Part shown: piece after piece, positions 1 through 64,000 of the stretch
Position numbering within the stretch: position 1 is the first letter of the stretch
How the letters are laid out: each line of letters begins with the position of its first letter
The notes under the pieces: model-generated
Seen by the model: the letters and a program-made list of their open reading frames with translations, nothing else
What the model was told of the DNA's origin: nothing
Databases searched by the model: none
Made by a program: the position numbers and the translations under genes
Source of the DNA: Candidatus Bathyarchaeota archaeon
Lineage (GTDB): Archaea > Thermoproteota > Bathyarchaeia > Bathyarchaeales > DTEX01
Assembly (NCBI GenBank): GCA_018396635.1
Contig: JAGTQE010000001.1
Coordinates: forward strand, 62,001 to 126,000
Direction of reading: 5' to 3'
DNA: 64,000 nt

Positions 1-5
1 TAATA

Positions 6-758
6 GTGCCGGCAGCAATACTAACACAAAGATTAAAAACGCCAATAGAGGCTGGAGCATCGACGTTAAGTGAGAGAAGTGGAGGGGCCTCTCATAGAGA
101 GGTCAATTGGATCCAAATCCTAGCTTTAATTTCCGCTATATTAATTCTGGTTAACGCCCATATGATTGCTGCTAACAGAGACGTTTTAAGATTCCAGTAT
201 AGCTTTCAAGGAGAGACTTACAAGATCACACTGGGCTATAGGAGTATCGTAAGGCCTATGGCTCCATATGGATACTTATGGTATCTTATTGGCGCCGGCA
301 TACTTGCTGGCGCAATAATGCTCATAGTTAAGCCTGAAAAAAGCCTACTATGGGGGGCAATAATTACCATCCTATCCGGAACATCAACTATTATAGGCGG
401 TGGCTTCATAGTGGGCTTTATTCTGGGAGTTATCAGCGGCCTGCTCAGCGTATCTAAAGTGTGGATTGCAAAGCTCCAGATACCTAAAATGCTGAGTGCT
501 AATTTCCTTATGTACTTCCTAATAGCCTTCATAGGCAATGAAGCCGATAATGCTTGGGGGAACAATATATTTGCGGTTCCACAAGTATATGAGGGGTTAT
601 ATGGAATGAGCTTGCAATCTGTTAGATTGGCCTTCCTAGTAAGTCCATATGCTTACTTCATTATAAGGCTGATACAAGGAGTTATAGCTGCCCTAATCAC
701 CTTGCCACTCATCAACAATCTTAAAGCGGCTGGCTTAGGTTGGCTTCAAAAAGACTAA
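6..758 (+). CDS. Multi-pass membrane protein of unknown function
   Basis: I do not recognise the family. After a polar N-terminus of about 35 residues the protein is almost entirely hydrophobic, with about six probable membrane helices, for example near residues 37-53, 88-106, 111-145 and 215-240. The glycine-rich stretch GGGFIVGFILGVISG (about 131-145) resembles helices of small-molecule uptake S-components, but that is only an impression. The frame stays open to the left edge of the window, so the GTG used here may not be the true start. The next gene follows after about 40 bases on the same strand. Confidence 0.55.
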   Translation: MPAAILTQRLKTPIEAGASTLSERSGGASHREVNWIQILALISAILILVNAHMIAANRDVLRFQYSFQGETYKITLGYRSIVRPMAPYGYLWYLIGAGILAGAIMLIVKPEKSLLWGAIITILSGTSTIIGGGFIVGFILGVISGLLSVSKVWIAKLQIPKMLSANFLMYFLIAFIGNEADNAWGNNIFAVPQVYEGLYGMSLQSVRLAFLVSPYAYFIIRLIQGVIAALITLPLINNLKAAGLGWLQKD

Positions 759-797
759 AACTTTGAGAGAATAATATTTTATGTGGCGGTGGTATAT

Positions 798-1643
798 TTG
801 GAGCAACGTAAGTATGGCAAAACTAACGTTAAGCTCTCAGTTATAGGCTTTGGTGGAATACTCGTTATGAATGATAGTCAAGAGTCAGCTAACAATATCG
901 TTTCCGAGGCCATTGAGAGGGGGATAAACTACTTTGATGTGGCGCCAAGCTACGGTAACGCTGAAGAGCGTTTAGGCCCAGCTCTCAAGCCCTATAGAAG
1001 CTCCGTTTTCTTGGCATGTAAAACTCTAAAAAGGACTAAAAGAGAAGCTTGGGAAGAGCTCCAGCAGTCGCTTAAGCGGCTGCAAACGGATTACTTCGAC
1101 CTATATCAGCTGCATGCTGTTACAACCATTGAGGAGGTTAACCAAATATTTAACGAGGGTGGGGCAATAGAGGCTTTAGTGGAGGCTAGGGAGCAGGGAT
1201 TAGTTAAGTACCTCGGCTTTTCAGCTCACAGTGAGGAGGCAGCCCTAGCCCTCTTAAATCGATTTGACTTCGATAGCATCCTGTTCCCAATAAACTGGGT
1301 CTGCTGGCATCAGGGTAATTTCGGACCTAGAGTTGTTAAGAAAGCTACTGAAAAGGGTGTTGCGATCTTAGCGATAAAGACCCTTGCGAAAAGAAGGTTA
1401 AGGGAGGGTGAAGATAGGAGGTGGCCTAAATGTTGGTACGCTCCAGTCGAGAACTTCCAAGAGGCCTTAATGGCTGTTAGGTTTACGCTCTCCTTACCCG
1501 TTACATCAGCTGTCAGCCCAGGACATGTCGAGCTGTTAAGATGGATGTGTGAGGCTGCTGAGATATTTAAGCCGCTATCTATAGATGAGGAAAGGGAGAT
1601 AGCTGAGAAAAGCAAAGGCTTAGAGCCAATATTCCCCCGATGA
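798..1643 (+). CDS. Aldo/keto reductase
   Basis: NAD(P)H-dependent carbonyl reductase of the aldo/keto reductase superfamily (cytosolic TIM barrel). The catalytic tetrad is visible: Asp and Tyr in FDVAPSYGNAEERLG, Lys in FLACKTLKR and His in YQLHAV. GFSAHSEEAA is the usual strand after the active site. A GTG lies 15 bases upstream in frame (783), but TTG at 798 is preferred. It has GGTGG at the right spacing and gives the family's normal beginning, EQRKYGKTNVKLS. The substrate cannot be told from sequence. It runs convergently with the downstream DapA-family aldolase, and a sugar-related role is only a guess. Confidence 0.85.
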   Translation: MEQRKYGKTNVKLSVIGFGGILVMNDSQESANNIVSEAIERGINYFDVAPSYGNAEERLGPALKPYRSSVFLACKTLKRTKREAWEELQQSLKRLQTDYFDLYQLHAVTTIEEVNQIFNEGGAIEALVEAREQGLVKYLGFSAHSEEAALALLNRFDFDSILFPINWVCWHQGNFGPRVVKKATEKGVAILAIKTLAKRRLREGEDRRWPKCWYAPVENFQEALMAVRFTLSLPVTSAVSPGHVELLRWMCEAAEIFKPLSIDEEREIAEKSKGLEPIFPR

Positions 1644-1654
1644 ATGCAAGATTG

Positions 1655-2551
1655 TTACCAGTATAGGTTTAAGGCCTTAAGCTTCTCCTTAAGCACATCT
1701 ACCTCATTTGACTTCATCGGTCTTAGAGGCTTCTTCGGCAGACCAGCTCTAACACCCCTAAGCTCTAGAGCCGCTTTTATCGTCGCAATATTCGATGGCC
1801 CCAATCCATAAAGTACCCTTCTTAAGGCATTCACCTTTCTCTGAAGCTCAAGAGCCTTTTTGTAATCGTTATTTTTGAAAGATTCGTAGAGTTCAACCAT
1901 TAATTCAGGGGCTGCGTTAGCTATTCCAGATATCTCAGCGCTTACGCCGACTAAAAGGGCCGCTAGGAAAATGTCATCGGCACCGTTTATAACGGTTACC
2001 GGCTTAGGCGCCGTCTCTATAATTGTCTGTATTTGGCTTAGGTTCCCACTAGAATCCTTTATCCCAGAAACACCCTCTATTGCGCATAATCTTCCAAATA
2101 TCTCAGGCGTAATATTAAAGCCGGTTAACTGCGGAATATTATATACAAAGACGGGTATTCTGACGGCGTTAGCTATCTCCTGATAATGCATAATCAATCC
2201 TTCAATATCAGGCTTAAAGAAGAACGGGTTTATCGCCCCAACAGCTTTAGCTCCACTCCTCTCTGCATGTACAGCCAAATCAACACTCTCACTAGTGTTC
2301 GTCGTCCCCACATGCACTATCACCGGAACTTTACCCGAAGCGCCTTTAATGATAGCTTCAGCAACAGCCTTCCTCTGCTCAACGCTCATTAAAGCTCCCT
2401 CACCCACAGTTCCACAAGCAAAGAAGCCATGAACCCCCGCCTCAATCTGGAATTGCACAACACACCCAAGGGCATCAAAGTCAACATTACCATAACTATC
2501 AAATGGAGTTATTATTGCTGGAAAAACTCCCTCAAATAGAGGTCTATTCAC
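1655..2551 (-). CDS. DapA/N-acetylneuraminate lyase family class I aldolase
   Basis: Pyruvate-type class I aldolase (TIM barrel). The substrate-carboxylate loop is GTVGEG, the conserved Tyr is in VYNIP, and the Schiff-base Lys is in GIKDSSGN. These residues are shared by 4-hydroxy-tetrahydrodipicolinate synthase, N-acetylneuraminate lyase and archaeal 2-keto-3-deoxygluconate (KDG) aldolase, so the substrate is not fixed by them. The mannonate dehydratase at 60543-61586 would produce KDG, so KDG cleavage is possible, but the two genes are 58 kb apart. In-frame TTG (2563) and GTG (2560) also exist; GTG at 2551 is chosen because GGTGG lies five bases upstream. It does not sit with lysine-synthesis genes. 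Confidence 0.8.
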   Translation of the reverse strand: MNRPLFEGVFPAIITPFDSYGNVDFDALGCVVQFQIEAGVHGFFACGTVGEGALMSVEQRKAVAEAIIKGASGKVPVIVHVGTTNTSESVDLAVHAERSGAKAVGAINPFFFKPDIEGLIMHYQEIANAVRIPVFVYNIPQLTGFNITPEIFGRLCAIEGVSGIKDSSGNLSQIQTIIETAPKPVTVINGADDIFLAALLVGVSAEISGIANAAPELMVELYESFKNNDYKKALELQRKVNALRRVLYGLGPSNIATIKAALELRGVRAGLPKKPLRPMKSNEVDVLKEKLKALNLYW

Positions 2552-2608
2552 ATCAACCACCAATAATAGGATATGGACAGCAATATTTAACGTTTATTAA
2601 GGAGCCCA

Positions 2609-2622
2609 AAAATATTATAAAA
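2609..2622 (+). promoter_or_regulatory. Probable TATA-type promoter of tRNA-Gly
   Basis: An AT-rich box (AATATTATAA) in otherwise mixed sequence lies about 20-28 bases before the mature tRNA 5' end, roughly where an archaeal TATA box belongs. No mapped transcription start supports it. Confidence 0.4.
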
Positions 2623-2636
2623 ACAAATGAATGAAT

Positions 2637-2714
2637 GCGGCCGTCGTCTAGCCTGGTCTAGGACATCGGCCTGCCACGCCGGCAACCCGGGTTCAAATCC
2701 CGGCGGCCGCACCA
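2637..2714 (+). tRNA. tRNA-Gly (GCC) with encoded CCA
   Basis: A full cloverleaf can be drawn: acceptor stem GCGGCCG/CGGCCGC, anticodon loop CTGCCAC (anticodon GCC), T arm CCGGG-TTCAAAT-CCCGG, discriminator A and a genomically encoded CCA at 2712-2714. There is no intron. The CCA is part of an imperfect hairpin with the following bases, and the same downstream sequence recurs after tRNA-Glu at 34305-34339. An integrase remnant begins 66 bases downstream, so this gene may once have served as an integration site. Confidence 0.95.
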
Positions 2715-2742
2715 ATACCTCTAGTTCTGGTGCGGTTCACAT
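2709..2742 (+). repeat. tRNA 3' flank repeat, copy 1
   Basis: From the last two acceptor-stem bases through CCA and onward, 27 of 29 bases match the flank of tRNA-Glu; the only differences are C/T at 2721 and G/C at 2735. After these, CACAT also matches with a one-base gap. Within the repeat GCACCA pairs with TGGTGC (2728-2733) to form a hairpin that holds the tRNA CCA end. It could be a conserved 3' trailer or terminator, or a shared attachment sequence. It is absent from the tRNA-Ser flank at 20189. Confidence 0.75.
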
Positions 2743-2780
2743 AAGCCCAACTTTTAAATCTTCGAGTACACAGGTTTAGT

Positions 2781-2999
2781 GTGACTGCGGATATTCGTAA
2801 TTATGCTGGTAGGCTTCAGAGAGCTAAGGAGAGACTAAGCCAGCTGAAGAAGAGCGGCCTACTAGATAATTTGAGCGCGCTTGGATTATCGACTGGCAGG
2901 ACTGCTAAGTACGCTAACCTCCCATACAAAGAACTGTCATTTGATCCGGCTGGGGCTGATAGGCGTGTGGTTGAGCATTACATTATCCTAGATAAATAG
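2781..2999 (+). pseudogene. Remnant of an archaeal tyrosine-recombinase integrase (N-terminal domain)
   Basis: A 72-codon frame from GTG. Its text resembles the SAM-like core-binding domain at the N-terminus of archaeal XerC/D-type integrases: a helix beginning IRNYAGRLQRAKERL, then ALGLSTGRTAKYAN, then FDPAGADRRVVE. The linker between the first two blocks and the text after KYAN both look shortened, and the frame stops with no catalytic domain (no R..HxxR..Y). It lies just after tRNA-Gly, a typical integration target. I infer a fossil integrated element. Alternatively it is a real short DNA-binding protein. The family assignment is from memory of the motif and has not been searched. Confidence 0.5.
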
Positions 3000-3265
3000 C
3001 CAACCATATAAATCCTCAACTAAGGAGGGCCTGAAGCTAGTTGTGGGGAGCTGATTAATCTCTAAAATATCTTTTATATTTTTCAAACGATTCCTTATCT
3101 CTAACAATAATCAACTTTATGTTGCACGTGCCAGCACATCTTCATCACAACTCATCATGACATAGAATTCAAACTATTTTTCATTGGCATACTGTTGAAA
3201 TAGTGGTGAAAGCATTATTGAAGCAGAGATGATCGTTATATATGGAGGAAGAAGGCGGATTAAGA

Positions 3266-4069
3266 ATGGTTTTAGTAAAGCGCATAATACCATGCTTAGA
3301 CGTCGATCATTGTAGGGTTGTTAAAGGAGTAAATTTTATTGGCTTGAGGGATGCTGGAGACCCTGTTGAGCTTGCTAGGCGCTACTCTGAAGATGGTGCT
3401 GATGAGCTGGTTTTTCTCGATATAACGGCCTCAGCTGAAAAAAGAAGTATACTTAGGGATGTTGTTAGGGCAGTTGCAGCCGAAATAAATATACCGTTTA
3501 CTGTTGGCGGTGGAATAAGAAGCGTTGATGATGCAAGCCTAATTTTATGTAATGGAGCCGATAAAGTGTCAATTAACACTGCGGCTGTCGAGAGACCAGA
3601 GCTCATTAGAGAATTGGCTGAGGTGTTCGGCTCACAGTGTGTTGTGCTAGCAATAGACGCTAAGAGGAGATATGAGAGGAGACCGGATAGAGTTATTGTG
3701 GATACTGCTGAGGGGCCATGCTGGTTTGAGGTTTACATTTATGGTGGGCGTAAGCCAACTGGTATAGACGCCCTCCAGTGGGCTGTTAGAGGGGCTGAGC
3801 TGGGTGCCGGAGAAATATTATTGACATCCATGGATAGGGATGGAACCGAGAGCGGATATGACATTGAACTTACCAGAAGTGTCGCTGAGCGCGTCAACAT
3901 ACCCGTTATAGCAAGCGGTGGAGCCGGTAAACCCGAGCACTTTCTAGAGGCCTTCACCATTGGTAAGGCTGATGCAGCCCTCGCAGCATCAGTATTCCAC
4001 TACAGCAAGTACCCCATACCAGTTGTTAAGCGTCTTCTATACAAGAGGGGGGTGCCAGTCAGGCTTTGA
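3266..4069 (+). CDS. hisF: Imidazole glycerol phosphate synthase cyclase subunit HisF
   Basis: HisF closes the imidazole ring from PRFAR and ammonia, giving imidazole glycerol phosphate and AICAR for purine synthesis. The (beta/alpha)8 barrel text is typical: [10 protein letters not shown] at the start (catalytic Asp), [20 protein letters not shown], a second catalytic Asp in [13 protein letters not shown], and the phosphate loop [11 protein letters not shown]. An in-frame ATG lies 24 bases upstream (3242), but the family starts at [13 protein letters not shown] and GGCGG precedes that ATG. Its glutaminase partner hisH lies 79 bases beyond its end on the opposite strand, so the two subunits are not co-transcribed. 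Confidence 0.95.
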
Positions 4070-4147
4070 AGAACTTAATTTATAGCGAGCCGCCACTATA
4101 TTCACTTTTCTTTTATGAAGCGTAACATATTTTTCACTTTTAATGGT

Positions 4148-4750
4148 TTAGCCTTTGACGATCTTCAAGAAATTTTTAATCAATTGTTCACCTGACTTCC
4201 CGGACTTTTCTGGATGAAATTGTACTCCAAAAATATTTTTCTGCGCTATGACAGATGCGAATTTAACGCCATACTCTGTTTTTGCGACAATTATATCCTT
4301 GTTCGCCGGGGCAGCGTAATAGCTATGAGCGAAGTAGAAGTAATCTTCTTCACCTATACCATCCAGAACGTCAGTTGGTCTAATATCTTTTAGAGTATTC
4401 CAGCCCATATGCGGGATCCTAACGCTACTAGGCAATTTAATAACTTTGCCGCTTAAAACCCTTAACCCTGCCCCAGAGCTCTCTTCACTTTCCTCAAAAA
4501 GTAGCTGCATGCCTAAGCAGACGCCTAGGACCGGTATGCCTTTCTCAATTAGCTCCAGCAATTTGTTTCTAATTCTCTTTATGTTTTCAGCTCCAGCCCC
4601 AAAGTTGCCGACGCCTGGAAGAACAATTGCGTCTATACCGCTAAGGCCCCGCTTATCTGAAGATATTGTCACGTTAAATCCGGCTCTTTCCAGAGAGCGT
4701 TTTATGCTGAAAAGGTTTCCAACACCATAATTTATTATCACAGCCCTCAT
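4148..4750 (-). CDS. hisH: Imidazole glycerol phosphate synthase glutaminase subunit HisH
   Basis: Class I glutamine amidotransferase that feeds ammonia to HisF. The nucleophile Cys is in GVCLGMQLLFE (about residue 79). The His and Glu of the triad are in FGVQFHPEKSGKSG near the C-terminus, and the oxyanion region is LPGVGNFGAG. Length (200 residues) is normal. It starts at ATG 4750. A near-perfect palindrome lies 28 bases upstream of the start and could be an operator. It is convergent with hisF; no other histidine genes are in the window. Confidence 0.95.
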   Translation of the reverse strand: MRAVIINYGVGNLFSIKRSLERAGFNVTISSDKRGLSGIDAIVLPGVGNFGAGAENIKRIRNKLLELIEKGIPVLGVCLGMQLLFEESEESSGAGLRVLSGKVIKLPSSVRIPHMGWNTLKDIRPTDVLDGIGEEDYFYFAHSYYAAPANKDIIVAKTEYGVKFASVIAQKNIFGVQFHPEKSGKSGEQLIKNFLKIVKG

Positions 4751-5406
4751 TAATCATAACCACCTTAAAGCTCAGGCGGCGCACGTATTACGTGCGCCTA
4801 TTGCATGCACAGAATATAAGCTTTTCTTGTCTGTTTTCGCCGGCTAAGGCCGCTGTTATTTGTTTTAGAGGTTTATAGAAGTTTCCATGTCTTCTGGCAC
4901 TGTACCTTACTATACCGCTTTGCTTTACTTAGAGCTTTGAAGGCGTCGGGTTATGCCTATTTCCGCCACTCTGCTTTAGTTTTTTAGATCTCGTAAATCT
5001 TTTCTTTTAGGGCTAAACTGGCCGTACTGGATTTAGGCATGGAAGCAAGAGGATGCTGGGAGAGATGATATAACTTAATGAGAGGGCTGGCGCTTAAAGT
5101 GTAAATTCGCCTCTAGGGAGAGGGCTAGGCGTGTATAATGTCTGGAAATGCTTTTCTGAAAAAGATTTTTAATCTATAAAATGGATAATTTTTCCATCCT
5201 TTTGAGGTTAGCTACCAAACTTCTTTTAAAAGGGCTGCGTTAATTTTGGACATTTTTTCAGCCCATATACGCGTCCCTTCCATGCGAAAGCGTGTCCATG
5301 CTTCCAAGGAGTATGGGAGACCTCATGGAAGTGGAGTTTTCAATTGATGGACAGGAAATTTATCTGTGGACATAAGGCCGTCAACGCCTTCCATAAAATT
5401 TAAGGT
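4751..5406. other. 656-base intergenic region without a recognised gene
   Basis: Between the hisH start and the MFS transporter stop I find no convincing gene, tRNA or known RNA. The one clear element is the palindrome at 4778-4798. A short open frame at 5298-5375 (25 codons, ending EFSIDGQEIYLWT) reads protein-like but has no ribosome site. A weak hairpin ATGGA...TCCAT lies near 5180-5200. The length would allow an unrecognised ncRNA. Confidence 0.5.
4778..4798. promoter_or_regulatory. Palindrome upstream of hisH
   Basis: A perfect inverted repeat with arms GGCGCACGTA and TACGTGCGCC around one central T. It lies 28 bases before the hisH start codon, so a repressor operator is the simplest reading. 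No oligo-T run follows on either strand, which argues against an intrinsic terminator. No second copy was noticed near hisF. Confidence 0.5.
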
Positions 5407-6651
5407 TTATCGTCCAGCTCCACGTTTACCTGCGTGGATTAAGAGAATTAATAGGAGTGATGTGGATGCTGAAATTGCGGCGAGGATGACCATGAATGGA
5501 CCCTTTGGATTTAGACTGAAGAGGTATCCCATGATTGTGGGGGTTAAAAGGTTTATGAGTGAGGATAGGGTTATTGATAATGAGAGAGTTTTAGCCTTAG
5601 CCCTCTCATCAACCGAATCTATCTGGTTTACTAGAAGAGTTCTAGACATGGAGTACGCTGAAGTTGAGTATGAGCCAAGTAAGGCTACAGAGAGTAGCGC
5701 CTGCGGTAGGAAACCTTTAGGCGAATTTACTAAGAGGATTATGGCAAGCGCTCCCAAAGAATGTCCAGCTAATAGGGTCTTTAGGCAGCCAGCTCTAGAC
5801 CTAATCCTCGGCATAATGGTTAAGGACAGTGTTAGAGAAACTATTGAGGATGAGAATGGAATTAGTGAAGCCAAGTTCTCGCTTAAGCCAAGGCCATCCT
5901 CATGGATCAGGTATAGCGAGACATAGGCGTAGGAGGAGAAGTAGAATCCAGTCATAACAACTATTATAAGCGCTATTAGAAGAGCCCGACTTCTTCTAAA
6001 CATAGATAATGAACGTAGATATCCTTTAATTCCTGAGAAGGGGTTCTCCCCCATAAGTCTCCATGAAAACCTCGGCTCCTGAAGATATATCAGCCTAATA
6101 ATGAGAGCCGGTATGAAGGAGCAGAAAGCTATGGTGAAAAGGATTCTGCATCCTGAATCAAGCCCATACTGACCAATGATGTATCCTGCTATTGGAGTGG
6201 TTAGGGACCCGATTGTCCATATGGCGGATATGGAGCCGTATACTGCCGATCTAAACTCTTGGCCTGTGCCCTCAACCAGAAGGCACTCCCAGACAGAGTA
6301 TATTGTTGAAGCGAGCCCCTCAATAATGTAGGCTAAAACCACATGCCAAGCACTTCGGCTAACAGCCCATATAGCTGTGGAGGATAGCCAGCAAACGCTA
6401 TCAAACAACATTAGAGTGATCTTTCTGCCGAATCTGTCAGCTAGATATCCGCCTAATATTGGCATAACGGATGCGAAGAAGTTCGCCATAGTTATAAGGA
6501 GACCTATTTCGATGGGAGAGAGGCCTATGATGATGCTGAGGAACATCGGCCTATAAAAGAATACCCAGTTCATCGGTATGCTCCAAAACGGCTCCGTCAA
6601 TATCAACACTTTAGCGTTTCTGCCAACCCTCTTGTAAACCCTGTAGATCAT
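5407..6651 (-). CDS. Major facilitator superfamily transporter
   Basis: A 414-residue, roughly 12-helix secondary transporter. The loop 2-3 signature is present as GGYLADRFGRKITLM (about residues 67-81). A central hydrophilic loop (about 205-220) separates two six-helix halves and the C-terminus is short and basic, so both ends should be cytoplasmic. Substrate cannot be assigned; the family includes sugar, drug and metabolite exporters and importers. It stands alone on its strand, diverging from the tRNA methyltransferase gene across about 80 bases that probably hold both promoters. Confidence 0.85.
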   Translation of the reverse strand: MIYRVYKRVGRNAKVLILTEPFWSIPMNWVFFYRPMFLSIIIGLSPIEIGLLITMANFFASVMPILGGYLADRFGRKITLMLFDSVCWLSSTAIWAVSRSAWHVVLAYIIEGLASTIYSVWECLLVEGTGQEFRSAVYGSISAIWTIGSLTTPIAGYIIGQYGLDSGCRILFTIAFCSFIPALIIRLIYLQEPRFSWRLMGENPFSGIKGYLRSLSMFRRSRALLIALIIVVMTGFYFSSYAYVSLYLIHEDGLGLSENLASLIPFSSSIVSLTLSLTIMPRIRSRAGCLKTLLAGHSLGALAIILLVNSPKGFLPQALLSVALLGSYSTSAYSMSRTLLVNQIDSVDERAKAKTLSLSITLSSLINLLTPTIMGYLFSLNPKGPFMVILAAISASTSLLLILLIHAGKRGAGR

Positions 6652-6729
6652 TGTTTTCCAGTCTCCCGCTAGGTATATAGCATCATAGCGCTTAGATTAT
6701 TAAAGCGTATCTAAAGGTTAGAGGGTGTT

Positions 6730-7812
6730 ATGGAGAGCTGCTGCAAAAGCACCTTCATAACTGGGCATGAAGCGCTCGATTCCGGGGCTTGGATAATGGT
6801 TACAACTGTGCCCGGCTTAGAGGATATTGTTTTGAGAGAGGCATCCGAGAAGCTCTCTATCTTTGGAGCTGAGGAGAGATTCTGTAATGTCGGTGGCAGG
6901 GTTTTACTGAACATCCCTTTAAATCAAGTCAACCAAGTATTCACATTGAGGAGCATAGAGCACATCATTCAGCTTATTGGATCTTTTAAGATCAAATGCG
7001 ACAAGGGTGGATTAAACCAGATCTATGAGGGGGTCTACAGGCTGGATGTCCCCCTCGGCTCGACTTTCAGGGTTTCATGTGAGAGGATAGGTGAGCATGA
7101 ATTCACAAGCATAGATGTTCAAAGGGCTGCAGGACAGGCGCTGGTAGACAAGTATGCCAAAAAAGTTGATCTCAAGAACCCGGAGACAATAGTAAGGGTT
7201 GACGTCATCCATGACACATGCATTGTTGGACTACAAAGGACTAGAACATCGTTGAGGATTAGATATCCAAGGGCTTTCCAACACTACTCTGCATTAAATC
7301 CAGTAATAGCGTATGGAATGTTAAGGATATCTAATGTAAGGCCTGGAGACAGGGTTTTGGATGCATTCTGTGGCGGTGGGACAATAATAATTGAGGCTGC
7401 CCAGGTCTGGAGCAACCTAGATTTGCTTGGGATTGACATAAGCCCTAAGAGCATTGAGGGGGCCTGGAGGAACGCTGAGGCTGCTGGGGTAAAAGATAGG
7501 GTTAGGTTTATTGTGGGTGATGCCCGAAGGCTTGAGAAGATTCTCCCGTTGGACTGGAAGGTTGATAAGGCTATTTCTAACCTCCCCTTCGGCATTAGGA
7601 GCGGTAGGATGAAGGCTATTCCGGGAATATACTCAGACTTCCTAAAGTCGCTTAAGCCTTTTCTAAAAGAGGATTCGAAAGTCTGCCTGCTCACGGTTCA
7701 CAGAGATCTATTAAGTAGCATTAGTGAAAGCCTAAACTTTAAGGTTATTGAGAGTAAACAGATACTTTACGGCGGTCTGCAGGCATGGATAGTCTTATTA
7801 GTCCCGGCCTAA
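6730..7812 (+). CDS. THUMP-domain tRNA guanine-N2 methyltransferase (Trm14/TrmN-like)
   Basis: SAM-dependent RNA methyltransferase. An N-terminal ferredoxin-like plus THUMP region (about residues 20-165) binds the tRNA acceptor end. The Rossmann domain has SAM motif I VLDAFCGGGTIIIEAA (about 208-223), the acidic motif LLGIDIS, and catalytic motif IV as SNLPFGIRSG (about 282-291). The NLPFG form, instead of DPPYG, is typical of the Trm14/THUMPD3 group that makes m2G at position 6 rather than position 10; this specificity is inferred. The ATG is preceded by GAGGGTG. HerA-NurA follows 56 bases later. Confidence 0.85.
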   Translation: MESCCKSTFITGHEALDSGAWIMVTTVPGLEDIVLREASEKLSIFGAEERFCNVGGRVLLNIPLNQVNQVFTLRSIEHIIQLIGSFKIKCDKGGLNQIYEGVYRLDVPLGSTFRVSCERIGEHEFTSIDVQRAAGQALVDKYAKKVDLKNPETIVRVDVIHDTCIVGLQRTRTSLRIRYPRAFQHYSALNPVIAYGMLRISNVRPGDRVLDAFCGGGTIIIEAAQVWSNLDLLGIDISPKSIEGAWRNAEAAGVKDRVRFIVGDARRLEKILPLDWKVDKAISNLPFGIRSGRMKAIPGIYSDFLKSLKPFLKEDSKVCLLTVHRDLLSSISESLNFKVIESKQILYGGLQAWIVLLVPA

Positions 7813-7868
7813 TGGTTTATTCTTGAATATTTAATCCAAAATTTAATGGCGTTTAATTTAATGGAAAG

Positions 7869-9347
7869 GTGTGGGGTGAATTGAGGATTATAGGCAGGAT
7901 TGCTGATGGTGCAACTGAGATAAAGGCGAGGCTCATCCTACTTAAGGGTATGGAGAATAGCGTTGTCGCTGAGGATCTTGTCCTCATAAAGAATGGAGGG
8001 GAGGATAAGCCGGTCAACCAAATATTAGGTGTCTTGAGGGAGGGCTTAGGTAAAAACGAGTTCTTGAGCTATACCTCCTATAGGCCTGAGGTTGCCTATT
8101 TAAGGCATGGCGGCGAGCCCTCAGGTGTTAGAGAAGTATATTCCTTTGCCATAGAGACTATAGGCGTTATAACAGATGAGGGGATAGAGCCTAATAGGAC
8201 AATAATACAGCCCAGGTCTCCAGTATATTTGCTTGAGGACAAGGATAACCCGCTTGAGTGGGTTGCCAGAGGACACGAGGTAATATGGTCCGACGCCTAC
8301 GTTGAGGGACACCCATCATGGAAAGTCCCTTTCGATAAAACCTTCCTACCCTACCATGTTGGGGTATACGGGAGTACCGGATGCGGGAAATCATGGTTCA
8401 CAAGATACATACTTATACCGCTTTATAGAAGGGCTGGCTATAAAGTACTTGTGCTAGACTGGAGCGGGACTGATTACGCTCCGCTACTTGAGGACGATAA
8501 GGTTATCAGGCTGTCCGAGGTAGCCCTAGATGAAGAATCTATACTAAGCTACTTTCAAGACAAAACGTTCGGGTTTGGAAGAAATGATGTTATAAGAGAC
8601 TGCTTCGACGAGTTTCTTGAGGGGTGGACGGCTAAAGTTAAGGAGGCATACACGGACTCAGAGAACCCCGCCGAACATCTATTCCATAAGCTAAAATCTC
8701 ACGTTGAAAGCGCCATATCCAGCATTGAGCGCAAAGACTCCAGAGCAGCGGCTCAGAGGGCGTATAGGAGGATATTTAGGAGGCTTAAGCCCTCAGACCT
8801 ATACCCGGTTATGGGGGTTATAACGATAGAGGAGCTTTTTGAGGAGCTTAAGCGTAAGGGCATATTGGCTATTGATATGGGTGGCGCGCTCACTGAGGCT
8901 AAGCTTGGCTTCTTCCTGGCGCTATCAAAGCACCTCTATAGCCTAATGGAGACTGGAATGAATCTTGGCGTAGCGCTCATAATAGATGAGGCACCGCAAT
9001 ACGCACCATGGGATGCACGCGGAATACAAGCTGAGACATGTGAAATGATAAAGAACCTGGCGGCGTTAGGTAGGAAGAGGATGCTCAACCTTACGCTCAT
9101 AGCTCAGGGCATAAAGGGCGAGATAGGTGTAAACGCTGCTGTTAGAAGGAACCTGAATACGCATTTCTTTGGCAGAATACATCCGCTGGACGCTAGCGGC
9201 GAGGGCGGGGCATCGGAGTGGCTGTCACCATACGGTATATCTGCAAGCCACCTTCTACAGCTCAAGCCTGGAAGATTCTATTTCGCCGGAGCCATGAATC
9301 CATCCCCAGTGCCACTACTGATAACATATAGTCCACCCGGCAGGTGA
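7869..9347 (+). CDS. herA: HerA-type hexameric DNA translocase ATPase
   Basis: FtsK/HerA-superfamily ATPase that forms a DNA-pumping hexamer with the nuclease NurA for end resection in archaeal recombination repair. The N-terminal HAS barrel covers about residues 1-140. Walker A is GSTGCGKSW (about 168-176), Walker B is ALIIDEAPQYAPW (about 369-381), and GRKRMLNLTLIAQGIKG precedes a conserved arginine region. Length (492) fits the family. nurA starts six bases after the stop, so they form an operon. The mre11 and rad50 genes that often complete this operon are not adjacent. Confidence 0.88.
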   Translation: MWGELRIIGRIADGATEIKARLILLKGMENSVVAEDLVLIKNGGEDKPVNQILGVLREGLGKNEFLSYTSYRPEVAYLRHGGEPSGVREVYSFAIETIGVITDEGIEPNRTIIQPRSPVYLLEDKDNPLEWVARGHEVIWSDAYVEGHPSWKVPFDKTFLPYHVGVYGSTGCGKSWFTRYILIPLYRRAGYKVLVLDWSGTDYAPLLEDDKVIRLSEVALDEESILSYFQDKTFGFGRNDVIRDCFDEFLEGWTAKVKEAYTDSENPAEHLFHKLKSHVESAISSIERKDSRAAAQRAYRRIFRRLKPSDLYPVMGVITIEELFEELKRKGILAIDMGGALTEAKLGFFLALSKHLYSLMETGMNLGVALIIDEAPQYAPWDARGIQAETCEMIKNLAALGRKRMLNLTLIAQGIKGEIGVNAAVRRNLNTHFFGRIHPLDASGEGGASEWLSPYGISASHLLQLKPGRFYFAGAMNPSPVPLLITYSPPGR

Positions 9348-9353
9348 TGCGCA

Positions 9354-10523
9354 ATGGCTGGCGCTGAGGAGATGCCTGAATGGACTAAGCTCCCAATAGA
9401 TTTGCAGCACGGATTCTTCCAGTTGGCTGAGAGCGAGGCAAAATCTCTAATGGATATACTTGACAGAATTAATAGCGTCTTAAGAGTTCTTTGGATTGAG
9501 ATCTCCCCCTACCTACGTGCCTTCCCAGAGCAGGTTAAAAGGTCTATTATTGCTGCAGTCGATAGTTCAAGGTCTCCTAGGCTTAGCGAGAGGCTCGGTG
9601 TAAGATATGGTGTTTACGCAACTGGAATAGTCTACTTGAAGGGTTCTGAAAGACTACATGAAAAATTTAAGCCAGGGGCCTTTAGGTGTGGACAAGCCCT
9701 CTCCAGAGACAATAGCAAAATTCTCTTTGAACTTGAAACATTACTCGCTGAGAGAAGGATTGCGTTAGAGGCCCTAAACGAGTGCGACATAATCTTCATT
9801 GATGGAAGCTTCTATGGTTTTGTTTACCAAGCATTGGACCTCTTACGGAAAAGCCGCCGACTAGAAGAGAGGGAGAGAAACGTTATAAACGAGATCTTTG
9901 ATATAACTGAGAGACTTAGGGAGAGCCGGAGAGTTTTAGGGATAGTTAAGAGGAGCCGTTCAAGGGCTTTAGGCGGCTTCATGTTCAAGAAATACGGCGC
10001 CAAAGAGTTCGTGAACCTATTAGATAAGCATATGCTCTCCCTAATTATGCCAGAAAAAAGCTTCTTTGAATACAAGGATATTTTAGGTGAACTGCCAACA
10101 TCAGTTTACACCAGAATAGCCTACCTGGTCTCAATTGGGCTTTCAGGCGAGGACTTAGAGAAGGCTACTGAGAGGGGAGTATATGAGCCATTTGAGAAGC
10201 TAGGCTTACAGAAGGAGGGTTTTAATAGCATGAGGAGGGCACAGGTTAGATTTAGCGGCGAAGCCCCTCCATGCGAAATAGAGTATCCCTCTGGAATCGA
10301 TATTAGAGATGTCCTCTCAGAGGAGGGTTTATTCAATGAGGGCACAAACCTGCCAGTAGCCCTAGACTTGGTGGATAGCCTAGTAAATATATCCTCAAAG
10401 TTCACAGAGGAGTTCGTGTCTGAGATTGAGGGCAGGATTTTAGAGAACATGGTGAGGGACGGCGGGAGCCTGAAATCAATAAAAGCATTCTTCACATTCA
10501 TAAATCCCCAAAAACCATTTTAG
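9354..10523 (+). CDS. nurA: NurA 5'-3' nuclease
   Basis: NurA-domain exonuclease, partner of HerA. The Mn-binding acidic residues expected of the fold are visible in AAVDSSRSPR (about residue 69) and DIIFIDGSFYG (about 145-155), followed by a long helical region and the C-terminal block ALDLVDSLV. The length of 389 is usual. GGTGA precedes the ATG, and the short gap to herA supports translation from one transcript. Together with HerA it would resect double-strand breaks to give 3' single-stranded tails for RadA. Confidence 0.85.
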   Translation: MAGAEEMPEWTKLPIDLQHGFFQLAESEAKSLMDILDRINSVLRVLWIEISPYLRAFPEQVKRSIIAAVDSSRSPRLSERLGVRYGVYATGIVYLKGSERLHEKFKPGAFRCGQALSRDNSKILFELETLLAERRIALEALNECDIIFIDGSFYGFVYQALDLLRKSRRLEERERNVINEIFDITERLRESRRVLGIVKRSRSRALGGFMFKKYGAKEFVNLLDKHMLSLIMPEKSFFEYKDILGELPTSVYTRIAYLVSIGLSGEDLEKATERGVYEPFEKLGLQKEGFNSMRRAQVRFSGEAPPCEIEYPSGIDIRDVLSEEGLFNEGTNLPVALDLVDSLVNISSKFTEEFVSEIEGRILENMVRDGGSLKSIKAFFTFINPQKPF

Positions 10524-10644
10524 CCTCTAAACATCCCAGCTATAAAAGCTGCGATCACATAACATCTATGCGAGCAAGCCTACTTTTATCCAGAAAATGT
10601 TATATCTGGTTGTTGCTCAGCATTATTTCGTTGGGGGCGATAAA

Positions 10645-11160
10645 ATGGAGGTTTTCAAAGTAATATCTGAGAGGAGGAGCATTAGAAAATACAGGAAGGA
10701 GCCTATACCTGAAGAAATTCTAGAAAGGATCCTGGAAGCTGGCAGGCTTGCACCATCGGCGGGAAACAGGCAACCGTGGTACTTCGTAGTCGTTAAAGAT
10801 GAGGGGATTAAGGGCAAGTTGGTTGACGCATGCAGAGGACAGAAGTTTGTAGGCGAAGCTGGTGTGGTTATAGCTTTTCTGGGCGACCCGAATGCCTCAA
10901 GATGGTATAGGCAGGATCCATTCATAGCGGCGAGCTTCATGACCCTTGAAGCCTACGAGGAGGGTTTAGGCGTCTGCTGGATAGGCGCATTCGATGAGGA
11001 TAAAGTTAAACAGATTCTGAATGTGCCTGAAAACCTGTCAGTAGTGATACTATTAACAATAGGGTTCCCGGATGAGAAGCCGCCGCCAAGGCCTAGGAAA
11101 CCCAGAGAAGAAATATTCTTCTTGGACGTTTATGGTAAGAGATATCCCTTTAAGGCTTAG
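10645..11160 (+). CDS. Nitroreductase-family flavoprotein
   Basis: FMN-dependent oxidoreductase of the nitroreductase fold. ERRSIRKYRKEPIP at the N-terminus carries the FMN-phosphate Arg residues. APSAGNRQPWYFVVV and GVCWIGAFDEDKV are the other family blocks. It would form a dimer with FMN at the interface; the physiological substrate is unknown, and members include flavin reductases and dehalogenases. The frame extends 48 bases upstream, but ATG 10645 has GGGGGCGA at good spacing and gives the normal family start MEVFKVI. The extra upstream residues are not family-like. Confidence 0.88.
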   Translation: MEVFKVISERRSIRKYRKEPIPEEILERILEAGRLAPSAGNRQPWYFVVVKDEGIKGKLVDACRGQKFVGEAGVVIAFLGDPNASRWYRQDPFIAASFMTLEAYEEGLGVCWIGAFDEDKVKQILNVPENLSVVILLTIGFPDEKPPPRPRKPREEIFFLDVYGKRYPFKA

Positions 11161-11258
11161 CTGACAGAATTTTAACATATCGAGAAGACATTAATTTCCC
11201 AAATTTTTAGGCATGAATGCATTAGCCCTGGGCTTAAAATCGCTTCAGCATTCCCCGA

Positions 11259-12104
11259 TTATGGTTTAACTCCAGCTATCTCCTTCACCTTCAGTAAATT
11301 ATCTAAGTCGCTTCTAACCCCATTCCTCGGAGTTTCAAGAATCAGCGGCAGCCTCGCAAACCTACTCCTTAATATGCTTCTGAAGCCTTCTTCGCCAATC
11401 TTGCCCAAACCTATGTGTTCATGCCGATCTATATGCGAGTTTAAGCCACCGCGGGAGTCATTTAAATGAACTAGCTTAAGCCTCTCGAAGCCAACAGTGC
11501 TCTCTATCTTCCCTATAACCTCCTCAATTTTCTCCTCTGTCCTCAGGTCGTAGCCGGCTGCGAAGGCGTGGCAAGTGTCAAAGCATATGCCAATTCTATC
11601 CGGATAGCTCGTCCGCTCAATTATGTACTGAAGGTCCTCGAATCTTCCACCTACACTATTTCTCGTTCCAGCGGTGTTCTCGAGGAGGAGCGTAACTCTC
11701 CCGCCGACAGCCGAGAATGCTTTATCAATTGCTCTAACTATTCTCTCCAAGCCCCTTTTCGCGCCATATCCAAGGTGGCTTCCTAGGTGTGTCACTAGGT
11801 AGGGCACTTTAAGCCTCTCACATCTATCCATCTCAACTATAAGCGCCTCAACAGACTTAGCATAAACATCATTTTTAGGCGACGCCAGATTCGGGAGGTA
11901 TGGCATGTGGCTGAAAACTGGCCTGACATCATTTCTCTCAACCTTAAGTATGAAGGCTTCAACTTCATCGTTTCTAAGTGGCCTAGCGATCCATCCTCGC
12001 GGATTCCTCGTAAATATTTGGAGAGTATTGCATCCTATCTCCAATGCCCTATCAACAGCCCTATCAATAGACCCGCATATCGACATGTGGAAGCCTATTC
12101 TCAT
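11259..12104 (-). CDS. nfo: Endonuclease IV (apurinic/apyrimidinic endonuclease)
   Basis: Trinuclear-zinc AP endonuclease of base-excision repair, acting on abasic sites and damaged 3' ends. The TIM barrel signatures are complete: RIGFHMSICGSIDRAV, LENTAGTRNSVG, GICFDTCHAFAAGYDLRT, LVHLNDSRGGLNSH, DRHEHIGLGKIGEEGF and LILETP, containing the His, Glu and Asp metal ligands. The second Met (12104) is preferred because four extra residues upstream are atypical. The gene lies near herA-nurA, so this stretch is rich in repair functions, but on the opposite strand. Confidence 0.95.
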   Translation of the reverse strand: MRIGFHMSICGSIDRAVDRALEIGCNTLQIFTRNPRGWIARPLRNDEVEAFILKVERNDVRPVFSHMPYLPNLASPKNDVYAKSVEALIVEMDRCERLKVPYLVTHLGSHLGYGAKRGLERIVRAIDKAFSAVGGRVTLLLENTAGTRNSVGGRFEDLQYIIERTSYPDRIGICFDTCHAFAAGYDLRTEEKIEEVIGKIESTVGFERLKLVHLNDSRGGLNSHIDRHEHIGLGKIGEEGFRSILRSRFARLPLILETPRNGVRSDLDNLLKVKEIAGVKP

Positions 12105-12245
12105 GAAAGCCGCCAAAAATAATAATTGTGCCAGACTTTTAAGAGCTATCTAACAATTTCCAGCTAAGGAAAAAGTTAAGAGGCTAGGTAGATAACTCTA
12201 CTCTAGAGACTGCTTTCAGCCTGAATTTTATAGCGGAGGATGGAT

Positions 12246-12914
12246 ATGAGGATAATTGCTGGAACAGATTTTCACGGCTCTAAATCAGCGTTTGAAGCTC
12301 TCATTAGGGAGGCAAATAGGCATAGTGTTGATGCAATCATAGTGTGCGGCGATGTAACAAACTTCGGTACATTTGAGCAGGCTAAAAGTCTACTCTCCCT
12401 ATTAGCTGGCGCTGGCATGCCAGTCTTCTTCGTTCCCGGAAATTGCGATCCGCCCTCAATCATAGACTTAAATTTCAATGGCTTAAGGTGTATTCACGGC
12501 GTAAATATTCTCTTCAAAGACTTTATTCTTATGGGTGTGGGTGGAAGTCCAATAACCCCCTTCAACACCTTCTTCGAGATGAGCGAGGACGAGATACTTG
12601 AAGTACTGAGGAGATGTTTAGGCGGGATCAATGGTATCCATGAAATTCTAATCGTTTCACATGCTCCACCAAAAAACACTAGACTTGATAGAACATTCCT
12701 TGGGCTACATGTTGGAAGCGAGAGCTTAAGAAGGTTCATTGAGGAGCAAAAACCCCTATTGACAGTATGTGGACATATACATGAGGCTAGGGGGAAAGAT
12801 CTTATAGGCAGAACGATAATAGTCAACCCTGGACCAGCTAGGCACGGCAATTACGCCCTCCTAAATATCGAGAAAAATAATGTTAAAGTCGATCTTCTCA
12901 CGATGAAGGTTTAA
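12246..12914 (+). CDS. Calcineurin-like metallophosphoesterase
   Basis: Compact dinuclear metallophosphoesterase. All metal-binding motifs are present in order: GTDFHGS (a D-x-H form), CGDVTNFG, PGNCDPP, VSHAPPK and CGHIHEARG, followed by IVNPGP. It lacks the extra DNA-binding domain of Mre11 and is only 223 residues, so it is not the missing Mre11 partner of HerA-NurA. It more resembles the small phosphodiesterase group. The ATG at 12240 directly abuts GGAGG; ATG 12246 gives proper spacing. The natural substrate is unknown. Confidence 0.85.
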   Translation: MRIIAGTDFHGSKSAFEALIREANRHSVDAIIVCGDVTNFGTFEQAKSLLSLLAGAGMPVFFVPGNCDPPSIIDLNFNGLRCIHGVNILFKDFILMGVGGSPITPFNTFFEMSEDEILEVLRRCLGGINGIHEILIVSHAPPKNTRLDRTFLGLHVGSESLRRFIEEQKPLLTVCGHIHEARGKDLIGRTIIVNPGPARHGNYALLNIEKNNVKVDLLTMKV

Positions 12915-12987
12915 ACTCTCTGCCAGCAAAATCTTAATAAAAGGGTTCACCATTTGATGTTTAATTCCTTAGTGAGGTGTCCTGCAC

Positions 12988-13713
12988 TTGCCCTTCGAAA
13001 AGGGAGACTTTATATTAGTGGACTATGTTGCTAGAGTTGCTGAGACTGGAGAAGTATTTGATACAACTATTGAGGAGGTTTCACGTAAGGAGGGAATTTA
13101 TCAGGAAGGAGCGATATATGAGCCTAGGCTCATCGTTATAGGGGAGGGGTGGATTTTAAAAGCCCTTGATGAAGCACTAATGGGCCTTGAGTTAGGGAAG
13201 ACTGCGAAAATAGAGATACCGCCAGAGAAGGGCTTCGGAAATAGAGATCCGGAGAAAGTTAAAATGTATCCTTTAAGGAGGTTCACTGCTCAGGGAATAA
13301 CCCCGAAGGTTGGAATGAGGATTGAGGTTGATGGGAGGATTGCTACGGTACGCTCCATAGGTGCTGGAAGGGTTCAGCTGGACTTTAACCCACCATTAGC
13401 TGGAAAAACCTTGATTTATGAGATTACAGTTAAGAAGAAGCTCGAGACTGTGGAGGAGAAGATTAAAGCGCTAATCCACCGTAGAATACCTCAAATAGAC
13501 ATAGAGAAGTTCTCAGTTGAGATAGGGGAAGACTATGTTTCAATAAATGTTCCGGAAGAAGCCTTTTACATAGAAGGGTTGCAAATCATTAAGCGTGGGA
13601 TCTTTATGGATATACAAAAATTCTTTCCAGATAAGAGGGTTGTGCGTTTCATCGAGGTCTTTAAGAGGGAGGCGCCCTCCTCAACAACACCCTCGACAAC
13701 TGCAACCCCTTAG
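12988..13713 (+). CDS. FKBP-type peptidyl-prolyl isomerase with SlyD-like insert and C-terminal extension
   Basis: Protein-folding helper. The FKBP core (about residues 1-155) opens with DYVARVAETGEVFDTT and continues with LIVIGEGWILKALDEALMG. An insert-in-flap chaperone domain begins after EIPPEKGFGNRDPEKV and ends at PLAGKTLIYEITV. A C-terminal domain of about 85 residues follows, as in the longer archaeal FKBPs. The TTG start is inferred from the family start position. The last 53 bases overlap the end of the UPF0179 gene on the other strand, so the low-complexity Ser/Thr/Pro tail is read on both strands. Confidence 0.9.
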   Translation: MPFEKGDFILVDYVARVAETGEVFDTTIEEVSRKEGIYQEGAIYEPRLIVIGEGWILKALDEALMGLELGKTAKIEIPPEKGFGNRDPEKVKMYPLRRFTAQGITPKVGMRIEVDGRIATVRSIGAGRVQLDFNPPLAGKTLIYEITVKKKLETVEEKIKALIHRRIPQIDIEKFSVEIGEDYVSINVPEEAFYIEGLQIIKRGIFMDIQKFFPDKRVVRFIEVFKREAPSSTTPSTTATP

Positions 13714-14131
13714 GACAGCTAATTGATCCATAAACTTCAACAACCTCGCATCTATCACCATCCCTTAAGTACTCAGGCAAGCATAAGTCATAATTATTGC
13801 AGTCTTGTTTCTCACATCTCTGAGAACAGAAGATTAACAAAACTCCTTTAATCGCCTGCTTAGAGGGTACAGCAGCCAATATCTCAGCCTCAACAACTTC
13901 AACCACGCGCATGTCAACTTCATAAACTTCACACTTCAAAACTCTGTTGCGCAGACCGACAATCCTATATAGCCTGCCACTCTCAAGGTTCTTTACGCAA
14001 ACATTAAAGTATCTGCATTCAGCACACTTCACACCAGACCCCTTATGAACAAACAGTTCGCCTACCTTAGCCTGACCCACACCTACCAATGTCACTATTG
14101 TTCTTATGCGCTTATCTCTCCCTCCAACCAT
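13661..14131 (-). CDS. UPF0179 family protein (conserved archaeal, cysteine-rich)
   Basis: Conserved archaeal protein of unknown function. Family features seen are GVKCAECRYFNVC near residue 35, a middle SH3-like segment with KCEVYEVDMRVVEV, VPSKQAIKG, and a second cysteine group CSQRCEKQDCNNYDLC, then SCPKGLQLSRVLL. Eight or more Cys suggest a bound zinc or iron-sulfur centre. Its start lies three bases after the end of egsA, so the two are co-transcribed. The C-terminus overlaps that of the FKBP gene tail to tail. Confidence 0.85.
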   Translation of the reverse strand: MVGGRDKRIRTIVTLVGVGQAKVGELFVHKGSGVKCAECRYFNVCVKNLESGRLYRIVGLRNRVLKCEVYEVDMRVVEVVEAEILAAVPSKQAIKGVLLIFCSQRCEKQDCNNYDLCLPEYLRDGDRCEVVEVYGSISCPKGLQLSRVLLRRAPPS

Positions 14132-14134
14132 CTA

Positions 14135-15199
14135 TCAATCTATCACCCCAGTCTCCTTGGCTAGAGCCCGCGCTCTCTCATAATCCAGCTTCTTCTCACT
14201 GAGAATCGTGTATCTTTCAGGTCGGATTTTTGGAGCCGTCACGAGGGCCTCAATTATATATTTAGGCTCTATATTTATCTCCTCAGCCGTGACCGGGGCT
14301 CCAACACTCCGCAATGTGCGCCTAATGAGCTCCCAGTCTATTCCATGCAGAAAAGCCATCATTATTGCTCCAATTCCGCATTGCTCCCCATGCAGCGCTG
14401 GCTTGGGCGCAATTAGGTCTAGGGCGTGGCTAAAGAGGTGCTCTGAGCCGCTGCATGGTCTGCTGCTTCCAGCTATGCTCATAGCTATACCGCAGCTTAC
14501 AAGGGACTCGAGAATTATCCTCAGCCCCTCCTCAGAGTTCGGCCTTATTAGATGGGAGTTCTCAATGACATGCTTGGCGCTCATTAGAGTCATACTGGCA
14601 GTATACTGAGCATAATATTCCCCTGTTCTCTCATGAGCCAGTCTCCAGTCGCATGTTGACGTAAGCTTAGCCACTATATCCCCGCAACCGCTTGCAATGA
14701 AGCGGTAAGGCGACCTCAATATAACCTCAGTATCAGCTATTACCGCTATTGGGGACTGAGCTAAAACAGAGTACGGTCTACTTAAGCCCTTAATTGATGC
14801 GAAGGGGCTTGCTATACCATCATGGGAGGCTGTTGTGGGGACGCTTATAAATGGAACCGCTTGCCGCGCAGAGCTTAACTTTGCAATATCTATTTTCGTT
14901 CCGCCACCCACGCCAAAAACAACTTGAGGCTTAAACTTCTTAATTTTCTCCTCCGATAAGTATACATCTTCAATCGTCGGCGTGCTCGATGAAACTATAT
15001 GCTCTTCAACCTTTAACCCGCTACATTCAAGAACTTCCTTAACTTTCCATCCAATAATCTCGAATGTTCTTTTTCCGCTTATTATAAGAGCACTTTTAGT
15101 GAAGCCTAAATCCCTACATATCGAGCCAATCATACTTATACTATCATTTCCAATAACTATTTCTCTTGGAAGTTGCATCCTATGAATTTTGGAATCCAA
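14135..15199 (-). CDS. egsA: sn-Glycerol-1-phosphate dehydrogenase
   Basis: Makes sn-glycerol-1-phosphate from dihydroxyacetone phosphate, the first step of archaeal ether-lipid synthesis and a diagnostic archaeal gene. Iron-alcohol-dehydrogenase fold: the NAD(P) loop is FGVGGGTKIDIAKL (about residues 95-108), then PTTASHDGIASPFASI with the first metal ligand Asp region. His ligands lie in GSEHLFSHALD and LHGEQCGIGA. Length 354 is normal. The TTG start (15199) is uncertain; ATG at 15178 gives the more familiar MQLPREIVIG start. It is the first gene of a two-gene unit with UPF0179. Confidence 0.93.
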   Translation of the reverse strand: MDSKIHRMQLPREIVIGNDSISMIGSICRDLGFTKSALIISGKRTFEIIGWKVKEVLECSGLKVEEHIVSSSTPTIEDVYLSEEKIKKFKPQVVFGVGGGTKIDIAKLSSARQAVPFISVPTTASHDGIASPFASIKGLSRPYSVLAQSPIAVIADTEVILRSPYRFIASGCGDIVAKLTSTCDWRLAHERTGEYYAQYTASMTLMSAKHVIENSHLIRPNSEEGLRIILESLVSCGIAMSIAGSSRPCSGSEHLFSHALDLIAPKPALHGEQCGIGAIMMAFLHGIDWELIRRTLRSVGAPVTAEEINIEPKYIIEALVTAPKIRPERYTILSEKKLDYERARALAKETGVID

Positions 15200-15417
15200 C
15201 TCTATCGACCCAAAAGGTTCATTTTAACTCAGATTAGAGGAGATTCTTTCCGAACAGTTTAAATCTCAGATCACTTAAAATATTTTTTGAATAAACGCAC
15301 TATTAATATAAATGCTTAAATGTGAGGTATAGATAGAAACTTTAACTAGCTTATTGGCTGAAATGATTTTAAGATCAAGTTTGATGCAAGTGGAAAATAA
15401 GAAGGGGATTTGGCAAA

Positions 15418-17334
15418 TTGCCATCGATTGAAAAGAGCAAAGCGGAATTAAGACAGATAATATTAGAAAACATTCCAAAAGAGGCTGAAATAACGCGCAT
15501 AGAGTTTGAAGGGCCAGCGTTAGCCATTTATGCCAAGAGGCCTGAAGTTCTGATAGAGCAGGAGCACGTAATAACAAATATAGTTAGCATTATAAAGAAG
15601 AGGATAGTGCCACGCTCAGACCCATCAGTTAGACTCCCAGAGAAGGAGGCAGAGAAAATAATATATGAGGTGGTGCCGAAGGAAGCTGAGATAACAAGCA
15701 TAACCTTCGACCCCCCGCTAGGCGAGGTGATAATAGAGGCTAAAAAACCCGGCCTAGTTATAGGTAAAAATGGATCAACCCTTCAAGAGATAATACTCAG
15801 AACCAAATGGAGACCTCGAGCCGTAAGAAGACCTCCAAAGCAGTCGAAAATAATGACTCATCTACAACATTTAATGTATACTAGCAGCAAAGAAAGGGAA
15901 AGAATTCTACGTAATGTTGGTGAGAGAATATTTAGGCCGATGCTAAGTGAGGTTGGCGATGTTAGGATAACTATGCTCGGCTCGGCCAGGGAGGTGGGCC
16001 GCTCAGCTATTCTCGTCCAAACTAGGGAGAGCCAGGTTCTGTTGGATTGTGGAATAAACCCTGGTGCGACAAAACCTCTTGAAGCATTTCCCAGACTCGA
16101 TGCGCCACAATTTGATATAGAGTCTTTGGATGCCGTTGTTATAAGCCATGCCCACTTAGACCATTGCGGCCTCCTTCCATACCTATTCAAGTATGGTTAT
16201 GACGGCCCAGTCTACTGCTCTGCTCCAAACGTTAGCCTAATGACGCTGTTACAGCTCGACTACTTAGACGTTTTATCTAGGCAGGGTATGCCACTCCCAT
16301 ATGATCAGAAGGACGTCCGTGAAGTAGCATTACATGCAATTCCACTTCGCTATGGTGTCGTCACAGACATAGCGCCGGATATAAGGCTGACACTACATAA
16401 TGCCGGGCATATACTTGGATCATCGATAGTGCATTTACACATCGGTGAAGGGTACCATAATATAGTCTATACTGGAGACTTTAAATATGGCAGAACAATG
16501 CTCCTTGAAGCTGCGGCGACAGAGTTCCCAAGGGTTGAGACAATTATAACTGAGAACACTTATAGCGCTCCAACAGACATTATGCCATCAAGGGCCGAGG
16601 CTGAGAAGAACCTAGTATCGGTGATAAACGAGACTATTGAGAGGGGTGGAAAAGTTATGATCCCTGTGCCAGCAGTTGGTAGAGCCCAAGAGATAATGCT
16701 TGTCATAGATGATTATATGAGGCGTGGCGAGCTTAAAGAGGCCCCTGTCTTCATCGAGGGCATGATATCTGAGTCAACAGCCATACACATGGCTTATCCA
16801 GAGTATTTATCGAAGGAGGTACGTACCAAAATAATTAATGAGGGAATTAACCCATTCGAGTCAGAATACTTTACAATTGTTGAGCATCCAAGTGCGCGGA
16901 GCGAGATAATTGAGGGAGAACCATGCATAATACTGGCAACGTCAGGGATGCTTGAGGGAGGTCCGATAATAGACTACTTCCAAAACCTCGCAGAAGATGA
17001 GCGGAACGCTCTTGTCTTCGTAAGCTACCAGATTGAGGGAACGCTGGGTCGAAGGATTCAAAGAGGCGCACGTGAAGTGTCAATTGTAGATCAGGATGGG
17101 AAGATTAGGGTCATAAAGGTTGGCTTAAAAGTCCATACGGTTGAAGGCTTTTCAGGGCACTCAGATAGGCGACAGATAATAAATTATCTGCGTAAGATAG
17201 CGCCGAAGCCGGAAAATATTATTATATGTCATGGAGAGAGGAGCAAGTGCTTAGCCCTCGCAGACTTTCTTCACAGAAGGTATAAGGTTAATGCTATAGC
17301 GCCAGATATTTTAGAGACCATTAAGCTGAGATAG
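15418..17334 (+). CDS. fttA: aCPSF1/FttA transcription-termination ribonuclease (KH and beta-CASP domains)
   Basis: Archaeal CPSF73-like factor that cleaves nascent RNA downstream of genes and terminates transcription. The N-terminal KH-like region (about residues 1-145) includes VIGKNGSTLQEII. The metallo-beta-lactamase domain has VVISHAHLDHCGLLPY (about 240-255) and YTGDFKYGRT. The beta-CASP part has ITENTYSAP, PAVGRAQEIM, LATSGMLEGGP and VEGFSGHSDRRQI, ending in IICHGERSKC. The TTG start is supported by GGGGAT a few bases upstream. A TATA-like ATTAATATAAAT about 110 bases before the start suggests a longish leader. Length 638 is usual. Confidence 0.95.
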   Translation: MPSIEKSKAELRQIILENIPKEAEITRIEFEGPALAIYAKRPEVLIEQEHVITNIVSIIKKRIVPRSDPSVRLPEKEAEKIIYEVVPKEAEITSITFDPPLGEVIIEAKKPGLVIGKNGSTLQEIILRTKWRPRAVRRPPKQSKIMTHLQHLMYTSSKERERILRNVGERIFRPMLSEVGDVRITMLGSAREVGRSAILVQTRESQVLLDCGINPGATKPLEAFPRLDAPQFDIESLDAVVISHAHLDHCGLLPYLFKYGYDGPVYCSAPNVSLMTLLQLDYLDVLSRQGMPLPYDQKDVREVALHAIPLRYGVVTDIAPDIRLTLHNAGHILGSSIVHLHIGEGYHNIVYTGDFKYGRTMLLEAAATEFPRVETIITENTYSAPTDIMPSRAEAEKNLVSVINETIERGGKVMIPVPAVGRAQEIMLVIDDYMRRGELKEAPVFIEGMISESTAIHMAYPEYLSKEVRTKIINEGINPFESEYFTIVEHPSARSEIIEGEPCIILATSGMLEGGPIIDYFQNLAEDERNALVFVSYQIEGTLGRRIQRGAREVSIVDQDGKIRVIKVGLKVHTVEGFSGHSDRRQIINYLRKIAPKPENIIICHGERSKCLALADFLHRRYKVNAIAPDILETIKLR

Positions 17335-17352
17335 GGCCTGAGTTGCGCCGAA

Positions 17353-17715
17353 CTACATTGAAGATGCCTCGGAAGATGTGGTTTGTCTCTCCCTCCATAT
17401 TCGGACATTTCGCGGCGTTAGGACTATTCTCTCCTCACCTAACCGGGCTATATCCCCGCCAACAGACTCAATAAACTCGCTCAATTCGCTAATAGCTCTC
17501 TTAACATCCTCAATATCCTTGTTTAATAGAGGCTCGATTTTGACTATCAATATATTTCCAGATCTAATTTCACTCTTAATTTTCTCCAGATCCTCTAATG
17601 AGCGTAGGGACAAAGCCTTAAGATATATTTTGCTAGGCTCAGGTGGAGGTGAAACCTCGCCCTCCATCCTTTCTCTTCTCCGTTTACCAATTATCCTTTC
17701 AACTATTTTCCCCAT
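17353..17715 (-). CDS. sepF: SepF-like cell division protein
   Basis: Archaeal SepF (DUF552) anchors FtsZ to the membrane. Visible features are a short basic, amphipathic N-terminus MGKIVERIIGKRRRER that would bind membrane, a Pro-rich linker, then the compact alpha/beta core from KIYLKALSLRSLEDL to GGDIARLGEERIVLTP. A Met five codons upstream (17730) is possible, but starting at MGKIVE leaves the membrane-binding helix at the very N-terminus as in the family. Its presence implies FtsZ-based division. It ends head-on to fttA across 18 bases. Confidence 0.82.
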   Translation of the reverse strand: MGKIVERIIGKRRRERMEGEVSPPPEPSKIYLKALSLRSLEDLEKIKSEIRSGNILIVKIEPLLNKDIEDVKRAISELSEFIESVGGDIARLGEERIVLTPRNVRIWRERQTTSSEASSM

Positions 17716-17783
17716 ATCTGAGCCGGCCAAAATTATCCCTCTATGCTGGCAAGACCAATTAAATCCTTACCTAATTTAAAATA

Positions 17784-18296
17784 TTAACTCTTTCGCTTCC
17801 ACAGCGCATCAATTGCTTTCCAGATAGAATCCCCAACATAATGTATATTCTTTAGGACTTTGCCCCTTCTGAGATCTATTAAATTTCCGGAAGATAACAT
17901 AGCCTTAGCTATAGCTATTGCCTTACCATACTTCTCGTCTAGAACCAGTACTAGGTCACCTTCCCTAAACTCGCCATGAATTCTAACTATTCCAGGAGCC
18001 ATTATATCCGCGCCATTACATATGTGGGGGACTGCGCCCATATCAACAACCACTTTTGGAAGCCGATTAATTAGGTCATCGAATAGCAGTGTAGGCATAA
18101 TAGTGTCCTTAAACTCCACCAAAATTGGCTTATCATTAACGACAAAGATTTTAGCCTTATCCACCTCTATAATCTCAATTTTAGGCTTATAGCCAAAGAT
18201 AGTCTCTAAATCAATATTGAAGATTTTAGAGATCTCCTTCAGAAAACCTTTCTTTTCGCTTTCTCTCATCATATATCTGCGCTTAATGGCGCCCAC
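17784..18296 (-). CDS. PUA-domain RNA-binding protein (MCT-1/Tma20-like)
   Basis: A 170-residue archaeal relative of the translation factors MCTS1/Tma20. The N-terminal part (about 1-80) begins KRRYMMRESEKKGFLKEI and contains the pre-PUA fold. The C-terminal PUA domain starts near VVVDMGAVPHICNGADIM, with the hallmark GADIMAPGI and then GDLVLVLDEKYGKAIAI. In eukaryotes these proteins act in start-codon selection and recycling of the 40S subunit; a ribosome-linked role here is inferred. It is divergent from LSm across about 95 bases and probably co-transcribed with sepF, 68 bases downstream. Confidence 0.83.
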   Translation of the reverse strand: MGAIKRRYMMRESEKKGFLKEISKIFNIDLETIFGYKPKIEIIEVDKAKIFVVNDKPILVEFKDTIMPTLLFDDLINRLPKVVVDMGAVPHICNGADIMAPGIVRIHGEFREGDLVLVLDEKYGKAIAIAKAMLSSGNLIDLRRGKVLKNIHYVGDSIWKAIDALWKRKS

Positions 18297-18391
18297 AATA
18301 ATTTAGAGAGGTAGCATAATGCATATAAATTTGCGCTATATCATAAGGAGTTGGAGGCTACAAGAACTATTAGAGGTAAGGTTGTGGAATA

Positions 18392-18610
18392 ATGGCGACA
18401 CAAATACTTGAGGAAAGCCTTGGAAAAATTGTACTAATAAAGCTTAGGGGTGGTAGGAGTATAAGAGGAAGGCTTCAAGGCTTCGACCAACATTTAAACC
18501 TAGTTCTTGAAAGGGCAGAAGATGTTACCGATGCTGATAACATCAAAGAACTGGGCCTAATAATAGTCAGAGGAGACAACGTCGTAATGATTTCGCCTCC
18601 CCCAAGGTGA
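18392..18610 (+). CDS. LSm (Sm-like archaeal) RNA-binding protein
   Basis: A 72-residue Sm-fold protein that forms a heptameric ring on U-rich RNA. The Sm1 motif is IVLIKLRGGRSIRGRLQGFD with following HLNLVLERAED, and Sm2 is LGLIIVRGDNVVMISP. It heads an operon with L37e starting seven bases after its stop; this LSm-L37e pairing is widely conserved in archaea. Confidence 0.95.
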   Translation: MATQILEESLGKIVLIKLRGGRSIRGRLQGFDQHLNLVLERAEDVTDADNIKELGLIIVRGDNVVMISPPPR

Positions 18611-18616
18611 GAGTGA

Positions 18617-18802
18617 ATGACGAAGGGTACGCCATCCTTCGGGAAAAGAGCTGGGAAGACCGTTCACATAAGATGTAGGAGATGCGGTCGCAGATCATAT
18701 CATGTTAGGAAGAAGAGGTGCGCAGCCTGCGGCTATCCTGATCCGAGAATAAGAAGATACTCTTGGCAGACTAAAACCCTTCAGAGGGTACGATTAATTT
18801 AG
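18617..18802 (+). CDS. rpl37e: Ribosomal protein L37e (eL37)
   Basis: Small zinc-ribbon protein of the large subunit, 61 residues. It begins [18 protein letters not shown]. Four Cys in [11 protein letters not shown] and [10 protein letters not shown] bind zinc, and the C-terminus is basic. It sits directly behind LSm in one operon with S10 following after about 70 bases. Confidence 0.96.
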
Positions 18803-18871
18803 GATAGCAATCTAGAGAAAAGAATTTAAGACCGTGCTTCTGAAGAATAAGAGGATCGTGAGGGCGAGGAC

Positions 18872-19180
18872 TTGGTAAGAAAAGCTAGAATAAAGCTCAC
18901 AAGCACGGATTACGCTAAGCTCGATGAGATATGTAGGGAGCTTAGGGCTATAGCCGAGAAGTCGGGGGTGAAGGTTTCTGGTCCGATCCCGCTGCCCACA
19001 AAGAGGCTTAGGGTGCCTGTTCTCAGAACCCCGTGTGGTGAGGGGACAAAGACTTGGGATAAATGGGAGATGCGCATTCATAGGCGCCTAATAGATGTAG
19101 ACGCTGAAGATCGTGTTATGCGCAGGATCATGCGTATGAGAGTTCCTGAAGATGTCTACATAAGTATAGAGCTAATATAA
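18872..19180 (+). CDS. rps10: Ribosomal protein S10 (uS10)
   Basis: A 102-residue archaeal uS10. Conserved text includes ARIKLTSTDYAKLDEI, SGPIPLPTKRLRVPVLR and KWEMRIHRRLIDV. The start is TTG with GAGGGCGAGG upstream. In most archaea rps10 follows the elongation factor 1-alpha gene; here it follows LSm-L37e and no tuf gene is nearby, and the S10-type operon genes L3-L4-L23-L2 are 42 kb away. Confidence 0.96.
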   Translation: MVRKARIKLTSTDYAKLDEICRELRAIAEKSGVKVSGPIPLPTKRLRVPVLRTPCGEGTKTWDKWEMRIHRRLIDVDAEDRVMRRIMRMRVPEDVYISIELI

Positions 19181-19185
19181 GGCTG

Positions 19186-19992
19186 CTAAATCGTCAAGCT
19201 AATCGCAACTAATATTAATGATGATAAGAAAGCCATAGCCCAGAAATATTTGTTCCACCACATGACTTTAGCTCCGTCGAAAATGCTAAAGGGTATAAGG
19301 TTAAACAAGGCTACAAAAGCATTAATGAAAGATCCCTGGGCAAGAAGGACTCCAACAATCTCTGCATTAAAAAGATTGCTTAAGACAAGAAATGCCAATG
19401 AAAGGGCCATGTTCACAAACGGCCCTGAGAGCGAGATTTTACCAACAGTTCTCCGGGTGGCTTCGCCTGAAATTACAACGGTTCCCGGAGAAACAATCTT
19501 TATTGGAAGGAGAATTGAGATCAGCGTTATTACTACCCCTACAAATGATAGCCTGAATTCAGCCCACAAACCATAGTATTTAGCTGTAAACTTATGCGCT
19601 AACTCATGTGGTATGAACGTCAAAGTTAGTATTGCTGCAGAGAAAAGCGCCAGCTGCCAGCTTAAAAAGTGGGGGTTGCCAGAAACTAAGGATACGCCAA
19701 CCAAAGCAACAATCAATGTACCGAGGGATAAATGTGCAATCTCCCTTAAGCTCGAAATCCTGCGAAGCGGCAAAAAGGTTTTAGAATGCTCCCCTCCATA
19801 AAGTAGCTCCTCAATCTCCTTACCAAGCTCCCTTAATGGGCGCTCCTCAGAGACAAAAGCGCTTCTCTTAATCTCCCTACAGGCATGGAATTCCGGCAGC
19901 CTGTGGTCAGCGCAATAGTATCCGCCGCAAAATGGGCATCTGAACGGTAAGTCAACATTTAGACCACAATACTGGCACTTCAACTCCAACAT
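19186..19992 (-). CDS. AN1 zinc finger fused to a site-2 protease-like membrane metalloprotease
   Basis: Two modules are visible. Residues 1-45 form an AN1-type zinc finger (CQYCGLNVDLPFRCPFCGGY, then CADH and HAC). After a linker, about five membrane helices carry the M50/S2P signature: FIPHELAHKFTAKYYG (HExxH, about residue 127) and LIPFSIFDGAKV (the LIPxxxxDG second motif, about 238). Such proteases cut transmembrane substrates within the bilayer. The cytosolic zinc finger may select substrates, which is inference. The stop lies five bases from the S10 stop, convergent. Confidence 0.85.
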   Translation of the reverse strand: MLELKCQYCGLNVDLPFRCPFCGGYYCADHRLPEFHACREIKRSAFVSEERPLRELGKEIEELLYGGEHSKTFLPLRRISSLREIAHLSLGTLIVALVGVSLVSGNPHFLSWQLALFSAAILTLTFIPHELAHKFTAKYYGLWAEFRLSFVGVVITLISILLPIKIVSPGTVVISGEATRRTVGKISLSGPFVNMALSLAFLVLSNLFNAEIVGVLLAQGSFINAFVALFNLIPFSIFDGAKVMWWNKYFWAMAFLSSLILVAISLTI

Positions 19993-20083
19993 CTTCCCTA
20001 AAGATTAACGCTAATAAATTTTTAAAAGAAAGTCATAAATCTTACCCGCATAAAACTATTTAGAGAGGATTTACCTTTAGCGC

Positions 20084-20188
20084 GCCGGGGTGGCCGAGTG
20101 GATAAGGCGCAGGCCTTGAGTATAAGACGTTTAGAGAGCCTGTGGCCCTTGTTGGGCCGCATGGGTTCGAATCCCATCCCCGGCGCCA
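20084..20188 (+). tRNA. tRNA-Ser (TGA) with intron and encoded CCA
   Basis: Acceptor GCCGGGG/CCCCGGC, D arm, anticodon stem CAGGC (20110-20114) with GCCTG (20138-20142), a long variable arm (GGCCC/GGGCC), T arm ATGGG-TTCGAAT-CCCAT, discriminator G (a serine feature) and CCA at 20186-20188. The anticodon TGA is at 20117-20119. The anticodon loop is too long by about 16 bases; the extra stretch near 20121-20136, right after position 37, is taken as an archaeal bulge-helix-bulge intron. Exact splice points are approximate. Confidence 0.9.
20121..20136 (+). other. Probable tRNA-Ser intron
   Basis: About 16 bases between canonical positions 37 and 38, the usual archaeal intron site. Removing them restores a seven-base anticodon loop. 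The splice ends could shift by a base or two. Confidence 0.65.
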
Positions 20189-20518
20189 GCTTCATTTTTC
20201 TGTCAAAGTTCTATCTAAGCGCTATACATGGGCGAGAATCTTTGATCGGGTTAAATTTGAGGGGGAGCAGAATTAAAATGACTAATCCCACCGGAAGAAA
20301 AATGATATCATGTGGCATTTTTACTCTTCTATAAGCAATACGCCATTCTTTGCTTTGGGTATCTGAGGTTAGTCACTTAACAACTGATAGCCTCATATTG
20401 AAATGACCTCGATCTTTTGAAGTAGACTTAGAGGTTAACGCATTCCATTGCGCACATAAATGCTCAATTAAAGGAGCGATAATATAAATTAATAGATACG
20501 TTGTGGGGAGATTTGAGA
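20189..20518. other. 330-base region between tRNA-Ser and gcvPA, no gene seen
   Basis: No convincing reading frame or structured RNA was found, including no recognisable glycine riboswitch. The only promoter-like element is AATATAAATTAA near 20481-20492, 27-38 bases before the gcvPA start and followed by a GGGGAG ribosome site. Confidence 0.5.
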
Positions 20519-21904
20519 ATGTTTAGGAGATATATGCCGAATGATACTGTTGAAATCAAAGAGAAGATGATGAAAGATGTAGGTATCGAAGATATAGAAG
20601 ACCTTTTCTCAGATATAGATGAGAGAATTCGCTTAAAGAAGAAGCTAAACCTGCCAAAACCATTATCGGAGCTTGAGGTTAAACGTGAAGTGGAGAAGAT
20701 TCTAGAAAAGAACAGATCTTTCAAGGATTTTGTTTGTTTTCTGGGCGCTGGAGTATGGCCACATTATGTACCTTCAGTTGTTGACGAGATAGCGTTACGA
20801 AGCGAGTTTCTGACAAGCTATACTCCCTATCAGCCTGAGATAAGCCAAGGTATGCTTCAAGCCCTCTTTGAATACCAGAGTATGATATGTGAGCTTCTAA
20901 ATATGGATGTTGCTAATTGCTCGATGTACGACTGGGCATCATCTCTCGGCGAAGCCGCAAGAATGGCTGCCCGCGTAACTAAAAGAGACATATTTTTAGT
21001 TCCTCACTACATTAGTCCTAGTAGGCTCATGGTTCTTAGGAGCTATGCGGAGCCTGCGGGAATTAGAGTTTTAAGAATAAAACAGAGTATCGAGAATGGG
21101 CAAATAGACTTAGAGGATCTAAAGAGTAAGGTTTCTAAAGATACTGCGGGAGTTTACATCGAGAACCCTTCATACATGGGATTCTTAATTGAAAATCCAG
21201 ATGAAATAGCGGAGATCGCGCATGACTCTGAAGCACTATTTATTGTGGGCGTTGATCCAACGTCTCTAGGCATTTTAGAGCCTCCTGGAAATTATGGAGC
21301 TGACATCGTTATTGGTGAAGGGCAGCCTTTAGGAAATTATATGAATGGTGGCGGCTCGCTTCTAGGAATCTTCGCTTGCAGAGATGATGATGCGCTTATT
21401 AGGCAGATGCCTGGCAGAATAATTGGAATGACGACAACGGTCGATGGCAAAGATAGGGCTTTCTGCATGGTTCTTCAAACTCGTGAACAGCACATACGCA
21501 GGCACAGGGCGACTTCTAATATATGCACTAATGAAGCCTTATGTGCTCTGAGGGCTGCAGTATATATGGCACTTTTAGGTCCACGGGGATTTAGAGAGCT
21601 GGGCGAGATAATACTCTCAAAAACGATTTACGCAATAAAAAAACTGTCCAAAATAAGCGGCTTAAAAGTTCCATTTTTTAAGGCCCCCCACTTTAAGGAA
21701 TTTACGGTAAACTTTGACGGAGCTTCGGCCACTGTCAAAGAGGTAAATGAGGGCCTCATGGAAAGGGGAATTATTGGCGGAAAACCGTTAAAGGATGAGT
21801 TTAAAGAGCTTGGTGAAACGGCACTTTATTGCGTTACAGAGATGCACACGAAGCAAGATATTGACAATCTCTATAGCCAGATAGCACAAATATTGGGGGA
21901 GTAG
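20519..21904 (+). CDS. gcvPA: Glycine dehydrogenase (decarboxylating) subunit 1
   Basis: N-terminal half of the split P-protein of the glycine cleavage system. It pairs with GcvPB to decarboxylate glycine through PLP and pass aminomethyl to GcvH. Family text: RRYMPNDTVEIKEKMM at the start, FLGAGVWPHYVPSVVDEI, SYTPYQPEISQGMLQALFEYQ, DWASSLGEAARMAARVT and NGGGSLLGIFACRDDD. The frame extends six codons further upstream, but ATG 20519 follows GGGGAG and matches the family start. gcvPB begins three bases after the stop. Confidence 0.95.
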   Translation: MFRRYMPNDTVEIKEKMMKDVGIEDIEDLFSDIDERIRLKKKLNLPKPLSELEVKREVEKILEKNRSFKDFVCFLGAGVWPHYVPSVVDEIALRSEFLTSYTPYQPEISQGMLQALFEYQSMICELLNMDVANCSMYDWASSLGEAARMAARVTKRDIFLVPHYISPSRLMVLRSYAEPAGIRVLRIKQSIENGQIDLEDLKSKVSKDTAGVYIENPSYMGFLIENPDEIAEIAHDSEALFIVGVDPTSLGILEPPGNYGADIVIGEGQPLGNYMNGGGSLLGIFACRDDDALIRQMPGRIIGMTTTVDGKDRAFCMVLQTREQHIRRHRATSNICTNEALCALRAAVYMALLGPRGFRELGEIILSKTIYAIKKLSKISGLKVPFFKAPHFKEFTVNFDGASATVKEVNEGLMERGIIGGKPLKDEFKELGETALYCVTEMHTKQDIDNLYSQIAQILGE

Positions 21905-21907
21905 TGG

Positions 21908-23443
21908 ATGGGGGAGTTCAGGCAGGCGAAGTGGCCTGAACCAATAATATTTGAGGTTGGGGGCAAAGGCAGGAGGGGATATAGCCTTCCGCGACTGGAG
22001 GAGGAAGAATTATGTGAGGATATTCAATCATATATCCCAGAGAAGTTAAGAAGGAGAAAGGATCCTGATTTGCCGGAGCTATCTGAAGTTGAAGTTGTTA
22101 AACACTTTATTAGACTTTCGCAAATGAACTTTGGGGTTGACAATGGCTTTTATCCTTTGGGTAGTTGTACAATGAAGTATAACCCAAAAATCAATGAGAC
22201 CTTAGCATCCTCAGATAAAGTTCGATGGTTACATCCCTATCAACCGGAAGAGACGATACAAGGTATGCTTGAAATTGCCTACAAGCTGTCAGAATGGTTA
22301 GCTGAAATAACTGGTATGGATAAGTTCTCTCTACAACCTGCCGCCGGTGCTCATGGAGAATTTGCCGGAGCCTTGATAATTAGAGCATACCATAAACTTA
22401 ACGGTGAACTTGAGCGAAGAACAGAGATTATAGTGCCAGACTCAGCTCATGGAACCAACCCTGCGAGCGCAGCTATGGCCGGGTTTACCGTTATTACAGT
22501 CCCCACGGACGAAGATGGATGCATAAATATAGACGCTTTAAAGAGCGTTGTCTCATCAAAAACAGCTGGGCTAATGCTAACTAACCCGAACACTCTTGGG
22601 ATCTTCGAGAAAAGAGTATGCGAGATCGCTGAAATAATTCATGAAGCTGGTGGGCTACTCTACTATGATGGAGCGAATATGAACGCCATTTTTGGGAAGA
22701 CTAGACCGGGGGATATGGGCTTCGACATCGTGCACCTTAATTTACATAAAACATTCTCGACACCGCATGGTGGAGGTGGGCCGGGAGCCGGACCTATCGG
22801 CGTGAAAAAGCATCTCAGAGACTTTTTACCAGTACCTCTCGTTGAGTATGATGGAGAAAAATATTATCTGGATTATAATGTTCCATATACTATTGGTAAA
22901 ATTAGCAGCTTTCACTTTAAATTTGACGTTATCATAAAAGCTTTCGCCTATATCTTATCTATGGGTGCAGAGGGACTTGAAAGAGTAGCCGAACTATCAG
23001 TATTGAATGCCAATTATCTAGCAAGTAAACTTGTGAAGATCAAAGGATTCGAAATTCCTTATGGAAGAAACACATTTAGAAAGCATGAGTTTGTCCTCAG
23101 TTGTTCTAAACTAAAAAGTGAGACCGGCGTATCCGCAAAAAATGTTGCAAAGAGAATCCTTGATTATGGTTTTCATGCACCAACAATGTATTTCCCGCCA
23201 GTAGTTGAGGAGGCGCTAATGATTGAGCCAACGGAGACGGCTTCCATAGAGGAAATTGATAAATTTGCTGAAGTGATTGCTTCAATATCTAAAGAAGCCT
23301 ACGAAGATCCGGAAAGGATTCTACGGGCACCCTATAATACTTCCGTTGGTCTAGTTGATGAGGTTAAGGCTTCTCATCCCAGATATATGTGCTTAAGCTG
23401 GAGGATGTATAAGAAAAAGTTTAAGATGGGAGAAAAATATTGA
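21908..23443 (+). CDS. gcvPB: Glycine dehydrogenase (decarboxylating) subunit 2
   Basis: C-terminal half of the P-protein; carries the PLP cofactor. The Schiff-base Lys is in HLNLHKTFSTPHGGGGPG (about residue 281). Other blocks are PLGSCTMKYNPK, SLQPAAGAHGEFAG, DSAHGTNPASA and YYDGANMNAI. 511 residues is normal. It forms a tight operon with gcvPA. gcvT lies 178 bases downstream on the opposite strand, and no gcvH gene is present in the window. Confidence 0.95.
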   Translation: MGEFRQAKWPEPIIFEVGGKGRRGYSLPRLEEEELCEDIQSYIPEKLRRRKDPDLPELSEVEVVKHFIRLSQMNFGVDNGFYPLGSCTMKYNPKINETLASSDKVRWLHPYQPEETIQGMLEIAYKLSEWLAEITGMDKFSLQPAAGAHGEFAGALIIRAYHKLNGELERRTEIIVPDSAHGTNPASAAMAGFTVITVPTDEDGCINIDALKSVVSSKTAGLMLTNPNTLGIFEKRVCEIAEIIHEAGGLLYYDGANMNAIFGKTRPGDMGFDIVHLNLHKTFSTPHGGGGPGAGPIGVKKHLRDFLPVPLVEYDGEKYYLDYNVPYTIGKISSFHFKFDVIIKAFAYILSMGAEGLERVAELSVLNANYLASKLVKIKGFEIPYGRNTFRKHEFVLSCSKLKSETGVSAKNVAKRILDYGFHAPTMYFPPVVEEALMIEPTETASIEEIDKFAEVIASISKEAYEDPERILRAPYNTSVGLVDEVKASHPRYMCLSWRMYKKKFKMGEKY

Positions 23444-23620
23444 TTACAGTCTTTTTTGCTCATCTGGCATTGGCGGCTTTCGAGCGCATCAACAAATTAT
23501 TTTTGAGCATAACTGGCCATTCTACTCAATTAAAGCCTGCTCAGGTTCCCTACTGTAAACTCTGTCTAGTTAATGAATTTCGTGTCCATGAATCTCGATT
23601 GCATTACTTTCATTTAACAG

Positions 23621-24760
23621 TTATTCATGTGATATTATTTTCCGGTTTCTTCCATACTTTGTGGTGTCATAAAATGGCATATCCGTTATCTCAGCCCTAA
23701 AGCACTTTTCCCGTATTTGGACATTGATCTCGGTTTTCGGCTTCGCATATTCCACTGAGACGTAACCCATCCCTATACCACATTTAAGTAATGGAGAGAA
23801 CGTTCCGCTCGTTATTTCACCTATAATGTTCCCCTCTTTAGAGAGTATTTTACATCCAGCTCTAGGTACTCCACGCTCCAGCAAACTTATTCCAACTCTA
23901 ACACGTTTAATTCCCTCATTGATTTGCCTTATAAGTGCTTCTCTGCCAATAAATCTATCTTTTCCAAGATTTACTGCAAAATCTAATTTGGCTTCAAAAG
24001 GGGTTATCGCTTCATTTATGTCGTTTCCATATAAGCAGAATCCAGCTTCAATCCTTAAAGTGTCCCGCGCCCCCAAACCACATGGTTTTAAACCACGCTC
24101 ACTTCCAGCTTCAAGAATAATGTTCCACAATCTATATGCCTTTTCATAATTCTCTAAGGGCGTATCCCATATAAATATCTCAAATCCATCTTCACCAGTA
24201 TACCCGGTTCTGCTAATGAAAACCCTGTTTTCTCCTATTTTTGTCCAGTCTCCCCAACCATAACGTAAATTTTTAAGGTTTAAATCCACGATCTTCTGTA
24301 AAATTTCAGCGGCTTTTGGGCCCTGAATAGCGAACATAGCAACATTGTTTGATACATCTTTAATCTCTAGAGATAAGCCAGGTGCGTGAGCTTTGAACCA
24401 TTCATAGTCTTTTACTCTGTTAGCTGCGTTACAAACTATTAAAAAAACATCTTCTTCTAGGCGGAAAATCATGACATCATCAATTATTCCGCCATCTTCG
24501 TTACATATTACTGAGTATTTCCCTTGCCCAATCTTTATTGACGCAACATCTCTAGTGGAAATATTGTTTAAAAATGTCTCTGAATCTTTCCCGGAAATTA
24601 TATATCGACCCATGTGAGTTACATCGAAGATTCCAGCCTTCTCTCTAACAGCCAAATGCTCCGAAGTTATTCCTTCATACCATAATGGCATCTCAAAACC
24701 GGCAAAGTTTGTAAGATGAGCGTGTTTTTTGTGATACTCGTATAGATGTGTTCTCATCAA
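23621..24760 (-). CDS. gcvT: Aminomethyltransferase (glycine cleavage T-protein)
   Basis: Transfers the one-carbon unit from aminomethyl-lipoyl GcvH to tetrahydrofolate or an archaeal pterin. The N-terminal domain has LTNFAGFEMPLWYEGI, GIFDVTHMGRY, SVICNEDGGIIDDVM and FAIQGPKAAEIL. The C-terminal part has FISRTGYTGEDGFEIFI, CGLGARDTLRIEAG and GEITSGTFSPLLKCGIG. Length 379 is usual. Its start faces the ATP-NAD kinase-like gene, so the intervening 148 bases should hold two promoters. Confidence 0.94.
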   Translation of the reverse strand: MMRTHLYEYHKKHAHLTNFAGFEMPLWYEGITSEHLAVREKAGIFDVTHMGRYIISGKDSETFLNNISTRDVASIKIGQGKYSVICNEDGGIIDDVMIFRLEEDVFLIVCNAANRVKDYEWFKAHAPGLSLEIKDVSNNVAMFAIQGPKAAEILQKIVDLNLKNLRYGWGDWTKIGENRVFISRTGYTGEDGFEIFIWDTPLENYEKAYRLWNIILEAGSERGLKPCGLGARDTLRIEAGFCLYGNDINEAITPFEAKLDFAVNLGKDRFIGREALIRQINEGIKRVRVGISLLERGVPRAGCKILSKEGNIIGEITSGTFSPLLKCGIGMGYVSVEYAKPKTEINVQIREKCFRAEITDMPFYDTTKYGRNRKIISHE

Positions 24761-24908
24761 ATTAAATTATTAAAAACTATTAATAAAACATATTCGCATC
24801 CTAATGTTTCTGAAAATGTCGCGCATGACGCTTCCTTAATGCTATGCATATGTAAGCTTAAAAATTTGCAAAGTATATTTAAATTTCAGAGCGTTTTCCA
24901 TCTTGCCT

Positions 24909-26018
24909 ATGAAAAGGATTGGACTAATCGTTAACCCAATAGCCGGAATGGGTGGAGCTGTCGGTCTTAAAGGGACCGATGGCGAGGAGATATTAGATAA
25001 AGCTATAAGTTTAGGAGCAAAACCGATTTCACCAGAAAGAGCCGAGAGGTTTCTCTCATGTATAAGGCATCTTAGCGGGAAAATTTCTCTTCTAGTTGGA
25101 GCCGGATGGATGGGAGAATTTGAAGCCAAAAATGTAGGCTTTAAGCATATAGTTATAGGTCAAAAGAAGGACAAAACAACCGCTAAGGACACAAAAGAGA
25201 TCGCTGAAAAGATGATGGGTGAAGGTATTGATCTACTGGTTTTCTGCGGTGGAGATGGAACTGCCAGAGATATTATGGATGTCGTAGGCATACGCTTACC
25301 AGTGTTGGGTATTCCGAGTGGCGTTAAAATGCACAGCGCAGTATTTGCCATTAACCCAGAAAGCGCCGCAGCCATCGTTTCCCGATTTTTATGGGAGGAG
25401 TTGCCGCTGAAAGAAGTTGAAGTTATGGATGTTGATGAGGAATCTTTTAGGGAAGGCCGCCTTTCAGCAAAGCTGTATGGCTATATGCGGGTTCCCTATG
25501 AGCCGGAGATAATTCAGGGAGTTAAGGAAGCTAGCGTATTAACTGAAGATGAGTTGTATAATCAATTGGCTGTCGCCACCTACTTTATTGAGAGGATAAT
25601 GAAACCTGACACAATATATATTCTCGGTCCCGGAACAACAACCAGAGCTATAACAGCGCTTCTAAGTGAAAATAAAACCCTTTTAGGCGTCGATTTACTT
25701 TTTAATGGAAAAATAATGAAGAATGATGTTAATGAAAACGAAATACTTGGAGCTATCCATGGAAAAAGAGCAAAGATAGTTGTTACACCGATAGGTGGGC
25801 AGGGCTTCATATTTGGAAGAGGAAATCAGCAGATAAGTTCTAAAGTGATCAGGGAAGTTGGTTTAGAAAACATAATCGTCATAGCGACGAGACACAAAAT
25901 AAAAGGTTTAAAGAGCTTAAGAGTTGATACTGGCGATCCAGATTTAGACCAGAGGTTAAAGGGCTACATGAGGGTGATAATTGACTATGGAGAAGAATAT
26001 GTGATGCCAGTAAGGTAG
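24909..26018 (+). CDS. ATP-NAD kinase-like protein (COG3199 type)
   Basis: Member of the NAD/diacylglycerol kinase fold. It opens with KRIGLIVNPIAGMGGAVGLKGTDG, has the kinase signature VFCGGDGTARDIMDVVG (about residues 114-130) and GIPSGVKMHSAVFAINP, and ends with a family tail containing LGVDLLFNGKIM and VVTPIGGQGFIFGRGNQQ. At 370 residues it is longer than the standard NAD kinase. Phosphoryl donor and substrate are not certain. In-frame TTG 24903 was rejected in favour of ATG 24909. It lies next to the gcv genes but is not obviously part of glycine cleavage. Confidence 0.82.
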   Translation: MKRIGLIVNPIAGMGGAVGLKGTDGEEILDKAISLGAKPISPERAERFLSCIRHLSGKISLLVGAGWMGEFEAKNVGFKHIVIGQKKDKTTAKDTKEIAEKMMGEGIDLLVFCGGDGTARDIMDVVGIRLPVLGIPSGVKMHSAVFAINPESAAAIVSRFLWEELPLKEVEVMDVDEESFREGRLSAKLYGYMRVPYEPEIIQGVKEASVLTEDELYNQLAVATYFIERIMKPDTIYILGPGTTTRAITALLSENKTLLGVDLLFNGKIMKNDVNENEILGAIHGKRAKIVVTPIGGQGFIFGRGNQQISSKVIREVGLENIIVIATRHKIKGLKSLRVDTGDPDLDQRLKGYMRVIIDYGEEYVMPVR

Positions 26019-26096
26019 ATAGAAGCTATCTTTAAGGTTCTTTAATAATCCGCCTTTACGCTATTATGGACAGCAGTTGCCGTGTAAGCTAAGCTT

Positions 26097-26639
26097 TTAC
26101 CACCACATTTTCTTGAGGGGCATGGCTAAGATCTCTCTAACCTCGAGCTTCTTAGATCTATCCCTACTAAACATGTCGCTAGTTTTGCAGGCCCTAGCCA
26201 CTATGGCTGTATCTGAGCCTCTACCTGTTCCTGCAACCGCTACAACATCTTCGCCGGGGTTTAATGCTCCCAGATCCGAAGCTATTAGGATTATTTCCAC
26301 ACAGACCTTGAAGCCCTGCCCTAGTGTGTAAAAGCTATTTCTAATAGCATCCATGCCGCGCGCATGTAGAGGAAGATGGGTTTTATCTAAGGGTTTACCG
26401 CCAAGTCTCAGAATCTCCTCCTTATATTCCCGTTTCATCTCCTCATGGGAGACAACTATAACATTGCATAGTCCTTTAAGGGCTTTAGCGAATTTAACTC
26501 CTGTCTCACCAGATGTGCTCGCAACAACAACCGTTTTAATATCACCTTCCTTAATTCTCTTAAGAACGCAATCTAAGACATCATCGGTATTCTTTGGGCC
26601 AGGCTCTTTAAAATATATTATTTGCTTCACCACGCTCAT
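26097..26639 (-). CDS. Pyruvate kinase alpha/beta (C-terminal) domain-like protein
   Basis: A free-standing homologue of the C-terminal domain of pyruvate kinase, 180 residues. Typical blocks: TVVVASTSGETGVKFAKAL, NVIVVSHEEMKREYKEEIL and GEDVVAVAGTGRGSDTAIV. It lacks the catalytic barrel of pyruvate kinase, so it cannot make ATP and pyruvate by itself; in archaea such single-domain proteins are common with no known function. It may bind a phosphorylated effector, which is inference. Confidence 0.75.
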   Translation of the reverse strand: MSVVKQIIYFKEPGPKNTDDVLDCVLKRIKEGDIKTVVVASTSGETGVKFAKALKGLCNVIVVSHEEMKREYKEEILRLGGKPLDKTHLPLHARGMDAIRNSFYTLGQGFKVCVEIILIASDLGALNPGEDVVAVAGTGRGSDTAIVARACKTSDMFSRDRSKKLEVREILAMPLKKMWW

Positions 26640-26733
26640 AAAAACACGTCAGCTCTTGAGCCTTAAAAAGTTTTTCACATATGTTAAGTCTTTTATGCAT
26701 ATCTGAGAACTTTATATTTGGTGAAAACCCTTT

Positions 26734-27909
26734 ATGGAGAGAGATATTTTTAGGCTTGCCGAAAATGTCTATTGGGTTGGCGTGAGGGACTGGAACCGCA
26801 GGCTCTTCGACGCTTTAATCCCTTTACCTAAGGGGACATCATATAACGCCTATCTTATTTTAGGCGGCGGAAAAGCTCTAATAGACACTGTGAACCCCGG
26901 CTTTGAGAAAGATCTTGAAGAGAAGATTCGCGTCATTACAAGCTTAGAGGAATTAGATTATATTATTATGAACCATGCGGAGCCAGATCATGCTGGCGCA
27001 ATTCCCTACATTATGGAGAGAGCTCCTAAAGCAAAGCTTGTAGCCACTAGTAGGGGAGCTAAGATGGCACAGGTGTACTATCATGTTCCACAGGAGAGAA
27101 TAAAAGTTGTCCGCGAGAATGAAGCCATAAGTTTAGGAGATAAAACGCTCCTCTTTATAGAGGCGCCCATGCTCCACTGGCCTGAAACGATGTTCACATA
27201 TCTAAAAGAGGATGGCATCCTGTTTTCATGCGACTTCTTCGGTGCCCACTTAGCTGGCGGTGTTTATAGTGATGAGGTTGAGGACCTACTAGTTCACGCC
27301 CAAAGATACTGGGGTGAAATAATGATGCCTTTCAGATCCATGGCGCAGAGGGCTCTTGAGAAAATTGCCAGACTAGATATTAGGGTGATAGCTCCCAGCC
27401 ACGGTCCAATACATAGGAAGCCTGAACTTATTTTAGACGCCTATAAAAGGTGGGCCGTGGGTGAAACTCGCCAGAAAGCTGTTATAGCTTATGTGAGCAT
27501 GTGGGGAAGCACCGATACAATGGTGAAACAGATCGCCGAGACATTAATGGCTGAAGGCATTGAACTCGCCATCCATAACCTCAATGTAGCGGATATAGGC
27601 GACTTAGCAAAAGACCTTGTGGATTCAAAAGCCATAATTTTAGGCGCACCGACAGTCTTAGGAGGAGCTCACCCCCTAGCAGTCTACGCCACCTATCTTT
27701 TTAAGGCGCTTCGCCCACCGACAGAATTTGCAGTTATCCTAGGCTCTTATGGTTGGGGCGGAGGCGCTCTAAGACAGATTCAGGAGCTGCTTAAAGACTT
27801 TGAGGTTGAGGTTGTTGGCGCGCTTGAAATTAATGGTCCGCCAACAAAAGAAGATATAAAGAAGATCGTCGAGTTAGGTAAATTCCTAGCCAGCAAAATT
27901 AAAAGTTAA
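26734..27909 (+). CDS. fprA: Flavodiiron protein (A-type flavoprotein, FprA family)
   Basis: Reduces oxygen to water (or NO to N2O) in anaerobes. The beta-lactamase-like domain holds the diiron site: NHAEPDHAGAIPY (HxExDH, about residues 81-93), APMLHWPETM, SCDFFGAHLAG and APSHGPIHRK. The C-terminal flavodoxin domain (about 250-390) has the FMN loop AYVSMWGSTDTMVKQIA and SYGWGGGALRQIQE. Length 391 fits class A. A thioredoxin reductase-like flavoprotein starts 25 bases later on the same strand and might supply electrons. Confidence 0.93.
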   Translation: MERDIFRLAENVYWVGVRDWNRRLFDALIPLPKGTSYNAYLILGGGKALIDTVNPGFEKDLEEKIRVITSLEELDYIIMNHAEPDHAGAIPYIMERAPKAKLVATSRGAKMAQVYYHVPQERIKVVRENEAISLGDKTLLFIEAPMLHWPETMFTYLKEDGILFSCDFFGAHLAGGVYSDEVEDLLVHAQRYWGEIMMPFRSMAQRALEKIARLDIRVIAPSHGPIHRKPELILDAYKRWAVGETRQKAVIAYVSMWGSTDTMVKQIAETLMAEGIELAIHNLNVADIGDLAKDLVDSKAIILGAPTVLGGAHPLAVYATYLFKALRPPTEFAVILGSYGWGGGALRQIQELLKDFEVEVVGALEINGPPTKEDIKKIVELGKFLASKIKS

Positions 27910-27934
27910 GGCCAAAAGTCCTCTGGGGGATCGT

Positions 27935-28858
27935 ATGAAAGAAGACTACTATGATGTAATAATTATTGGCGGCGGACCAGCTGGATTAACTGCCGCAATA
28001 TATGCATCCAGAATGGGCTTAAAGACGCTTGTTTTAGAAGGGAATATGCCGGGTGGAAGAGCGCTGGAAGCACCATTAATAGAGAATTTTCCCGGCTTTC
28101 CAAACGGAATCTCTGGCGCCGAACTCATTGATAGAATGCTTAAACAGGCTGAAGGCTTCGGTGCAGAGATACGGTTTCCAGAGGAGGTTCTAGACATCGA
28201 TATTTCAGAAACAGTTAAAACAGTGACTACAAGACATGGTAAATATCATGGCTATAGCATTATAATTGCGACTGGAACGCAGAGGAAAAAGTTAGCTGTA
28301 CCGGGGGAAACGGAGTTCCTTGGCCGTGGGGTCTCATACTGCGCTGTTTGTGATGCACCATTCTTTAAGGATAGGGTTGTGGCTGTAATAGGCTTTAATA
28401 ATGAGGCACTAGAGGACGCCTTATACATATCGGGCTTCGCTAGTAAAGTCATCATTGTATCTCATGGGGAGAAGACTGCTGTTGAAGAGGGTCTGCTCAG
28501 ACGGGCTTATGAGAAACAGAACATAGAATTTATTGATGCAAGAGTTAAATCGATAAACGGCGACATATATGTTAGCTCCATAACTGTGGTGGGACAGATT
28601 GGTACTTTAGAGATACCGGTCAACGGCGTCTTCATAGTTTTGGGAAATGTTCCGGTCACAAGCATAGTTAAGAGGGCTGGCATAATTGTTGATGAGAGGG
28701 GATGTATAAGGGTTGATAGGAATCAATCAACTAACATTGAGGGCGTCTTTGCTGCTGGCGATTGCACATGTGGCGGAATGCAAGTGGCAACAGCCGTTGG
28801 CGAGGGTGCCATGGCAGCTCTACAAGCATATCGATACATCAAAAGAATCAAGAAATAA
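27935..28858 (+). CDS. Thioredoxin reductase-like flavoprotein without a standard NADPH motif
   Basis: FAD disulfide oxidoreductase. The FAD motif is IIGGGPAGLTAAIYASRMG, the redox disulfide is CAVCDAP (about Cys136 and Cys139), and the C-terminal FAD block is GVFAAGDCTCGGMQVATAVG. The second Rossmann domain, which in NADPH enzymes reads GGGDSA and HRRxxxR, here reads VIGFNNEALEDA and IIVSHGEKTAVE. NADPH is therefore doubtful; some archaeal members of the family use another donor such as F420H2 or ferredoxin. It follows fprA in one operon and lies beside peroxiredoxin. Confidence 0.88.
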   Translation: MKEDYYDVIIIGGGPAGLTAAIYASRMGLKTLVLEGNMPGGRALEAPLIENFPGFPNGISGAELIDRMLKQAEGFGAEIRFPEEVLDIDISETVKTVTTRHGKYHGYSIIIATGTQRKKLAVPGETEFLGRGVSYCAVCDAPFFKDRVVAVIGFNNEALEDALYISGFASKVIIVSHGEKTAVEEGLLRRAYEKQNIEFIDARVKSINGDIYVSSITVVGQIGTLEIPVNGVFIVLGNVPVTSIVKRAGIIVDERGCIRVDRNQSTNIEGVFAAGDCTCGGMQVATAVGEGAMAALQAYRYIKRIKK

Positions 28859-28862
28859 TAAT

Positions 28863-28880
28863 GGGAGATTAAGACCTCCC
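28863..28880 (+). terminator. Possible weak hairpin after the trxB-like gene
   Basis: GGGAG and CTCCC flank an eight-base loop just after the stop codon. No T-run follows closely, and it overlaps the end of the decayed SOD reading frame. It may be coincidental. Confidence 0.25.
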
Positions 28881-29080
28881 TAAACTCTTCTTATTTCATT
28901 TTTCTTCAAGTCTCCTGTTAAATCATCCCAGTTAACTATGTTCCAGAAGACTTCAACAAAGTCCGCTCTACTATTCCTATAGTCTATATACTAGGCATAC
29001 TAAAACATATTGTCAGCGCAGATGCTGTAGAATATAAAATCGGGCATATTTTTAGCGATAAATTTATTATTTCTTATGAA
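28880..29080 (-). pseudogene. Decayed C-terminus of an Fe/Mn superoxide dismutase
   Basis: Read on the minus strand, this gap between trxB and the Lrp gene gives text very like the end of Fe/Mn SOD: FIAKNMPDFI, then CADNMF, then DYRNSRADFVEVFWNIVNWD and a stop at 28880. Two in-frame TAG codons interrupt it (28991-28993 and 29000-29002). The metal-ligand region that should read DxWEHAYY is D-N-M-F-stop-Y-A-stop, so the last His ligand is lost. Only about 60 codons remain and the catalytic N-terminal half is missing. It lies inside an oxidative-defence block, which fits a lost sod gene. Confidence 0.8.
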
Positions 29081-29137
29081 CTTAAAAAATTTATGTATGA
29101 TATTCGGATAAAAAATGAATAAATTGGGAGGAAAAAT

Positions 29138-29566
29138 ATGGTAGATGATACTGATTTAGCGATTCTCAAACTATTGCAAGAAGATGCCAGCATGCCCTTC
29201 ACGGAGATTGCTCGCCAGCTTAGGGTAAGCGAGTCCACGGTTAGAAAGAGGGTGGAGAGGCTGATGCGGGAAGGCGTTATAAAGAAGTTTACAGTAATCG
29301 TCAACCCATCGAAGATTGGATTTAATGCCGTCGCGTTAATAGGTATTGATGCCGATCCCTCAAGAATACTTGAAGTAGCGAAAAGACTGTGCGATCTCCC
29401 CGAAACAAGGTATGTTGCCACATCGACTGGGGATCATATGATTATGGTTGAGGTTTGGGCTAAAAACACAATGGATCTCATGAGGATAATTGATGAGAAG
29501 ATAGGCGCAATAGACGGCGTGAGAAGAGTCTGCCCAGCATTAATACTAGAAAAATTGAAGGAGTAA
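29138..29566 (+). CDS. Lrp/AsnC family transcription regulator
   Basis: A winged-helix N-terminus (LAILKLLQEDASMPFTEIA, then LRVSESTVRKRVERLMREG) is followed by a RAM ligand-binding domain from KKFTVIVNPSKIGFNAVAL to the C-terminus. These form dimers and octamers and control amino-acid or redox genes. The start follows GGGAGG. It lies between trxB and the convergent peroxiredoxin gene, so a role in this redox block is plausible but not shown. Confidence 0.93.
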   Translation: MVDDTDLAILKLLQEDASMPFTEIARQLRVSESTVRKRVERLMREGVIKKFTVIVNPSKIGFNAVALIGIDADPSRILEVAKRLCDLPETRYVATSTGDHMIMVEVWAKNTMDLMRIIDEKIGAIDGVRRVCPALILEKLKE

Positions 29567-29577
29567 GGATTTAATCC

Positions 29578-30240
29578 CTACTCAGGCCTTCTATAACAGA
29601 ACCACCAGTCGAAGCACTTTATCTCCCCGGCGGCTTCCTGCTCTCTCCTCTTCTTAATCATGTCCACGCTTCTTGCTGGCGGAACTATCACGTTATCGCC
29701 GATTATCTCATTATTCGGCCAGTTGGCTGGTATAGCGTAACCTTTATCGGCTAGCTGTAAAGCCTTCACCATTCTGAGAATCTCATCCATGTTTCTGCCT
29801 AGCTCCATTGGATAATAGAGCATTGCCCTTATGATCCCCTTTGGATCAACTATGAAGACTGCCCTGACGGTCTGTGTTCCAGCAGCCTGCTTGTGGCGCA
29901 TACCTAATCTGGCGGCAATGTCACCAGTGTTATCGGCAATTATTGGAAACCGTATCTCTACGCCAAGCTTCTCCTTGATCCACTCCTCCCACTTCAGGTG
30001 TGCGAAAACCTGATCCATGCTTAACCCTATTAGCTCACAATTTAGCCCTCTGAACTCCTCATATCTCCTCTGAAACGCAACGAACTCTGTTGTGCACACT
30101 GGCGTGAAGTCAGCTGGATGGCTGAATAGGATAAACCATTTCCCAGCATAGTGATCCGGTAGCCTAATAACGCCTATAGTCGTCTGAACCTCCATTTCAG
30201 GAAACTTGTCGCCTATTAATGGCATCCTATATTCTTCCAT
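29578..30240 (-). CDS. Peroxiredoxin (Prx6-type, archaeal)
   Basis: Thiol peroxidase that reduces H2O2 and organic peroxides. The peroxidatic Cys is in [16 protein letters not shown] (about residue 49), with an Arg downstream in [16 protein letters not shown]. The C-terminus has the archaeal double Cys [13 protein letters not shown], as known in Aeropyrum-type Prx decamers. Length is 220. Reduction would need thioredoxin or the neighbouring TrxR-like protein. It diverges from the ferritin-like gene across a region with a strong palindrome. Confidence 0.94.
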
Positions 30241-30552
30241 AAAATCACCAATATATCCTAAAATACGTCTAATATATAAAAATTTCCTATGAAATTCATC
30301 TTAAATGTATTTTTAAAAATCCAAATTCGATAATTTTTGAGATTTTTTAATACTAAACTAGTATTTTATGATAAATCTAGGATGATTAATTCTCTGACTA
30401 TATTCGCTTTAGCTTTATGAGGGTTTTAGAGATCCTTATCCGTGGAGAAACGATAACCGAAGACGAATGGTTGAAACTCAGAAGATTATGGTAAGTGTTA
30501 AATATGAAGTCAGCTTACACTATTTATAAAAATGCTATGGGAGGGGAAAATT
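30241..30552. other. 312-base divergent promoter region between peroxiredoxin and ferritin genes
   Basis: Very AT-rich. It holds the palindromes at 30309-30320 (ATTTTTAAAAAT) and 30349-30365. A 25-codon frame at 30417-30494 (beginning MRVLEILIRGETITEDEW) could encode a microprotein or be the end of a lost gene; there is no clear ribosome site for it. Confidence 0.5.
30349..30365. promoter_or_regulatory. Palindromic operator-like site
   Basis: A perfect inverted repeat: AATACTA, spacer AAC, TAGTATT. It lies between the divergently read peroxiredoxin and ferritin-like genes, about 110 bases from the peroxiredoxin start. This is the typical place and shape for a dimeric redox or metal regulator site. 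The binding protein is unknown; the Lrp gene at 29138 is the nearest candidate. Confidence 0.5.
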
Positions 30553-30972
30553 GTGGCATCAAAGGAGTTATTAGATCTTCTGAATGATGCTATCGCAAGG
30601 GAGCTGCAAGTATCTATTCAATATATGTGGCAACATGTTCAGTGGAGTGGTATTAAAGGCTTCACCGTTCAGGAGGAGCTGAAGAAGATAGCTATAACTG
30701 AAATGAAGCATGCTGAAACTATCGCTGAAAGGCTCGTCTATTTGGGCGGTACGCCGACAACTAAGCCCGCTGAAATATTTGTGGGGAAGACGCTGAGAGA
30801 GATGATTGAGCGGGACGTGAAGGATGAGGAGAACGCCATAAAACTCTATAAGGAGATAATAGAGAAGGCACGTAGGGAAAATGACGTAACCACAGCAGTT
30901 TTATTCGAGGGAATACTGAAAGATGAGGAAGAGCACCACGATTTCTTTACAACACTCCTAGAAGAAATCTAA
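30553..30972 (+). CDS. Ferritin-like/bacterioferritin family diiron protein
   Basis: A four-helix bundle protein of about 140 residues for iron storage or peroxide removal. Diiron ligands are visible as ARELQVSIQYMW (Glu), ITEMKHAETIAE (ExxH), RDVKDEENAIKLY (Glu) and KDEEEHHDFF (ExxH). GTG 30553 is chosen over the ATG at 30532 because GGGAGGGG sits just upstream of the GTG and the peptide then begins at SKELLDLLND, as in the family. It may belong to the Dps-like or bacterioferritin subgroup; these cannot be separated by eye. Confidence 0.87.
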   Translation: MASKELLDLLNDAIARELQVSIQYMWQHVQWSGIKGFTVQEELKKIAITEMKHAETIAERLVYLGGTPTTKPAEIFVGKTLREMIERDVKDEENAIKLYKEIIEKARRENDVTTAVLFEGILKDEEEHHDFFTTLLEEI

Positions 30973-31054
30973 AAACCAGAGATTTCATTATTATTTTTGT
31001 GCCCACCATCAGGAGCATTATAAGATTTTTTATATTTCCTAGCGTTTTCTTTTA

Positions 31055-31498
31055 TTGGTGTTCAGATTGAGAGTGTCGATTGGATCTGACGATTTATATC
31101 CAGTTGCCATATCCCTTCACGAGGACCTCAAGAAGAGGGGTTTTGAGGTTAGAGCGTATGGGGCTCTTGTCACAGGTAAGGTTGAGCCTTGGCCTGATGT
31201 TGCATTCTCAGTGGCTAGGGATGTTGCTGAGGGGAAATCTGACTTTGGGATAGTGATATGTTATACTGGAACAGGAGTATGTATCGCGGCGAATAAGGTT
31301 AGGGGTGTTAGGGCGGCCTTATGCTTTGATGCGGAGACGGCTAAGGGCGCAAGACTATGGAATGATGCCAATATACTGGCTATAAGTGGAAGGCTTACAA
31401 CTCCGCATGTTGGAAGGGAGATATTAGATGCGTGGCTTTCAGTGAAGGAGCCGGATATAAATGAGATCAATAATATACGCAAGATCATAGATATGTAG
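31055..31498 (+). CDS. RpiB/LacAB family sugar-phosphate isomerase
   Basis: A 147-residue aldose-ketose isomerase fold. It begins RVSIGSDDLYPVA and contains the catalytic-Cys loop ICYTGTGVCIAANKVRGVRA (about residues 68-87) and LWNDANILAISGRLT. The standard RpiB start GxDHxG is altered to GSDDLYP, so the substrate may not be ribose 5-phosphate. The start could be TTG 31055, GTG 31058 or TTG 31067. The E1-like gene follows within 20 bases and may be co-transcribed. Confidence 0.8.
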   Translation: MVFRLRVSIGSDDLYPVAISLHEDLKKRGFEVRAYGALVTGKVEPWPDVAFSVARDVAEGKSDFGIVICYTGTGVCIAANKVRGVRAALCFDAETAKGARLWNDANILAISGRLTTPHVGREILDAWLSVKEPDINEINNIRKIIDM

Positions 31499-31517
31499 CG
31501 CCTCTTTGGTGTTATGT

Positions 31518-32273
31518 ATGGCTGAAGAATATATTGAATTAACCGAATACGACTTAGAGAGGTATGATAGGCAGATCGGCGTTAACGGCTTCGGCTTAGA
31601 GGGGCAGAGGAGGCTAAGGAGGGCAAAAGTCTTGGTAGCTGGCGCCGGTGGGCTGGGCTTCCCAGTATCAGTATATTTAACAGCGGCTGGCGTTGGAACA
31701 ATTAGAATAATCGACCCGGAGACCGTAGAGCTAAGTAACCTAAACCGTCAGCTCCTCCACTGGGATAAGGATATCGGAAGGAAGAAGATTGACTCGGCAT
31801 TAGAGAAGCTCCAGCAGATAAACCCCACAGTAAACGTCGAAGTCTATGATGAGAAGATAACCGAAGAGAATGCGCCCTCATTAATCAGCGGTGTTGACGC
31901 CGTCATCGATGCCCTAGACAATTACGCTGCAAGATATGCTCTCAACAGTGCCTGTATAGAAAGGAGAATACCATTCTTTCATGGTGCTGTACATGGATTT
32001 ATGGGACAGGCAACGACGATAATTCCTGGGGAAACGGCTTGTCTAAGATGTATTGTGCCGAGTGCGCCTAAACATGGGAAGATTCCAGTTCTTGGGCCGG
32101 TGGCTGGAACGATAGGCTCAATCCAGGCAACCGAGGTAATAAAATATTTGGTTGGGGTGGGGAGCTTATTGAAGGGTAAACTTCTATTCTATGATGGGCT
32201 GTATATGGAATTCAGCATAATAGAGATTAGGAGGAGCCCTGACTGCCCCGACTGCAGTAAAATCTACATGTAA
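31518..32273 (+). CDS. E1-like ubiquitin-fold-activating enzyme (ThiF/MoeB/HesA)
   Basis: Adenylates the C-terminal Gly of MoaD/ThiS/SAMP-like proteins. Features: ERYDRQIGVNGFGLEGQ, the nucleotide loop VAGAGGLGFPVSVYLTAAG (about residues 39-57), SNLNRQLLHW, Asp in DALDNYAARY, the catalytic Cys region GETACLRCIVPSAP with the first zinc CxxC, and CPDC at the C-terminus as the second. ATG 31518 is preferred. A MoaD-like candidate partner is encoded at 56430. It sits directly behind the RpiB-like gene. Confidence 0.92.
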   Translation: MAEEYIELTEYDLERYDRQIGVNGFGLEGQRRLRRAKVLVAGAGGLGFPVSVYLTAAGVGTIRIIDPETVELSNLNRQLLHWDKDIGRKKIDSALEKLQQINPTVNVEVYDEKITEENAPSLISGVDAVIDALDNYAARYALNSACIERRIPFFHGAVHGFMGQATTIIPGETACLRCIVPSAPKHGKIPVLGPVAGTIGSIQATEVIKYLVGVGSLLKGKLLFYDGLYMEFSIIEIRRSPDCPDCSKIYM

Positions 32274-32512
32274 GTAAGATGCCAGCTTTTTTAAACACTT
32301 ATGACATTAAATTGGGATATTAAATGTCTTTGAATAACAAATTAAATCTGCTTAAATTTGAATATTTAGCGTCAGCTATCCGTATATACCCTCTCCCCTA
32401 GGCCTCTCAGATGATTTGAAGAGAAAAGTCTCTACTTAGCCGCTTGTTTAAAAGGCTTTTAAAAGCGGAAAACAATTAATTGACCTTACGCTTACTTTAT
32501 CTTTGATCTAAC

Positions 32513-34126
32513 ATGGGGATAGAATATGATGTTTTGATAGTTAATGGAAGGATTTTTGATGGCACTGGTAATCCATGGTTTTATGGCGATATTGGAATTA
32601 TCGGAGACAGGATTGCTGCAATTGGTAGGCGTTTGCGTGGTGATGCCAAAATCCTTATAGATGCATCTAGACTCGCTGTTTCACCTGGTTTTATAGATAT
32701 GCATGGTCATTCAGATTTAGAACTCCTAGTTGACGGTAGGGCTCTAAGCAAAACTATGCAGGGCGTGACTCTCGAAGTTATTGGTAATTGTGGTGGCTCT
32801 GCGGCGCCGCTTAATGACTTCTTAAAGGCTCATATGGAGAAGTTTGTGCTTCCCAATTTTGAGGGCGCCATTAGGCTGGAATGGAACACTATGGGCGAAT
32901 ACTTTAAGAGGCTCGAGGAGAGCGGCATTTCCTTAAATGTTGCTTCCTATGTTGGGCATTCGAATGTCAGGGCATGTGTAATTGGCTTTGAGAGGAGGGA
33001 GCCGAAGCCTAAAGAGCTTGAGGAAATGAAGAGGCTTGTGGAAAATGCTATGCTTGATGGGGCTATAGGCATGAGCACAGGTCTCATATATCCTCCAAGC
33101 AGCTATGCTAAAACAGAGGAGATAGTTGAGCTTGCAAAGGTTGTTGCAAAGCATGGTGGCATATATGCAAGCCATATTAGAGGTGAGGGTGAAACACTCC
33201 TAGAAGCGGTTAGAGAAGCAATTAGGATTGGTGAAAAAGCTAACCTTCCAGTTGAGATAAGTCACTTTAAGTCTTCTGGGAAGAGGAATTGGGGTAAAAT
33301 TAAAGAGGCAACTGAGCTTATTGAGGAGGCCAGGGCGAGGGGCGTAGACGTTACTGCTGATCAATATCCATACACAGCGTCTAGCACAAATCTTTCAGCC
33401 CTATTGCCAGATTGGGCTCATGAAGGCGGCTCCGAAAAGCTGCTGGAAAGGCTCAAAAACCTGGATACAAGAGCCGCCATTCTAAAGCATCTAAAAAGAT
33501 ATTCTGAACTTGAGCCAGATTACTGGGATAGAATAATAATTGCACAGTTGAATAAAAACCTTAGTTTCCTCGGCAAATCTATTAAAGAGATCTCTAATCT
33601 TCTGGGTTTAAGCCCGGAGGAAACGGTCATTAAGCTTTTAATCGATGAGGAGGCAAGGATTTCGCATATAAGCTTCAATATGTGCGATGAGGATGTGGAG
33701 TTCGCCATGCAGAAGCATTGGGTGATGGTGGGTTCAGACGGCAGCGCAGTCTCCCCAGAAGGAGTTTTAAGCAAGGGTAAACCTCACCCAAGATACTATG
33801 GCACCTTCCCACGCCTTTTAGGAGTATATGTTAGAGAGAAAAGAACGCTATCTTTAGAGCAGGCTATTAGAAAAATGTGCTATCTCCCAGCTTGGAGGCT
33901 TGGATTCAGAGAGCGCGGAATTATACGAGAGGGAGCCTACGCAGACATAACCATATTCAACCCAGATACAATAAGGGACAACGCAACATTTACGGATCCG
34001 CATGGATTCCCTACTGGGATATTACATGTGCTAGTAAATGGTGTCCCAGTAGTGCTCAACGGTAAACATACTGGAGAAAAGCCTGGAAGGGTTCTAAGAA
34101 GAAAAATGGGAGAATTTATTTATTAA
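32513..34126 (+). CDS. N-acyl-D-amino-acid deacylase (D-aminoacylase, amidohydrolase fold)
   Basis: Zinc amidohydrolase of 537 residues. The first metal motif is FIDMHGHSDLELL (about residues 62-74). Further blocks are GNCGGSAAPLN (a conserved Cys ligand), ASHIRGEGETL, VEISHFKSSGKRNWG, TADQYPYTASST and MVGSDGSAVSPEG. The last part (PAWRLGFRERGIIREGAYADITIF) returns to the small beta domain. It probably removes acyl groups from D-amino acids or dipeptides; related D-hydantoinases differ in these blocks. It is a single gene. Confidence 0.9.
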   Translation: MGIEYDVLIVNGRIFDGTGNPWFYGDIGIIGDRIAAIGRRLRGDAKILIDASRLAVSPGFIDMHGHSDLELLVDGRALSKTMQGVTLEVIGNCGGSAAPLNDFLKAHMEKFVLPNFEGAIRLEWNTMGEYFKRLEESGISLNVASYVGHSNVRACVIGFERREPKPKELEEMKRLVENAMLDGAIGMSTGLIYPPSSYAKTEEIVELAKVVAKHGGIYASHIRGEGETLLEAVREAIRIGEKANLPVEISHFKSSGKRNWGKIKEATELIEEARARGVDVTADQYPYTASSTNLSALLPDWAHEGGSEKLLERLKNLDTRAAILKHLKRYSELEPDYWDRIIIAQLNKNLSFLGKSIKEISNLLGLSPEETVIKLLIDEEARISHISFNMCDEDVEFAMQKHWVMVGSDGSAVSPEGVLSKGKPHPRYYGTFPRLLGVYVREKRTLSLEQAIRKMCYLPAWRLGFRERGIIREGAYADITIFNPDTIRDNATFTDPHGFPTGILHVLVNGVPVVLNGKHTGEKPGRVLRRKMGEFIY

Positions 34127-34304
34127 GACTCCCATCCTCTCAACTTACCCTTTAGAAAGAGGAAATTTTTGGAGCTTCAAAGATGTAAGAATCAAGCTAG
34201 AGAACAACATTTTACCCAAGCTTAGACGGAGAATACGTTGGTAAAAGAGACCTCTAAAACGGTTTTTGCAGGTCGTTATGCCATAATTTTTGCGGGAGAA
34301 GATG

Positions 34305-34339
34305 ATGTGTAAGCGCACCAGAACTAAAGGTATTGGTGC
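34305..34339 (-). repeat. tRNA 3' flank repeat, copy 2
   Basis: Read on the minus strand, this continues from the tRNA-Glu acceptor end and matches the flank of tRNA-Gly (2709-2742): GCACCAATACCT, then one difference, TAGTTCTGGTGCG, one difference, TT, and CACAT after a one-base gap. The same CCA-containing hairpin can form. Confidence 0.75.
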
Positions 34340-34411
34340 TCCGGGCGGGATTTGAACCCGCGTCTGCGGCTCGAGAGGCCGCCATACTTGGCCGGGCTAT
34401 ACTACCGGAGC
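34334..34411 (-). tRNA. tRNA-Glu (CTC) with encoded CCA
   Basis: Minus-strand cloverleaf: acceptor GCTCCGG/CCGGAGC, D arm starting TAGTATAGCC, anticodon stem GCGGC/GCCGC with loop CTCTCGA (anticodon CTC), T arm GCGGG-TTCAAAT-CCCGC, discriminator A and CCA. There is no intron. Its downstream flank is shared with tRNA-Gly. Confidence 0.95.
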
Positions 34412-34533
34412 ACAGGTATCTCTCATACTTATGAATGAAAGTATTTGGAATATTTTTCCTTTTCTGTTTCCCAAAATACTTTTAATTTCGCTCAAGAATC
34501 CACTTCCTCAAGTCCATTTAAAGAGCCTTTTTG

Positions 34534-34662
34534 ATGCTATTAGAAAAATGCCCTAGTAGAGTAATAGGAGATACTGAAATCTCTTTAAACCCTAATTATT
34601 TCGTGATACACTATGATGGCGATTTATTTAAACTAGAAGACTTTATACAGTTTAAGTTGTGA
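34534..34662 (+). CDS. Possible small protein or gene remnant, 42 residues
   Basis: An ATG-initiated frame with non-random composition: MLLEKCPSRVIGDTEI, then NYFVIHYDGDLFKLEDF and a stop. No ribosome site is obvious and the family is unknown. It could be a microprotein or the C-terminus of a lost gene. Confidence 0.25.
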   Translation: MLLEKCPSRVIGDTEISLNPNYFVIHYDGDLFKLEDFIQFKL

Positions 34663-34684
34663 GAATAAATAATTATAAGCGTGT

Positions 34685-34693
34685 ATTATAAAA
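34685..34693 (+). promoter_or_regulatory. TATA-like box of the zinc-ribbon/DUF2207/radical SAM operon
   Basis: ATTATAAAA lies about 38 bases before the ATG at 34728, which leaves room for a short leader with the GGAG at 34712-34715. Confidence 0.45.
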
Positions 34694-34727
34694 TTCTTTT
34701 TGTGCCTATTTGGAGATTTGATGTGAG

Positions 34728-35075
34728 ATGGTTAGGGGTCTATTGAGGGCCGTAGTATATGGTGTGTCTGCGCTTCTACTGTTTTTAGGTGTGGTTTTTG
34801 TGATGTCATTTAATCTTGGATTAGCCTATCTTCTGGTTGGGGTTATACTTATGTCCGTAGCTATAATATTGCTTGCGCTAACTAGAGAGAGGAAGCCTAT
34901 AGAGATTAAGCAGACAATATCGGTTGGCGGACCAATAAAGGTTAGGGAGGTGCGCTGCCCGGTCTGTGGCGCAAATATAGATGTGACTAAGGTTAGGGTT
35001 GTCGCTGGAAGACCAATAGTTACATGCGGTTATTGTGGAAACAATTTTGAGCTGACAGAGGAGCCATTATGGTAG
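34728..35075 (+). CDS. Small membrane protein with zinc ribbon
   Basis: 115 residues. Two adjacent membrane helices (about 10-30 and 32-49) are followed by a cytoplasmic linker and a zinc ribbon with two CxxC pairs: RCPVCGANIDV and TCGYCGNNFEL (about 77-110). No enzyme signature. Its last seven bases overlap the start of the DUF2207-like gene (ATG inside TTATGGTAG), so the two are translationally coupled. As first gene of the radical SAM operon it may be a scaffold, metal donor or docking subunit; this is inferred from position only. Confidence 0.8.
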   Translation: MVRGLLRAVVYGVSALLLFLGVVFVMSFNLGLAYLLVGVILMSVAIILLALTRERKPIEIKQTISVGGPIKVREVRCPVCGANIDVTKVRVVAGRPIVTCGYCGNNFELTEEPLW

Positions 35076-36655
35076 CAGCTAGTAGGTGGACCATCTTCCT
35101 GCTCCCAATATTTGTTTTGGCTACGTGCATCTATCCGGCTTATGCCCAGGTCAAATATAGGGTTGATAGAGAGTGGGTTCAGATATCGATAAACAAGGAT
35201 GGTTCAATAGACATACTCTATAATATAACCATGACATATATTTCGGGAACTCCTAAGGGCATAATCACCCTTGGGATGCCGAAAAGGGGCTTTCAGATAC
35301 ATTATGTCCGTGATATTGATGGCAGAAACCTCACTCACACAATAGTTTCTTATGGAAACTTTTATGGCGTAGACATAGAGCTTAAAGCCCCAATCTTGTT
35401 AAACAAACCCTACATAGTGATTGTTTGCGCGTCAGTCCCAGAAATGATATATGAGGATGAGGCGAACCCGGGCAATGTTGGGCTGAAATTCTATCCATCA
35501 ACATTCAATGATGCCGAGGGGAAGATAGGTGACATTAGGGTTGCAATAGTCCTCCCAGAAGGGGTTAAAGAGGATGAGGTGAAATATGCTGAAAGAAGTT
35601 TCAGCAATATTTATAGGAATGAGGAGAATCTACTCGTAGTCTACTGGGAGGAGAACAATTGGCCGCCAGCCAAAGAGTTTTGGGTTGGAGTTTCCTTCCC
35701 CAAAAAGTATGTTAATATAGGCCCGGACATTTGGTTTTATATTCTGGTTGGCGGATCGATCGCAGCCTTCATAGCCATGATAGGTGTAGTTATAGTTTTA
35801 GCCTTTAGGGGGTTAAGGAAGGCTAGGTATGAGAAGCCTAGAATAGCTATTGAAGCCCTAGGTCCAGCTCGCGGTCTCACGGCTGTTGAGGCAGCAGTCC
35901 TCTTAGACCTAAAACCCATTAAGGTTTTAACGATGATTTTATTCAGCTTGCTCCTTAAGCGTGCAGTTGAAATAATTTCTACCGATCCAGTGATTAGGCT
36001 TAGGAGGCTGCATCACGATAATACAGATGGGCCCAACTTAAGATACTATGAGATTGACTTTCTATGGGCTATAAGGTCTGATGGAAGTCTGGATGAGAGG
36101 GCGCTTGCAAGATTATACCTCAACCTAAGAGACGCTGTGAACCTCAAGATTAGGGGTTTCTCCAGAATCGACACGATAAATTATTATAGGGATATTGTGA
36201 ATAGGGCTTGGCAGCAGGTTACGCAGGCTGGCACACCAGAGCTTAAATGTGACGCTCTTGAAGGAAACATAGAGTGGCTTTTAGCCGACGAAAGATTTGA
36301 GGAAAGGCTGCGAATAGCGTTCCCACCAGACATAATAATTTATCCTAGGCCTGGCTGGTGGTGGTATTGGGGTTGGCCGCGCGATCAACCTCCAATCCGG
36401 ACTGGTGAGGTTAAGCCGATTCCCATACCCGGCCAAGAGTTCGCAAATAATATAGCCTTAGCGATTCAGAAAGCTGCAAATAATATTGTTTTGAATGTTC
36501 AGGAGTTCGCAAACCGATTAGTTCCAGCGCAGAAGGCGCAGATTGCTCAGAGACCGCTGAGATATCCTAGCTGTGTATGTGCCTGTGCTAGTTGTGCCTG
36601 CGCATGTGCATGTGTGAGTTGTGCGTGCGCTTGCGCCCATGGAGGTGCCCGCTAA
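35069..36655 (+). CDS. DUF2207-like membrane protein with Cys-Ala repeat tail (candidate modified substrate)
   Basis: 528 residues. A signal-like N-terminus (FLLPIFVLATCIYPAYAQ) leads to an extracellular beta-rich domain (about 27-215) with TMTYISGTPKGIITLG. A membrane helix follows at about 222-246 (ILVGGSIAAFIAMIGVVIVL). The cytoplasmic region begins RGLTAVEAAVLLDLKPIKV, like DUF2207-type proteins. It ends with a Trp-rich patch WWWYWGW (430-436), three 11-residue repeats (457-489) and a tail (501-528) with 10 Cys, mostly alternating with Ala. The tail is on the same side as the radical SAM enzyme encoded next. I infer it is the substrate of that enzyme; metal binding without modification is the main alternative. 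Confidence 0.85.
   Translation: MVAASRWTIFLLPIFVLATCIYPAYAQVKYRVDREWVQISINKDGSIDILYNITMTYISGTPKGIITLGMPKRGFQIHYVRDIDGRNLTHTIVSYGNFYGVDIELKAPILLNKPYIVIVCASVPEMIYEDEANPGNVGLKFYPSTFNDAEGKIGDIRVAIVLPEGVKEDEVKYAERSFSNIYRNEENLLVVYWEENNWPPAKEFWVGVSFPKKYVNIGPDIWFYILVGGSIAAFIAMIGVVIVLAFRGLRKARYEKPRIAIEALGPARGLTAVEAAVLLDLKPIKVLTMILFSLLLKRAVEIISTDPVIRLRRLHHDNTDGPNLRYYEIDFLWAIRSDGSLDERALARLYLNLRDAVNLKIRGFSRIDTINYYRDIVNRAWQQVTQAGTPELKCDALEGNIEWLLADERFEERLRIAFPPDIIIYPRPGWWWYWGWPRDQPPIRTGEVKPIPIPGQEFANNIALAIQKAANNIVLNVQEFANRLVPAQKAQIAQRPLRYPSCVCACASCACACACVSCACACAHGGAR
36437..36535 (+). repeat. Three 11-residue repeats before the Cys tail
   Basis: Residues 457-467 (EFANNIALAIQ), 468-478 (KAANNIVLNVQ) and 479-489 (EFANRLVPAQK) align without gaps with a pattern x-x-A-N-(N/R)-hydrophobic. 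An 11-residue period suits a long amphipathic helix. It could be the leader-like region bound by the PqqD-like domain of the enzyme, or a spacer. Confidence 0.7.
36569..36652 (+). other. Cys-Ala repeat tail (28 codons)
   Basis: The last 28 codons of the DUF2207-like protein encode three units, each opening with Ser-Cys: SCVCACA, SCACACACV and SCACACAHGGAR. Ten Cys alternate with Ala or Val, giving C-x-C spacing throughout. All four Ala codons and both Cys codons are used in mixed order, so this is not a young DNA slippage tract and the repeated pattern is kept at protein level. Confidence 0.85.
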
Positions 36656-36657
36656 TC

Positions 36658-38016
36658 ATGGTTAAGATGGGTCTTAGGAGGATTTTTTCCGGGAGGATTA
36701 GACTTCCAATATATCATTTGAGGGTTTATGATAATGTCCATGGGGGTTTAAGGCTTCACTTAAGACTTGAGAGGGATGGAAGCGGTGTATTAATTGTTAA
36801 TGCCTCAAGGGTTCTATTCCTTAATAAGACCGCAGCTGAGTATGTTGCCTCATTTATTAAGGGAGATGGCGAGGATGAAGTCGTGAGGAAAATGGTTAAG
36901 CGCTACAGTATCGACGCTGAAACAGCGCGTAAAGATTATCGTGAAATCCTCTATATAATAAACACTTTCGTGAATACGCCGGATGTCTGCCCAGTCTCAT
37001 ATCTTGGCGTTGAGAAGATGGAGCCCTTCCAGAAGGAGCTGAGCGCACCATATCGTATGGACCTAGCGATAACATATAGATGCAACAATAGATGCGTCCA
37101 CTGTTATGCTGGCGGGCCTAGAGAGACAAGGGAGCTGACTAAAAAAGAGTGGTTTAAGGTTATGGATAAAATCTTTAGTCTCGGGATTCCACATGTTGTC
37201 TTCACTGGTGGTGAACCAACATTAAGGGATGACCTGCCAGAATTAATAGCGTATGCCGAGAAAGTTGGGCTTATATGTGGGCTGGTTACTAATGGACGTA
37301 GGCTTAAAGATAAAAGATACTTCCAATCCCTGGTTGACGCTGGCCTAGACCACATTCAAATAACCCTCGAATCACATAATCCAGAAATCCATGATAGAAT
37401 AACTGGTGTATCTGGGAGCTGGCATGAGACCCTCGAAGGCTTGAAGAACGCTCTCGAGTCACCAATATACACTATAACTAATACGACACTCAACAAATAT
37501 AATGTTGACAATATACTTGAGACTATAAAGTTTATACATGACTTGGGAATAAGGCAGTTCGCATGCAACAGCATAATATATTCTGGGAAAGCTGCTCAAC
37601 CTGATCTCGTCAAAGAATTCGCGATAGAGGAGTTCGAGCTCAAGCCAATTCTCGCTAGAATTAGGGATTATGCGTATGAGCTTGGGATGGAGTTCATATG
37701 GTATACGCCGACAGAATACTGCATATTAAATCCGCTTGAGCTCGATTTGGGAATAAAGACTTGCAGCGCATGCAGAATAAGCATGTGTATAGAACCCAAT
37801 GGAACGGTTATACCGTGCCAGAGCTATTTTGCTCCGCTTGGAAATATACTTAGGGATGATTGGATGAGCATCTGGCAACATCCATTATGCCAAGAGATTA
37901 GGGGCCGAAAGTATGCTCCCGAGAAATGCCGTGAGTGCCCAATGCTGAATATTTGTGGTGGAGGTTGCCCGCTGAAAATCAAGTATAAGACTTATGTTTG
38001 TAGTAGCGTTCCATAA
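36658..38016 (+). CDS. Radical SAM/SPASM maturase with N-terminal PqqD-like recognition domain
   Basis: 452 residues. The N-terminal part (about 30-110) has a PqqD/RRE-like pattern: GVLIVNASRVLFLNKTAAEY, then a helical stretch ending in YSIDAETARKDYREIL. The radical SAM core has the 4Fe-4S motif TYRCNNRCVHCYAG (about 143-156) and VFTGGEPTLRDDLPEL. A SPASM region with further Cys closes the protein: CSACRISMC, then TVIPCQSYF, CRECPMLNICGGGCP and a last Cys. This architecture is that of peptide-modifying enzymes such as PqqE and thioether-forming maturases. ATG 36658 follows GGAGGTG, two bases after the previous stop. The adjacent Cys tail is the obvious target. Confidence 0.92.
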   Translation: MVKMGLRRIFSGRIRLPIYHLRVYDNVHGGLRLHLRLERDGSGVLIVNASRVLFLNKTAAEYVASFIKGDGEDEVVRKMVKRYSIDAETARKDYREILYIINTFVNTPDVCPVSYLGVEKMEPFQKELSAPYRMDLAITYRCNNRCVHCYAGGPRETRELTKKEWFKVMDKIFSLGIPHVVFTGGEPTLRDDLPELIAYAEKVGLICGLVTNGRRLKDKRYFQSLVDAGLDHIQITLESHNPEIHDRITGVSGSWHETLEGLKNALESPIYTITNTTLNKYNVDNILETIKFIHDLGIRQFACNSIIYSGKAAQPDLVKEFAIEEFELKPILARIRDYAYELGMEFIWYTPTEYCILNPLELDLGIKTCSACRISMCIEPNGTVIPCQSYFAPLGNILRDDWMSIWQHPLCQEIRGRKYAPEKCRECPMLNICGGGCPLKIKYKTYVCSSVP

Positions 38017-38020
38017 AGTG

Positions 38021-38176
38021 CTATCTAAAGCAGCTCCAATATTTGCCTAAATCTCCCCTAAACTTTTCCATTAATATTTCATTATAGAGTAGTGGCTCAG
38101 CGTAGACATAGCAGTCCCAAGGCTTAAGTAGATAGGCTTTAGTGCATATGTAAATGGGCGCTGGATAGGTAAGTGG
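38021..38176 (-). pseudogene. Possible gene fragment of unknown family
   Basis: In the gap after the radical SAM gene, the minus strand reads protein-like text with no start codon: YPAPIYICTKAYLLKPW, then CYVYAEPLLYNEILMEKF and a stop at 38021, bounded upstream by an in-frame TAG. Aromatic-rich and not low complexity. I do not recognise it; chance cannot be excluded. Confidence 0.3.
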
Positions 38177-38298
38177 CTATGCCCCTAAAACAGTCCCCAC
38201 TATGGGGAACAGCATTCATCTATAAAGGAACAAATAATAATGTAAGGTAAAACTTAAATTTCTTTGTTTTTTAAATCTTCATATGTGGAGGAAGAAAA

Positions 38299-39204
38299 TT
38301 GATTTTCTTTTGGAGGTCTAAAAAAGAAGAAAGTCGACAAAGGAAAGTTGATAGGGCTCAGAAAAGACTGGAAGATTTTAAATCGGCTCAGAATGAGAAG
38401 CAGGCCCCGGCATGGATATCTTCAATTGGAAAGATAGAGAACGAAGTTAATGAAAAGATAAAGACTTTTAATTCGAATATAAAGAATATAAAAGCCTTTT
38501 CTTTAAGACTTGAGGAGTTAGTTAAAATGCTTAATTCCGGCGAAATATCACAGAGCATATATGATCTCTTATTAGAGGAGCTGAGCAATGACCTCTCGCT
38601 TCTCATAGAGGAGACATTTCTTCTTAGGGAAAGCTTAGAGGTTCTAAAGGCTAGAGCTAAGATCGAGTGGGTAAAGGAAAGGATAGGGATGGGTTACTCA
38701 GAAAAGGAGAGCCCACAAACAGATTGGATAAGATACCAAGCGTCATACTCACCAATTTATAAATGGAAAGAGATAGTGGACAAAATAGATAATGCTTTAT
38801 CATCGTTGTCGCTTGAGGAAGAAATTTCATTAATTGAACGCTATCTTTCAACAATCAAGAGGTGGGGAATGCCCACATCGAAGCTAAAGAATTTTGAGGA
38901 GATTAAAAAGATTCTGCAGCAACGCTTAACCACCCTCATGGAAAAATGGTCTTCTATTAGGAAGGATAAGATTGGAAAAATAATGGACCTGGAGATGAAG
39001 GCCTCGCAGATTAAAGATGAAATTAAAGAGGTGGAGGTTAGATATGCTGTTGGAGAAATAGATAGGAGCTACTGCGACTTTATGTTAAGCAAATTGCATG
39101 GTTCTCTAAGAGCAACAGAAAAAGACCTCTATGAAACAAGAAGTTATGTCGATGATATCGACCTAAAGATATTCAGGGTAATGGAAATGCTGAGGGAATT
39201 ATGA
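38299..39204 (+). CDS. Cytoplasmic coiled-coil protein with two SHOCT-like motifs
   Basis: 301 residues, no membrane helix or signal peptide. It is highly charged and mostly helical. The basic N-terminus FFWRSKKEESRQRKVDRAQK leads into coiled coil. Two copies of a short motif occur: NSGEISQSIYDLLLEEL (about 78-95) and AVGEIDRSYCDFMLSKL (about 249-265). The TTG start has GGAGG upstream. Its stop overlaps the next gene by four bases (ATGA), so all three genes here are coupled. I infer an adaptor for the permease, because related motifs end both partner proteins. Confidence 0.8.
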   Translation: MIFFWRSKKEESRQRKVDRAQKRLEDFKSAQNEKQAPAWISSIGKIENEVNEKIKTFNSNIKNIKAFSLRLEELVKMLNSGEISQSIYDLLLEELSNDLSLLIEETFLLRESLEVLKARAKIEWVKERIGMGYSEKESPQTDWIRYQASYSPIYKWKEIVDKIDNALSSLSLEEEISLIERYLSTIKRWGMPTSKLKNFEEIKKILQQRLTTLMEKWSSIRKDKIGKIMDLEMKASQIKDEIKEVEVRYAVGEIDRSYCDFMLSKLHGSLRATEKDLYETRSYVDDIDLKIFRVMEMLREL

Positions 39205-40607
39205 TGGAGAAAAGTCTTTTTAATTTCTTATTCCTCTTTTCCTTGGCTTTGTTCACGTGCCTGGCTGTCCAGGTACTAGTTGTGGATGGGTGGGAGGATG
39301 AATATGGCAATGAAATTTCAGATGTCAACTTACTTGCGCCAGCATACAATGTGACATTGCTTGTAAGCAACTGGGATGAGAGCTCATATCTCGGAGGGTT
39401 AAATGTCTTCGTCTACGATTCAAATGAAAGCTTAATTTTCGCCGGGGTCACGGACGCCTTCGGGAGCCTATACTTAACGCTGAAAGAAGGATTCTATACT
39501 GTTGTTATTAAAAGCGATGAGAGGGTTGTTGGTTATCAAAGGATAAATGTCACGAAATCTAGTACCATAAAAATTAGGGCGTGGGCTTTCACCCTAAGAA
39601 TCACATGTATTGACAGAGAGTCTAGATTTGTTGATGGAGCCATAGTGCATCTTTATGACCGAATGATAATTTTTGACGCAAATGCCACAAATAAAGACTT
39701 CAAAGCTAACATAACTGAGCGAAAGGTATGCTCGGTAAAAACCGATAAAAATGGTACGGCGATCTTCAACAATATTTGGAATGGAACATATAGAATTGTC
39801 GTCGAACACGGCAGGATAATTGGAGAGAAGATAATAGATGTGAATAAGTCTGAGAACTTAACTCTAATATGCAACAGGGTTTCCTTAAAGATAAAAATTT
39901 ACACATCAACGGTATTAAGAAAACCATTATCGAATGCGACAATTCTTTTAGAAGATAGCTTTGGACGTATATTTGCAAAAGAAGTGACTGATGAAGAAGG
40001 AGTAGTCTACTTTAACAATGTTTACGGTGACAATTACACTGTTTTTGTCGATTGGATGGGTTTTGAAGTCTTCTCCGGAACCATAAATGCAAATGTTGAA
40101 AGAGACCTTGAGTTTGAAGTCTCTGTTTTTAGCGTAACAATTCGGGTGGTGGATGCTTTTGGTAACGCTCTCCCCAACTCAAGGGTCACTATAAAGAGAA
40201 TTGTTGGTAGGGTTGTAGTGAAGACATTAGAGCTAGAAGCAGATGAGAGGGGGATTGTCTCAGTTATGCTACCCTCAGGCTACTATGAATTTTCTTGCTC
40301 TAGCGGAATTTACAGTGGTTCAATTATCGTAAACATATTCAATAATTATAGTGGAACAATATCATGCGGTATTCATCCCAATATATTCACCTTGGCATTT
40401 GTTGTTTCAGTGCCACTGCTTCTCTTCTCTTTGCTCTTAGAGAGGCAGAAGATTAGGAAGCCACTAGAGTACAGGAGATATCAAAATATTCTTCTGAGAC
40501 TTGAGAATCTATATAATAGTGGATTAGTGGAGTATAAAATATACCGGAAGCTTAGGGAGGAATATGAGACTAAACTTATGGAGCTTGGCGGGAGGAGAAG
40601 AAGATGA
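39201..40607 (+). CDS. Cell-surface Ig-like repeat protein with C-terminal membrane anchor
   Basis: 468 residues. An N-terminal hydrophobic signal or anchor (LFNFLFLFSLALFTCLAVQV) is followed by about four beta-sandwich repeats of the carboxypeptidase-regulatory/CnaB kind, each with a DxxG turn: TDAFGSLYLTL, TDKNGTAIFNN, TDEEGVVYFNN and ADERGIVSVML. Many N-x-S/T sites suggest glycosylation. A membrane helix (about 396-415) and a basic cytoplasmic end with the motif YNSGLVEYKIYRKLREEY (about 438-455) follow. It overlaps both neighbours by four bases. Likely the extracellular partner of the permease. Confidence 0.83.
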   Translation: MMEKSLFNFLFLFSLALFTCLAVQVLVVDGWEDEYGNEISDVNLLAPAYNVTLLVSNWDESSYLGGLNVFVYDSNESLIFAGVTDAFGSLYLTLKEGFYTVVIKSDERVVGYQRINVTKSSTIKIRAWAFTLRITCIDRESRFVDGAIVHLYDRMIIFDANATNKDFKANITERKVCSVKTDKNGTAIFNNIWNGTYRIVVEHGRIIGEKIIDVNKSENLTLICNRVSLKIKIYTSTVLRKPLSNATILLEDSFGRIFAKEVTDEEGVVYFNNVYGDNYTVFVDWMGFEVFSGTINANVERDLEFEVSVFSVTIRVVDAFGNALPNSRVTIKRIVGRVVVKTLELEADERGIVSVMLPSGYYEFSCSSGIYSGSIIVNIFNNYSGTISCGIHPNIFTLAFVVSVPLLLFSLLLERQKIRKPLEYRRYQNILLRLENLYNSGLVEYKIYRKLREEYETKLMELGGRRRR

Positions 40608-43600
40608 AAGATAGGATTTTACTGAAACATATTGTTATGAGCACATTAATACTCCTTTCACTTACGTCACTCTATAGTAAAGTTGGAAGCCCTGACGGAA
40701 ACTATCTTGTGTGGGTGACACTTTATTTAAGAGAGTATGGAACCGATATTCCAATCGAAAATATTTCCCTATCAATTACAATTGCAACGTCCTCCGGCAC
40801 ACTAAAACAAGGTCCATGGAAATCTGACGAGACTGGTAAAATCGACGTCTTCCTTGGAGAATTTTCTATAAGAGCGCTTTCTACATTACCTAGGGTCGTT
40901 GAACTGTCGTTGACAGGCGATTATCTTCTGATAAAGGTTGGTGAAGTCTTTATTGAAGATATTGATGACCTGGATGCGCAATATGATCTAAAAGGAGTTA
41001 GGTATAAGAATATTCAGATTAACTTTCCAAGCATTCTAAAGCCGGGGAGAGAAGTCGAAATTTTAGACGATAAGGTTTTTGTTAAAATGGGCATTTGGGT
41101 TTTAAAGGGTAAGATAGTATCTATTTCTGATAGAGATCCCTTATCAGGGAAAGATTCAGCAATTTTAGTTAAGCCGTCCGCTAAAGTTGTCTCTGCTATA
41201 GTAGAGAATAAAACAGAGATTTACAAGCATCATTACTTAGTTCCAATCAATTATAATATATTGATAGTGCCAAAAACACCAGTTGGGCAAGCTTTTCGGT
41301 ATAAGGATCTTAGGGTTAAAATAGATGAAAACACGTCATTTATACACTGGATGTATTATGCGGCCTCCTACTATGTGGATACGATAATGCCCTCGCTCAG
41401 AAAAGAGATAAACTGGCTGAAGGCATCTGGTTTACCTATCGATCAGGAGCTTGAGGAGTATAATGCCCTCAACAACCTAGCTATAAGAACGTTATCTTCC
41501 CTCTTAAAAGAGGAATATACTGCAGCCCTTAACGGAATGAGAATTTTCAACAACAGGGTTAACGATTTAATTAAGTGGTTGGCGAACTTAAAGAACCTAT
41601 CAATTGTTAGCACAATTCTCATAGTAATGTTCGCATACTGCTTTTCGTCGCTGCTCTCAGCATTCATATTTGAAGAACCCACGAAGGGAAAGATAAGACT
41701 GATAGTTAAAATACCTCTCTTTATTCTATTGACAATGTTATTTACGCTAACAAACCCTTCAGCAAAGCTGGCATGCATTATACTTATTGGTAGCTCAGTC
41801 GGCGCCCCGGTATCGCCTAATGATATTCAGTCCGCTATACTTGGAACACTTATCTTTGACGCATTGATATATTTCTTAATAGTTGCAGTTACAGTGAAGA
41901 AGTCTCCTATAACGGATCTTGCGCTGCAGATGGGTATAAGAGGATTAAAAAGGAGGGTCTCTAGGTCTATCTTAACATTAACCACAATAGTGATAGTTGT
42001 GGCTTCCTCAGTGCTCTTCATAAACATGTCTGTTGTGAGAGGGACAAAGATTAGAGGCTCATGGCTTGGAACACAAACTCCAAGCATAATAATAAGATCT
42101 GAATCCTACTCACCAAGCATAAATGTCGTTGATGTGAACTGGATTCAGACTAATGAGTGGTGCATGAACGCAAGTTATTTTGAAACAATTAAAAGCTTTG
42201 AGATGGCAGGGCAGGATACTCAAATTTTACGGGCTGGAATGATTAAGTATAATGCTGGATCTTGGCAACCAGTAACTTTGGTCCTAATAGACCCAACATT
42301 TATGGATAAGTATTATAACTTCTCAATCTATGTGAGAGGCTTTTGGAAAGATTTCTCTCTAGGAGAAAATGTTGTTCTTCTGCCAACCACCTATAGCGTG
42401 GCAATCGGAGATTATGTCTTGTTGGGCGTAGACGAAAGCATAATCACACCGCAAGGGGGAATCTCACTTGGAACTAGAAGCCTAGGCGTATTCCGCGTAG
42501 TTGGGAAGTTTGATTTATCTCAAATTTTAGAGCTTAAGAATCTGGATAACACGCCGCTCTTCAAAGAGTCTGCCATAAATATTGCTCTTGCCCCAATTAG
42601 ATCAATAAAGGACCCCGCTATATATATTTCTGAGGTTGTAGCAATAGTTAAACCAGGGTATAATCCAATCGATGTGGCTTCAGAAGTATCTTATTCACTT
42701 GGCCTTCCAGTTATAGCTAACAGTAACGGAATATCTGTCTTGGTTGCGTGGTCTATTGAGGTCTCTATTACGGGATTAATTCAGAGCATTGTGCCGCTGA
42801 TAATAGCTGGGCTAATGATGTATGTATCTATGAATTCAATTTTTGAGGAGAGGAAGAGGGAGCTGCTTACTTTGGCAACATTAGGTATGGATCCACACAA
42901 CGCTTTAATCTCCTTTACTGTTGAGACCCTACTTTATGGTCTGCTAGGAACATTTATAGGTTTCTTTGGAGTATATGCGGTGGTTTCTTCCCTTTCATTT
43001 CTGGAGAGAATTACTGGCCTCTCCATTATGCCACCACAATTAGGTTACTCCGCCTTTACAGTTTTTGTGGCCCTCTTCACTGGCGTACTTATGGTCTTCT
43101 TAGGGGGATATGTGCCATCTATAAAAGCCCAGGGATTGAGCCTTATGGGTAGGGCTAAGGAACGCGAGATATTTGGTGAGCTTATGGAGGAGGGGAATCT
43201 TATGATATTTCCTTTGCCAATAAGGGAAAGCATTCAGAACAGTGAGCTAGTATATGCTTATGTTAAGGAGAGTGTCGCAAAAATGCCCTCCTCCCTAATT
43301 GATCATAAGTCTATAAAGGGCGAGATTAGGAGAGATGGCACCTTTAATATATCCCTTATAGCTTTTGGCCCGGGGCGCACAGTCACAATACCATGTGAGA
43401 TTAGGGGTGAGAGAAGGAGAGATGTTTTGGCGCTGTCGGTTGCCTTTCCAAAAGAATATAGGAGCTACGGCGAAATTGGAAGGGTGCTTCGAAATCTTGA
43501 GTTAAGCATGATAGGTTTCTCGGTGTGGCGTGACATGCAGGTTAAAGCGAAGATCGTGAGGGAGGCCCCTAAGAGGGAGAAGACTGTTGAAGAGATAATA

Positions 43601-43984
43601 GAGGAGGCAAAAGTCGTAATCGAGCAGATAAAGGAGATAAATAGGAAGATTAAGATGCTTGATTCTCAAAAGGATAGGCTTATGGAAGAAACGTATAATG
43701 AGTTTAGACAGAAATATATGCGCTCTCTGGACGAGAAGTATAAGATTTTAAGGTCTATAACGATAGGTTTAGAGCAATACTTAGCCCAATTCAGAGAAGA
43801 AATCAGGAAGATTAACCTAGAGATTGAGAGAAGTACGATAGCCTACAATCTTGGAGAAATTAACGAGGAAGAATATATAAAAATCTGTGGCCCCCTCCAG
43901 AATAGAGTTGCGAGTCTAAAGAGCAAGGTAATGGATCTTGAGGAGATATTTGAGTTCCTTAAGAAGCCATCTGGAGTAATATGA
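40604..43984 (+). CDS. FtsX/MacB-type permease with large ectodomain and cytoplasmic coiled coil
   Basis: 1126 residues. An N-terminal membrane helix (about 8-25) precedes an ectodomain to about 335. A group of helices (about 336-440) follows, then the FtsX core: LTTIVIVVASSVLFINM, a second ectodomain (about 475-710), PLIIAGLMMYVSMNSIFEER, YGLLGTFIGFFGVYAVV and FTVFVALFTGVLMVFLGGY. The C-terminal 280 residues are cytoplasmic, ending in coiled coil with the motif YNLGEINEEEYIKICGPL (about 1080-1097). Such permeases normally pair with an ABC ATPase; none is encoded here. Probably a mechanotransmission or lipoprotein/peptide export complex with the two upstream proteins. Confidence 0.85.
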   Translation: MKDRILLKHIVMSTLILLSLTSLYSKVGSPDGNYLVWVTLYLREYGTDIPIENISLSITIATSSGTLKQGPWKSDETGKIDVFLGEFSIRALSTLPRVVELSLTGDYLLIKVGEVFIEDIDDLDAQYDLKGVRYKNIQINFPSILKPGREVEILDDKVFVKMGIWVLKGKIVSISDRDPLSGKDSAILVKPSAKVVSAIVENKTEIYKHHYLVPINYNILIVPKTPVGQAFRYKDLRVKIDENTSFIHWMYYAASYYVDTIMPSLRKEINWLKASGLPIDQELEEYNALNNLAIRTLSSLLKEEYTAALNGMRIFNNRVNDLIKWLANLKNLSIVSTILIVMFAYCFSSLLSAFIFEEPTKGKIRLIVKIPLFILLTMLFTLTNPSAKLACIILIGSSVGAPVSPNDIQSAILGTLIFDALIYFLIVAVTVKKSPITDLALQMGIRGLKRRVSRSILTLTTIVIVVASSVLFINMSVVRGTKIRGSWLGTQTPSIIIRSESYSPSINVVDVNWIQTNEWCMNASYFETIKSFEMAGQDTQILRAGMIKYNAGSWQPVTLVLIDPTFMDKYYNFSIYVRGFWKDFSLGENVVLLPTTYSVAIGDYVLLGVDESIITPQGGISLGTRSLGVFRVVGKFDLSQILELKNLDNTPLFKESAINIALAPIRSIKDPAIYISEVVAIVKPGYNPIDVASEVSYSLGLPVIANSNGISVLVAWSIEVSITGLIQSIVPLIIAGLMMYVSMNSIFEERKRELLTLATLGMDPHNALISFTVETLLYGLLGTFIGFFGVYAVVSSLSFLERITGLSIMPPQLGYSAFTVFVALFTGVLMVFLGGYVPSIKAQGLSLMGRAKEREIFGELMEEGNLMIFPLPIRESIQNSELVYAYVKESVAKMPSSLIDHKSIKGEIRRDGTFNISLIAFGPGRTVTIPCEIRGERRRDVLALSVAFPKEYRSYGEIGRVLRNLELSMIGFSVWRDMQVKAKIVREAPKREKTVEEIIEEAKVVIEQIKEINRKIKMLDSQKDRLMEETYNEFRQKYMRSLDEKYKILRSITIGLEQYLAQFREEIRKINLEIERSTIAYNLGEINEEEYIKICGPLQNRVASLKSKVMDLEEIFEFLKKPSGVI

Positions 43985-44029
43985 TTTTCGCCAGAGCCTC
44001 TTAAATGTTGATGGGAATCTATGAAGGCA

Positions 44030-45409
44030 TCATAGTGATAAACCCAAACCCAACGTTCCATTAAGTATATCTGTCCTTACAAAGCCATTTTTAACCTCGA
44101 ATATTGGCCTGTATTTCTCCTGAACTTCGGGGAAGGCTTGTGGAAGGTACTGTCTAGCATTATATTCAAATCCTTTTATGGGATTTACTCTGGAAGCGAA
44201 TCCCGCTGAGTGCACCAATGCTAAGCCTGGGCAGGTTAGGTCTTGAACGCTATATGGGACTTTTAGCTCCTCGGCTTTAGCCGCTAATAATAATGCTGAG
44301 CTGTGACACTTGCAGGTTTTCAAGGCTACGCCAGTCCATCCCAAATTTAGGGCTAGATCAAATTTCCTTATGTCCGTGACCCCTTCATCAGCTAATACTG
44401 GTTTAATGGCTGAAATAGGTTTCATGTCAAACATATCCTTCTCTAGTTCTCTGCTAACTGGCTGCTCTATATAGAGTATCCTTTCAAATACATCTGGTGC
44501 TTCTCTCTTAACCCTTCCAAGATACTCAAGCACCTCATTGGGTGACCGATGCATTTCATTTGAGTCAACCGAAAGGTAATACTCGCTTTTATCATAAATT
44601 TCCTTAAGCTTCTCCTCGGCAACCCTGGCGACAGCCTTAGTTCTTTCAACATCCCAGTCAATATCTGTGCCCGTGAGCTTTACTTTAAAGCAGAAGACTC
44701 CATCCCTCTCAATCCATTCTTCTAGACTTACTGGGAGGCCGTCCCTAGGGTCCTCTGAATCAACCTCATCTTTGGTGAGCTTATCTAGCCCACCGACGAG
44801 GTGAAAGATTGGTATTTTCGCCTCATACTTAGGCTTTATGTAGTCTGAGAGGTATTTTCCCTTAAATCTTGGCCCTAGATAATGGCTTAGGTCTCTTTTC
44901 ATGTATTTAGGTCCGTACCCATCGTAGCTGCATATGCCGTTAGCTTTGCCGAACCCATCGTGGACGGCTGCATCTATAGGTGATACTGCCACTAAAGATG
45001 CTAGAATGGGTAGCGGGACTCTTAACTTAAGCTCCTCAGATACAAAATTAGTTATTCTGGGTATTTCATCCTCAAACTTTACGAACCAATCTATTGGATG
45101 TAAATAAGTTCCGGATTCTGCTTTCAATATCTCAGCATATTTCTCAGCTACGAGGCGCATCGCCTCAATTTTATCCTCATGCTCAACCCTCGGGTCTGGG
45201 AAAGCCCACTCGCAGACAAGAGGCATGGATCCAATACCCTCAGCCTCACCCCCGCCCTTCCTCTTAACCATAACTCTAGCAATTAGGGAGATGGATTCAT
45301 TCACGATGACAGAGCCGAATTTAAGCGGAACCCTGAGTCTATAATTCCTGTAGCTCAGATCAATGGATTCTATGCATATATCTGACTCCATGAATAATTT
45401 CTTAGTCAC
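44030..45409 (-). CDS. Enolase-superfamily sugar-acid dehydratase-like protein
   Basis: 459 residues with the enolase-superfamily layout. A capping domain (about 1-150) is followed by a barrel with metal-ligand positions LSVDSNEMHR (Asp), YIEQPVSREL (Glu) and PVLADEGVTDIRK (Asp/Glu). VALKTCKCHSSALLLAA contains the KxxK-like end. The exact mandelate-racemase or muconate-lactonizing spacing is altered, so substrate is open; sugar-acid dehydration fits the region. An alternative start is the Met at 45391. It ends head-on to the permease gene. Confidence 0.75.
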   Translation of the reverse strand: MTKKLFMESDICIESIDLSYRNYRLRVPLKFGSVIVNESISLIARVMVKRKGGGEAEGIGSMPLVCEWAFPDPRVEHEDKIEAMRLVAEKYAEILKAESGTYLHPIDWFVKFEDEIPRITNFVSEELKLRVPLPILASLVAVSPIDAAVHDGFGKANGICSYDGYGPKYMKRDLSHYLGPRFKGKYLSDYIKPKYEAKIPIFHLVGGLDKLTKDEVDSEDPRDGLPVSLEEWIERDGVFCFKVKLTGTDIDWDVERTKAVARVAEEKLKEIYDKSEYYLSVDSNEMHRSPNEVLEYLGRVKREAPDVFERILYIEQPVSRELEKDMFDMKPISAIKPVLADEGVTDIRKFDLALNLGWTGVALKTCKCHSSALLLAAKAEELKVPYSVQDLTCPGLALVHSAGFASRVNPIKGFEYNARQYLPQAFPEVQEKYRPIFEVKNGFVRTDILNGTLGLGLSL

Positions 45410-45474
45410 AGTACAAAATAAATGCGTTCACTTTGCTAAGGTAGGAGATATGGTAAATAAACGTGGAAATGAAT

Positions 45475-46383
45475 CTAAAAGTGTAGCTTTACCTCTCTTG
45501 ATTCATTGTTAGCTGATTTTAATGCGGCTTCTATAAATGCGATTATCTCAATAGTTTCTTCTGGAGCCACTGGCATCTCGCGAGTCTTAAACATATCAAT
45601 TACTCTCTTAAGCAACTCTCTATAGATGTACTGTGTATTTATGCTGGAGGAAACTATGCCCCTCTCGCAGAAGGCTGTAAAGCCATAGCTATGCGGTCCC
45701 CTCCGCATCCCCCTGAAAGTTCCTATTCTGTCATCACGCCATATTCCAAGAGCCACATCCCAACCCTCCCTATAGATACATCTGACTGTTTCACAGCCAG
45801 CCCCCATAATTGCATAAAGCATCTCTACGCCGTGAATACCATAATTAAAGAGTCCCGGGTTCTTTGGGTGTAGTATTGCGGGTGAATATGTTTCAGCCCC
45901 CAAAATTTCTCCCAAGTCCTTTTTGGACTTTAATTCTTGGACTTCTAGGGCGTAACGGAGCGATGATGATGAAAAAACCGGAGCATTATGGAGTATAGCC
46001 AACTCAAATATCTTCTTTGCATCAGATACGCTGCATGCTAAAGGTTTATCTATAAATGAGGGTATGCCCATTTCCAGGAATGGCTTAACTGCAGCTAGAT
46101 GCGAGCTACCTTCCTGCTGCTCTATCATAACTGCATCAATCTTACCAATCATTTCTTCAGGTGAATCCACTATCTTAACACCAAACCTTCTGAGAGTTTG
46201 CGTTCTCTCCGCGATCACCTCTTCACTGGCAAAGCTTGAAGGTCCGCCGGGATAACCCATAATTACCTTTGCGCCATAAACCCATTGGTCTTCAGATATA
46301 TCCACATGATTTATGCGCTTTGTGAATTCCACAGCGTGGGACGTATCAAAGCCAACTATTCCGATTCTTATCAATTGGTACAC
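45475..46383 (-). CDS. Gfo/Idh/MocA family oxidoreductase (1 of 3)
   Basis: 302 residues. The Rossmann start IRIGIVGFDTSHAVEFT lacks the last Gly of the usual GxGxxG, since the loop reads GFDTSH. IDKPLACSVSDAKKIF carries the EKP-like motif as DKP, with the catalytic Lys kept. The C-terminal domain is an alpha/beta sheet with GIHGVEMLYAIMG (His). NAD-dependent sugar or inositol dehydrogenation is the family role; the altered loop may mean tight or atypical cofactor binding. It is followed on the same strand by the enolase-superfamily gene after 65 bases. Confidence 0.8.
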   Translation of the reverse strand: MYQLIRIGIVGFDTSHAVEFTKRINHVDISEDQWVYGAKVIMGYPGGPSSFASEEVIAERTQTLRRFGVKIVDSPEEMIGKIDAVMIEQQEGSSHLAAVKPFLEMGIPSFIDKPLACSVSDAKKIFELAILHNAPVFSSSSLRYALEVQELKSKKDLGEILGAETYSPAILHPKNPGLFNYGIHGVEMLYAIMGAGCETVRCIYREGWDVALGIWRDDRIGTFRGMRRGPHSYGFTAFCERGIVSSSINTQYIYRELLKRVIDMFKTREMPVAPEETIEIIAFIEAALKSANNESREVKLHF

Positions 46384-46664
46384 CTCGCATATTAATGTTC
46401 TATAAACGAAATTCTCTTAAGTTTTGTTAAAATATCTGGTGGAGAGTATTCCAAAGATTTTGGATGTAATAAAAGTCCAAGTTTCAGAAAGCACATTTTT
46501 AGGAAGCCTCAAAGATTCTCTTTCACATAGACTAGGGTGAGAATTTAGGTGAAAGAGTTTTGAACTACTTTATGGGCATTTTTTGCGTCCAAAAATTTGT
46601 TACTTGATCGAAGAGGTTCGAAGAAAACTTCGCCGATAGATACAAAATTTATCCGAAAAAGAAT

Positions 46665-47777
46665 CTAGTATAGCAGGTGAACGTTTCCCAGCTTCACATT
46701 TCTAAGATATCTTTTAGCTATGTTGTAGCATTCGTAAGCTTGTTTCCTGCTGGTTGTTGGCAGGTCGTTCATGACATATTGTGGGTAGAAGGCAAGTAAA
46801 GTGTATGGGATATTAGGATCGATGTCTGATATGAATCTAGCTATCTCCTCAACCTCGGATGAATCTATATATCCTGGAATTAAAAGGGTGCTGGCCGTTA
46901 ATACTGGAACCTCGCTCCTTTCTCTAAAGTATTTTTCGCCTATAATCCTAAAGTTTTCAAAGGATGGCTTATTCGATGTTCCACATAAAGCTCTATAAAT
47001 GTTTTCGTTCCATGCCTTAAGATCGAATTTCACAATGCCACCGCTCTTAAGTGATAGTTCGGCTGCTTTAAGAGCAAAAACCCTACTCATGTTCCCGTTT
47101 GTCTCCCAACATATCCTCAGTATGCGCCTCCCATCACCACATTCTTCCAGCGCTATTTCACTAGTCTTCAGAGCATGCGGCATCTGAACTGAAGGGTCGC
47201 CGCCAAAGAAGCATATACATGAAACCTTCTCATTAACCTTCCCCGCTAGCTCCTCACAGCTTAAATAGGGGCTTAATTTCTGTGATAAGCTCCTGTAATG
47301 CCAGTTTTGGCAGAAGAGACAATCTAGGCTGCATGCCCCATAAAACACCGCTAGGTTCATGTAGCCGCCTTCAGCGGTCGGCTTGTAGGCGTATTTAGGA
47401 AAGCCCGCCCCAGTGCATCCTGGACAAAACCACCAAGCCACGCAGTTTGTCGGCAGCGGATCATAATACCATTCTAAGATGCCTTTATCCTGTGTTCCGC
47501 CTAGGCGTATGAGGCTACCGCCAGCATTATATGTTAGCCCGCAGAAGCCTTTCCCACCCGGAGGAATTGCACACTCGTTTGCACACATACCACACTTTAA
47601 TCCACTTGAGCTCTTCGGCACATCCGGAGGTAGCTCAAATGCCTCTCGTGAAAGTCTGCGCACCCTGCTAACTACTTCAAGCGCCTCATCAGGCTTCCCT
47701 TTAATACATGCAGAGCATACGCCCAAGTTGCTGGAAATCAGAGGTGAACTTGCACCGCAAATAGTGCACTTTCCCAA
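46665..47777 (-). CDS. Radical SAM enzyme of the PflA/AmmeMemoRadiSam type
   Basis: 370 residues. An N-terminal zinc-ribbon-like part (CTICGASSP, CSAC) and a second Cys group CGMCANECAIPPGGKGFCG precede the radical SAM motif YGACSLDCLFCQNW (CxxxCxxC, about 147-160), then CFFGGDPSVQMPHALK and KFDLKAWNENIYRALCG. This layout matches the radical SAM component of the AmmeMemoRadiSam system or distant PFL-activase relatives. The Memo and AMMECR1 partners are not in the window. Its target is unknown. Confidence 0.83.
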   Translation of the reverse strand: MGKCTICGASSPLISSNLGVCSACIKGKPDEALEVVSRVRRLSREAFELPPDVPKSSSGLKCGMCANECAIPPGGKGFCGLTYNAGGSLIRLGGTQDKGILEWYYDPLPTNCVAWWFCPGCTGAGFPKYAYKPTAEGGYMNLAVFYGACSLDCLFCQNWHYRSLSQKLSPYLSCEELAGKVNEKVSCICFFGGDPSVQMPHALKTSEIALEECGDGRRILRICWETNGNMSRVFALKAAELSLKSGGIVKFDLKAWNENIYRALCGTSNKPSFENFRIIGEKYFRERSEVPVLTASTLLIPGYIDSSEVEEIARFISDIDPNIPYTLLAFYPQYVMNDLPTTSRKQAYECYNIAKRYLRNVKLGNVHLLY

Positions 47778-47894
47778 ATATCTTCACCACATGTTAAAGT
47801 TATTAGTCGCGCCCCTATTTACATTGCTCTGCCTGAAAAATAGATATCTTAAGGGAAAAAAGGGAAAATTGATAGAAGGGATTTTTATGGTCGA

Positions 47895-49040
47895 TTATGT
47901 TATTGAGAGCTTCTCATTAATTTCTCTCTGATACTCTTCGACCAGCAGATCTTCTACATCTTTTATTCTAACTGGCTTATTTATCTTCGCTGACTCATAG
48001 AAGCCCAGAGGTATTGCCATATCTTTATATGCTTCAATACCATCGACCTCCGGCTTCCTCTTACTGACTATCGCATCGTAAAAGTCGTATAGCTCGATGG
48101 CAAAAGTATCGGTTATTCCCCTAGGAAAGAATTTTTCCAGCGTCTCCTTTGGGAGACTTCTATGCATCTCCTCTATAAGTGTGCCTATGGATCGAGTTTC
48201 AACTCTACCAAGCTCTGTTTCAATGTGGATTCCATCGTCTGAAAGCGCTCCCCTCGAGCCGTAGATTGTGTGCGTGTAGGCTCTTTTAGCCGGGGCCGCC
48301 CTTGTCCAAATCCACTGAGAAAAGACGTCTTTCTCATACCTTATTATTGCCATGGTCATATCATCAACGGTTACCTTAACGCCTTCCTTAATTGGGTCGA
48401 AGGTGTGGCACATTGCGAAGACCTCAACAGCCTCCCTATTGAGCTGATATCTGTCCAGATCAGCCCAATGCACGCCACCGTCAAAAACCCAGCTCCCACC
48501 AGCAGCAAACTTATCTTCCCTCCAACCCCATGGTTTCGGCCCCCAGCTTATACCAGCCCACAGGTTGATGCGTGGCTCACCAATCAACCCTTCCCTTATA
48601 GCCCACCAAAACGCTCTTTCCTTTGGGGCCCTTCTATAGTTCTCCGCAACAGCTAGCACTCTGTTGTGTTTTGACGCCTCATCGATGATTATTCTTGCAG
48701 CCCTCATAGTTATCGCCAGGGGCTTCTCAATTATAACGTGCAGCCCCTTCTCTAAGCATAGTGATGCCACAGTATGGTGTATATTATGTGGTAGGCATAT
48801 GTCAACAGCGTCCAAGCTCTCATTTTTAAGCATTCTTTCCACATCTGTATAAACGCTTGGCTTTAAGTCTTGGAAATATTGAATTAAGTTAGATTTTTCC
48901 TCAGCGTTTTTCTCAATAACATCGCATACGGCCTTAATATTGAAGACCTTTAGACCCCTTGTACTTAGGATTCTAAAACCTTCGATATGAGAGGCAGATA
49001 TGCCTCCGCATCCAATTAAGGCAATATTTATCCTTTCCAT
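47895..49040 (-). CDS. Gfo/Idh/MocA family oxidoreductase (2 of 3)
   Basis: 381 residues. The dinucleotide loop IALIGCGGISASHIEGF is followed by VDICLPHNIHHTVASLCLEKG, the catalytic EKP motif IIEKPLAITMRAARI (about 97-111), and GGSWVFDGGVHWADLDRY with the conserved Asp/His of the second domain. A standard NAD(P)-dependent sugar dehydrogenase-like protein; substrate unknown. It diverges from the HTH gene at 49181. Confidence 0.9.
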   Translation of the reverse strand: MERINIALIGCGGISASHIEGFRILSTRGLKVFNIKAVCDVIEKNAEEKSNLIQYFQDLKPSVYTDVERMLKNESLDAVDICLPHNIHHTVASLCLEKGLHVIIEKPLAITMRAARIIIDEASKHNRVLAVAENYRRAPKERAFWWAIREGLIGEPRINLWAGISWGPKPWGWREDKFAAGGSWVFDGGVHWADLDRYQLNREAVEVFAMCHTFDPIKEGVKVTVDDMTMAIIRYEKDVFSQWIWTRAAPAKRAYTHTIYGSRGALSDDGIHIETELGRVETRSIGTLIEEMHRSLPKETLEKFFPRGITDTFAIELYDFYDAIVSKRKPEVDGIEAYKDMAIPLGFYESAKINKPVRIKDVEDLLVEEYQREINEKLSIT

Positions 49041-49180
49041 ATTTCTTAGAGGGGTGAGCTAAGAATTTAAAGTTTATGAAGGGGCATCTTCTGCAAAAAT
49101 GACCGTTTAAGTTGGTTTAATAATTAAAGTAATTTAAAGCTTAAATTGGTTATGCTTCATCTGAGTAGGGTGGTGATTAT

Positions 49181-49420
49181 ATGGGTAAGCTGGAGGATGA
49201 GATATTGAATCTTCTGAAGACTTCTGAACCTTTAACCCTCCTAGAAATAGCTGAAAGGCTAAATAAAACCCCAAAGACCGTCTTCAGATCGCTACGCAAG
49301 CTCTTTGAGGAGGGTAAAATTAGCTGTGATCCAAGGACGAGAAGGTATACGCTTGAGAAAGATTATGAGAAACGGCGAGAAGAAGATGAGGGTGCCGGTA
49401 TCGAAGACCTTGAGGTCTAA
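49181..49420 (+). CDS. Small winged-helix DNA-binding protein
   Basis: 79 residues consisting of one winged-helix domain: ILNLLKTSEPLTLLEIAERL, then KTPKTVFRSLRKLFEEGKI and the wing CDPRTRRYTLE. GGGTGG sits upstream of the ATG. No ligand domain. Placed between sugar-enzyme genes and reading toward the TIM-barrel gene, it is a candidate local regulator. Confidence 0.8.
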   Translation: MGKLEDEILNLLKTSEPLTLLEIAERLNKTPKTVFRSLRKLFEEGKISCDPRTRRYTLEKDYEKRREEDEGAGIEDLEV

Positions 49421-49485
49421 ATTGAAATACCAAAAATATTTATTCTATAAAATTATAAGTATTCTTGCTGGTGGAGGGATTTTGT

Positions 49486-50448
49486 TTGAAGATAGGCATA
49501 TTCACAATATTATTTAACGAATTGCCCCTTGAGAAAGTCTTGGAGTACGTTTCAAAGCTTGGCTATGAGGCTGTTGAGATAGCTGCATGGAAGGGGAGTA
49601 ACCACATAGATATAGAGAAGATTCTCAGTGGAGGCGCAACTGAGTATAAAAGAACTGTGGAGAAATATGGGCTAATAATTTCAGCGTTAAGCAATCACCT
49701 TGAGGGGCAGCTTGTTCTGGGACCACATGATGAGTCAACCGATGAATGGTTTAAGGGGACACCTGAAGAAAAGATCAAGTATGGAATAGAGCGCATGAAG
49801 AAGACGGCTGAAGCCGCAGCCGCCCTAGATGTCCCAGTAGTAAATGGTTTTATTGGCGCTCCAAATTGGGGCGCTTGGTATATTTTTCCGCCAGCTTACG
49901 AGAAGATTTTCGAGAGGGGATTTGAGATCTTTGCTGAACGTTGGGGCGTGATCCTAGATCATTTCGCAGCCCATGGCGTGAAGTTTGCGCATGAAGTTCA
50001 TCCGCAGGAGCAGGCATACAATATCGAGACTGCTGAGCGCGCAATTAAAACCTTAAATGGTAAGAAAGAGTTCGGCTTCAACTTTGATCCGAGCCACCTC
50101 CTCTGGCAAGGTATAGATCCAGTGATATTCATTAAAAGGTTTGGTGACAGAATCTATCATGCCCACGCAAAGGATGCGGAGCTCGTTAAGGAGAATCTTC
50201 CGATTTCTGGCTGCATACCCACAGGCTCTTGGCGCAGGCCTGATAGAGGCTTTAGGTTCCGTGTTGTCGGCTGGGGTGACATAAATTGGAAGAGGATATT
50301 GACAGCTTTTGTTGAGGTTGGATACGATTATGTGTTAAGCTATGAACATGAGGATCCAGTTATGAGCCGCGAGGATGGATGTGAAAAGTGCATAGCCTTC
50401 TTAAAGCCTTTAATCATCAAGAAGCCATTAGAGAAGATTTGGTGGTGA
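49486..50448 (+). CDS. Sugar phosphate isomerase/epimerase family TIM-barrel protein
   Basis: 320 residues of the xylose-isomerase-like (AP endonuclease 2) barrel. It begins KIGIFTILFNELPLEKVLEY. Metal-ligand positions are visible in VKFAHEVHPQEQAYN (Glu/His), GFNFDPSHLLWQGID (Asp/His), YHAHAKDAEL (His) and LSYEHEDPVM (Glu). Probably a sugar or cyclitol isomerase, epimerase or dehydratase working with the Gfo/Idh enzyme that begins four bases after its stop. TTG 49486 follows GGTGGAGGG, so upstream in-frame codons are rejected. Confidence 0.87.
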   Translation: MKIGIFTILFNELPLEKVLEYVSKLGYEAVEIAAWKGSNHIDIEKILSGGATEYKRTVEKYGLIISALSNHLEGQLVLGPHDESTDEWFKGTPEEKIKYGIERMKKTAEAAAALDVPVVNGFIGAPNWGAWYIFPPAYEKIFERGFEIFAERWGVILDHFAAHGVKFAHEVHPQEQAYNIETAERAIKTLNGKKEFGFNFDPSHLLWQGIDPVIFIKRFGDRIYHAHAKDAELVKENLPISGCIPTGSWRRPDRGFRFRVVGWGDINWKRILTAFVEVGYDYVLSYEHEDPVMSREDGCEKCIAFLKPLIIKKPLEKIWW

Positions 50449-50452
50449 ACCC

Positions 50453-51655
50453 ATGGCGGAGGAGAAGGAAGTAGGCTTTATTAGAATGGGTAGGGTTGTC
50501 GGCGAAGTTAAGGAGATAAGGGAGATAGGCGTCGGCCTGCTTGGCTATGCCTTCATGGGTAAAGCTCATGCAAACGCGTATATAAAGATGCCAATGTTCT
50601 TCTATCCGCCTCCAGCCAAACCGAGGCTTGTGGCAATATTTGGAAGGACGGAGAAGGCTGTGGCTGAAGCCGCGAGGAGATATGGCTTCGAGAAGTATTA
50701 TACTGATTGGAGGGCGCTGATAAAAGACAAAGATGTTGAAATGGTTGATAATGGTCTGCCAAACAATATGCATGCCCAGCCGTCAATCGAGGCTGCTGAG
50801 AGTGGGAAGCACGTCCTATGTGAGAAGCCGCTAGCGAGGACTGTGGAGGAGGCTAGAGAAATGTATAGGGCTGCCGAGAAGGCCGGAATAAAACATATGA
50901 CGGCGTTTAACTATCGTTTTGTCCCGGCAATAAGGTTAGCTAAAAAGCTCATAGATGAGGGCTATATTGGGAAGATCCTGCAGTTTAGGGCTGTTTACCT
51001 ACAGGAATGGATTATGGATCCAAACTTCCCGTTAGTTTGGAGGCTTCGTAAGGATATAGCTGGGTCTGGAGCCTTAGGAGATTTAGGTTCACATATAATA
51101 GATTTGGCTAGGTTTCTTGTCGGCGAAATATCTTCTGTTTGCGGCATGACAGAAACATTCATTAAAGAGCGCCCGCTGCCAGAAGATCCTTCAAAGAAGG
51201 GGATTGTTGACGTCGACGATGCTTTTATATCGCTCGTCAGATTCAAGAATGGGGCTATAGGTAGTTTGGAGGCTTCAAGGTTCTGCGCTGGAAGGAAAAA
51301 CTATCAGAGAGTAGAGATACATGGAACTGAGGGGTCAATATGCTTTAACCTTGAGAGGCTGAATGAACTGGAAGTTTACTCGAGGAGGGATCCGGCTGAT
51401 AGAATGGGCTTCAGGAATATTCTCGTCACGGAGACTGTTCATCCATTCATTGAGTATTGGTGGCCTCATGGGCATATAATTGGGTGGGAGCACACGTTTG
51501 TTCACGAGGTCCACCACTTCATAGACTGCGTAGTTAATGATAAGCCGATAGCGCCCTGGGGTGCAACATTCTACGATGGATTGAAGTGCCAAGAGGTTAT
51601 GGAGGCAATACTTGAATCCGCTGAGAAAGGCAAGTGGGTGACAGTTCCAGAATAA
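50453..51655 (+). CDS. Gfo/Idh/MocA family oxidoreductase (3 of 3)
   Basis: 400 residues. Cofactor loop GVGLLGYAFMGKAHANAYI (GxxGxxxxxHxxA), then MVDNGLPNNMHAQPSIEAAE, the EKP motif VLCEKPLARTVEEAREMY, and GSGALGDLGSHIIDLARFL carrying the active-site Asp and His. It forms an operon with the preceding TIM barrel and the GH38 gene, whose frame overlaps its 3' end. A sugar-oxidising role downstream of mannoside cleavage is likely but not proven. Confidence 0.92.
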   Translation: MAEEKEVGFIRMGRVVGEVKEIREIGVGLLGYAFMGKAHANAYIKMPMFFYPPPAKPRLVAIFGRTEKAVAEAARRYGFEKYYTDWRALIKDKDVEMVDNGLPNNMHAQPSIEAAESGKHVLCEKPLARTVEEAREMYRAAEKAGIKHMTAFNYRFVPAIRLAKKLIDEGYIGKILQFRAVYLQEWIMDPNFPLVWRLRKDIAGSGALGDLGSHIIDLARFLVGEISSVCGMTETFIKERPLPEDPSKKGIVDVDDAFISLVRFKNGAIGSLEASRFCAGRKNYQRVEIHGTEGSICFNLERLNELEVYSRRDPADRMGFRNILVTETVHPFIEYWWPHGHIIGWEHTFVHEVHHFIDCVVNDKPIAPWGATFYDGLKCQEVMEAILESAEKGKWVTVPE

Positions 51656-54600
51656 TTTCCCTCATATTTTGTGGGGAGAGAAATCTGGATAACAAAGTCC
51701 ATATCATCAGTCGTGTCCTCGAAGCTTTAAGGGAGAAACTCAGCAAAATAATTAAGTATAGAAGTGAGATCTTCTGGAAGTTTCTTCAGGGCGAGGCTCT
51801 AGGAGCCCAAGAGCCTGACTTTGACGATTCAAATTGGCAGTCGGTTAAGCTGCCAATGGTCTTTGATGCTAGGAGGGGTGAGGGGTGGCTTAGATGCAAG
51901 ATAACTGTTCCAGATAATATTGAGGGAATAAAGGTTCTGGGCTCCGTCGTAAAGCTTAATTCTTCGGTAATAGTTGATAAGAGTGAAGTTTTTGTAGATG
52001 GGAGACTAGTTTTAAGCGCAGACTACTGGCTGGAGCTTAGACCGAGAATAATCTTAGACGAGAGGGCTGAGGCTGGAAAAACATACACGGTAGCCGTACA
52101 TCTATTCCCTAAGTATGAGCCAGTAAGCATACCACAATTTTACGTAACCTATAGTAATGTTGAGAAAGTAGCTTTTGAGATAGAATCCTTCATTGAAGAG
52201 GTAAGATTCACTGAAATTTTAGACAGAAGCTTAACGGAAAAGGTTCTTGAAGAGTTCGATCTCAACTCTATTAATGGAGAGCCTCAACACCTACTTAATG
52301 AGATAGAAAAGGCTCGCGCAAAGCTCTTGTCTCTCACCGCAGAAGCTAAAAAGTTTAGGGTTCATTTAATAGCTCACGCCCACATAGACATGAATTGGCT
52401 CTGGCCCTGGAAAGACACGCTCAACACTATTAAGAGCACATTTTCCACCATGGTGAACCTAATTGAGAAGTATGGCGACTTTCATTTCTCGCAAAGTCAG
52501 GCCGTGACTTACAGAGCTATTGAGGAGAATTTCCCAGACCTCTTTGAAAGAATAAGGAGGCATATTGAGAGGGGCAACTGGGACGTCACTGCATCAATGT
52601 GGGTTGAAGCGGACCTGAACATGGCTGGAACAGAGGCCTTGCTGAGGCAGTTCCTGTATGCAAAACGCTACATATATGAGAAGTTTGGAGTTAAGCCCAG
52701 GGTCTGCTGGGAGCCGGATACATTCGGCCATATATGGACGCTACCACAGGTTTTAAGGAAGTTCGGCATAGAATACTATTACTTTATGCGCTGCGGTAAG
52801 GGGCATCCAATATTCTGGTGGGAGGGGGCCGATGGATCGAGGGTTTTAGCCTTCACAAGCGTCTATAATAATTTCGTGTCTCCCAGAAACATTATGAGCC
52901 TAGTTTTAGATTTGTATAAGCGCTACGGTCTTAAGACTAGCATGTTCGTTTATGGTGCTGGCGATCATGGTGGAGGCGCGACGATAGAAGATATTGAAGC
53001 AGTATACGAGATGAGGAAAAAGCCTACATTGCCAAGCTTAATTTTCAGCTCAGTCCACCAATTCTTTGACGAGGCTAAGAGGGAGATCGAGGAGAGGGGG
53101 CTGTCCATACCCGTAATTAATGATGAACTGCAGTTTACTTTTGATGGATGCTACACAACTCATGGTGACATTAAAAAGTATAATCGTTTATGTGAGTCTC
53201 TTCTAGTAGATGCGGAAAAAATGTGTGTAATTGCTGGATTAAGCAAGAAGAGTAATCTTAGAGAGTTATGGTTAAAGATGTTGTTCAACCAGTTCCACGA
53301 TATTCTCGATGGAAGTGGAAGCGCTGAAGCATACGAATATCCAAGAGAGCTCTATAAGGAGGTAGTTAATGCTACAGAGGATATAATAGATCTAACGCTG
53401 AGGACCCTTTCTGAAAGAATTAAATTTTCTAGGGATGGTATACCTGTAATAGTTGTAAACACCTTATCTTGGGATAGAGTCGACCTTGTGAAAGTAAAGG
53501 TTCCTAAGGATCTTCTTCCAAAGAACGCTGTAGCAGTATCCTATGATGGGAGGGAAGAACACCCAATTCAGATCTGCGAGGATGAAGTGATGTTTCTTGC
53601 ACGGATGCCATCGATTGGTTATAAGGTTTACTATATAGTTGAGGGGTGCCCCAAGAAGGAGACAAGCCTATTATCTGGCAGCGATTCCTTGGAGAATAAT
53701 TACTTTAGGCTTGAGATTAAGAGGGGCTCAGGTACGATAAGAGCGCTATATGATAAAGTTAATGAGAGGATCGTATTTAAGGAGGACAGATACCCCTATA
53801 CGAAGCCGGTATTTAGCAATCTTATGCAGGTCTTATATGAAATGCCGCATCCGATGTCCGCATGGATAATTGGGCCTATATCTCATGTGGAAAACCTTGT
53901 CGATGGAGCCGAAGTAGAGCTTATTGAAAGCGGTCCTGTGAGGGCTACAATTAAAGTCTCCCGGAAGTACCGCAGCTCCGAAATACTTCAGTATATAAGC
54001 CTCTATGATGGTCTGCCAAGAATAGATTTTCGGGTGCTAATTAATTGGCAAGAGCTGGCAGATGAAAAGACGGATGCGCCGATGCTTAAAATCTCCTACG
54101 CGCCGATACTTAATAGACCTAGAGCTGCATTCGAAATACCTTTCGGGTGCATTGAGAGACCTCCAGATGGAACGGAGTACCCTGCGCTTAGGTGGGTTGA
54201 CTTATACGATGATGAATATGGCTTAAGCATAGCCAATAACTGTAAGCATGGATTTGATGTTGATGGCGGCACTATAAGGATGACGCTCATTAGAACAAGC
54301 TACAGCCCTGATCCTAAGCCTGATCAGGGAACCCATGAAGTAGTATACTCTTTATATCCTCATAGGGGCAATTGGAGGGATGCCTTAACGTTTAGGATTG
54401 GGTGGGAGATAAATCATCCGCTTATAGCATGTGCTGTCTTAGATCGGATGGGGCAGGGTGACCTAAGCGAGGAAGCTAGTCTGATCGATGTTAGGCCGAG
54501 TAATATAGTCATCTCATGCCTAAAAGAATCAGAAGATGGAAATAACCTAATAATCAGAGCTTACGATGCTTCCGGCGAGGGGGCTCTTGCTGAAATTCGG

Positions 54601-54765
54601 TTTAATTTCGATGTTAAGGAGGTTTACGAAGCCGACTTAATGGAGAACCCTATAAGGGCTCTTGAGGTTCAAGGTGGCAAGGTTAGGCTAAGGATTAATC
54701 CATTTGAAATAAAGACTCTACTAGCTAAGGCTTCACTCGAGAACCTTCTGAAGAAAGCCGCTTAA
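51634..54765 (+). CDS. Alpha-mannosidase, glycoside hydrolase family 38
   Basis: Zinc-dependent retaining alpha-mannosidase of about 1040 residues. The catalytic domain starts near residue 240: LIAHAHIDMNWLWPWKDT (zinc His and Asp), TASMWVEADLNMAGTEALL (nucleophile Asp), CWEPDTFGHIWTLPQ, GAGDHGGGATIEDIEA and LFNQFHDILDGSGSAEAYE. A beta-rich C-terminal half follows. No signal peptide is seen, so it acts inside the cell on imported manno-oligosaccharides. The start is uncertain: GTG 51634 overlaps the previous gene by 22 bases, whereas GGGGAG at 51673 would suit an unusual CTG start at 51685. Confidence 0.92.
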   Translation: MGDSSRIISLIFCGERNLDNKVHIISRVLEALREKLSKIIKYRSEIFWKFLQGEALGAQEPDFDDSNWQSVKLPMVFDARRGEGWLRCKITVPDNIEGIKVLGSVVKLNSSVIVDKSEVFVDGRLVLSADYWLELRPRIILDERAEAGKTYTVAVHLFPKYEPVSIPQFYVTYSNVEKVAFEIESFIEEVRFTEILDRSLTEKVLEEFDLNSINGEPQHLLNEIEKARAKLLSLTAEAKKFRVHLIAHAHIDMNWLWPWKDTLNTIKSTFSTMVNLIEKYGDFHFSQSQAVTYRAIEENFPDLFERIRRHIERGNWDVTASMWVEADLNMAGTEALLRQFLYAKRYIYEKFGVKPRVCWEPDTFGHIWTLPQVLRKFGIEYYYFMRCGKGHPIFWWEGADGSRVLAFTSVYNNFVSPRNIMSLVLDLYKRYGLKTSMFVYGAGDHGGGATIEDIEAVYEMRKKPTLPSLIFSSVHQFFDEAKREIEERGLSIPVINDELQFTFDGCYTTHGDIKKYNRLCESLLVDAEKMCVIAGLSKKSNLRELWLKMLFNQFHDILDGSGSAEAYEYPRELYKEVVNATEDIIDLTLRTLSERIKFSRDGIPVIVVNTLSWDRVDLVKVKVPKDLLPKNAVAVSYDGREEHPIQICEDEVMFLARMPSIGYKVYYIVEGCPKKETSLLSGSDSLENNYFRLEIKRGSGTIRALYDKVNERIVFKEDRYPYTKPVFSNLMQVLYEMPHPMSAWIIGPISHVENLVDGAEVELIESGPVRATIKVSRKYRSSEILQYISLYDGLPRIDFRVLINWQELADEKTDAPMLKISYAPILNRPRAAFEIPFGCIERPPDGTEYPALRWVDLYDDEYGLSIANNCKHGFDVDGGTIRMTLIRTSYSPDPKPDQGTHEVVYSLYPHRGNWRDALTFRIGWEINHPLIACAVLDRMGQGDLSEEASLIDVRPSNIVISCLKESEDGNNLIIRAYDASGEGALAEIRFNFDVKEVYEADLMENPIRALEVQGGKVRLRINPFEIKTLLAKASLENLLKKAA

Positions 54766-54769
54766 CCTC

Positions 54770-55447
54770 TTAGGTTATATCTCTTAATATATCTGGCCTA
54801 TCACTCGCTATTCCATCAACGCCTTTCTTTGCGTACTCTATTGCTTCTTCCTGAGCATTTATTGTCCATACCACGACTTTTAGGCCTTTTTCATGAGCTT
54901 TTTTAATGAGAGATGTGTGAGCAAACTTATACATTGGGAATAAATATTGGGCTCTTAGTGAGAGAGCTGCCCCCACAGGGTCCTTATGCTTCACGTAAAT
55001 CAGCCCCGTTTCAACTTTATCGTTTAAGTCTCTAATCTTCCTAAGGGCCTCCTCATAGAACGAAATTATTATCACATTATCCTCCAAACCCTTCTTTTTA
55101 ACGAGCTCTAAAACTTTATCCTCAATTCCAACCTCCTTTAACTCTATAAGTATCTTCACTTTTCTATCAAGGAATTCGAGTGCCTCCTCTAAAGTGGGTA
55201 TTTTCTCACCCTTCTCTGTGGAGAGCTCCTTAATCTCTTTGAGAGTTAGCTCGCTGACCAAGCCCTTACCATTTGTCGTCCTATCAACTTCAGCGTCATG
55301 AATGACTACTAGCTCATTGTCCTTAGTTTTTCTAACATCGAGCTCAATGGCGTTTACGCCTAGCTCAAGAGCCCTCTTAAAACTACGTATGGTATTTTCC
55401 GGCTCATATGCCTTAGCGCCCCTATGCCCGATCTTTAACTCTAACAT
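54770..55447 (-). CDS. Glycerophosphodiester phosphodiesterase
   Basis: Cytosolic GDPD of 225 residues that splits glycerophosphodiesters to glycerol phosphate and an alcohol. Catalytic text: IGHRGAKAYEPENTIRSF (His, Arg and Glu), ELDVRKTKDNELVVIHD (Glu, Asp and His) and ILIELKEVGIED. The C-terminal VVWTINAQEEAIEYAKKGVDG matches the family. In an ether-lipid organism the natural substrate may derive from archaeal lipids or teichoic-like polymers. It ends head-on to the mannosidase, four bases apart. Confidence 0.92.
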   Translation of the reverse strand: MLELKIGHRGAKAYEPENTIRSFKRALELGVNAIELDVRKTKDNELVVIHDAEVDRTTNGKGLVSELTLKEIKELSTEKGEKIPTLEEALEFLDRKVKILIELKEVGIEDKVLELVKKKGLEDNVIIISFYEEALRKIRDLNDKVETGLIYVKHKDPVGAALSLRAQYLFPMYKFAHTSLIKKAHEKGLKVVVWTINAQEEAIEYAKKGVDGIASDRPDILRDIT

Positions 55448-55467
55448 GCATATTTGCCTCCAGCGGC

Positions 55468-55785
55468 CTAATCTCTCTCCTCAACTATTATTTTACATCT
55501 TGTCACCAGGGCTGCTATAACGCCTAATGCTGCAACCCAAGGAGCTAATAGGGCTCCGACTAAGCCGACTGTTACGGGCATTTCCAGGAGAGTTTCATCT
55601 TTCTCGTTTTTCACTATTATTCTAGAGACTTTCCCCTTACGGATCACTTCCTTAACCTTCTCTATTAAATCGTCTGATGAAACCTCGTAAATGGCTTGCT
55701 TCACGCCCCTCTGCGGCGAACCACAGTATGGGCAGTAATTTGCGTCACCAGGCACATCCTTACCGCACTTCACACAATGGACCAT
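55468..55785 (-). CDS. Zinc ribbon plus DUF4342-like membrane-associated protein
   Basis: 105 residues. The zinc ribbon CVKCGKDVPGDANYCPYCG is followed by a basic alpha/beta region DLIEKVKEVIRKGKVSRIIV and a hydrophobic segment VTVGLVGALLAPWVAALGVI (about 75-94). The latter two parts resemble DUF4342. Function is unknown. Nine further upstream codons exist, but starting at MVHCVKCG places the ribbon at the N-terminus as usual. It precedes the GDPD gene on the same strand by 20 bases. Confidence 0.75.
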   Translation of the reverse strand: MVHCVKCGKDVPGDANYCPYCGSPQRGVKQAIYEVSSDDLIEKVKEVIRKGKVSRIIVKNEKDETLLEMPVTVGLVGALLAPWVAALGVIAALVTRCKIIVEERD

Positions 55786-55883
55786 TCTTCTCTCCCTCAA
55801 TAATTCATGCAATTGTTTCCAATTTAAATGTTATAGAAGCCATATTAAGTCCCTGCGCCTCCACTGTTTTCAGCCCTGTCAAT

Positions 55884-56351
55884 TCACAATTCTCTCATGA
55901 GCTTTAATCCATCTTTCCCGACGCCATAATAGTTTCTTATTGTTCCAACGACCTTGTATCCATGCTTAAGGTAGAGGTTTATGGCGGCTACATTATCTTT
56001 TTGCGCCTCTAGGTAGCAGGCTTTGGCTCCAGCCGCCCTCAAATCCTCCTCAATAGACTTTAGTAGAAGTGACCCTATACCCCTCCGCCTATACTCTGGG
56101 TCAACATCTATAGAGTATACATGCCCAACGCAATAGTCCCCAAAATGCTCTAAGGCAGCCGCTACGAAGCCGACAACTTTATCCTCTAAAACGGCAACAA
56201 GCGTCATGTACTGTGGGGATCTAATAAATTTCATTATATATGATGGTGGAAAGGCATCTTCGCGGAAACATTTCACCTCTATTTCATATAATCTTGCTAA
56301 GTCCGATACTTCAGCCCGCCTAACTATGGGTCGGCTTGACTTATCAAACAT
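55884..56351 (-). CDS. RimI/Ard1-like N-terminal acetyltransferase (GNAT)
   Basis: GNAT-fold acetyltransferase, about 155 residues. It begins VRRAEVSDLARLYEIEVKCF, with DAFPPSYI, a substrate loop. The acetyl-CoA motif is YRRRGIGSLLLKSIEEDL (RRxGxG), followed by CYLEAQKDNVAAINLYLKHG and YYGVGKDGLKLMREL. Archaeal members acetylate protein N-termini such as those of Alba. The Met at 56351 is preferred; 16 more residues are possible upstream (56399). It diverges from the MoaD-like gene. Confidence 0.9.
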   Translation of the reverse strand: MFDKSSRPIVRRAEVSDLARLYEIEVKCFREDAFPPSYIMKFIRSPQYMTLVAVLEDKVVGFVAAALEHFGDYCVGHVYSIDVDPEYRRRGIGSLLLKSIEEDLRAAGAKACYLEAQKDNVAAINLYLKHGYKVVGTIRNYYGVGKDGLKLMREL

Positions 56352-56429
56352 ATCTTGATCATTATATAGGTGCGCTTTAAGAGCATATTTATTTATCACC
56401 CCTTAAATCTATGAGTATCGTGAGCGCGC

Positions 56430-56726
56430 ATGGTAGTTAAAATTAGGATGCTGGGATTATTTAAGAAAGTCGCTGGGAGAGAAGAGATACTGCTTAATCT
56501 GAGCGGAGAGCTGAGGCTTAGGGAAGTTATTGAAAGAATTTTGGAAGAAGTGGATGGGCTAAGAGACTTTTTATTAGATCCAGAACTAAAGGATCCGCGC
56601 CCTAACACCATAGTTCTTGTTAATGGTAAGGAGATAAGTCTGCTAGGCGGCCCAGAAGCGGTGATCAAAGATGGAGATGAGATAGTTTTAATTCCAGTTA
56701 TACATGGCGGGCTACGCATCCCCTAA
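56430..56726 (+). CDS. MoaD/ThiS-like ubiquitin-fold sulfur carrier with extra C-terminal residues
   Basis: 98 residues with the beta-grasp fold: MVVKIRMLGLFKKVAGREEI, LRLREVIERILEEVDGL, TIVLVNGKEISLLGG and DGDEIVLIPVIHGG. The usual C-terminal Gly-Gly is present, but four more residues (LRIP) follow before the stop. A sulfur carrier needs Gly-Gly at its very end for adenylation, so this form would need trimming, for example by a JAMM protease, or it may work differently. The E1-like enzyme at 31518 is a candidate partner. Confidence 0.85.
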   Translation: MVVKIRMLGLFKKVAGREEILLNLSGELRLREVIERILEEVDGLRDFLLDPELKDPRPNTIVLVNGKEISLLGGPEAVIKDGDEIVLIPVIHGGLRIP

Positions 56727-56789
56727 AGTCTCAATTTTTTAGGATAGGCTTAAATCCCACTAATCTAGATCTTAGACTGGGTGTGGAAC

Positions 56790-57878
56790 ATGATAGGCTA
56801 CTCGAGCCTTGCCTCCCTACCCCGCTTAAGGAACTATAGGAGCCGTAGAGTCTCAAGCTACGATAGGACTGGAGGGAATGCTGACGCCTGGTTAATTAAG
56901 GGCGGTGAAAGGAGAATAATAGCTGATATTGAGGGGCCGGCTTGCATCAAGCACATCTGGATGACTCTCGGAATCCCGCAGGAAGACTATTTGCGCAGGA
57001 TAGTTTTGAGGTTTTATTGGGATGGCTGCCCAGAGCCCAGCGTTGAGTGCCCAATAGGAGACTTTTTTGGCATGGGTCACGGTATGCGGAAGAACTTTGT
57101 CTCGCTCCCGCTCCAGATGAGCCCCCAGGATGGAAAGGGATTCAATTCATGGTGGCCTATGCCATTTAAGAGCAGGGCGATTATAGAAGTTGAGAATCAA
57201 GGGGAGAGAGATTACTGGCATTACTTCTACATAGACTATGAGCTCTATGATTCCGTTAAGGCTGTGGAGGATCTGGCATACTTCCATGTTCAATGGAGGC
57301 GGGAGGCTAATACTGAAGGATGGGCCTACAAAGAGAGGCTTAGCAGAGAGACGATGATGAAAGACCCAAGATGGTACAATAGGGATGGCAAGCACAATTA
57401 TGTGATCCTTGAGGCTGAAGGAAACGGAATATATTGCGGGGCACACCTAGACATAGACTGCTTTGTTCGGAACCCAGATGATTGGTATGGTGAGGGCGAC
57501 GATATGGTATTCGTCGATGGTGAAGAATGGCCCCCCTCAATTCATGGAACGGGGACTGAAGACTGGTTTAACTGCGCTTATAGCCCACAGCAGGAGTATA
57601 ATGCCCCATACCATGGCATAATCCTGTATAGTGGAACAAAGGGGTGGCCGTGGAAGAGGAAGCAAACAGTTTATCGTTATTATATCGAAGATCCTATTAG
57701 GTTCTATAAGAGTATAAAAGCTACAATTGAGCATGGGCATGCAAACACCTTCACCCTAGATATCTCAAGCACAGCATACTATTATCTTTCAGAGCCGAAG
57801 AGAGGCGGCCCACCACTACCGCCAGTTAAAGATAGGCTGCCTAGACCAGATGAAGAGATTTACGTGCCAGAGAAGTAG
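56790..57878 (+). CDS. DUF2961/GH172 family glycoside hydrolase-like protein
   Basis: 362 residues. Family text: SSLASLPRLRNYRSRRVSSY, GGNADAWLIKGGERRIIADI, CIKHIWMTLG, PIGDFFGMGHGMRKNFVSLP, FNSWWPMPFKSRAIIEVENQ, GEEWPPSIHGTGTEDWFNCA and the end block HGHANTFTLDISSTAYYY. DUF2961 contains the GH172 alpha-fructofuranosidase and difructose-dianhydride synthase enzymes; the sugar handled here is unknown. No signal peptide, so probably intracellular. ATG 56790 has GGGTG upstream; an in-frame GTG lies nine bases earlier. Confidence 0.87.
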   Translation: MIGYSSLASLPRLRNYRSRRVSSYDRTGGNADAWLIKGGERRIIADIEGPACIKHIWMTLGIPQEDYLRRIVLRFYWDGCPEPSVECPIGDFFGMGHGMRKNFVSLPLQMSPQDGKGFNSWWPMPFKSRAIIEVENQGERDYWHYFYIDYELYDSVKAVEDLAYFHVQWRREANTEGWAYKERLSRETMMKDPRWYNRDGKHNYVILEAEGNGIYCGAHLDIDCFVRNPDDWYGEGDDMVFVDGEEWPPSIHGTGTEDWFNCAYSPQQEYNAPYHGIILYSGTKGWPWKRKQTVYRYYIEDPIRFYKSIKATIEHGHANTFTLDISSTAYYYLSEPKRGGPPLPPVKDRLPRPDEEIYVPEK

Positions 57879-57901
57879 GGGAGCTCTTTAGGTCACAGGG
57901 C

Positions 57902-58408
57902 CTACCATGGCAATCTACCATATTTTTTAACATAGTTTACTAGGCCGCCATTAACCAGTATTTCTAGCAGGGCTGGTGGTATAGGCTTGACCCTGTAAAC
58001 CTCACCTTTTGTTAGGTTCTTCACGCACCCCTCAGCTAAATCTATCTCTAAGATGTCGCCATCCGACACTCTATTCACGTCTTTACATTCAAGTGCCGGC
58101 AACCCTATATTCATCGAGTTCCTATAAAATATTCGGGCGAAGGATTCCGCTATCACGGCGCCTATGCCAAGATGCTTAAGGACCAGAGGGGCCTGCTCAC
58201 GGCTTGAGCCACATCCAAAATTCTTTCCAGCCACAATAATATCCCCCCTCTTAACCTTTTCTGCAAAGCCGGGTACCAGAGCCTCCATGGCATGCCTCGA
58301 CAGATCATCTATATTAGTTATGCTCAGCTTATATTTTCCAGCGATAATTAGGTCGGTGTTTATGTTGTCGCCAAACTTCCAAGCCCGGCCCGTAACTCTC
58401 ACGTTCAT
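57902..58408 (-). CDS. leuD: 3-Isopropylmalate dehydratase small subunit (aconitase family)
   Basis: 168 residues, swivelling domain of the two-subunit hydro-lyase. Signatures: RAWKFGDNINTDLII, GKNFGCGSSREQAPLVLKHL (catalytic Ser/Arg), and FARIFYRNSMNIGLPALEC. Archaeal small subunits can act on isopropylmalate, citraconate or homoaconitate, and sequence alone does not decide among them. It lies 12 bases after leuC in the same operon; no other leucine genes are nearby. Confidence 0.92.
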   Translation of the reverse strand: MNVRVTGRAWKFGDNINTDLIIAGKYKLSITNIDDLSRHAMEALVPGFAEKVKRGDIIVAGKNFGCGSSREQAPLVLKHLGIGAVIAESFARIFYRNSMNIGLPALECKDVNRVSDGDILEIDLAEGCVKNLTKGEVYRVKPIPPALLEILVNGGLVNYVKKYGRLPW

Positions 58409-58420
58409 ACAAGCCCCCTC

Positions 58421-59680
58421 CTAACGTTTTAGGAATGTTCTTGGATCGGTTATTCTCCCCTCTAAGGCTGTTGCCGCAGCTGTTGCTGGAGAAGCCAGAT
58501 ATATTTCCGCTTCAGCGCTCCCCATCCTGCCTTTAAAGTTCCTGTTAGATGTTGATAGGCATACTTCGCCCGGAGCGAGTATTCCCTGATGTGCGCCCGC
58601 GCAGGGTCCGCATCCCGGGTTGCAAATTATGCATCCCGCCTCCATGAAGACATCTATTAATCCTTCCCTTAGAGCTTGCAGGTATATGTTTCTTGATGCT
58701 GCGATAACTATCATGCGGACTCCTTCCTTAACCCTTCTTCCCTTAAGTATTTCTGCGGCAATTCTTAAGTCTTCTATACGCCCATTTGTGCATGAGCCAA
58801 GAAATACTTGATCAACCTCCTTACCCTCAACTTCCTTAACGGATCTAACGTTATCTACTGAGTGTGGGCATGCAATCATGGGTTCAAGGTCTGAGACATT
58901 AAAGCTGATTTTCTCAGCATACTCAGCATCCTCATCGCTCTTCAGAGCTATGTGCTCCTTAACCCCTAAGCTGAGTAGAAACTTTAGTGTTTTTTCATCT
59001 GGCTCAATTATGCCGGTCTTAGCGCCCATCTCAACAGCCATGTTACAGAGCGTTAGGCGCCCATCAATACTCATCGCACTAATTGTTTCCCCATGATATT
59101 CCACAGCTTTATATGTTGCTCCGTCAGCCCCAATAGTCCCAATTATCTTTAGAATAATATCCTTTGGCAGAACCATTGGCGGCAAAGAGCCGTTTACATC
59201 AATCCTAATGGTTTCCGGGACTTTAAACCACAATTTTCCAGACATAAGCACTGCAGCCATCTCAGTTGAGCCTATACCTGTCGCGAAGGCTCCTAGGGCG
59301 CCATATGTACATGTATGTGAGTCGGCGCCGACTATAAGTGAGCCGGGATAAATCAGCCCAGACTCAACCATGAGCTGATGGCATATCCCAGACCCAGCGT
59401 CATAGAGGATGGCACCATATTTATGGGCGAACTCACGCATAATCCTATGAACTCTCGAGAAGTTTTCGTTAGAGCTTGGGGCAACGTGGTCTATGACTAG
59501 GGCGATCTTAGATGGATTCCAGAGAGCTTTGCCGCCTATCTCTCTAAAGGCTTCAATTGCTAGGAGCGCTGTTCCGTCATGAACCATGGCTGCATCAATA
59601 TTTGCTACTATAATGTCGCCGGCATAGGCGTCCCTGCCAGATGCGAAGCTAAATATTTTTTCTGAGATTGTCTTTCCCAT
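58421..59680 (-). CDS. leuC: 3-Isopropylmalate dehydratase large subunit (aconitase family)
   Basis: 419 residues carrying the 4Fe-4S cluster. Cluster Cys lie in VFLGSCTNGRIEDL (about residue 293) and CNPGCGPCAGAHQG (two Cys). DHVAPSSNENFSRVH, GADSHTCTYGALGAFATGIG and STSNRNFKGRMG are also diagnostic. Transcribed with leuD. It diverges from the RraA-like gene over about 150 bases. The placement inside a sugar-catabolic region hints at another hydroxy-acid substrate, but leucine synthesis is the default. Confidence 0.93.
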   Translation of the reverse strand: MGKTISEKIFSFASGRDAYAGDIIVANIDAAMVHDGTALLAIEAFREIGGKALWNPSKIALVIDHVAPSSNENFSRVHRIMREFAHKYGAILYDAGSGICHQLMVESGLIYPGSLIVGADSHTCTYGALGAFATGIGSTEMAAVLMSGKLWFKVPETIRIDVNGSLPPMVLPKDIILKIIGTIGADGATYKAVEYHGETISAMSIDGRLTLCNMAVEMGAKTGIIEPDEKTLKFLLSLGVKEHIALKSDEDAEYAEKISFNVSDLEPMIACPHSVDNVRSVKEVEGKEVDQVFLGSCTNGRIEDLRIAAEILKGRRVKEGVRMIVIAASRNIYLQALREGLIDVFMEAGCIICNPGCGPCAGAHQGILAPGEVCLSTSNRNFKGRMGSAEAEIYLASPATAAATALEGRITDPRTFLKR

Positions 59681-59829
59681 ATCAGTTCAACCTGGCTCAG
59701 AAGAGAAAGATTGGAGGGACTAGGTTATAAGATTATTGTTTCATAACGTGATGTAGATGCTTTTGTATCCGACATTAATAGGAAAATGCTTAAGAATAAT
59801 GCCTAAACACTATTTATACGGTGTTTAGG

Positions 59830-60513
59830 ATGGAGGAAGTCAACCTGAATGAGGTTTTAGAGCTGCTGGACCATGCCTCAGTTGCAACCGCCTACAGCCT
59901 TTTGGGCGAATCTAGGGCAAGATTCTTACTTTCTGGGGTAAAGCCCCTTCTGCCCAATATGAGGGTTATTGGCCCAGCCCTAACAATACAATATATAGAG
60001 TTTAAAGAGGCGGTTAGTATGGGGTTTAAGGGAAACGCCGTTCATGAAGCATACGACTTAGTTAAAGGTGGAGAGGTTATAGTTGCAGCGGCACTTGGCA
60101 GAAGCGACGTAGGGGTATTCGGCGATTGCATAACATTCGGCTTTAAGGCTAAAGGTGCTGCGGGCATAGTTACTGATGGGGGCATTAGGGACAGCCCAAA
60201 TATATTTAAGCTTAATTTCCCTGTATTTGCAAGGAACACAACGCCTGAGCATATAGGAGGCGTAATTGTACCGTACAAAGTTAACGTCGACATCGTGTGC
60301 GCAGGGGTCCACATAAGGCCGGGAGATATAATAATGGGTGATGCGGATGGAGTTATAGTCATACCGAAAGAGAAAGCTAAGGAAATAGCTGTGAAGGCTA
60401 GCGAGGTTGAGATTAAAGAGGATGCCATCAGAAGAATGATAGCCTCAGGAATACCTTTAAGAGATGCCTATCCGCCTAGACCAGATCTATTGGAGAAATT
60501 TCTTAAAAAATGA
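59830..60513 (+). CDS. RraA-like/4-hydroxy-4-methyl-2-oxoglutarate aldolase family protein
   Basis: About 228 residues of the RraA fold. DHASVATAYSLLGESRARFL at the start, then MRVIGPALTIQYIEF, GGEVIVAAALGRSDVGVFGD, GAAGIVTDGGIRDSPNIFK (ring-binding Arg and metal Asp), PEHIGGVIVPYKVNVDIVC and GDIIMGDADGVIVIPKEKA. The full metal/pyruvate site suggests a class II aldolase or oxaloacetate decarboxylase rather than an RNase E regulator. ATG 59830 is preferred over the GTG at 59821. It faces the mannonate dehydratase gene, 29 bases between stops. Confidence 0.87.
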   Translation: MEEVNLNEVLELLDHASVATAYSLLGESRARFLLSGVKPLLPNMRVIGPALTIQYIEFKEAVSMGFKGNAVHEAYDLVKGGEVIVAAALGRSDVGVFGDCITFGFKAKGAAGIVTDGGIRDSPNIFKLNFPVFARNTTPEHIGGVIVPYKVNVDIVCAGVHIRPGDIIMGDADGVIVIPKEKAKEIAVKASEVEIKEDAIRRMIASGIPLRDAYPPRPDLLEKFLKK

Positions 60514-60542
60514 TCCTAAGAAAAAGGAAAACTATATGGTTT

Positions 60543-61586
60543 CTACTTTTTCTCTGATGCCTTTTCTCTAAAGAATGTTTTCTCAATAGCTTCAGCAAGC
60601 CCCTTCATGTATCCGAGGGCAAGAACTTTTCCTATCATGTAGTATCCAGGGTGTCCTCCAATGAGACATTCTAAGAATAGATCAGCTATGGTTTTTGGCG
60701 CATGATCAGGCCTCATCGGCCCCTCAAATCCAACCTCATAGTAGGCTTTCATAGCCTCAAACATGTCAACTCTACCAGATGGATCATCATGAAAGATTTC
60801 TTGGAAGCCTCCCGGCTCATGCACCGAACCTACAACATTTCTAAAGTGTGCAAAGAATATCTTCTTTCTTTTACCGAAATGCTTTATGGCTGCTATAACA
60901 TCAACCCCCATCTCCGCGAAACATCCCTGACAGAAACATACGCCAACATTATCGCTCGGAACAATGCTGAGTAGTTTATCGAAGGCTTCTACGCTCCTGA
61001 GGATTCTGGGGAAGCCTTGGATAGGCGATATCGGCGGATCATCTGGGTGAAACGTTATCACAACCCCTGCTTCTTCAGCGGTTGGAACAACGTTCTTGAG
61101 GAAGTATTCGAGATTTTTCCATATATCCTCTTCCTTATATGCACCGAATCTAACTGTTGGCGGAATGTCTTTCACGAGCTCGTAGTCGAAAGCCGTTGAG
61201 GTTGCTCCACCCCTAGTCGGCTTATCAATCTCAGTCCTCCAAATCATATTTGGAACTGGGGGCATGTGCTGCGGCTTTATAACTTTTATGCCAGCTTTAC
61301 CCAAATTCTCCAGTGACTTACAGAAGTTTTCGAGCTGCTCCTTCTTTCCCGGCAAATCATATATTATCTTCTCTATTGGAGGTCCATCTTCAAGAACTTC
61401 CAGTTTTAAACCATAACTTTCAACACGTCTCTTAATTTGGATAATGTCTCCATACTCCCAGACTTCCGAACCCCTCGGCGTTGGAGGGCCATGGCCGATG
61501 ACGTCTGTGCAGCCTAGCTGCTTCATGAGAATCAAATTCTTTGTGTCGTAGATGTCGCCGAAGGGAAGAATTACGGCAAAGCGCAT
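60543..61586 (-). CDS. uxuA: Mannonate dehydratase
   Basis: Converts D-mannonate to 2-keto-3-deoxygluconate in hexuronate breakdown. TIM barrel with metal-ligand blocks VVITFHPDDPPISPIQGF (His and Asp), VCFCQGCFAEMGVDV (Cys), FAHFRNVVGSVHEPGGFQE (His/Arg) and MRPDHAPKT (Asp and His). Starts MRFAVILPFG, with three further codons possible upstream. The product KDG could be used by the DapA-family aldolase at 1655. It lies downstream of the L2 gene on the same strand, separated by 180 bases. Confidence 0.92.
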   Translation of the reverse strand: MRFAVILPFGDIYDTKNLILMKQLGCTDVIGHGPPTPRGSEVWEYGDIIQIKRRVESYGLKLEVLEDGPPIEKIIYDLPGKKEQLENFCKSLENLGKAGIKVIKPQHMPPVPNMIWRTEIDKPTRGGATSTAFDYELVKDIPPTVRFGAYKEEDIWKNLEYFLKNVVPTAEEAGVVITFHPDDPPISPIQGFPRILRSVEAFDKLLSIVPSDNVGVCFCQGCFAEMGVDVIAAIKHFGKRKKIFFAHFRNVVGSVHEPGGFQEIFHDDPSGRVDMFEAMKAYYEVGFEGPMRPDHAPKTIADLFLECLIGGHPGYYMIGKVLALGYMKGLAEAIEKTFFREKASEKK

Positions 61587-61769
61587 TCTAACCATATCTT
61601 CACCACGAATCTCTTTTAATTGGCAATGGTTATTTTAATTCTTTTATAAATAATTTATTTCTTTCTGAAATGCTATCTGAGCATACCCTCTCCTCTACTC
61701 TTGCTTCCACCTTTTAAAGTAATGAAGATTATTGATCTCAAAGATGTTACTAAGATGGGTGTCTCAGGG

Positions 61770-62501
61770 TCACTTTCTCTTTTTCCTGCCAGCTCTTTTA
61801 GCGGCTATGAGCCCAACTTTCCTTCCAGGTGGCGCATTACGTGAGACTGTTGTGGGTTTTCTTGCGCCTCTCCTACCACTTCCGAATGGATGTAGAGCTG
61901 CTATCATGGCTCTGCCACGTACTCTCGGATATTTATGGCCCTTAGCCCTCATTAAATGGAACCTTTTGCCGGCCTTTACAAAAGGTTTCTCTGTACGGCC
62001 TGATGCTGCCACAACACCTATCGTGGCTAAGCATAAATCGTTCACATATCTTGTCTTGCCGGATGGCAGCGATATCATAGTGCCCTCAGGCGTATGTGAG
62101 ATTATTGTGGCGTAGGATCCGGATGAACGCGCAATCTTCCCCCCATCCCCGGGCGAGAGCTCTATGTTGCATATCACTGTGCCCTCTGGGATTACTTTAA
62201 CTGGAAGAATGTTGCCGACGTTTATCGAGGCTTTTCCACCAACCTCTATTATCTGACCTTCGCGAATTCCCTCCGGGGCTATAGTGTAATATCTCTCGCC
62301 TGTCTCGAGCTCTATGTAAGCTAGTGGGGCTCCTCTGCCCGGATCATGGACCAGCTCTAGTATCTGCCCCTTCAAAACCCTATCCATTATATTTATGCCT
62401 GATAGGTTTGGATATTTTGCCGGGGCAACGCGCTTATGGGTTGCTGCCCTAAATGTTGGGGAGCCCCTTCCCCTTCTCTGGACCAGTATTCTTTTCCCCA
62501 T
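61770..62501 (-). CDS. rpl2: Ribosomal protein L2 (uL2)
   Basis: 243 residues. It begins MGKRILVQRRGRGSPTFRAA and contains VKVIPEGTVICNIE, GRTEKPFVKAGKRFHLMRA, PRVRGRAMIAALHPFGSGRR and the basic end KRAGRKKRK. Required for peptidyl transfer and subunit association. It is the last gene of the L3-L4-L23-L2 run; S19, which normally follows, is absent. Confidence 0.97.
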   Translation of the reverse strand: MGKRILVQRRGRGSPTFRAATHKRVAPAKYPNLSGINIMDRVLKGQILELVHDPGRGAPLAYIELETGERYYTIAPEGIREGQIIEVGGKASINVGNILPVKVIPEGTVICNIELSPGDGGKIARSSGSYATIISHTPEGTMISLPSGKTRYVNDLCLATIGVVAASGRTEKPFVKAGKRFHLMRAKGHKYPRVRGRAMIAALHPFGSGRRGARKPTTVSRNAPPGRKVGLIAAKRAGRKKRK

Positions 62502-62514
62502 ACCACATCACCCG

Positions 62515-62775
62515 CTAGAATATGCCCAATCTAACGGCGAGGTCTGTTGCACTATATTCTTTAGAGAGCTTTACATAAGCTTTTTTAGTTCCATCTCTGG
62601 TTATCACTGTGTTGACTTTGCTAACTTTAACTTGATATAGTTCCTCAATAGCCCTCTTTATGTCGCCTTTAGTCGCTTTGCGATTAACTATGAAAGTCAT
62701 CTTGTTCTCCTTCTCAATCATCCGGCTTGTGACCTCGGTTACAAGCGGATAAATAATGACTTCATGAGCATCCAT
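62515..62775 (-). CDS. rpl23: Ribosomal protein L23 (uL23)
   Basis: 86 residues at the polypeptide exit tunnel, docking site for [43 protein letters not shown] and [20 protein letters not shown] are typical. Between L4 (three bases upstream) and L2 (13 bases downstream) in one operon. Confidence 0.96.
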
Positions 62776-62778
62776 ATC

Positions 62779-63570
62779 TTAATCAACCCCCACAGATACG
62801 GGTAAAGTCATCTTTCTAAGCTCCTCAATGCTGGATTTAGTCCATATAGTTAGTCTTCCAGGGTGAGCTCCTGGAGCCAATAGCTCTGGGTTTAAATCTC
62901 TCACGTTGATAACGTCGACTCCTGGAAGGTTTCTGGCAGCCTTAGATATACCATCATCCTTGGATATGACTATTAATGGCCCTACAGCCATCTTTCTCCT
63001 CCTTCCACGCATCTTCCCCTTACCGCTACGAACCTTTACGCTATCCATAACCCTCTCAATATCTTGCCAAACGCCAAGCGTCATGAGCACCCTCCTCAAA
63101 TCCTTCGCCCTCTTTATACTCTCAAACTCATCTACGACAATCAATGGTATTTCTGGAATACTATCTATAACATGCCCCCTAGCCTTAACCAATTCTTTCT
63201 GCGCAGACGCAGCTATAGCCGAATATAATGCCAATCTCCTCTCCTTCTTCGGAATCTTCTTATAAATCCTCTTCTCAACGACAGGCGGATGAGCCAAGCG
63301 CCCACCAACAGTTCCAGGCGCGAAAGCAGCCCTCCCAGTATTTAAGCGTGGAACCCTCGAGAGCCCATGGCCAACACCCCAAGATTCAGCCGTCGTCCTT
63401 TTACCAGCATATGGATCCCTTCCCTTAGGCTGAAGCCTATGAGATTGAAGGATTACAACCGCGCGCTTTATGACGTCTGGCCTAAATGGGGCTCTGAAAA
63501 CTTCGGGCAGTCTGATTCTACCAGCCTCTTTTCCCTCAAGATCGAAAATGCGGGCGAAAACCCTCACCAT
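62779..63570 (-). CDS. rpl4: Ribosomal protein L4 (archaeal uL4)
   Basis: About 263 residues, the archaeal/eukaryotic long form. VRVFARIFDLEGKEAGRIRL, SWGVGHGLSRVPRLNTGRA, FAPGTVGGRLAHPPVVEKR and GVDVINVRDLNPELLAPGA are diagnostic. The stop of L3 is followed at once by an in-frame GTG (63582), but GGTGGAT then gives ATG 63570 good spacing, so that start is used. Confidence 0.96.
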   Translation of the reverse strand: MVRVFARIFDLEGKEAGRIRLPEVFRAPFRPDVIKRAVVILQSHRLQPKGRDPYAGKRTTAESWGVGHGLSRVPRLNTGRAAFAPGTVGGRLAHPPVVEKRIYKKIPKKERRLALYSAIAASAQKELVKARGHVIDSIPEIPLIVVDEFESIKRAKDLRRVLMTLGVWQDIERVMDSVKVRSGKGKMRGRRRKMAVGPLIVISKDDGISKAARNLPGVDVINVRDLNPELLAPGAHPGRLTIWTKSSIEELRKMTLPVSVGVD

Positions 63571-63582
63571 TATTCTATCCAC

Positions 63583-64000
63583 CTAAACTCCTTGCTGAGA
63601 CTTCGTTGATATGAATAGGATCTGGGGTGGGGTTGGACTGATCTTTTTAGGTGGGCGGGCGGGATATCTAAGCCTTATGAGCCTTTTAGCTGGTCCGGGA
63701 ACGCTTCCACTCAACATTATATATGGTCCCTTAACAGGACCATAGTGTAGGAAGCCTCCTTCAGGAGTTACTTCCCTTCCATCTTTACCAATCTTAATTA
63801 TGCGTTTATTATATTCTGTTCTCTGGTGAAAGCCCATCTGCCCAGCCCTCGGGACAGTATATATAACCCTCTTCATTCCCCACGGGCCTAGCGTCCCAAC
63901 GCCGCGCTCCGTCTTCCGACTCTTGTGTTGCAGTGTTCTTACACCCCACCTCTTAACCGGACCCTGAATACCCTTACCCTTAGATATAGCTACAACGTCT
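63583..64000 (-). CDS. rpl3: Ribosomal protein L3 (uL3), C-terminal part; cut by window end
   Basis: The frame is open to the right edge. Readable text includes [20 protein letters not shown], then [20 protein letters not shown] and [20 protein letters not shown], all diagnostic of archaeal uL3. About 139 of roughly 340 residues are present; the start lies outside. First visible gene of the ribosomal operon. Confidence 0.96.

Follow-up and report, generated by a model that had tools for sequence, protein, structure and literature searches.

A hyperconserved Cys-Ala tail on an archaeal membrane protein and its candidate radical SAM/SPASM maturase

We propose, with a probability of roughly 0.6 for the reading as a whole, that the third gene of a three-gene archaeal unit encodes a dedicated maturase for the Cys-Ala tail that terminates the membrane protein encoded by the second gene. 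The unit occupies positions 34728-38016 of the window (the whole stretch of 64,000 nucleotides from a Candidatus Bathyarchaeota archaeon that was analysed). As a sequence-only reading had described, ORF calls place three genes there on the same (+) strand, coding for a membrane/zinc-ribbon protein of 115 aa (34728..35075), a tail-bearing membrane protein of 528 aa (35069..36655) and an RRE-radical SAM-SPASM enzyme of 452 aa (36658..38016). The first two genes overlap by 7 bp, and the ATG of the enzyme gene at 36658 lies 2 bp past the stop of the tail-protein gene.

The ORF, its AF2 model (pLDDT 83.6) and alignments A1 and A3 indicate that the 528-aa protein consists of a signal segment, an outer β-domain, one transmembrane helix, an inner α-domain, conserved helices and the Cys tail, in that order. 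The outer domain (residues 28-213; 35150..35707, +) is a β-sandwich by its AF2 strands and by Foldseek, which matches it at low TM-scores to β-domains of OST1/ribophorin I and M1 aminopeptidases. Hydropathy and an AF2 helix over the same residues define the single transmembrane segment (residues 221-249; 35729..35815, +), which is followed by RGLRKARYEKPR, with the positive side inside. Computation supports a predicted topology with the β-domain outside and the tail in the cytoplasm. The pre-tail helices (residues 453-486; 36425..36526, +), modeled by AF2 as helices 455-473 and 477-484, show a conservation of 0.64 versus 0.40 in the linker after them and a pN/pS of 0.142, and could serve as the leader recognized by an RRE. 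The description of this protein as DUF2207-like is clearer in its relatives, 6 of 62 of which match the profile at E 0.01 or better (best 1.6e-5), but for the window protein itself it rests on a weak likeness, E 0.1 and 13.3 bits against a gathering cut-off of 24.4.

The C-terminus of the window protein reads CVCACASCACACACVSCACACA-HGGAR, with the tail core CVCACASCACACACVSCACACA spanning residues 502-523 (36572..36637, +). It has 10 Cys in residues 502-522, arranged as CxCxCxxCxCxCxCxxCxCxC, such that the C-x alternation is interrupted at two points by spacers of two residues (AS and VS in this protein). The Cys-rich, C-A alternating cytoplasmic end recognized earlier is real: against a background of 1.5% Cys in the long ORFs of the window, where the second-densest stretch of 22 residues contains 5 Cys, its density is far beyond chance (binomial P per stretch 2.5e-13). 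A comparison of 62 homologues gave a majority fraction of 0.93 for the tail, with nine Cys conserved at 98-100% and the first at 85%. Six Ala positions inside the tail match the Cys in invariance, and Ser517 is retained via both TCN and AGY codons. With a pN/pS of 0.024, compared with 0.14-0.42 elsewhere in the protein, the tail appears to be under extreme selection, and it is disordered in the AF2 model (pLDDT below 40). Although runs rich in CxC typically bind metals, metal binding alone would not call for invariant Ala and Ser517, and the tail differs from a plain run of that kind in this respect. The alternation with two spacers would fit a three-strand meander, with Cys on one face and mostly Ala on the other, and such a meander would give a rigid thiol or thioether surface for a metal or redox center. 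We regard a metal or redox role of the tail as possible, at somewhat less than even odds.

The third gene product was characterized by Pfam, Foldseek and an AF2 model of pLDDT 89.5. Its radical SAM core (37069..37536, +; PF04055, 5e-31) carries the motif CNNRCVHC, whose CxxxCxxC cysteines (C142, C146 and C149) are kept in 64 of 64 enzymes. The SPASM region (37720..38001, +; PF13186, 1e-10) contains C355, C369-x12-G-x4-C387, C424-x2-C427-x5-C433-x3-C437 and C448, which agrees with the pattern CX9-15GX4C - CX2CX5CX3C - C; the last of these Cys (C448) is missing in 21 of the 64 enzymes, a point that we count against the maturase reading. At the N-terminus (residues about 17-107; 36706..36978, +), strands followed by three helices form a winged-helix-type domain in the AF2 model, which, together with full-length matches to SkfB and SuiB, identifies it as an RRE/PqqD-like domain. 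Pfam PqqD reaches E 3e-4 in the window enzyme, below the cut-off, which likewise counts against the maturase reading, and is matched in 27 of the 64 family members (best 1.7e-7). The predicted combination of radical SAM, PqqD-like and SPASM modules was recovered, with the PqqD match sub-threshold in the window protein. RRE-bearing maturases bind their leaders through this domain (PMC6231123). An assignment to PqqE was rejected (134.1 bits versus a curated cut-off of 381.35), as were those to NirJ2, GeoRSP and AhbC/D, with scores far below their cut-offs.

Foldseek searches with the enzyme model returned SkfB (2.6e-18), SuiB (7.5e-17) and CteB (3.8e-14) in alignments of 419-471 columns at 17-21% identity, and lower down also the epimerase EpeE (rank 48) and the sulfatase-maturing anSME. 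The presence of the latter two, the existence of radical SAM epimerases, described as leader-independent and as using a critical Cys (PMC8326336), and the invariance of Ala, whose α-carbons could be targets, would fit an enzyme that modifies the tail without crosslinking it, either epimerizing it to alternating L-Cys/D-Ala or oxidizing its Cys, both being reactions known from other radical SAM enzymes. We consider this improbable, given that the best full-length fold matches are bond-forming RRE maturases, with EpeE far lower in rank, and that the RRE and SPASM regions argue, albeit weakly, for leader-guided bond formation.

A pattern scan of about 85,000 prokaryote species, which required Ala codons, returned 87 tail-bearing stretches. 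Each of the 80 that were examined comes from an archaeon, of either Thermoproteota or Methanobacteriota, and has the tail on this one scaffold. The system thus extends beyond the source lineage to two phyla, and its carriers include many anaerobic archaea. Matches of a 9-Cys pattern scan of the phylum in G473, G518, G526, G565 and G332 were rejected as CTG/TGT repeats. When C-termini of tail proteins were located without the tail pattern, 56 of 57 carried the tail; in the sole exception the third Cys codon reads TGA. The enzyme gene is directly downstream of the tail-protein gene in 91 of 97 non-redundant loci with 3' sequence. In the remaining six it is just upstream (two, L204 and L228, with reversed gene order), farther along the same contig (two), broken together with the tail-protein gene (one, G027) or not seen (L207). 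L179 and L191 were rejected as cases of a tail without an enzyme, which lies on the same contig; the separation of about 30 kb in L191 is nonetheless counted against the maturase reading, as is L207, in whose incomplete assembly no enzyme orthologue was found. Across 257 genomes of the class the tail protein is present in 77 and the enzyme in 74, with presence differing in five genomes, all of them fragments or weak matches. Enzymes linked to a tail group in a single clade (support 99), inside which tail-less enzymes are nested. Distances of the two proteins correlate at r 0.97, which shared descent alone could explain. The adjacency and co-presence uphold an obligate partnership of one scaffold, one tail and one enzyme, in keeping with the dedicated maturase that had been suggested, adjacency having small exceptions and no clean case of a tail kept without an enzyme being found. 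That the two genes are neighbors devoid of any functional connection, as the separation in L191 and the swapped order in L204 and L228 might hint, is already contradicted by adjacency in two phyla, co-presence in the 257 genomes and joint decay in G027, and merits practically no credence.

The check for another substrate likewise came out in favour of the partnership, no alternative being seen, with the exception that two genomes of one genus (G466 and G575) have a full-length enzyme and no detectable scaffold or tail, which counts against the maturase reading; a Cys-rich substitute substrate was sought near these tail-less enzymes and not found. The two genomes, the typical metal-ligand character of the CxC-rich run and the zinc ribbon encoded by the companion gene would be compatible with the tail being an unmodified metallothionein-like or Fe-S segment, for example an electron or sulfur donor, which the enzyme uses or senses while acting elsewhere. 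This is quite unlikely in our estimate, as metal-binding runs need no invariant Ala/Ser spacers, an RRE fold of the peptide-binding kind is present in the enzyme, and no further conserved partner came to light. The companion 115-aa protein itself has, by hydropathy, an N-terminal hydrophobic stretch at residues 1-55 and a C-terminal zinc ribbon (CPVCG...CGYCG; profile matches weak and below cut-offs), and ends in EEPLW. Its earlier description as a TM/zinc-ribbon protein stands, but not a core role throughout: its gene is found within 3 kb at 59 of 78 homologous loci and absent from Methanobacteriota and vent Thermoproteota loci, and is hence accessory. Aldehyde ferredoxin oxidoreductase-like genes were also noticed as neighbors, and may be linked to the system.

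Profile searches found no peptidase and no exporter encoded within the three-gene unit, and, with nothing there to release or export it, we read the tail as staying on a retained membrane protein. Hyperconserved cores do occur in cofactor precursors, and the helices and variable linker before the tail resemble a leader and spacer. On these grounds (compare SCIFF in PMC8326336) the membrane protein could instead be a carrier, its modified tail being cut off to work in free form, as a peptide or as a small cofactor of the PQQ or mycofactocin type; we find this very unlikely, since the unit lacks such genes and both phyla have kept the scaffold, outer domain included, together with the tail.

Given the adjacency in 91 of 97 loci, the single clade and the SkfB/SuiB/CteB fold, modification of the tail where it sits, within the cell, is the most likely action of the enzyme; that the tail is its substrate we hold to be very probable. 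Under the maturase reading, the tail protein would insert with its β-domain outside and its tail in the cytoplasm, and the enzyme would dock by its N-terminal RRE, the conserved helices that precede the tail being the probable site. The SPASM clusters and the 5'-deoxyadenosyl radical would then install crosslinks from tail Cys to carbons of nearby residues, most likely as Cys thioethers, and the modified tail would remain on the protein as a permanent module. Computation supports the coupling, the topology and the architecture of the enzyme; thioether formation, the likeliest candidate chemistry, stands at about even odds. More tentatively, and with rather low confidence, the two phyla might share an ancient peptide cofactor that stays bound to its protein: a Cys-Ala β-meander, crosslinked by the radical enzyme and anchored at the inner end of the membrane protein, where it would hold a metal or redox center and link it to an extracellular domain. 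Instead of a released RiPP, this would be a post-translational prosthetic group for which the protein's own C-terminus supplies the material. Between Thermoproteota and Methanobacteriota the surrounding protein drops to about 30% identity, yet the tail hardly changes, which points to a basic role in the cell and away from a weapon or signal.

The pair is unnamed in the family libraries and open-licence literature searched, which is not proof of absence, and no described archaeal radical SAM peptide-maturation system was found there, in line with the initial impression of novelty. Together these observations suggest that archaea possess a peptide-based chemical module, so far undescribed, that they construct directly on a membrane protein. 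They also offer, in archaea that are mostly uncultured, an enzyme-substrate pair that is well delimited and open to testing and, if the chemistry holds, would take radical SAM maturation beyond free peptides to a module that stays permanently on a membrane protein.

Among known systems, SkfB, SuiB and CteB share the RRE - radical SAM - SPASM/Twitch order, the full-length fold and a gene beside a Cys-containing substrate candidate. However, their substrates, as in sactipeptides generally, are small free bacterial precursor peptides, whereas here the candidate is a 528-aa archaeal membrane protein with a 22-residue Cys-Ala core. The SCIFF/ranthipeptide pair CteA/CteB likewise combines a highly conserved Cys-rich sequence with a dedicated RRE-SPASM maturase forming thioethers (PMC8326336), but SCIFF is a free peptide of Clostridia with six Cys in 45 residues, and its NCBIfam precursor family had no match among the 62 tail proteins. 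The ACGX system (NCBIfam TIGR04340) also has a radical SAM/SPASM protein, matched by 26 of 64 enzymes at E below 1e-20, and is named for a Cys-containing repeat; in contrast, the archaeal tail consists of CA units with two spacers and is carried by a membrane scaffold, and in the window it has no Gly within the Cys core and no ACGx repeats. In a separate, unrelated phage family, proteins rich in CxCxC are paired with a different radical SAM/SPASM enzyme, an arrangement suggesting that alternating-Cys tails may be a general type of SPASM-enzyme substrate. QHNDH is a bacterial amine dehydrogenase with Cys-Asp/Glu links, and its crosslinked subunit is not known to have a Cys-Ala repeat or a membrane anchor. 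With the radical SAM enzyme QhpD making thioethers within this subunit (PMC8326336), it provides a precedent in which the crosslinked segment belongs to a functioning protein and not to a peptide that is released. The nearest concept comes from bacteria, where membrane proteins of the TIGR04222 family have been put forward as MNIO substrates (PMC12452194). The TIGR04222 model matches 1 of 62 tail proteins (E 4.6e-4) and not the window protein, and no MNIO gene, which adjoins the TIGR04222 genes in the subset regarded as substrates, was found among the six window proteins scanned. Both are membrane proteins with a C-terminal Cys-rich low-complexity segment and an adjacent gene for a peptide-modifying enzyme; yet TIGR04222 proteins are mostly actinobacterial and have an iron oxygenase as partner and variable Ser/Gly-rich tails that are predicted to lie outside the membrane, whereas the archaeal tail is invariant, predicted to be cytoplasmic and paired with a radical SAM/SPASM enzyme.

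Examination of the ORFs at 34728-38016 in the window, which comes from an archaeal assembly of 1.45 Mb in 35 contigs, confirms the presence of a unit of three plus-strand genes proposed in the sequence-only reading. The first codes for an accessory membrane/zinc-ribbon protein (34728-35075, 115 aa), the second, which overlaps it by 7 bp, for a membrane protein (35069-36655, 528 aa), and the third, starting 2 bp past the stop of the second, for a radical SAM enzyme (36658-38016, 452 aa). The middle protein ends in PSCVCACASCACACACVSCACACAHGGAR, and the high density of cysteines in this tail (10 in 22 residues; P 2.5e-13 per stretch given a background of 1.5% Cys) is not attributable to chance, the runner-up stretch of equal length in the window having 5. 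This protein starts with a hydrophobic signal segment and an outer β domain (residues 28-213), after which a single transmembrane helix (221-249) and a basic stretch lead to an inner α domain; a pair of conserved helices (455-484) and then a variable linker lie between this domain and the tail. Given the basic stretch, the positive-inside rule predicts that the tail is on the cytoplasmic side of the membrane, where the enzyme would also be. The AF2 model shows the tail as disordered (pLDDT below 40), as expected of an unmodified substrate. The outer domain resembles only loosely the β domains of OST1/ribophorin I and M1 aminopeptidases (TM-scores near 0.27). Further downstream is a gene group (38299-43984) coding for a coiled-coil protein, a membrane protein with carboxypeptidase-regulatory-like domains and an 1126-aa FtsX-like permease. 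The window also contains a second radical SAM gene (46665-47777, minus strand, 370 aa; PF04055, 3e-15), whose position is unrelated to the three-gene unit.

The enzyme combines a radical SAM core and a full SPASM Cys pattern with an N-terminal RRE-like domain made up of strands and then three helices, in agreement with its initial description as an RRE/PqqD-like plus SPASM protein. No NCBIfam model came close to its cut-off against it; its structural model (pLDDT 89.5) matches SkfB (2.6e-18), SuiB (7.5e-17) and CteB (3.8e-14) over 419-471 alignment columns, and in both sequence and fold it shows the features of an RRE-SPASM maturase. All three of these enzymes possess an RRE; SkfB and CteB form Cys thioethers, and SuiB forms a carbon-carbon link (PMC6231123, PMC8326336). 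We propose that the archaeal enzyme docks via its RRE onto the helices preceding the tail and would crosslink the tail cysteines to neighboring carbons. First in order among three alternatives, it may epimerize the tail instead of crosslinking it.

Comparison of pairs 60-92% identical, with synonymous sites near saturation, gave a pN/pS of 0.024 for the tail core (residues 502-523), 0.14 for the preceding helices, 0.19 for the inner domain, 0.32 for the outer domain and 0.42 for the linker. Alanines at 505, 510, 514, 519, 521 and 523 are fixed in 62/62 sequences, and Ser517 is maintained via TCN as well as AGY codons. The second alternative is that this may be an unmodified metal tail; a plain metal-binding run would have no need of invariant Ala and Ser, and hence a chemical or structural role for the spacers is probable. 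Under the crosslinking proposal, the tail could fold, by our own inference and not by any tool's prediction, as three short strands that present Cys on one side and, for the most part, Ala on the opposite side, a shape made natural by the two-residue spacers separating the Cys blocks. Once modified, this surface could provide the site of a metal or redox center tied to the outer domain.

Within the class, the tail protein is present in 77 and the enzyme in 74 of 257 genomes, with the five presence mismatches being contig-end fragments, weak matches or incomplete genomes. A global scan of 84,980 species (one genome each) for DNA matching a degenerate pattern of the tail recovered 87 stretches; all 80 of the matches listed are archaeal (Bathyarchaeota, other Thermoproteota, Theionarchaea, Methanofastidiosia and relatives) and have the same scaffold under the tail. 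Since these loci were chosen by the tail, its conservation in them is partly by construction, and the fair test is a tail-blind set of C-termini recovered through the scaffold: 56 of 57 non-redundant C-termini keep the tail, one of them being shorter by one CA dipeptide. In the remaining one (locus L123, genome G216, minus strand) the tail is broken, reading CVCA-TGA-ASCACACACVSCACACA, with a TGA in frame in place of the third Cys codon; this may be an assembly error, a pseudogene or recoding. A profile with the tail removed detected no full-length scaffold lacking the tail in 398 genomes of the phylum. As the third alternative, the tail may be a released peptide; in the crosslinking proposal it is modified while attached to the scaffold.

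The enzyme lies directly downstream of the tail protein in 91 of 97 non-redundant loci with 800 bp or more of sequence on the 3' side. Elsewhere it is found ~3.3 kb upstream (L228 and L204/L293), ~2.7 kb off on the same contig and divergent (L179), or ~30 kb off on the same contig (L191). In genome G027 (L216/L030) stops and frameshifts break both genes and leave the tail itself intact, a case of joint decay, and no enzyme orthologue was detected for L207, whose assembly is incomplete. Conversely, two genomes of one genus (G466 and G575; loci L328 and L329) code for a full-length enzyme with no scaffold or tail detectable in the genome; the G519 copy reaches the end of its contig, and in G217 there is an additional, shorter copy that lacks a tail. 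The tail-linked enzymes fall in a single clade (support 99), inside which the tail-less ones are nested, making loss of the tail protein the simplest reading. The correlation between the distances of the two proteins is 0.97, a value that could come from shared descent alone. Obligate pairing, topology, enzyme architecture and extreme tail conservation are supported by the computation. Another radical SAM gene, a more distant one, lies close to the enzyme in L328 and L329. Several distant archaea have, close to the pair, genes that by eye resemble aldehyde ferredoxin oxidoreductases (L291:799-2724, L296:11038-12852, L328:6868-8766), perhaps by chance.

In viral contigs, the archaeal tail pattern recovered two phage genes ending ...CACVDCACACACVDCACACDC...; the gene after each of them codes for a radical SAM protein of family phrog_1802 that carries a SPASM-like CX2CX5CX3C motif. 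The phage loci (L340:6168-8160 and L341:5102-7091, both minus strand, and L342-L421) have phrog_1802 beside proteins with long alternating-Cys segments; most of 32 related loci encode a CxCxC-rich protein, alternating C-N, C-A or C-D, that adjoins the enzyme or lies on the same strand within ~3 kb. Relatives of this phage family occur in the Achromobacter phages JWF and 2-1. As the phage scaffold and enzyme are unrelated at the family level to the archaeal pair, the coupling of an alternating-Cys segment with a SPASM enzyme seems to have more than one origin, and the phage pair is a separate candidate system deserving its own study.

Among known systems, the tail protein falls outside the sactipeptides, SCIFF, TIGR04222, ACGX and DUF2207, the last being the family to which it had been likened. 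The closest published idea concerns the TIGR04222 membrane proteins of bacteria, whose Cys-rich tails face outward and which have been proposed as MNIO substrates (PMC12452194); the archaeal pair differs from these in enzyme, membrane side, domain of life and tail sequence.

Follow-up and report, generated by a model that had tools for sequence, protein, structure and literature searches.

A giant FtsX-type permease of Bathyarchaeota and its probable drive by a stand-alone pair of LolD-like ATPases

How is an ABC-type permease energised when no ATPase is encoded beside it? This question is raised by three genes, here termed P1, P2 and P3, within a 64-kb window (the whole stretch of DNA that was analysed) of a 35-contig, 1.45-Mb genome (G000). 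P1 (38299..39204; 301 aa) encodes a cytoplasmic helical/coiled-coil protein, P2 (39201..40607; 468 aa) a surface protein recognised by its Pfam matches and ortholog alignment, and P3 (40604..43984; 1126 aa) a giant FtsX-type permease recognised by its PF02687 match, structural model and fold matches. All three ORFs, and all features described within them below, are on the + strand; P1 begins with TTG, with GGAGG 5' of the start. The first-pass annotation had described a three-gene unit with 4-base overlaps and no ATPase beside it. Both points were borne out: the ORFs and their two overlaps were found, and no ABC ATPase ORF is present within the window. Going upstream along the contig, the first ABC ATPases to be met are fused exporter ORFs, with the end of the last match at a distance of 48.6 kb.

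Conservation of the trio

The locus was compared with about 250 related genomes (256 of the class), most of which are probably MAGs. At E<=1e-40, 16 of the 256 class genomes have a P3 orthologue, and these 16 belong without exception to three families (f1, f3 and f5) of a single order. A search for conserved neighbourhoods, which the annotation had proposed, found the trio kept together, with P1 conserved in place: the order P1-P2-P3 is retained in 15 Bathyarchaeota loci as far as these reach, several ending at contig ends. Because the flanking genes of these loci are unrelated, with P3 identities of 78-42%, this recurrence goes beyond chance. An ATPase gene inserted in the operon, which the annotation had held would count against its reading, was found in none of the visible flanks of the 15 loci; flanks exceed 2 kb on both sides of the trio in the window and five loci (L074, L078, L079, L083 and L085). 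The proposed link between the trio and the neighbouring Cys-tail operon is not supported: the ORFs that flank the trio in relatives include no match to either of the two operon genes, and the operon was dropped as a member of the system.

One genome (G006) carries two trios, and in another (G007) only a P3 fragment remains. Scanning of contigs with the P3 alignment yielded 10 loci, all from archaeal MAGs; the named relatives are Candidatus Bathyarchaeota MAGs, one of them titled only 'uncultured archaeon'. A single-sequence scan of genome contigs gave no match, and no homologue was found in viral contigs.

Anatomy of the permease and its partners

The permease architecture of the first-pass annotation (FtsX/MacB core, two ectodomains and a long cytoplasmic coiled coil) was recovered by Pfam, an AF2 model (pLDDT 72, pTM 0.55) and fold matching. 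According to the AF2 secondary structure, the first ectodomain of P3 (residues 26-330; 40679..41593) has a beta, prealbumin-like part and a helical part, and SpaA pilin is among its Foldseek matches. Extra TM segments, assigned from hydropathy and AF2 helices, follow (residues 331-431; 41594..41896) ahead of the FtsX core. In the model, TM1 of the core (residues 452-472; 41957..42019) leads into a second ectodomain (residues 475-722; 42026..42769), which VIA-align places in the MacB/LolE periplasmic-domain fold (Z 10-10.7); residues ~485-711 match MacB 3ftj with Z 10.7 and rmsd 3.9 A over 170 residues, and LolE 5udf is matched with Z 10.7 and rmsd 5.6. TM2-TM4 (residues 729-845; 42788..43138) contain the PF02687 match (residues 729-842; E=1.9e-10, 41.3 bits against a cut-off of 25.5). 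Residues ~441-853 align with HrtB, MacB, FtsX and LolE at Z 12-13, with a large rmsd over the whole chain, and a sequence search of the PDB returned LolF (1e-9) and MacB (1e-8). On the predicted structure, the FtsX core is of the MacB/LolE fold. There is one such core per chain, with a single PF02687 stretch and one coupling helix. P3 has no PF00005 match or P-loop, the fused N-terminal ATPase domain of MacB proper being absent, and no NCBIfam match at E<=1, including ADOP TIGR03434.

The coupling helix, through which an ATPase would be contacted, is assigned from conservation and from its site between TM2 and TM3 (SxxEERxRE...LATLGxDPxN; residues 745-766; 42836..42901), where the major coupling helix of MacB also sits (PMC5985334). 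This stretch reads EERKRELLTLATLGMDPHN, and its EERxRE..TLATLGxDPxN portion (748-766) is strongly conserved in 12 orthologs. It ranks 11th among 1105 windows for conservation; the higher-ranked windows among those listed lie in the coiled-coil tail (1069-1102). A helix so highly conserved leads one to expect an ATPase motor; the pattern is the one expected of a permease which still meets an ATPase.

Beyond the core lie a cytoplasmic alpha/beta domain seen in the AF2 model (residues 856-985; 43169..43558) and the C-terminal coiled-coil tail (residues 990-1120; 43571..43963). The tail resembles the cytoplasmic domain of Asgard ribophorin-I (8whn; Z 9.6, rmsd 1.7 over 66 residues); because helical hairpins match easily and a sequence match is absent, this likeness was set aside.

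P2 was annotated at first as an Ig-like surface protein; the surface assignment stands, and the Ig-like domains are better described as prealbumin/carboxypeptidase-regulatory-like. Such domains are repeated (PF13620, E=2e-14; SpaA PF17802, E=5e-10) and are followed by a single C-terminal TM segment and a strongly conserved cytoplasmic tail (LLERxKxRKPLEYRRYQN...GLVEYKIYRKL...ELGGRR; 40434..40604) with many residues invariant among 10 orthologs. As the hhalign probability of this tail against P1 was <=10%, it was rejected as a homologue of the hairpins of the other two proteins, and no homology is claimed.

P1 is helical/coiled-coil in its AF2 model (pLDDT 81), and Pfam gives no curated domain above cut-off. 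A CdvA-like identity was rejected (Pfam score 15.9 against a cut-off of 30; no Foldseek match at E<=0.001). Helical Foldseek matches to axonemal proteins are generic. The C-terminal helical hairpin of P1 (38884..39198) resembles the coiled-coil tail of P3, with an hhalign score of 36.2 (Prob 82%), compared with a maximum of 28.7 for 60 heptad-block-shuffled controls and 15-16 for reversed ones. Since the likeness exceeds that of heptad-preserving shuffles, it weakly suggests that P1 and P3 assemble through their hairpin-like tails. The first-pass alternative that the permease is driven through the coiled-coil protein finds no support, as a motif check of P1 found no P-loop or other nucleotide-binding motif and P3 retains its highly conserved ATPase-contact helix.

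By sequence comparison, P3 is a member of a superfamily of giant FtsX permeases of 950-1580 aa. Further members, 1000-1580 aa long, are encoded in genomes of the trio-bearing families, with lengths of ~1010 aa in class II, ~1040-1110 aa in class III and ~1500-1580 aa in class IV; the ectodomain of one class IV member tested matches M28 peptidases. Homology between P3 and class II giants is evident in an hhalign alignment of 796 columns (99.8%, E=7e-28; A1 against A5, columns 43-916), a stretch that includes only the start of the alpha/beta domain and leaves the tail outside. One class II giant scores 38 bits with ADOP TIGR03434, against a cut-off of 622. In G006, a class II giant ends 79 bp ahead of P1 of one trio.

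A stand-alone ATPase pair and its lineage

The genome of the window contains 31 ABC ATPase matches. The LolD-type ATPases read there adjoin an FtsX, except two, A (G000:C8:10528-11262, - strand) and its paralogue B (G000:C8:9427-10137, + strand), both LolD-like and stand-alone. The orphan LolD-like ATPase that the first-pass annotation had suggested looking for thus exists, in duplicate and apart from any FtsX. A is 77-93% identical across f1, f3 and f5 and usually lies beside a small Cys-containing protein, often also a PadR-like regulator; B is convergent to A where one contig holds both, and in most genomes the two lie apart from any giant. Elsewhere in the same genome is a small, ectodomain-less mini-FtsX (G000:C23:62625-63254).

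Full-length copies of A and B (>=465 bits) are confined to f1, f3 and f5, the families that also hold the trio. A second tier of profile matches, at 333-407 bits, is found in f21, f25, f26 and f27, where a giant permease lies 11-322 bp from an A/B-type ATPase on the same contig in 30 of 30 loci, an adjacency that concerns class II-like giants and not the trio itself. The giant is mostly convergent to the ATPase in the loci read; G246 has giant, mini-FtsX and ATPase in succession on the same strand. A mini-FtsX adjoins the ATPase in all 12 loci read from these families (166-228 aa, 34-45% identical to that of the genome of the window). In a tree with LolD as outgroup, on long branches, A, B and the ATPases of these four families form one clade apart from other LolD proteins (100/99), in which A and B are sisters (98/84). 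Among giant loci read from the families of the trio lineage, no ATPase lies nearby in 19 of 20. The exception is in G020, where B stands ahead of a run of giant-permease genes with one gene between it and a class IV gene (L180); one contig of that genome holds A, a Cys-rich protein, a mini-FtsX and a giant (L217), which are taken as remnants of an ancestral linkage. The simplest history would be an ancestral unit of giant, mini-FtsX and ATPase, in which the ATPase was duplicated and came apart in the trio lineage as the giants multiplied. The first-pass idea of a shared ATPase encoded elsewhere is thus well supported.

Giants and A/B also occur together. Among 61 genomes of the order, 22 have both and 37 neither, one has giants only (G008) and one A/B only (G012), so that A/B is absent from 37 of the 38 genomes without giants; the corresponding p=2e-14 is not to be taken literally, because the genomes are related. 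For the trio, the same comparison gives 16 genomes with both, none with the trio only, seven with A/B only and 38 with neither. G004 (98% complete), of the same genus, has lost trio, giants, A/B and mini-FtsX, none of which was found in it. Searches for a mini-FtsX came up empty in 6 of the 23 genomes that carry giants; several of these 6 are incomplete. By our own reading of the counts, a genome has between two and about twelve giants alongside one A/B pair.

The best-surviving alternative, which we regard as unlikely, is that P3 uses one ordinary LolD/MacB-type ATPase (e.g., the FtsX-paired G000:C34:49407-50075) or several unspecifically, with A/B serving the mini-FtsX alone. Ordinary LolD-type ATPases 52% identical to A are indeed present in the genome, mini-FtsX adjoins A and/or B without a directly adjacent giant in five genomes (G011, G013, G015, G017 and G020), and in G008 (completeness 95%, contamination 5%) two contigs carry giants but A/B is missing (best match, 271 bits). 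However, the C34 ATPases already have FtsX partners of their own, giant-less genomes have LolD-type ATPases yet lack A/B (except G012, 85% complete, in which A is present and a giant was not found), and the invariable adjacency of A/B-type ATPases to giants in f21, f25, f26 and f27 speaks against this reading.

Joint inheritance of giants, trio and A/B in one lineage, with no functional link, is still less probable. It accords with the limitation of trio and A/B to three families of one order, the co-occurrence signal coming mostly from related families, and with an association that is not significant within f1 alone (p=0.17-0.19). Against it stand the adjacency of ATPase and giant in four further families, the joint lack of giants and A/B in G004 and the rearranged gene positions, which speak against simple linkage. 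Least probable by a little is that P3 is no longer coupled to ATP, the trio acting as a passive mechanosensor, serving as a structural anchor or being moved by polymerisation of P1 in the cytoplasm: the ATPase-free surroundings of all 15 trio loci and the location of the most conserved windows in the tail would fit, but a coupling helix whose conservation is surpassed only within the tail is unexpected in an ATPase-free relic, and P1-driven motion is opposed by the lack in P1 of a nucleotide-binding motif and of a significant PDB fold match.

Proposed mechanism and relation to known systems

Taken together, the conservation of the trio, the fold and coupling helix of P3, and the lineage of the ATPase, its adjacency to giants and its co-occurrence with them lead us to infer from sequence that P3 is probably driven in trans by the stand-alone LolD-like A/B. 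The pairing of P3 with A/B and mini-FtsX, the sharing of the ATPases, the role of P1 and P2 and the substrate are put forward on this basis. P1-P2-P3 would constitute a surface-facing complex around P3, a giant type VII (MacB/LolE/FtsX) ABC permease. ATP-driven dimerisation of A/B would push the coupling helix and shift the MacB-like ectodomain, i.e., mechanotransmission as in MacB. With one FtsX core, P3 must dimerise, and its second half may be another P3 or the mini-FtsX. A/B probably also serve other giant permeases of the genome, while P1 and P2 may be partners specific to the trio; helical hairpins resembling the tail of P3 probably hold them in place. The prealbumin-like domains of P2 and P3 might contact surface proteins or the S-layer, and their presence on both proteins points to surface proteins as substrate.

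A bolder extension, for which we would give somewhat less than even chances, draws on analogy: a shared core of A/B and mini-FtsX may pair in turn with interchangeable giant half-permeases, each giant contributing its own surface domain (prealbumin-like or, in class IV, M28 peptidase-like) and the trio adding coiled-coil partners of its own. If true, the use of one detached ATPase pair by many giants, perhaps along with a common half-permease, would represent a new type VII architecture; a search of the open-access literature found no description of such a modular shared-ATPase arrangement for this class and no paper joining Bathyarchaeota and FtsX. The trio would provide a first way into the energised surface machinery of Bathyarchaeota, and naming A/B as candidate partner makes the problem of the orphan FtsX permease testable.

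In the known type VII ABC systems, such as MacB, LolCDE and FtsEX, the cognate ATPase is either fused to the permease or encoded next to it. P3 resembles these and HrtBA in its FtsX-fold TM core and in the MacB/LolE-like ectodomain between TM1 and TM2, but its ATPase is neither fused nor in the operon, and it has in addition an N-terminal ectodomain with TM segments, a cytoplasmic domain with a coiled-coil tail and the partners P1 and P2. The ADOP family (TIGR03434) comprises duplicated FtsX-type permeases for which likewise no obvious ATPase partner is known; the FtsX core of P3 is, in contrast, unduplicated. With MacB (PMC5985334), P3 shares the site of the coupling helix, and LolD-type ATPases are present in the genome. 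As in BceB and YbbP (VIA-align Z 8.5-11), P3 is a large type VII permease with more than four TMs (PMC12646458), but the single chain of YbbP comprises two FtsX-type halves (PMC12646458), and P3 has one PF02687 stretch, not the two FtsX halves of this 10-TM type. The modular arrangement suggested above can be likened to ECF importers, in which one energising module is common to many specificity subunits, group II of these being shared-ATPase importers. In the MsmK, MsmX and MceG importers also, one stand-alone ATPase serves several permeases, according to the respective reports (PMC4519317, PMC5730181, PMC9947336). These are all importers of other fold classes, whereas the sharing proposed here would concern MacB-type permeases in an archaeon.

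Class IV giant permeases

A class IV giant FtsX permease is encoded at positions 3758-8410 of locus L168, and further members of the class lie at L167, L169, L173-L175, L177 and L183. The ectodomain of the L168 permease, the one class IV member tested, matches M28 peptidase (PF04389, E=5e-13). Most class IV giants are adjoined by proteins of 620-750 aa with 9-15 TM segments, and at L180 the protein adjoining the giant matches DUF6785/DUF6784.

The trio and its surroundings

On one strand of G006 contig C20 (L074:539-11652), the gene for a 741-aa protein that weakly matches ABC_transp_aux is followed by that for a class II giant permease and then by the trio, apparently one gene run holding two giant permeases. 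Two tandem P2 surface-protein genes (318 and 536 aa) lie between P1 and P3 in G013 (L083:10772-13310). Immediately 5' of the trio, positions 35069-38016 of the window hold two overlapping genes: one for a DUF2207-like membrane protein (score below cut-off) ending in a Cys-X-Cys-rich tail, the other (36592-38016) for a radical SAM/SPASM protein that includes a PqqD-like part. These look like a possible peptide-modification pair, which is not conserved next to the trio.

FtsX-type permeases and LolD-type ATPases

In the window's genome, two FtsX-type permeases of ordinary size (397 and 376 aa) adjoin each other on contig C7 (L094:7897-10221) and, like the trio, have no ATPase gene next to them. 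On contig C33, a permease with two FtsX matches adjoins a LolD-type ATPase whose gene is divided between two ORFs (L098:2259-2937); either the gene is broken or the sequence contains an error. The f21-f27 ATPases (L205-L216), which adjoin giant permeases, carry the signature LSAGQ, whereas the stand-alone LolD-like ATPases A and B have LSGGQ.
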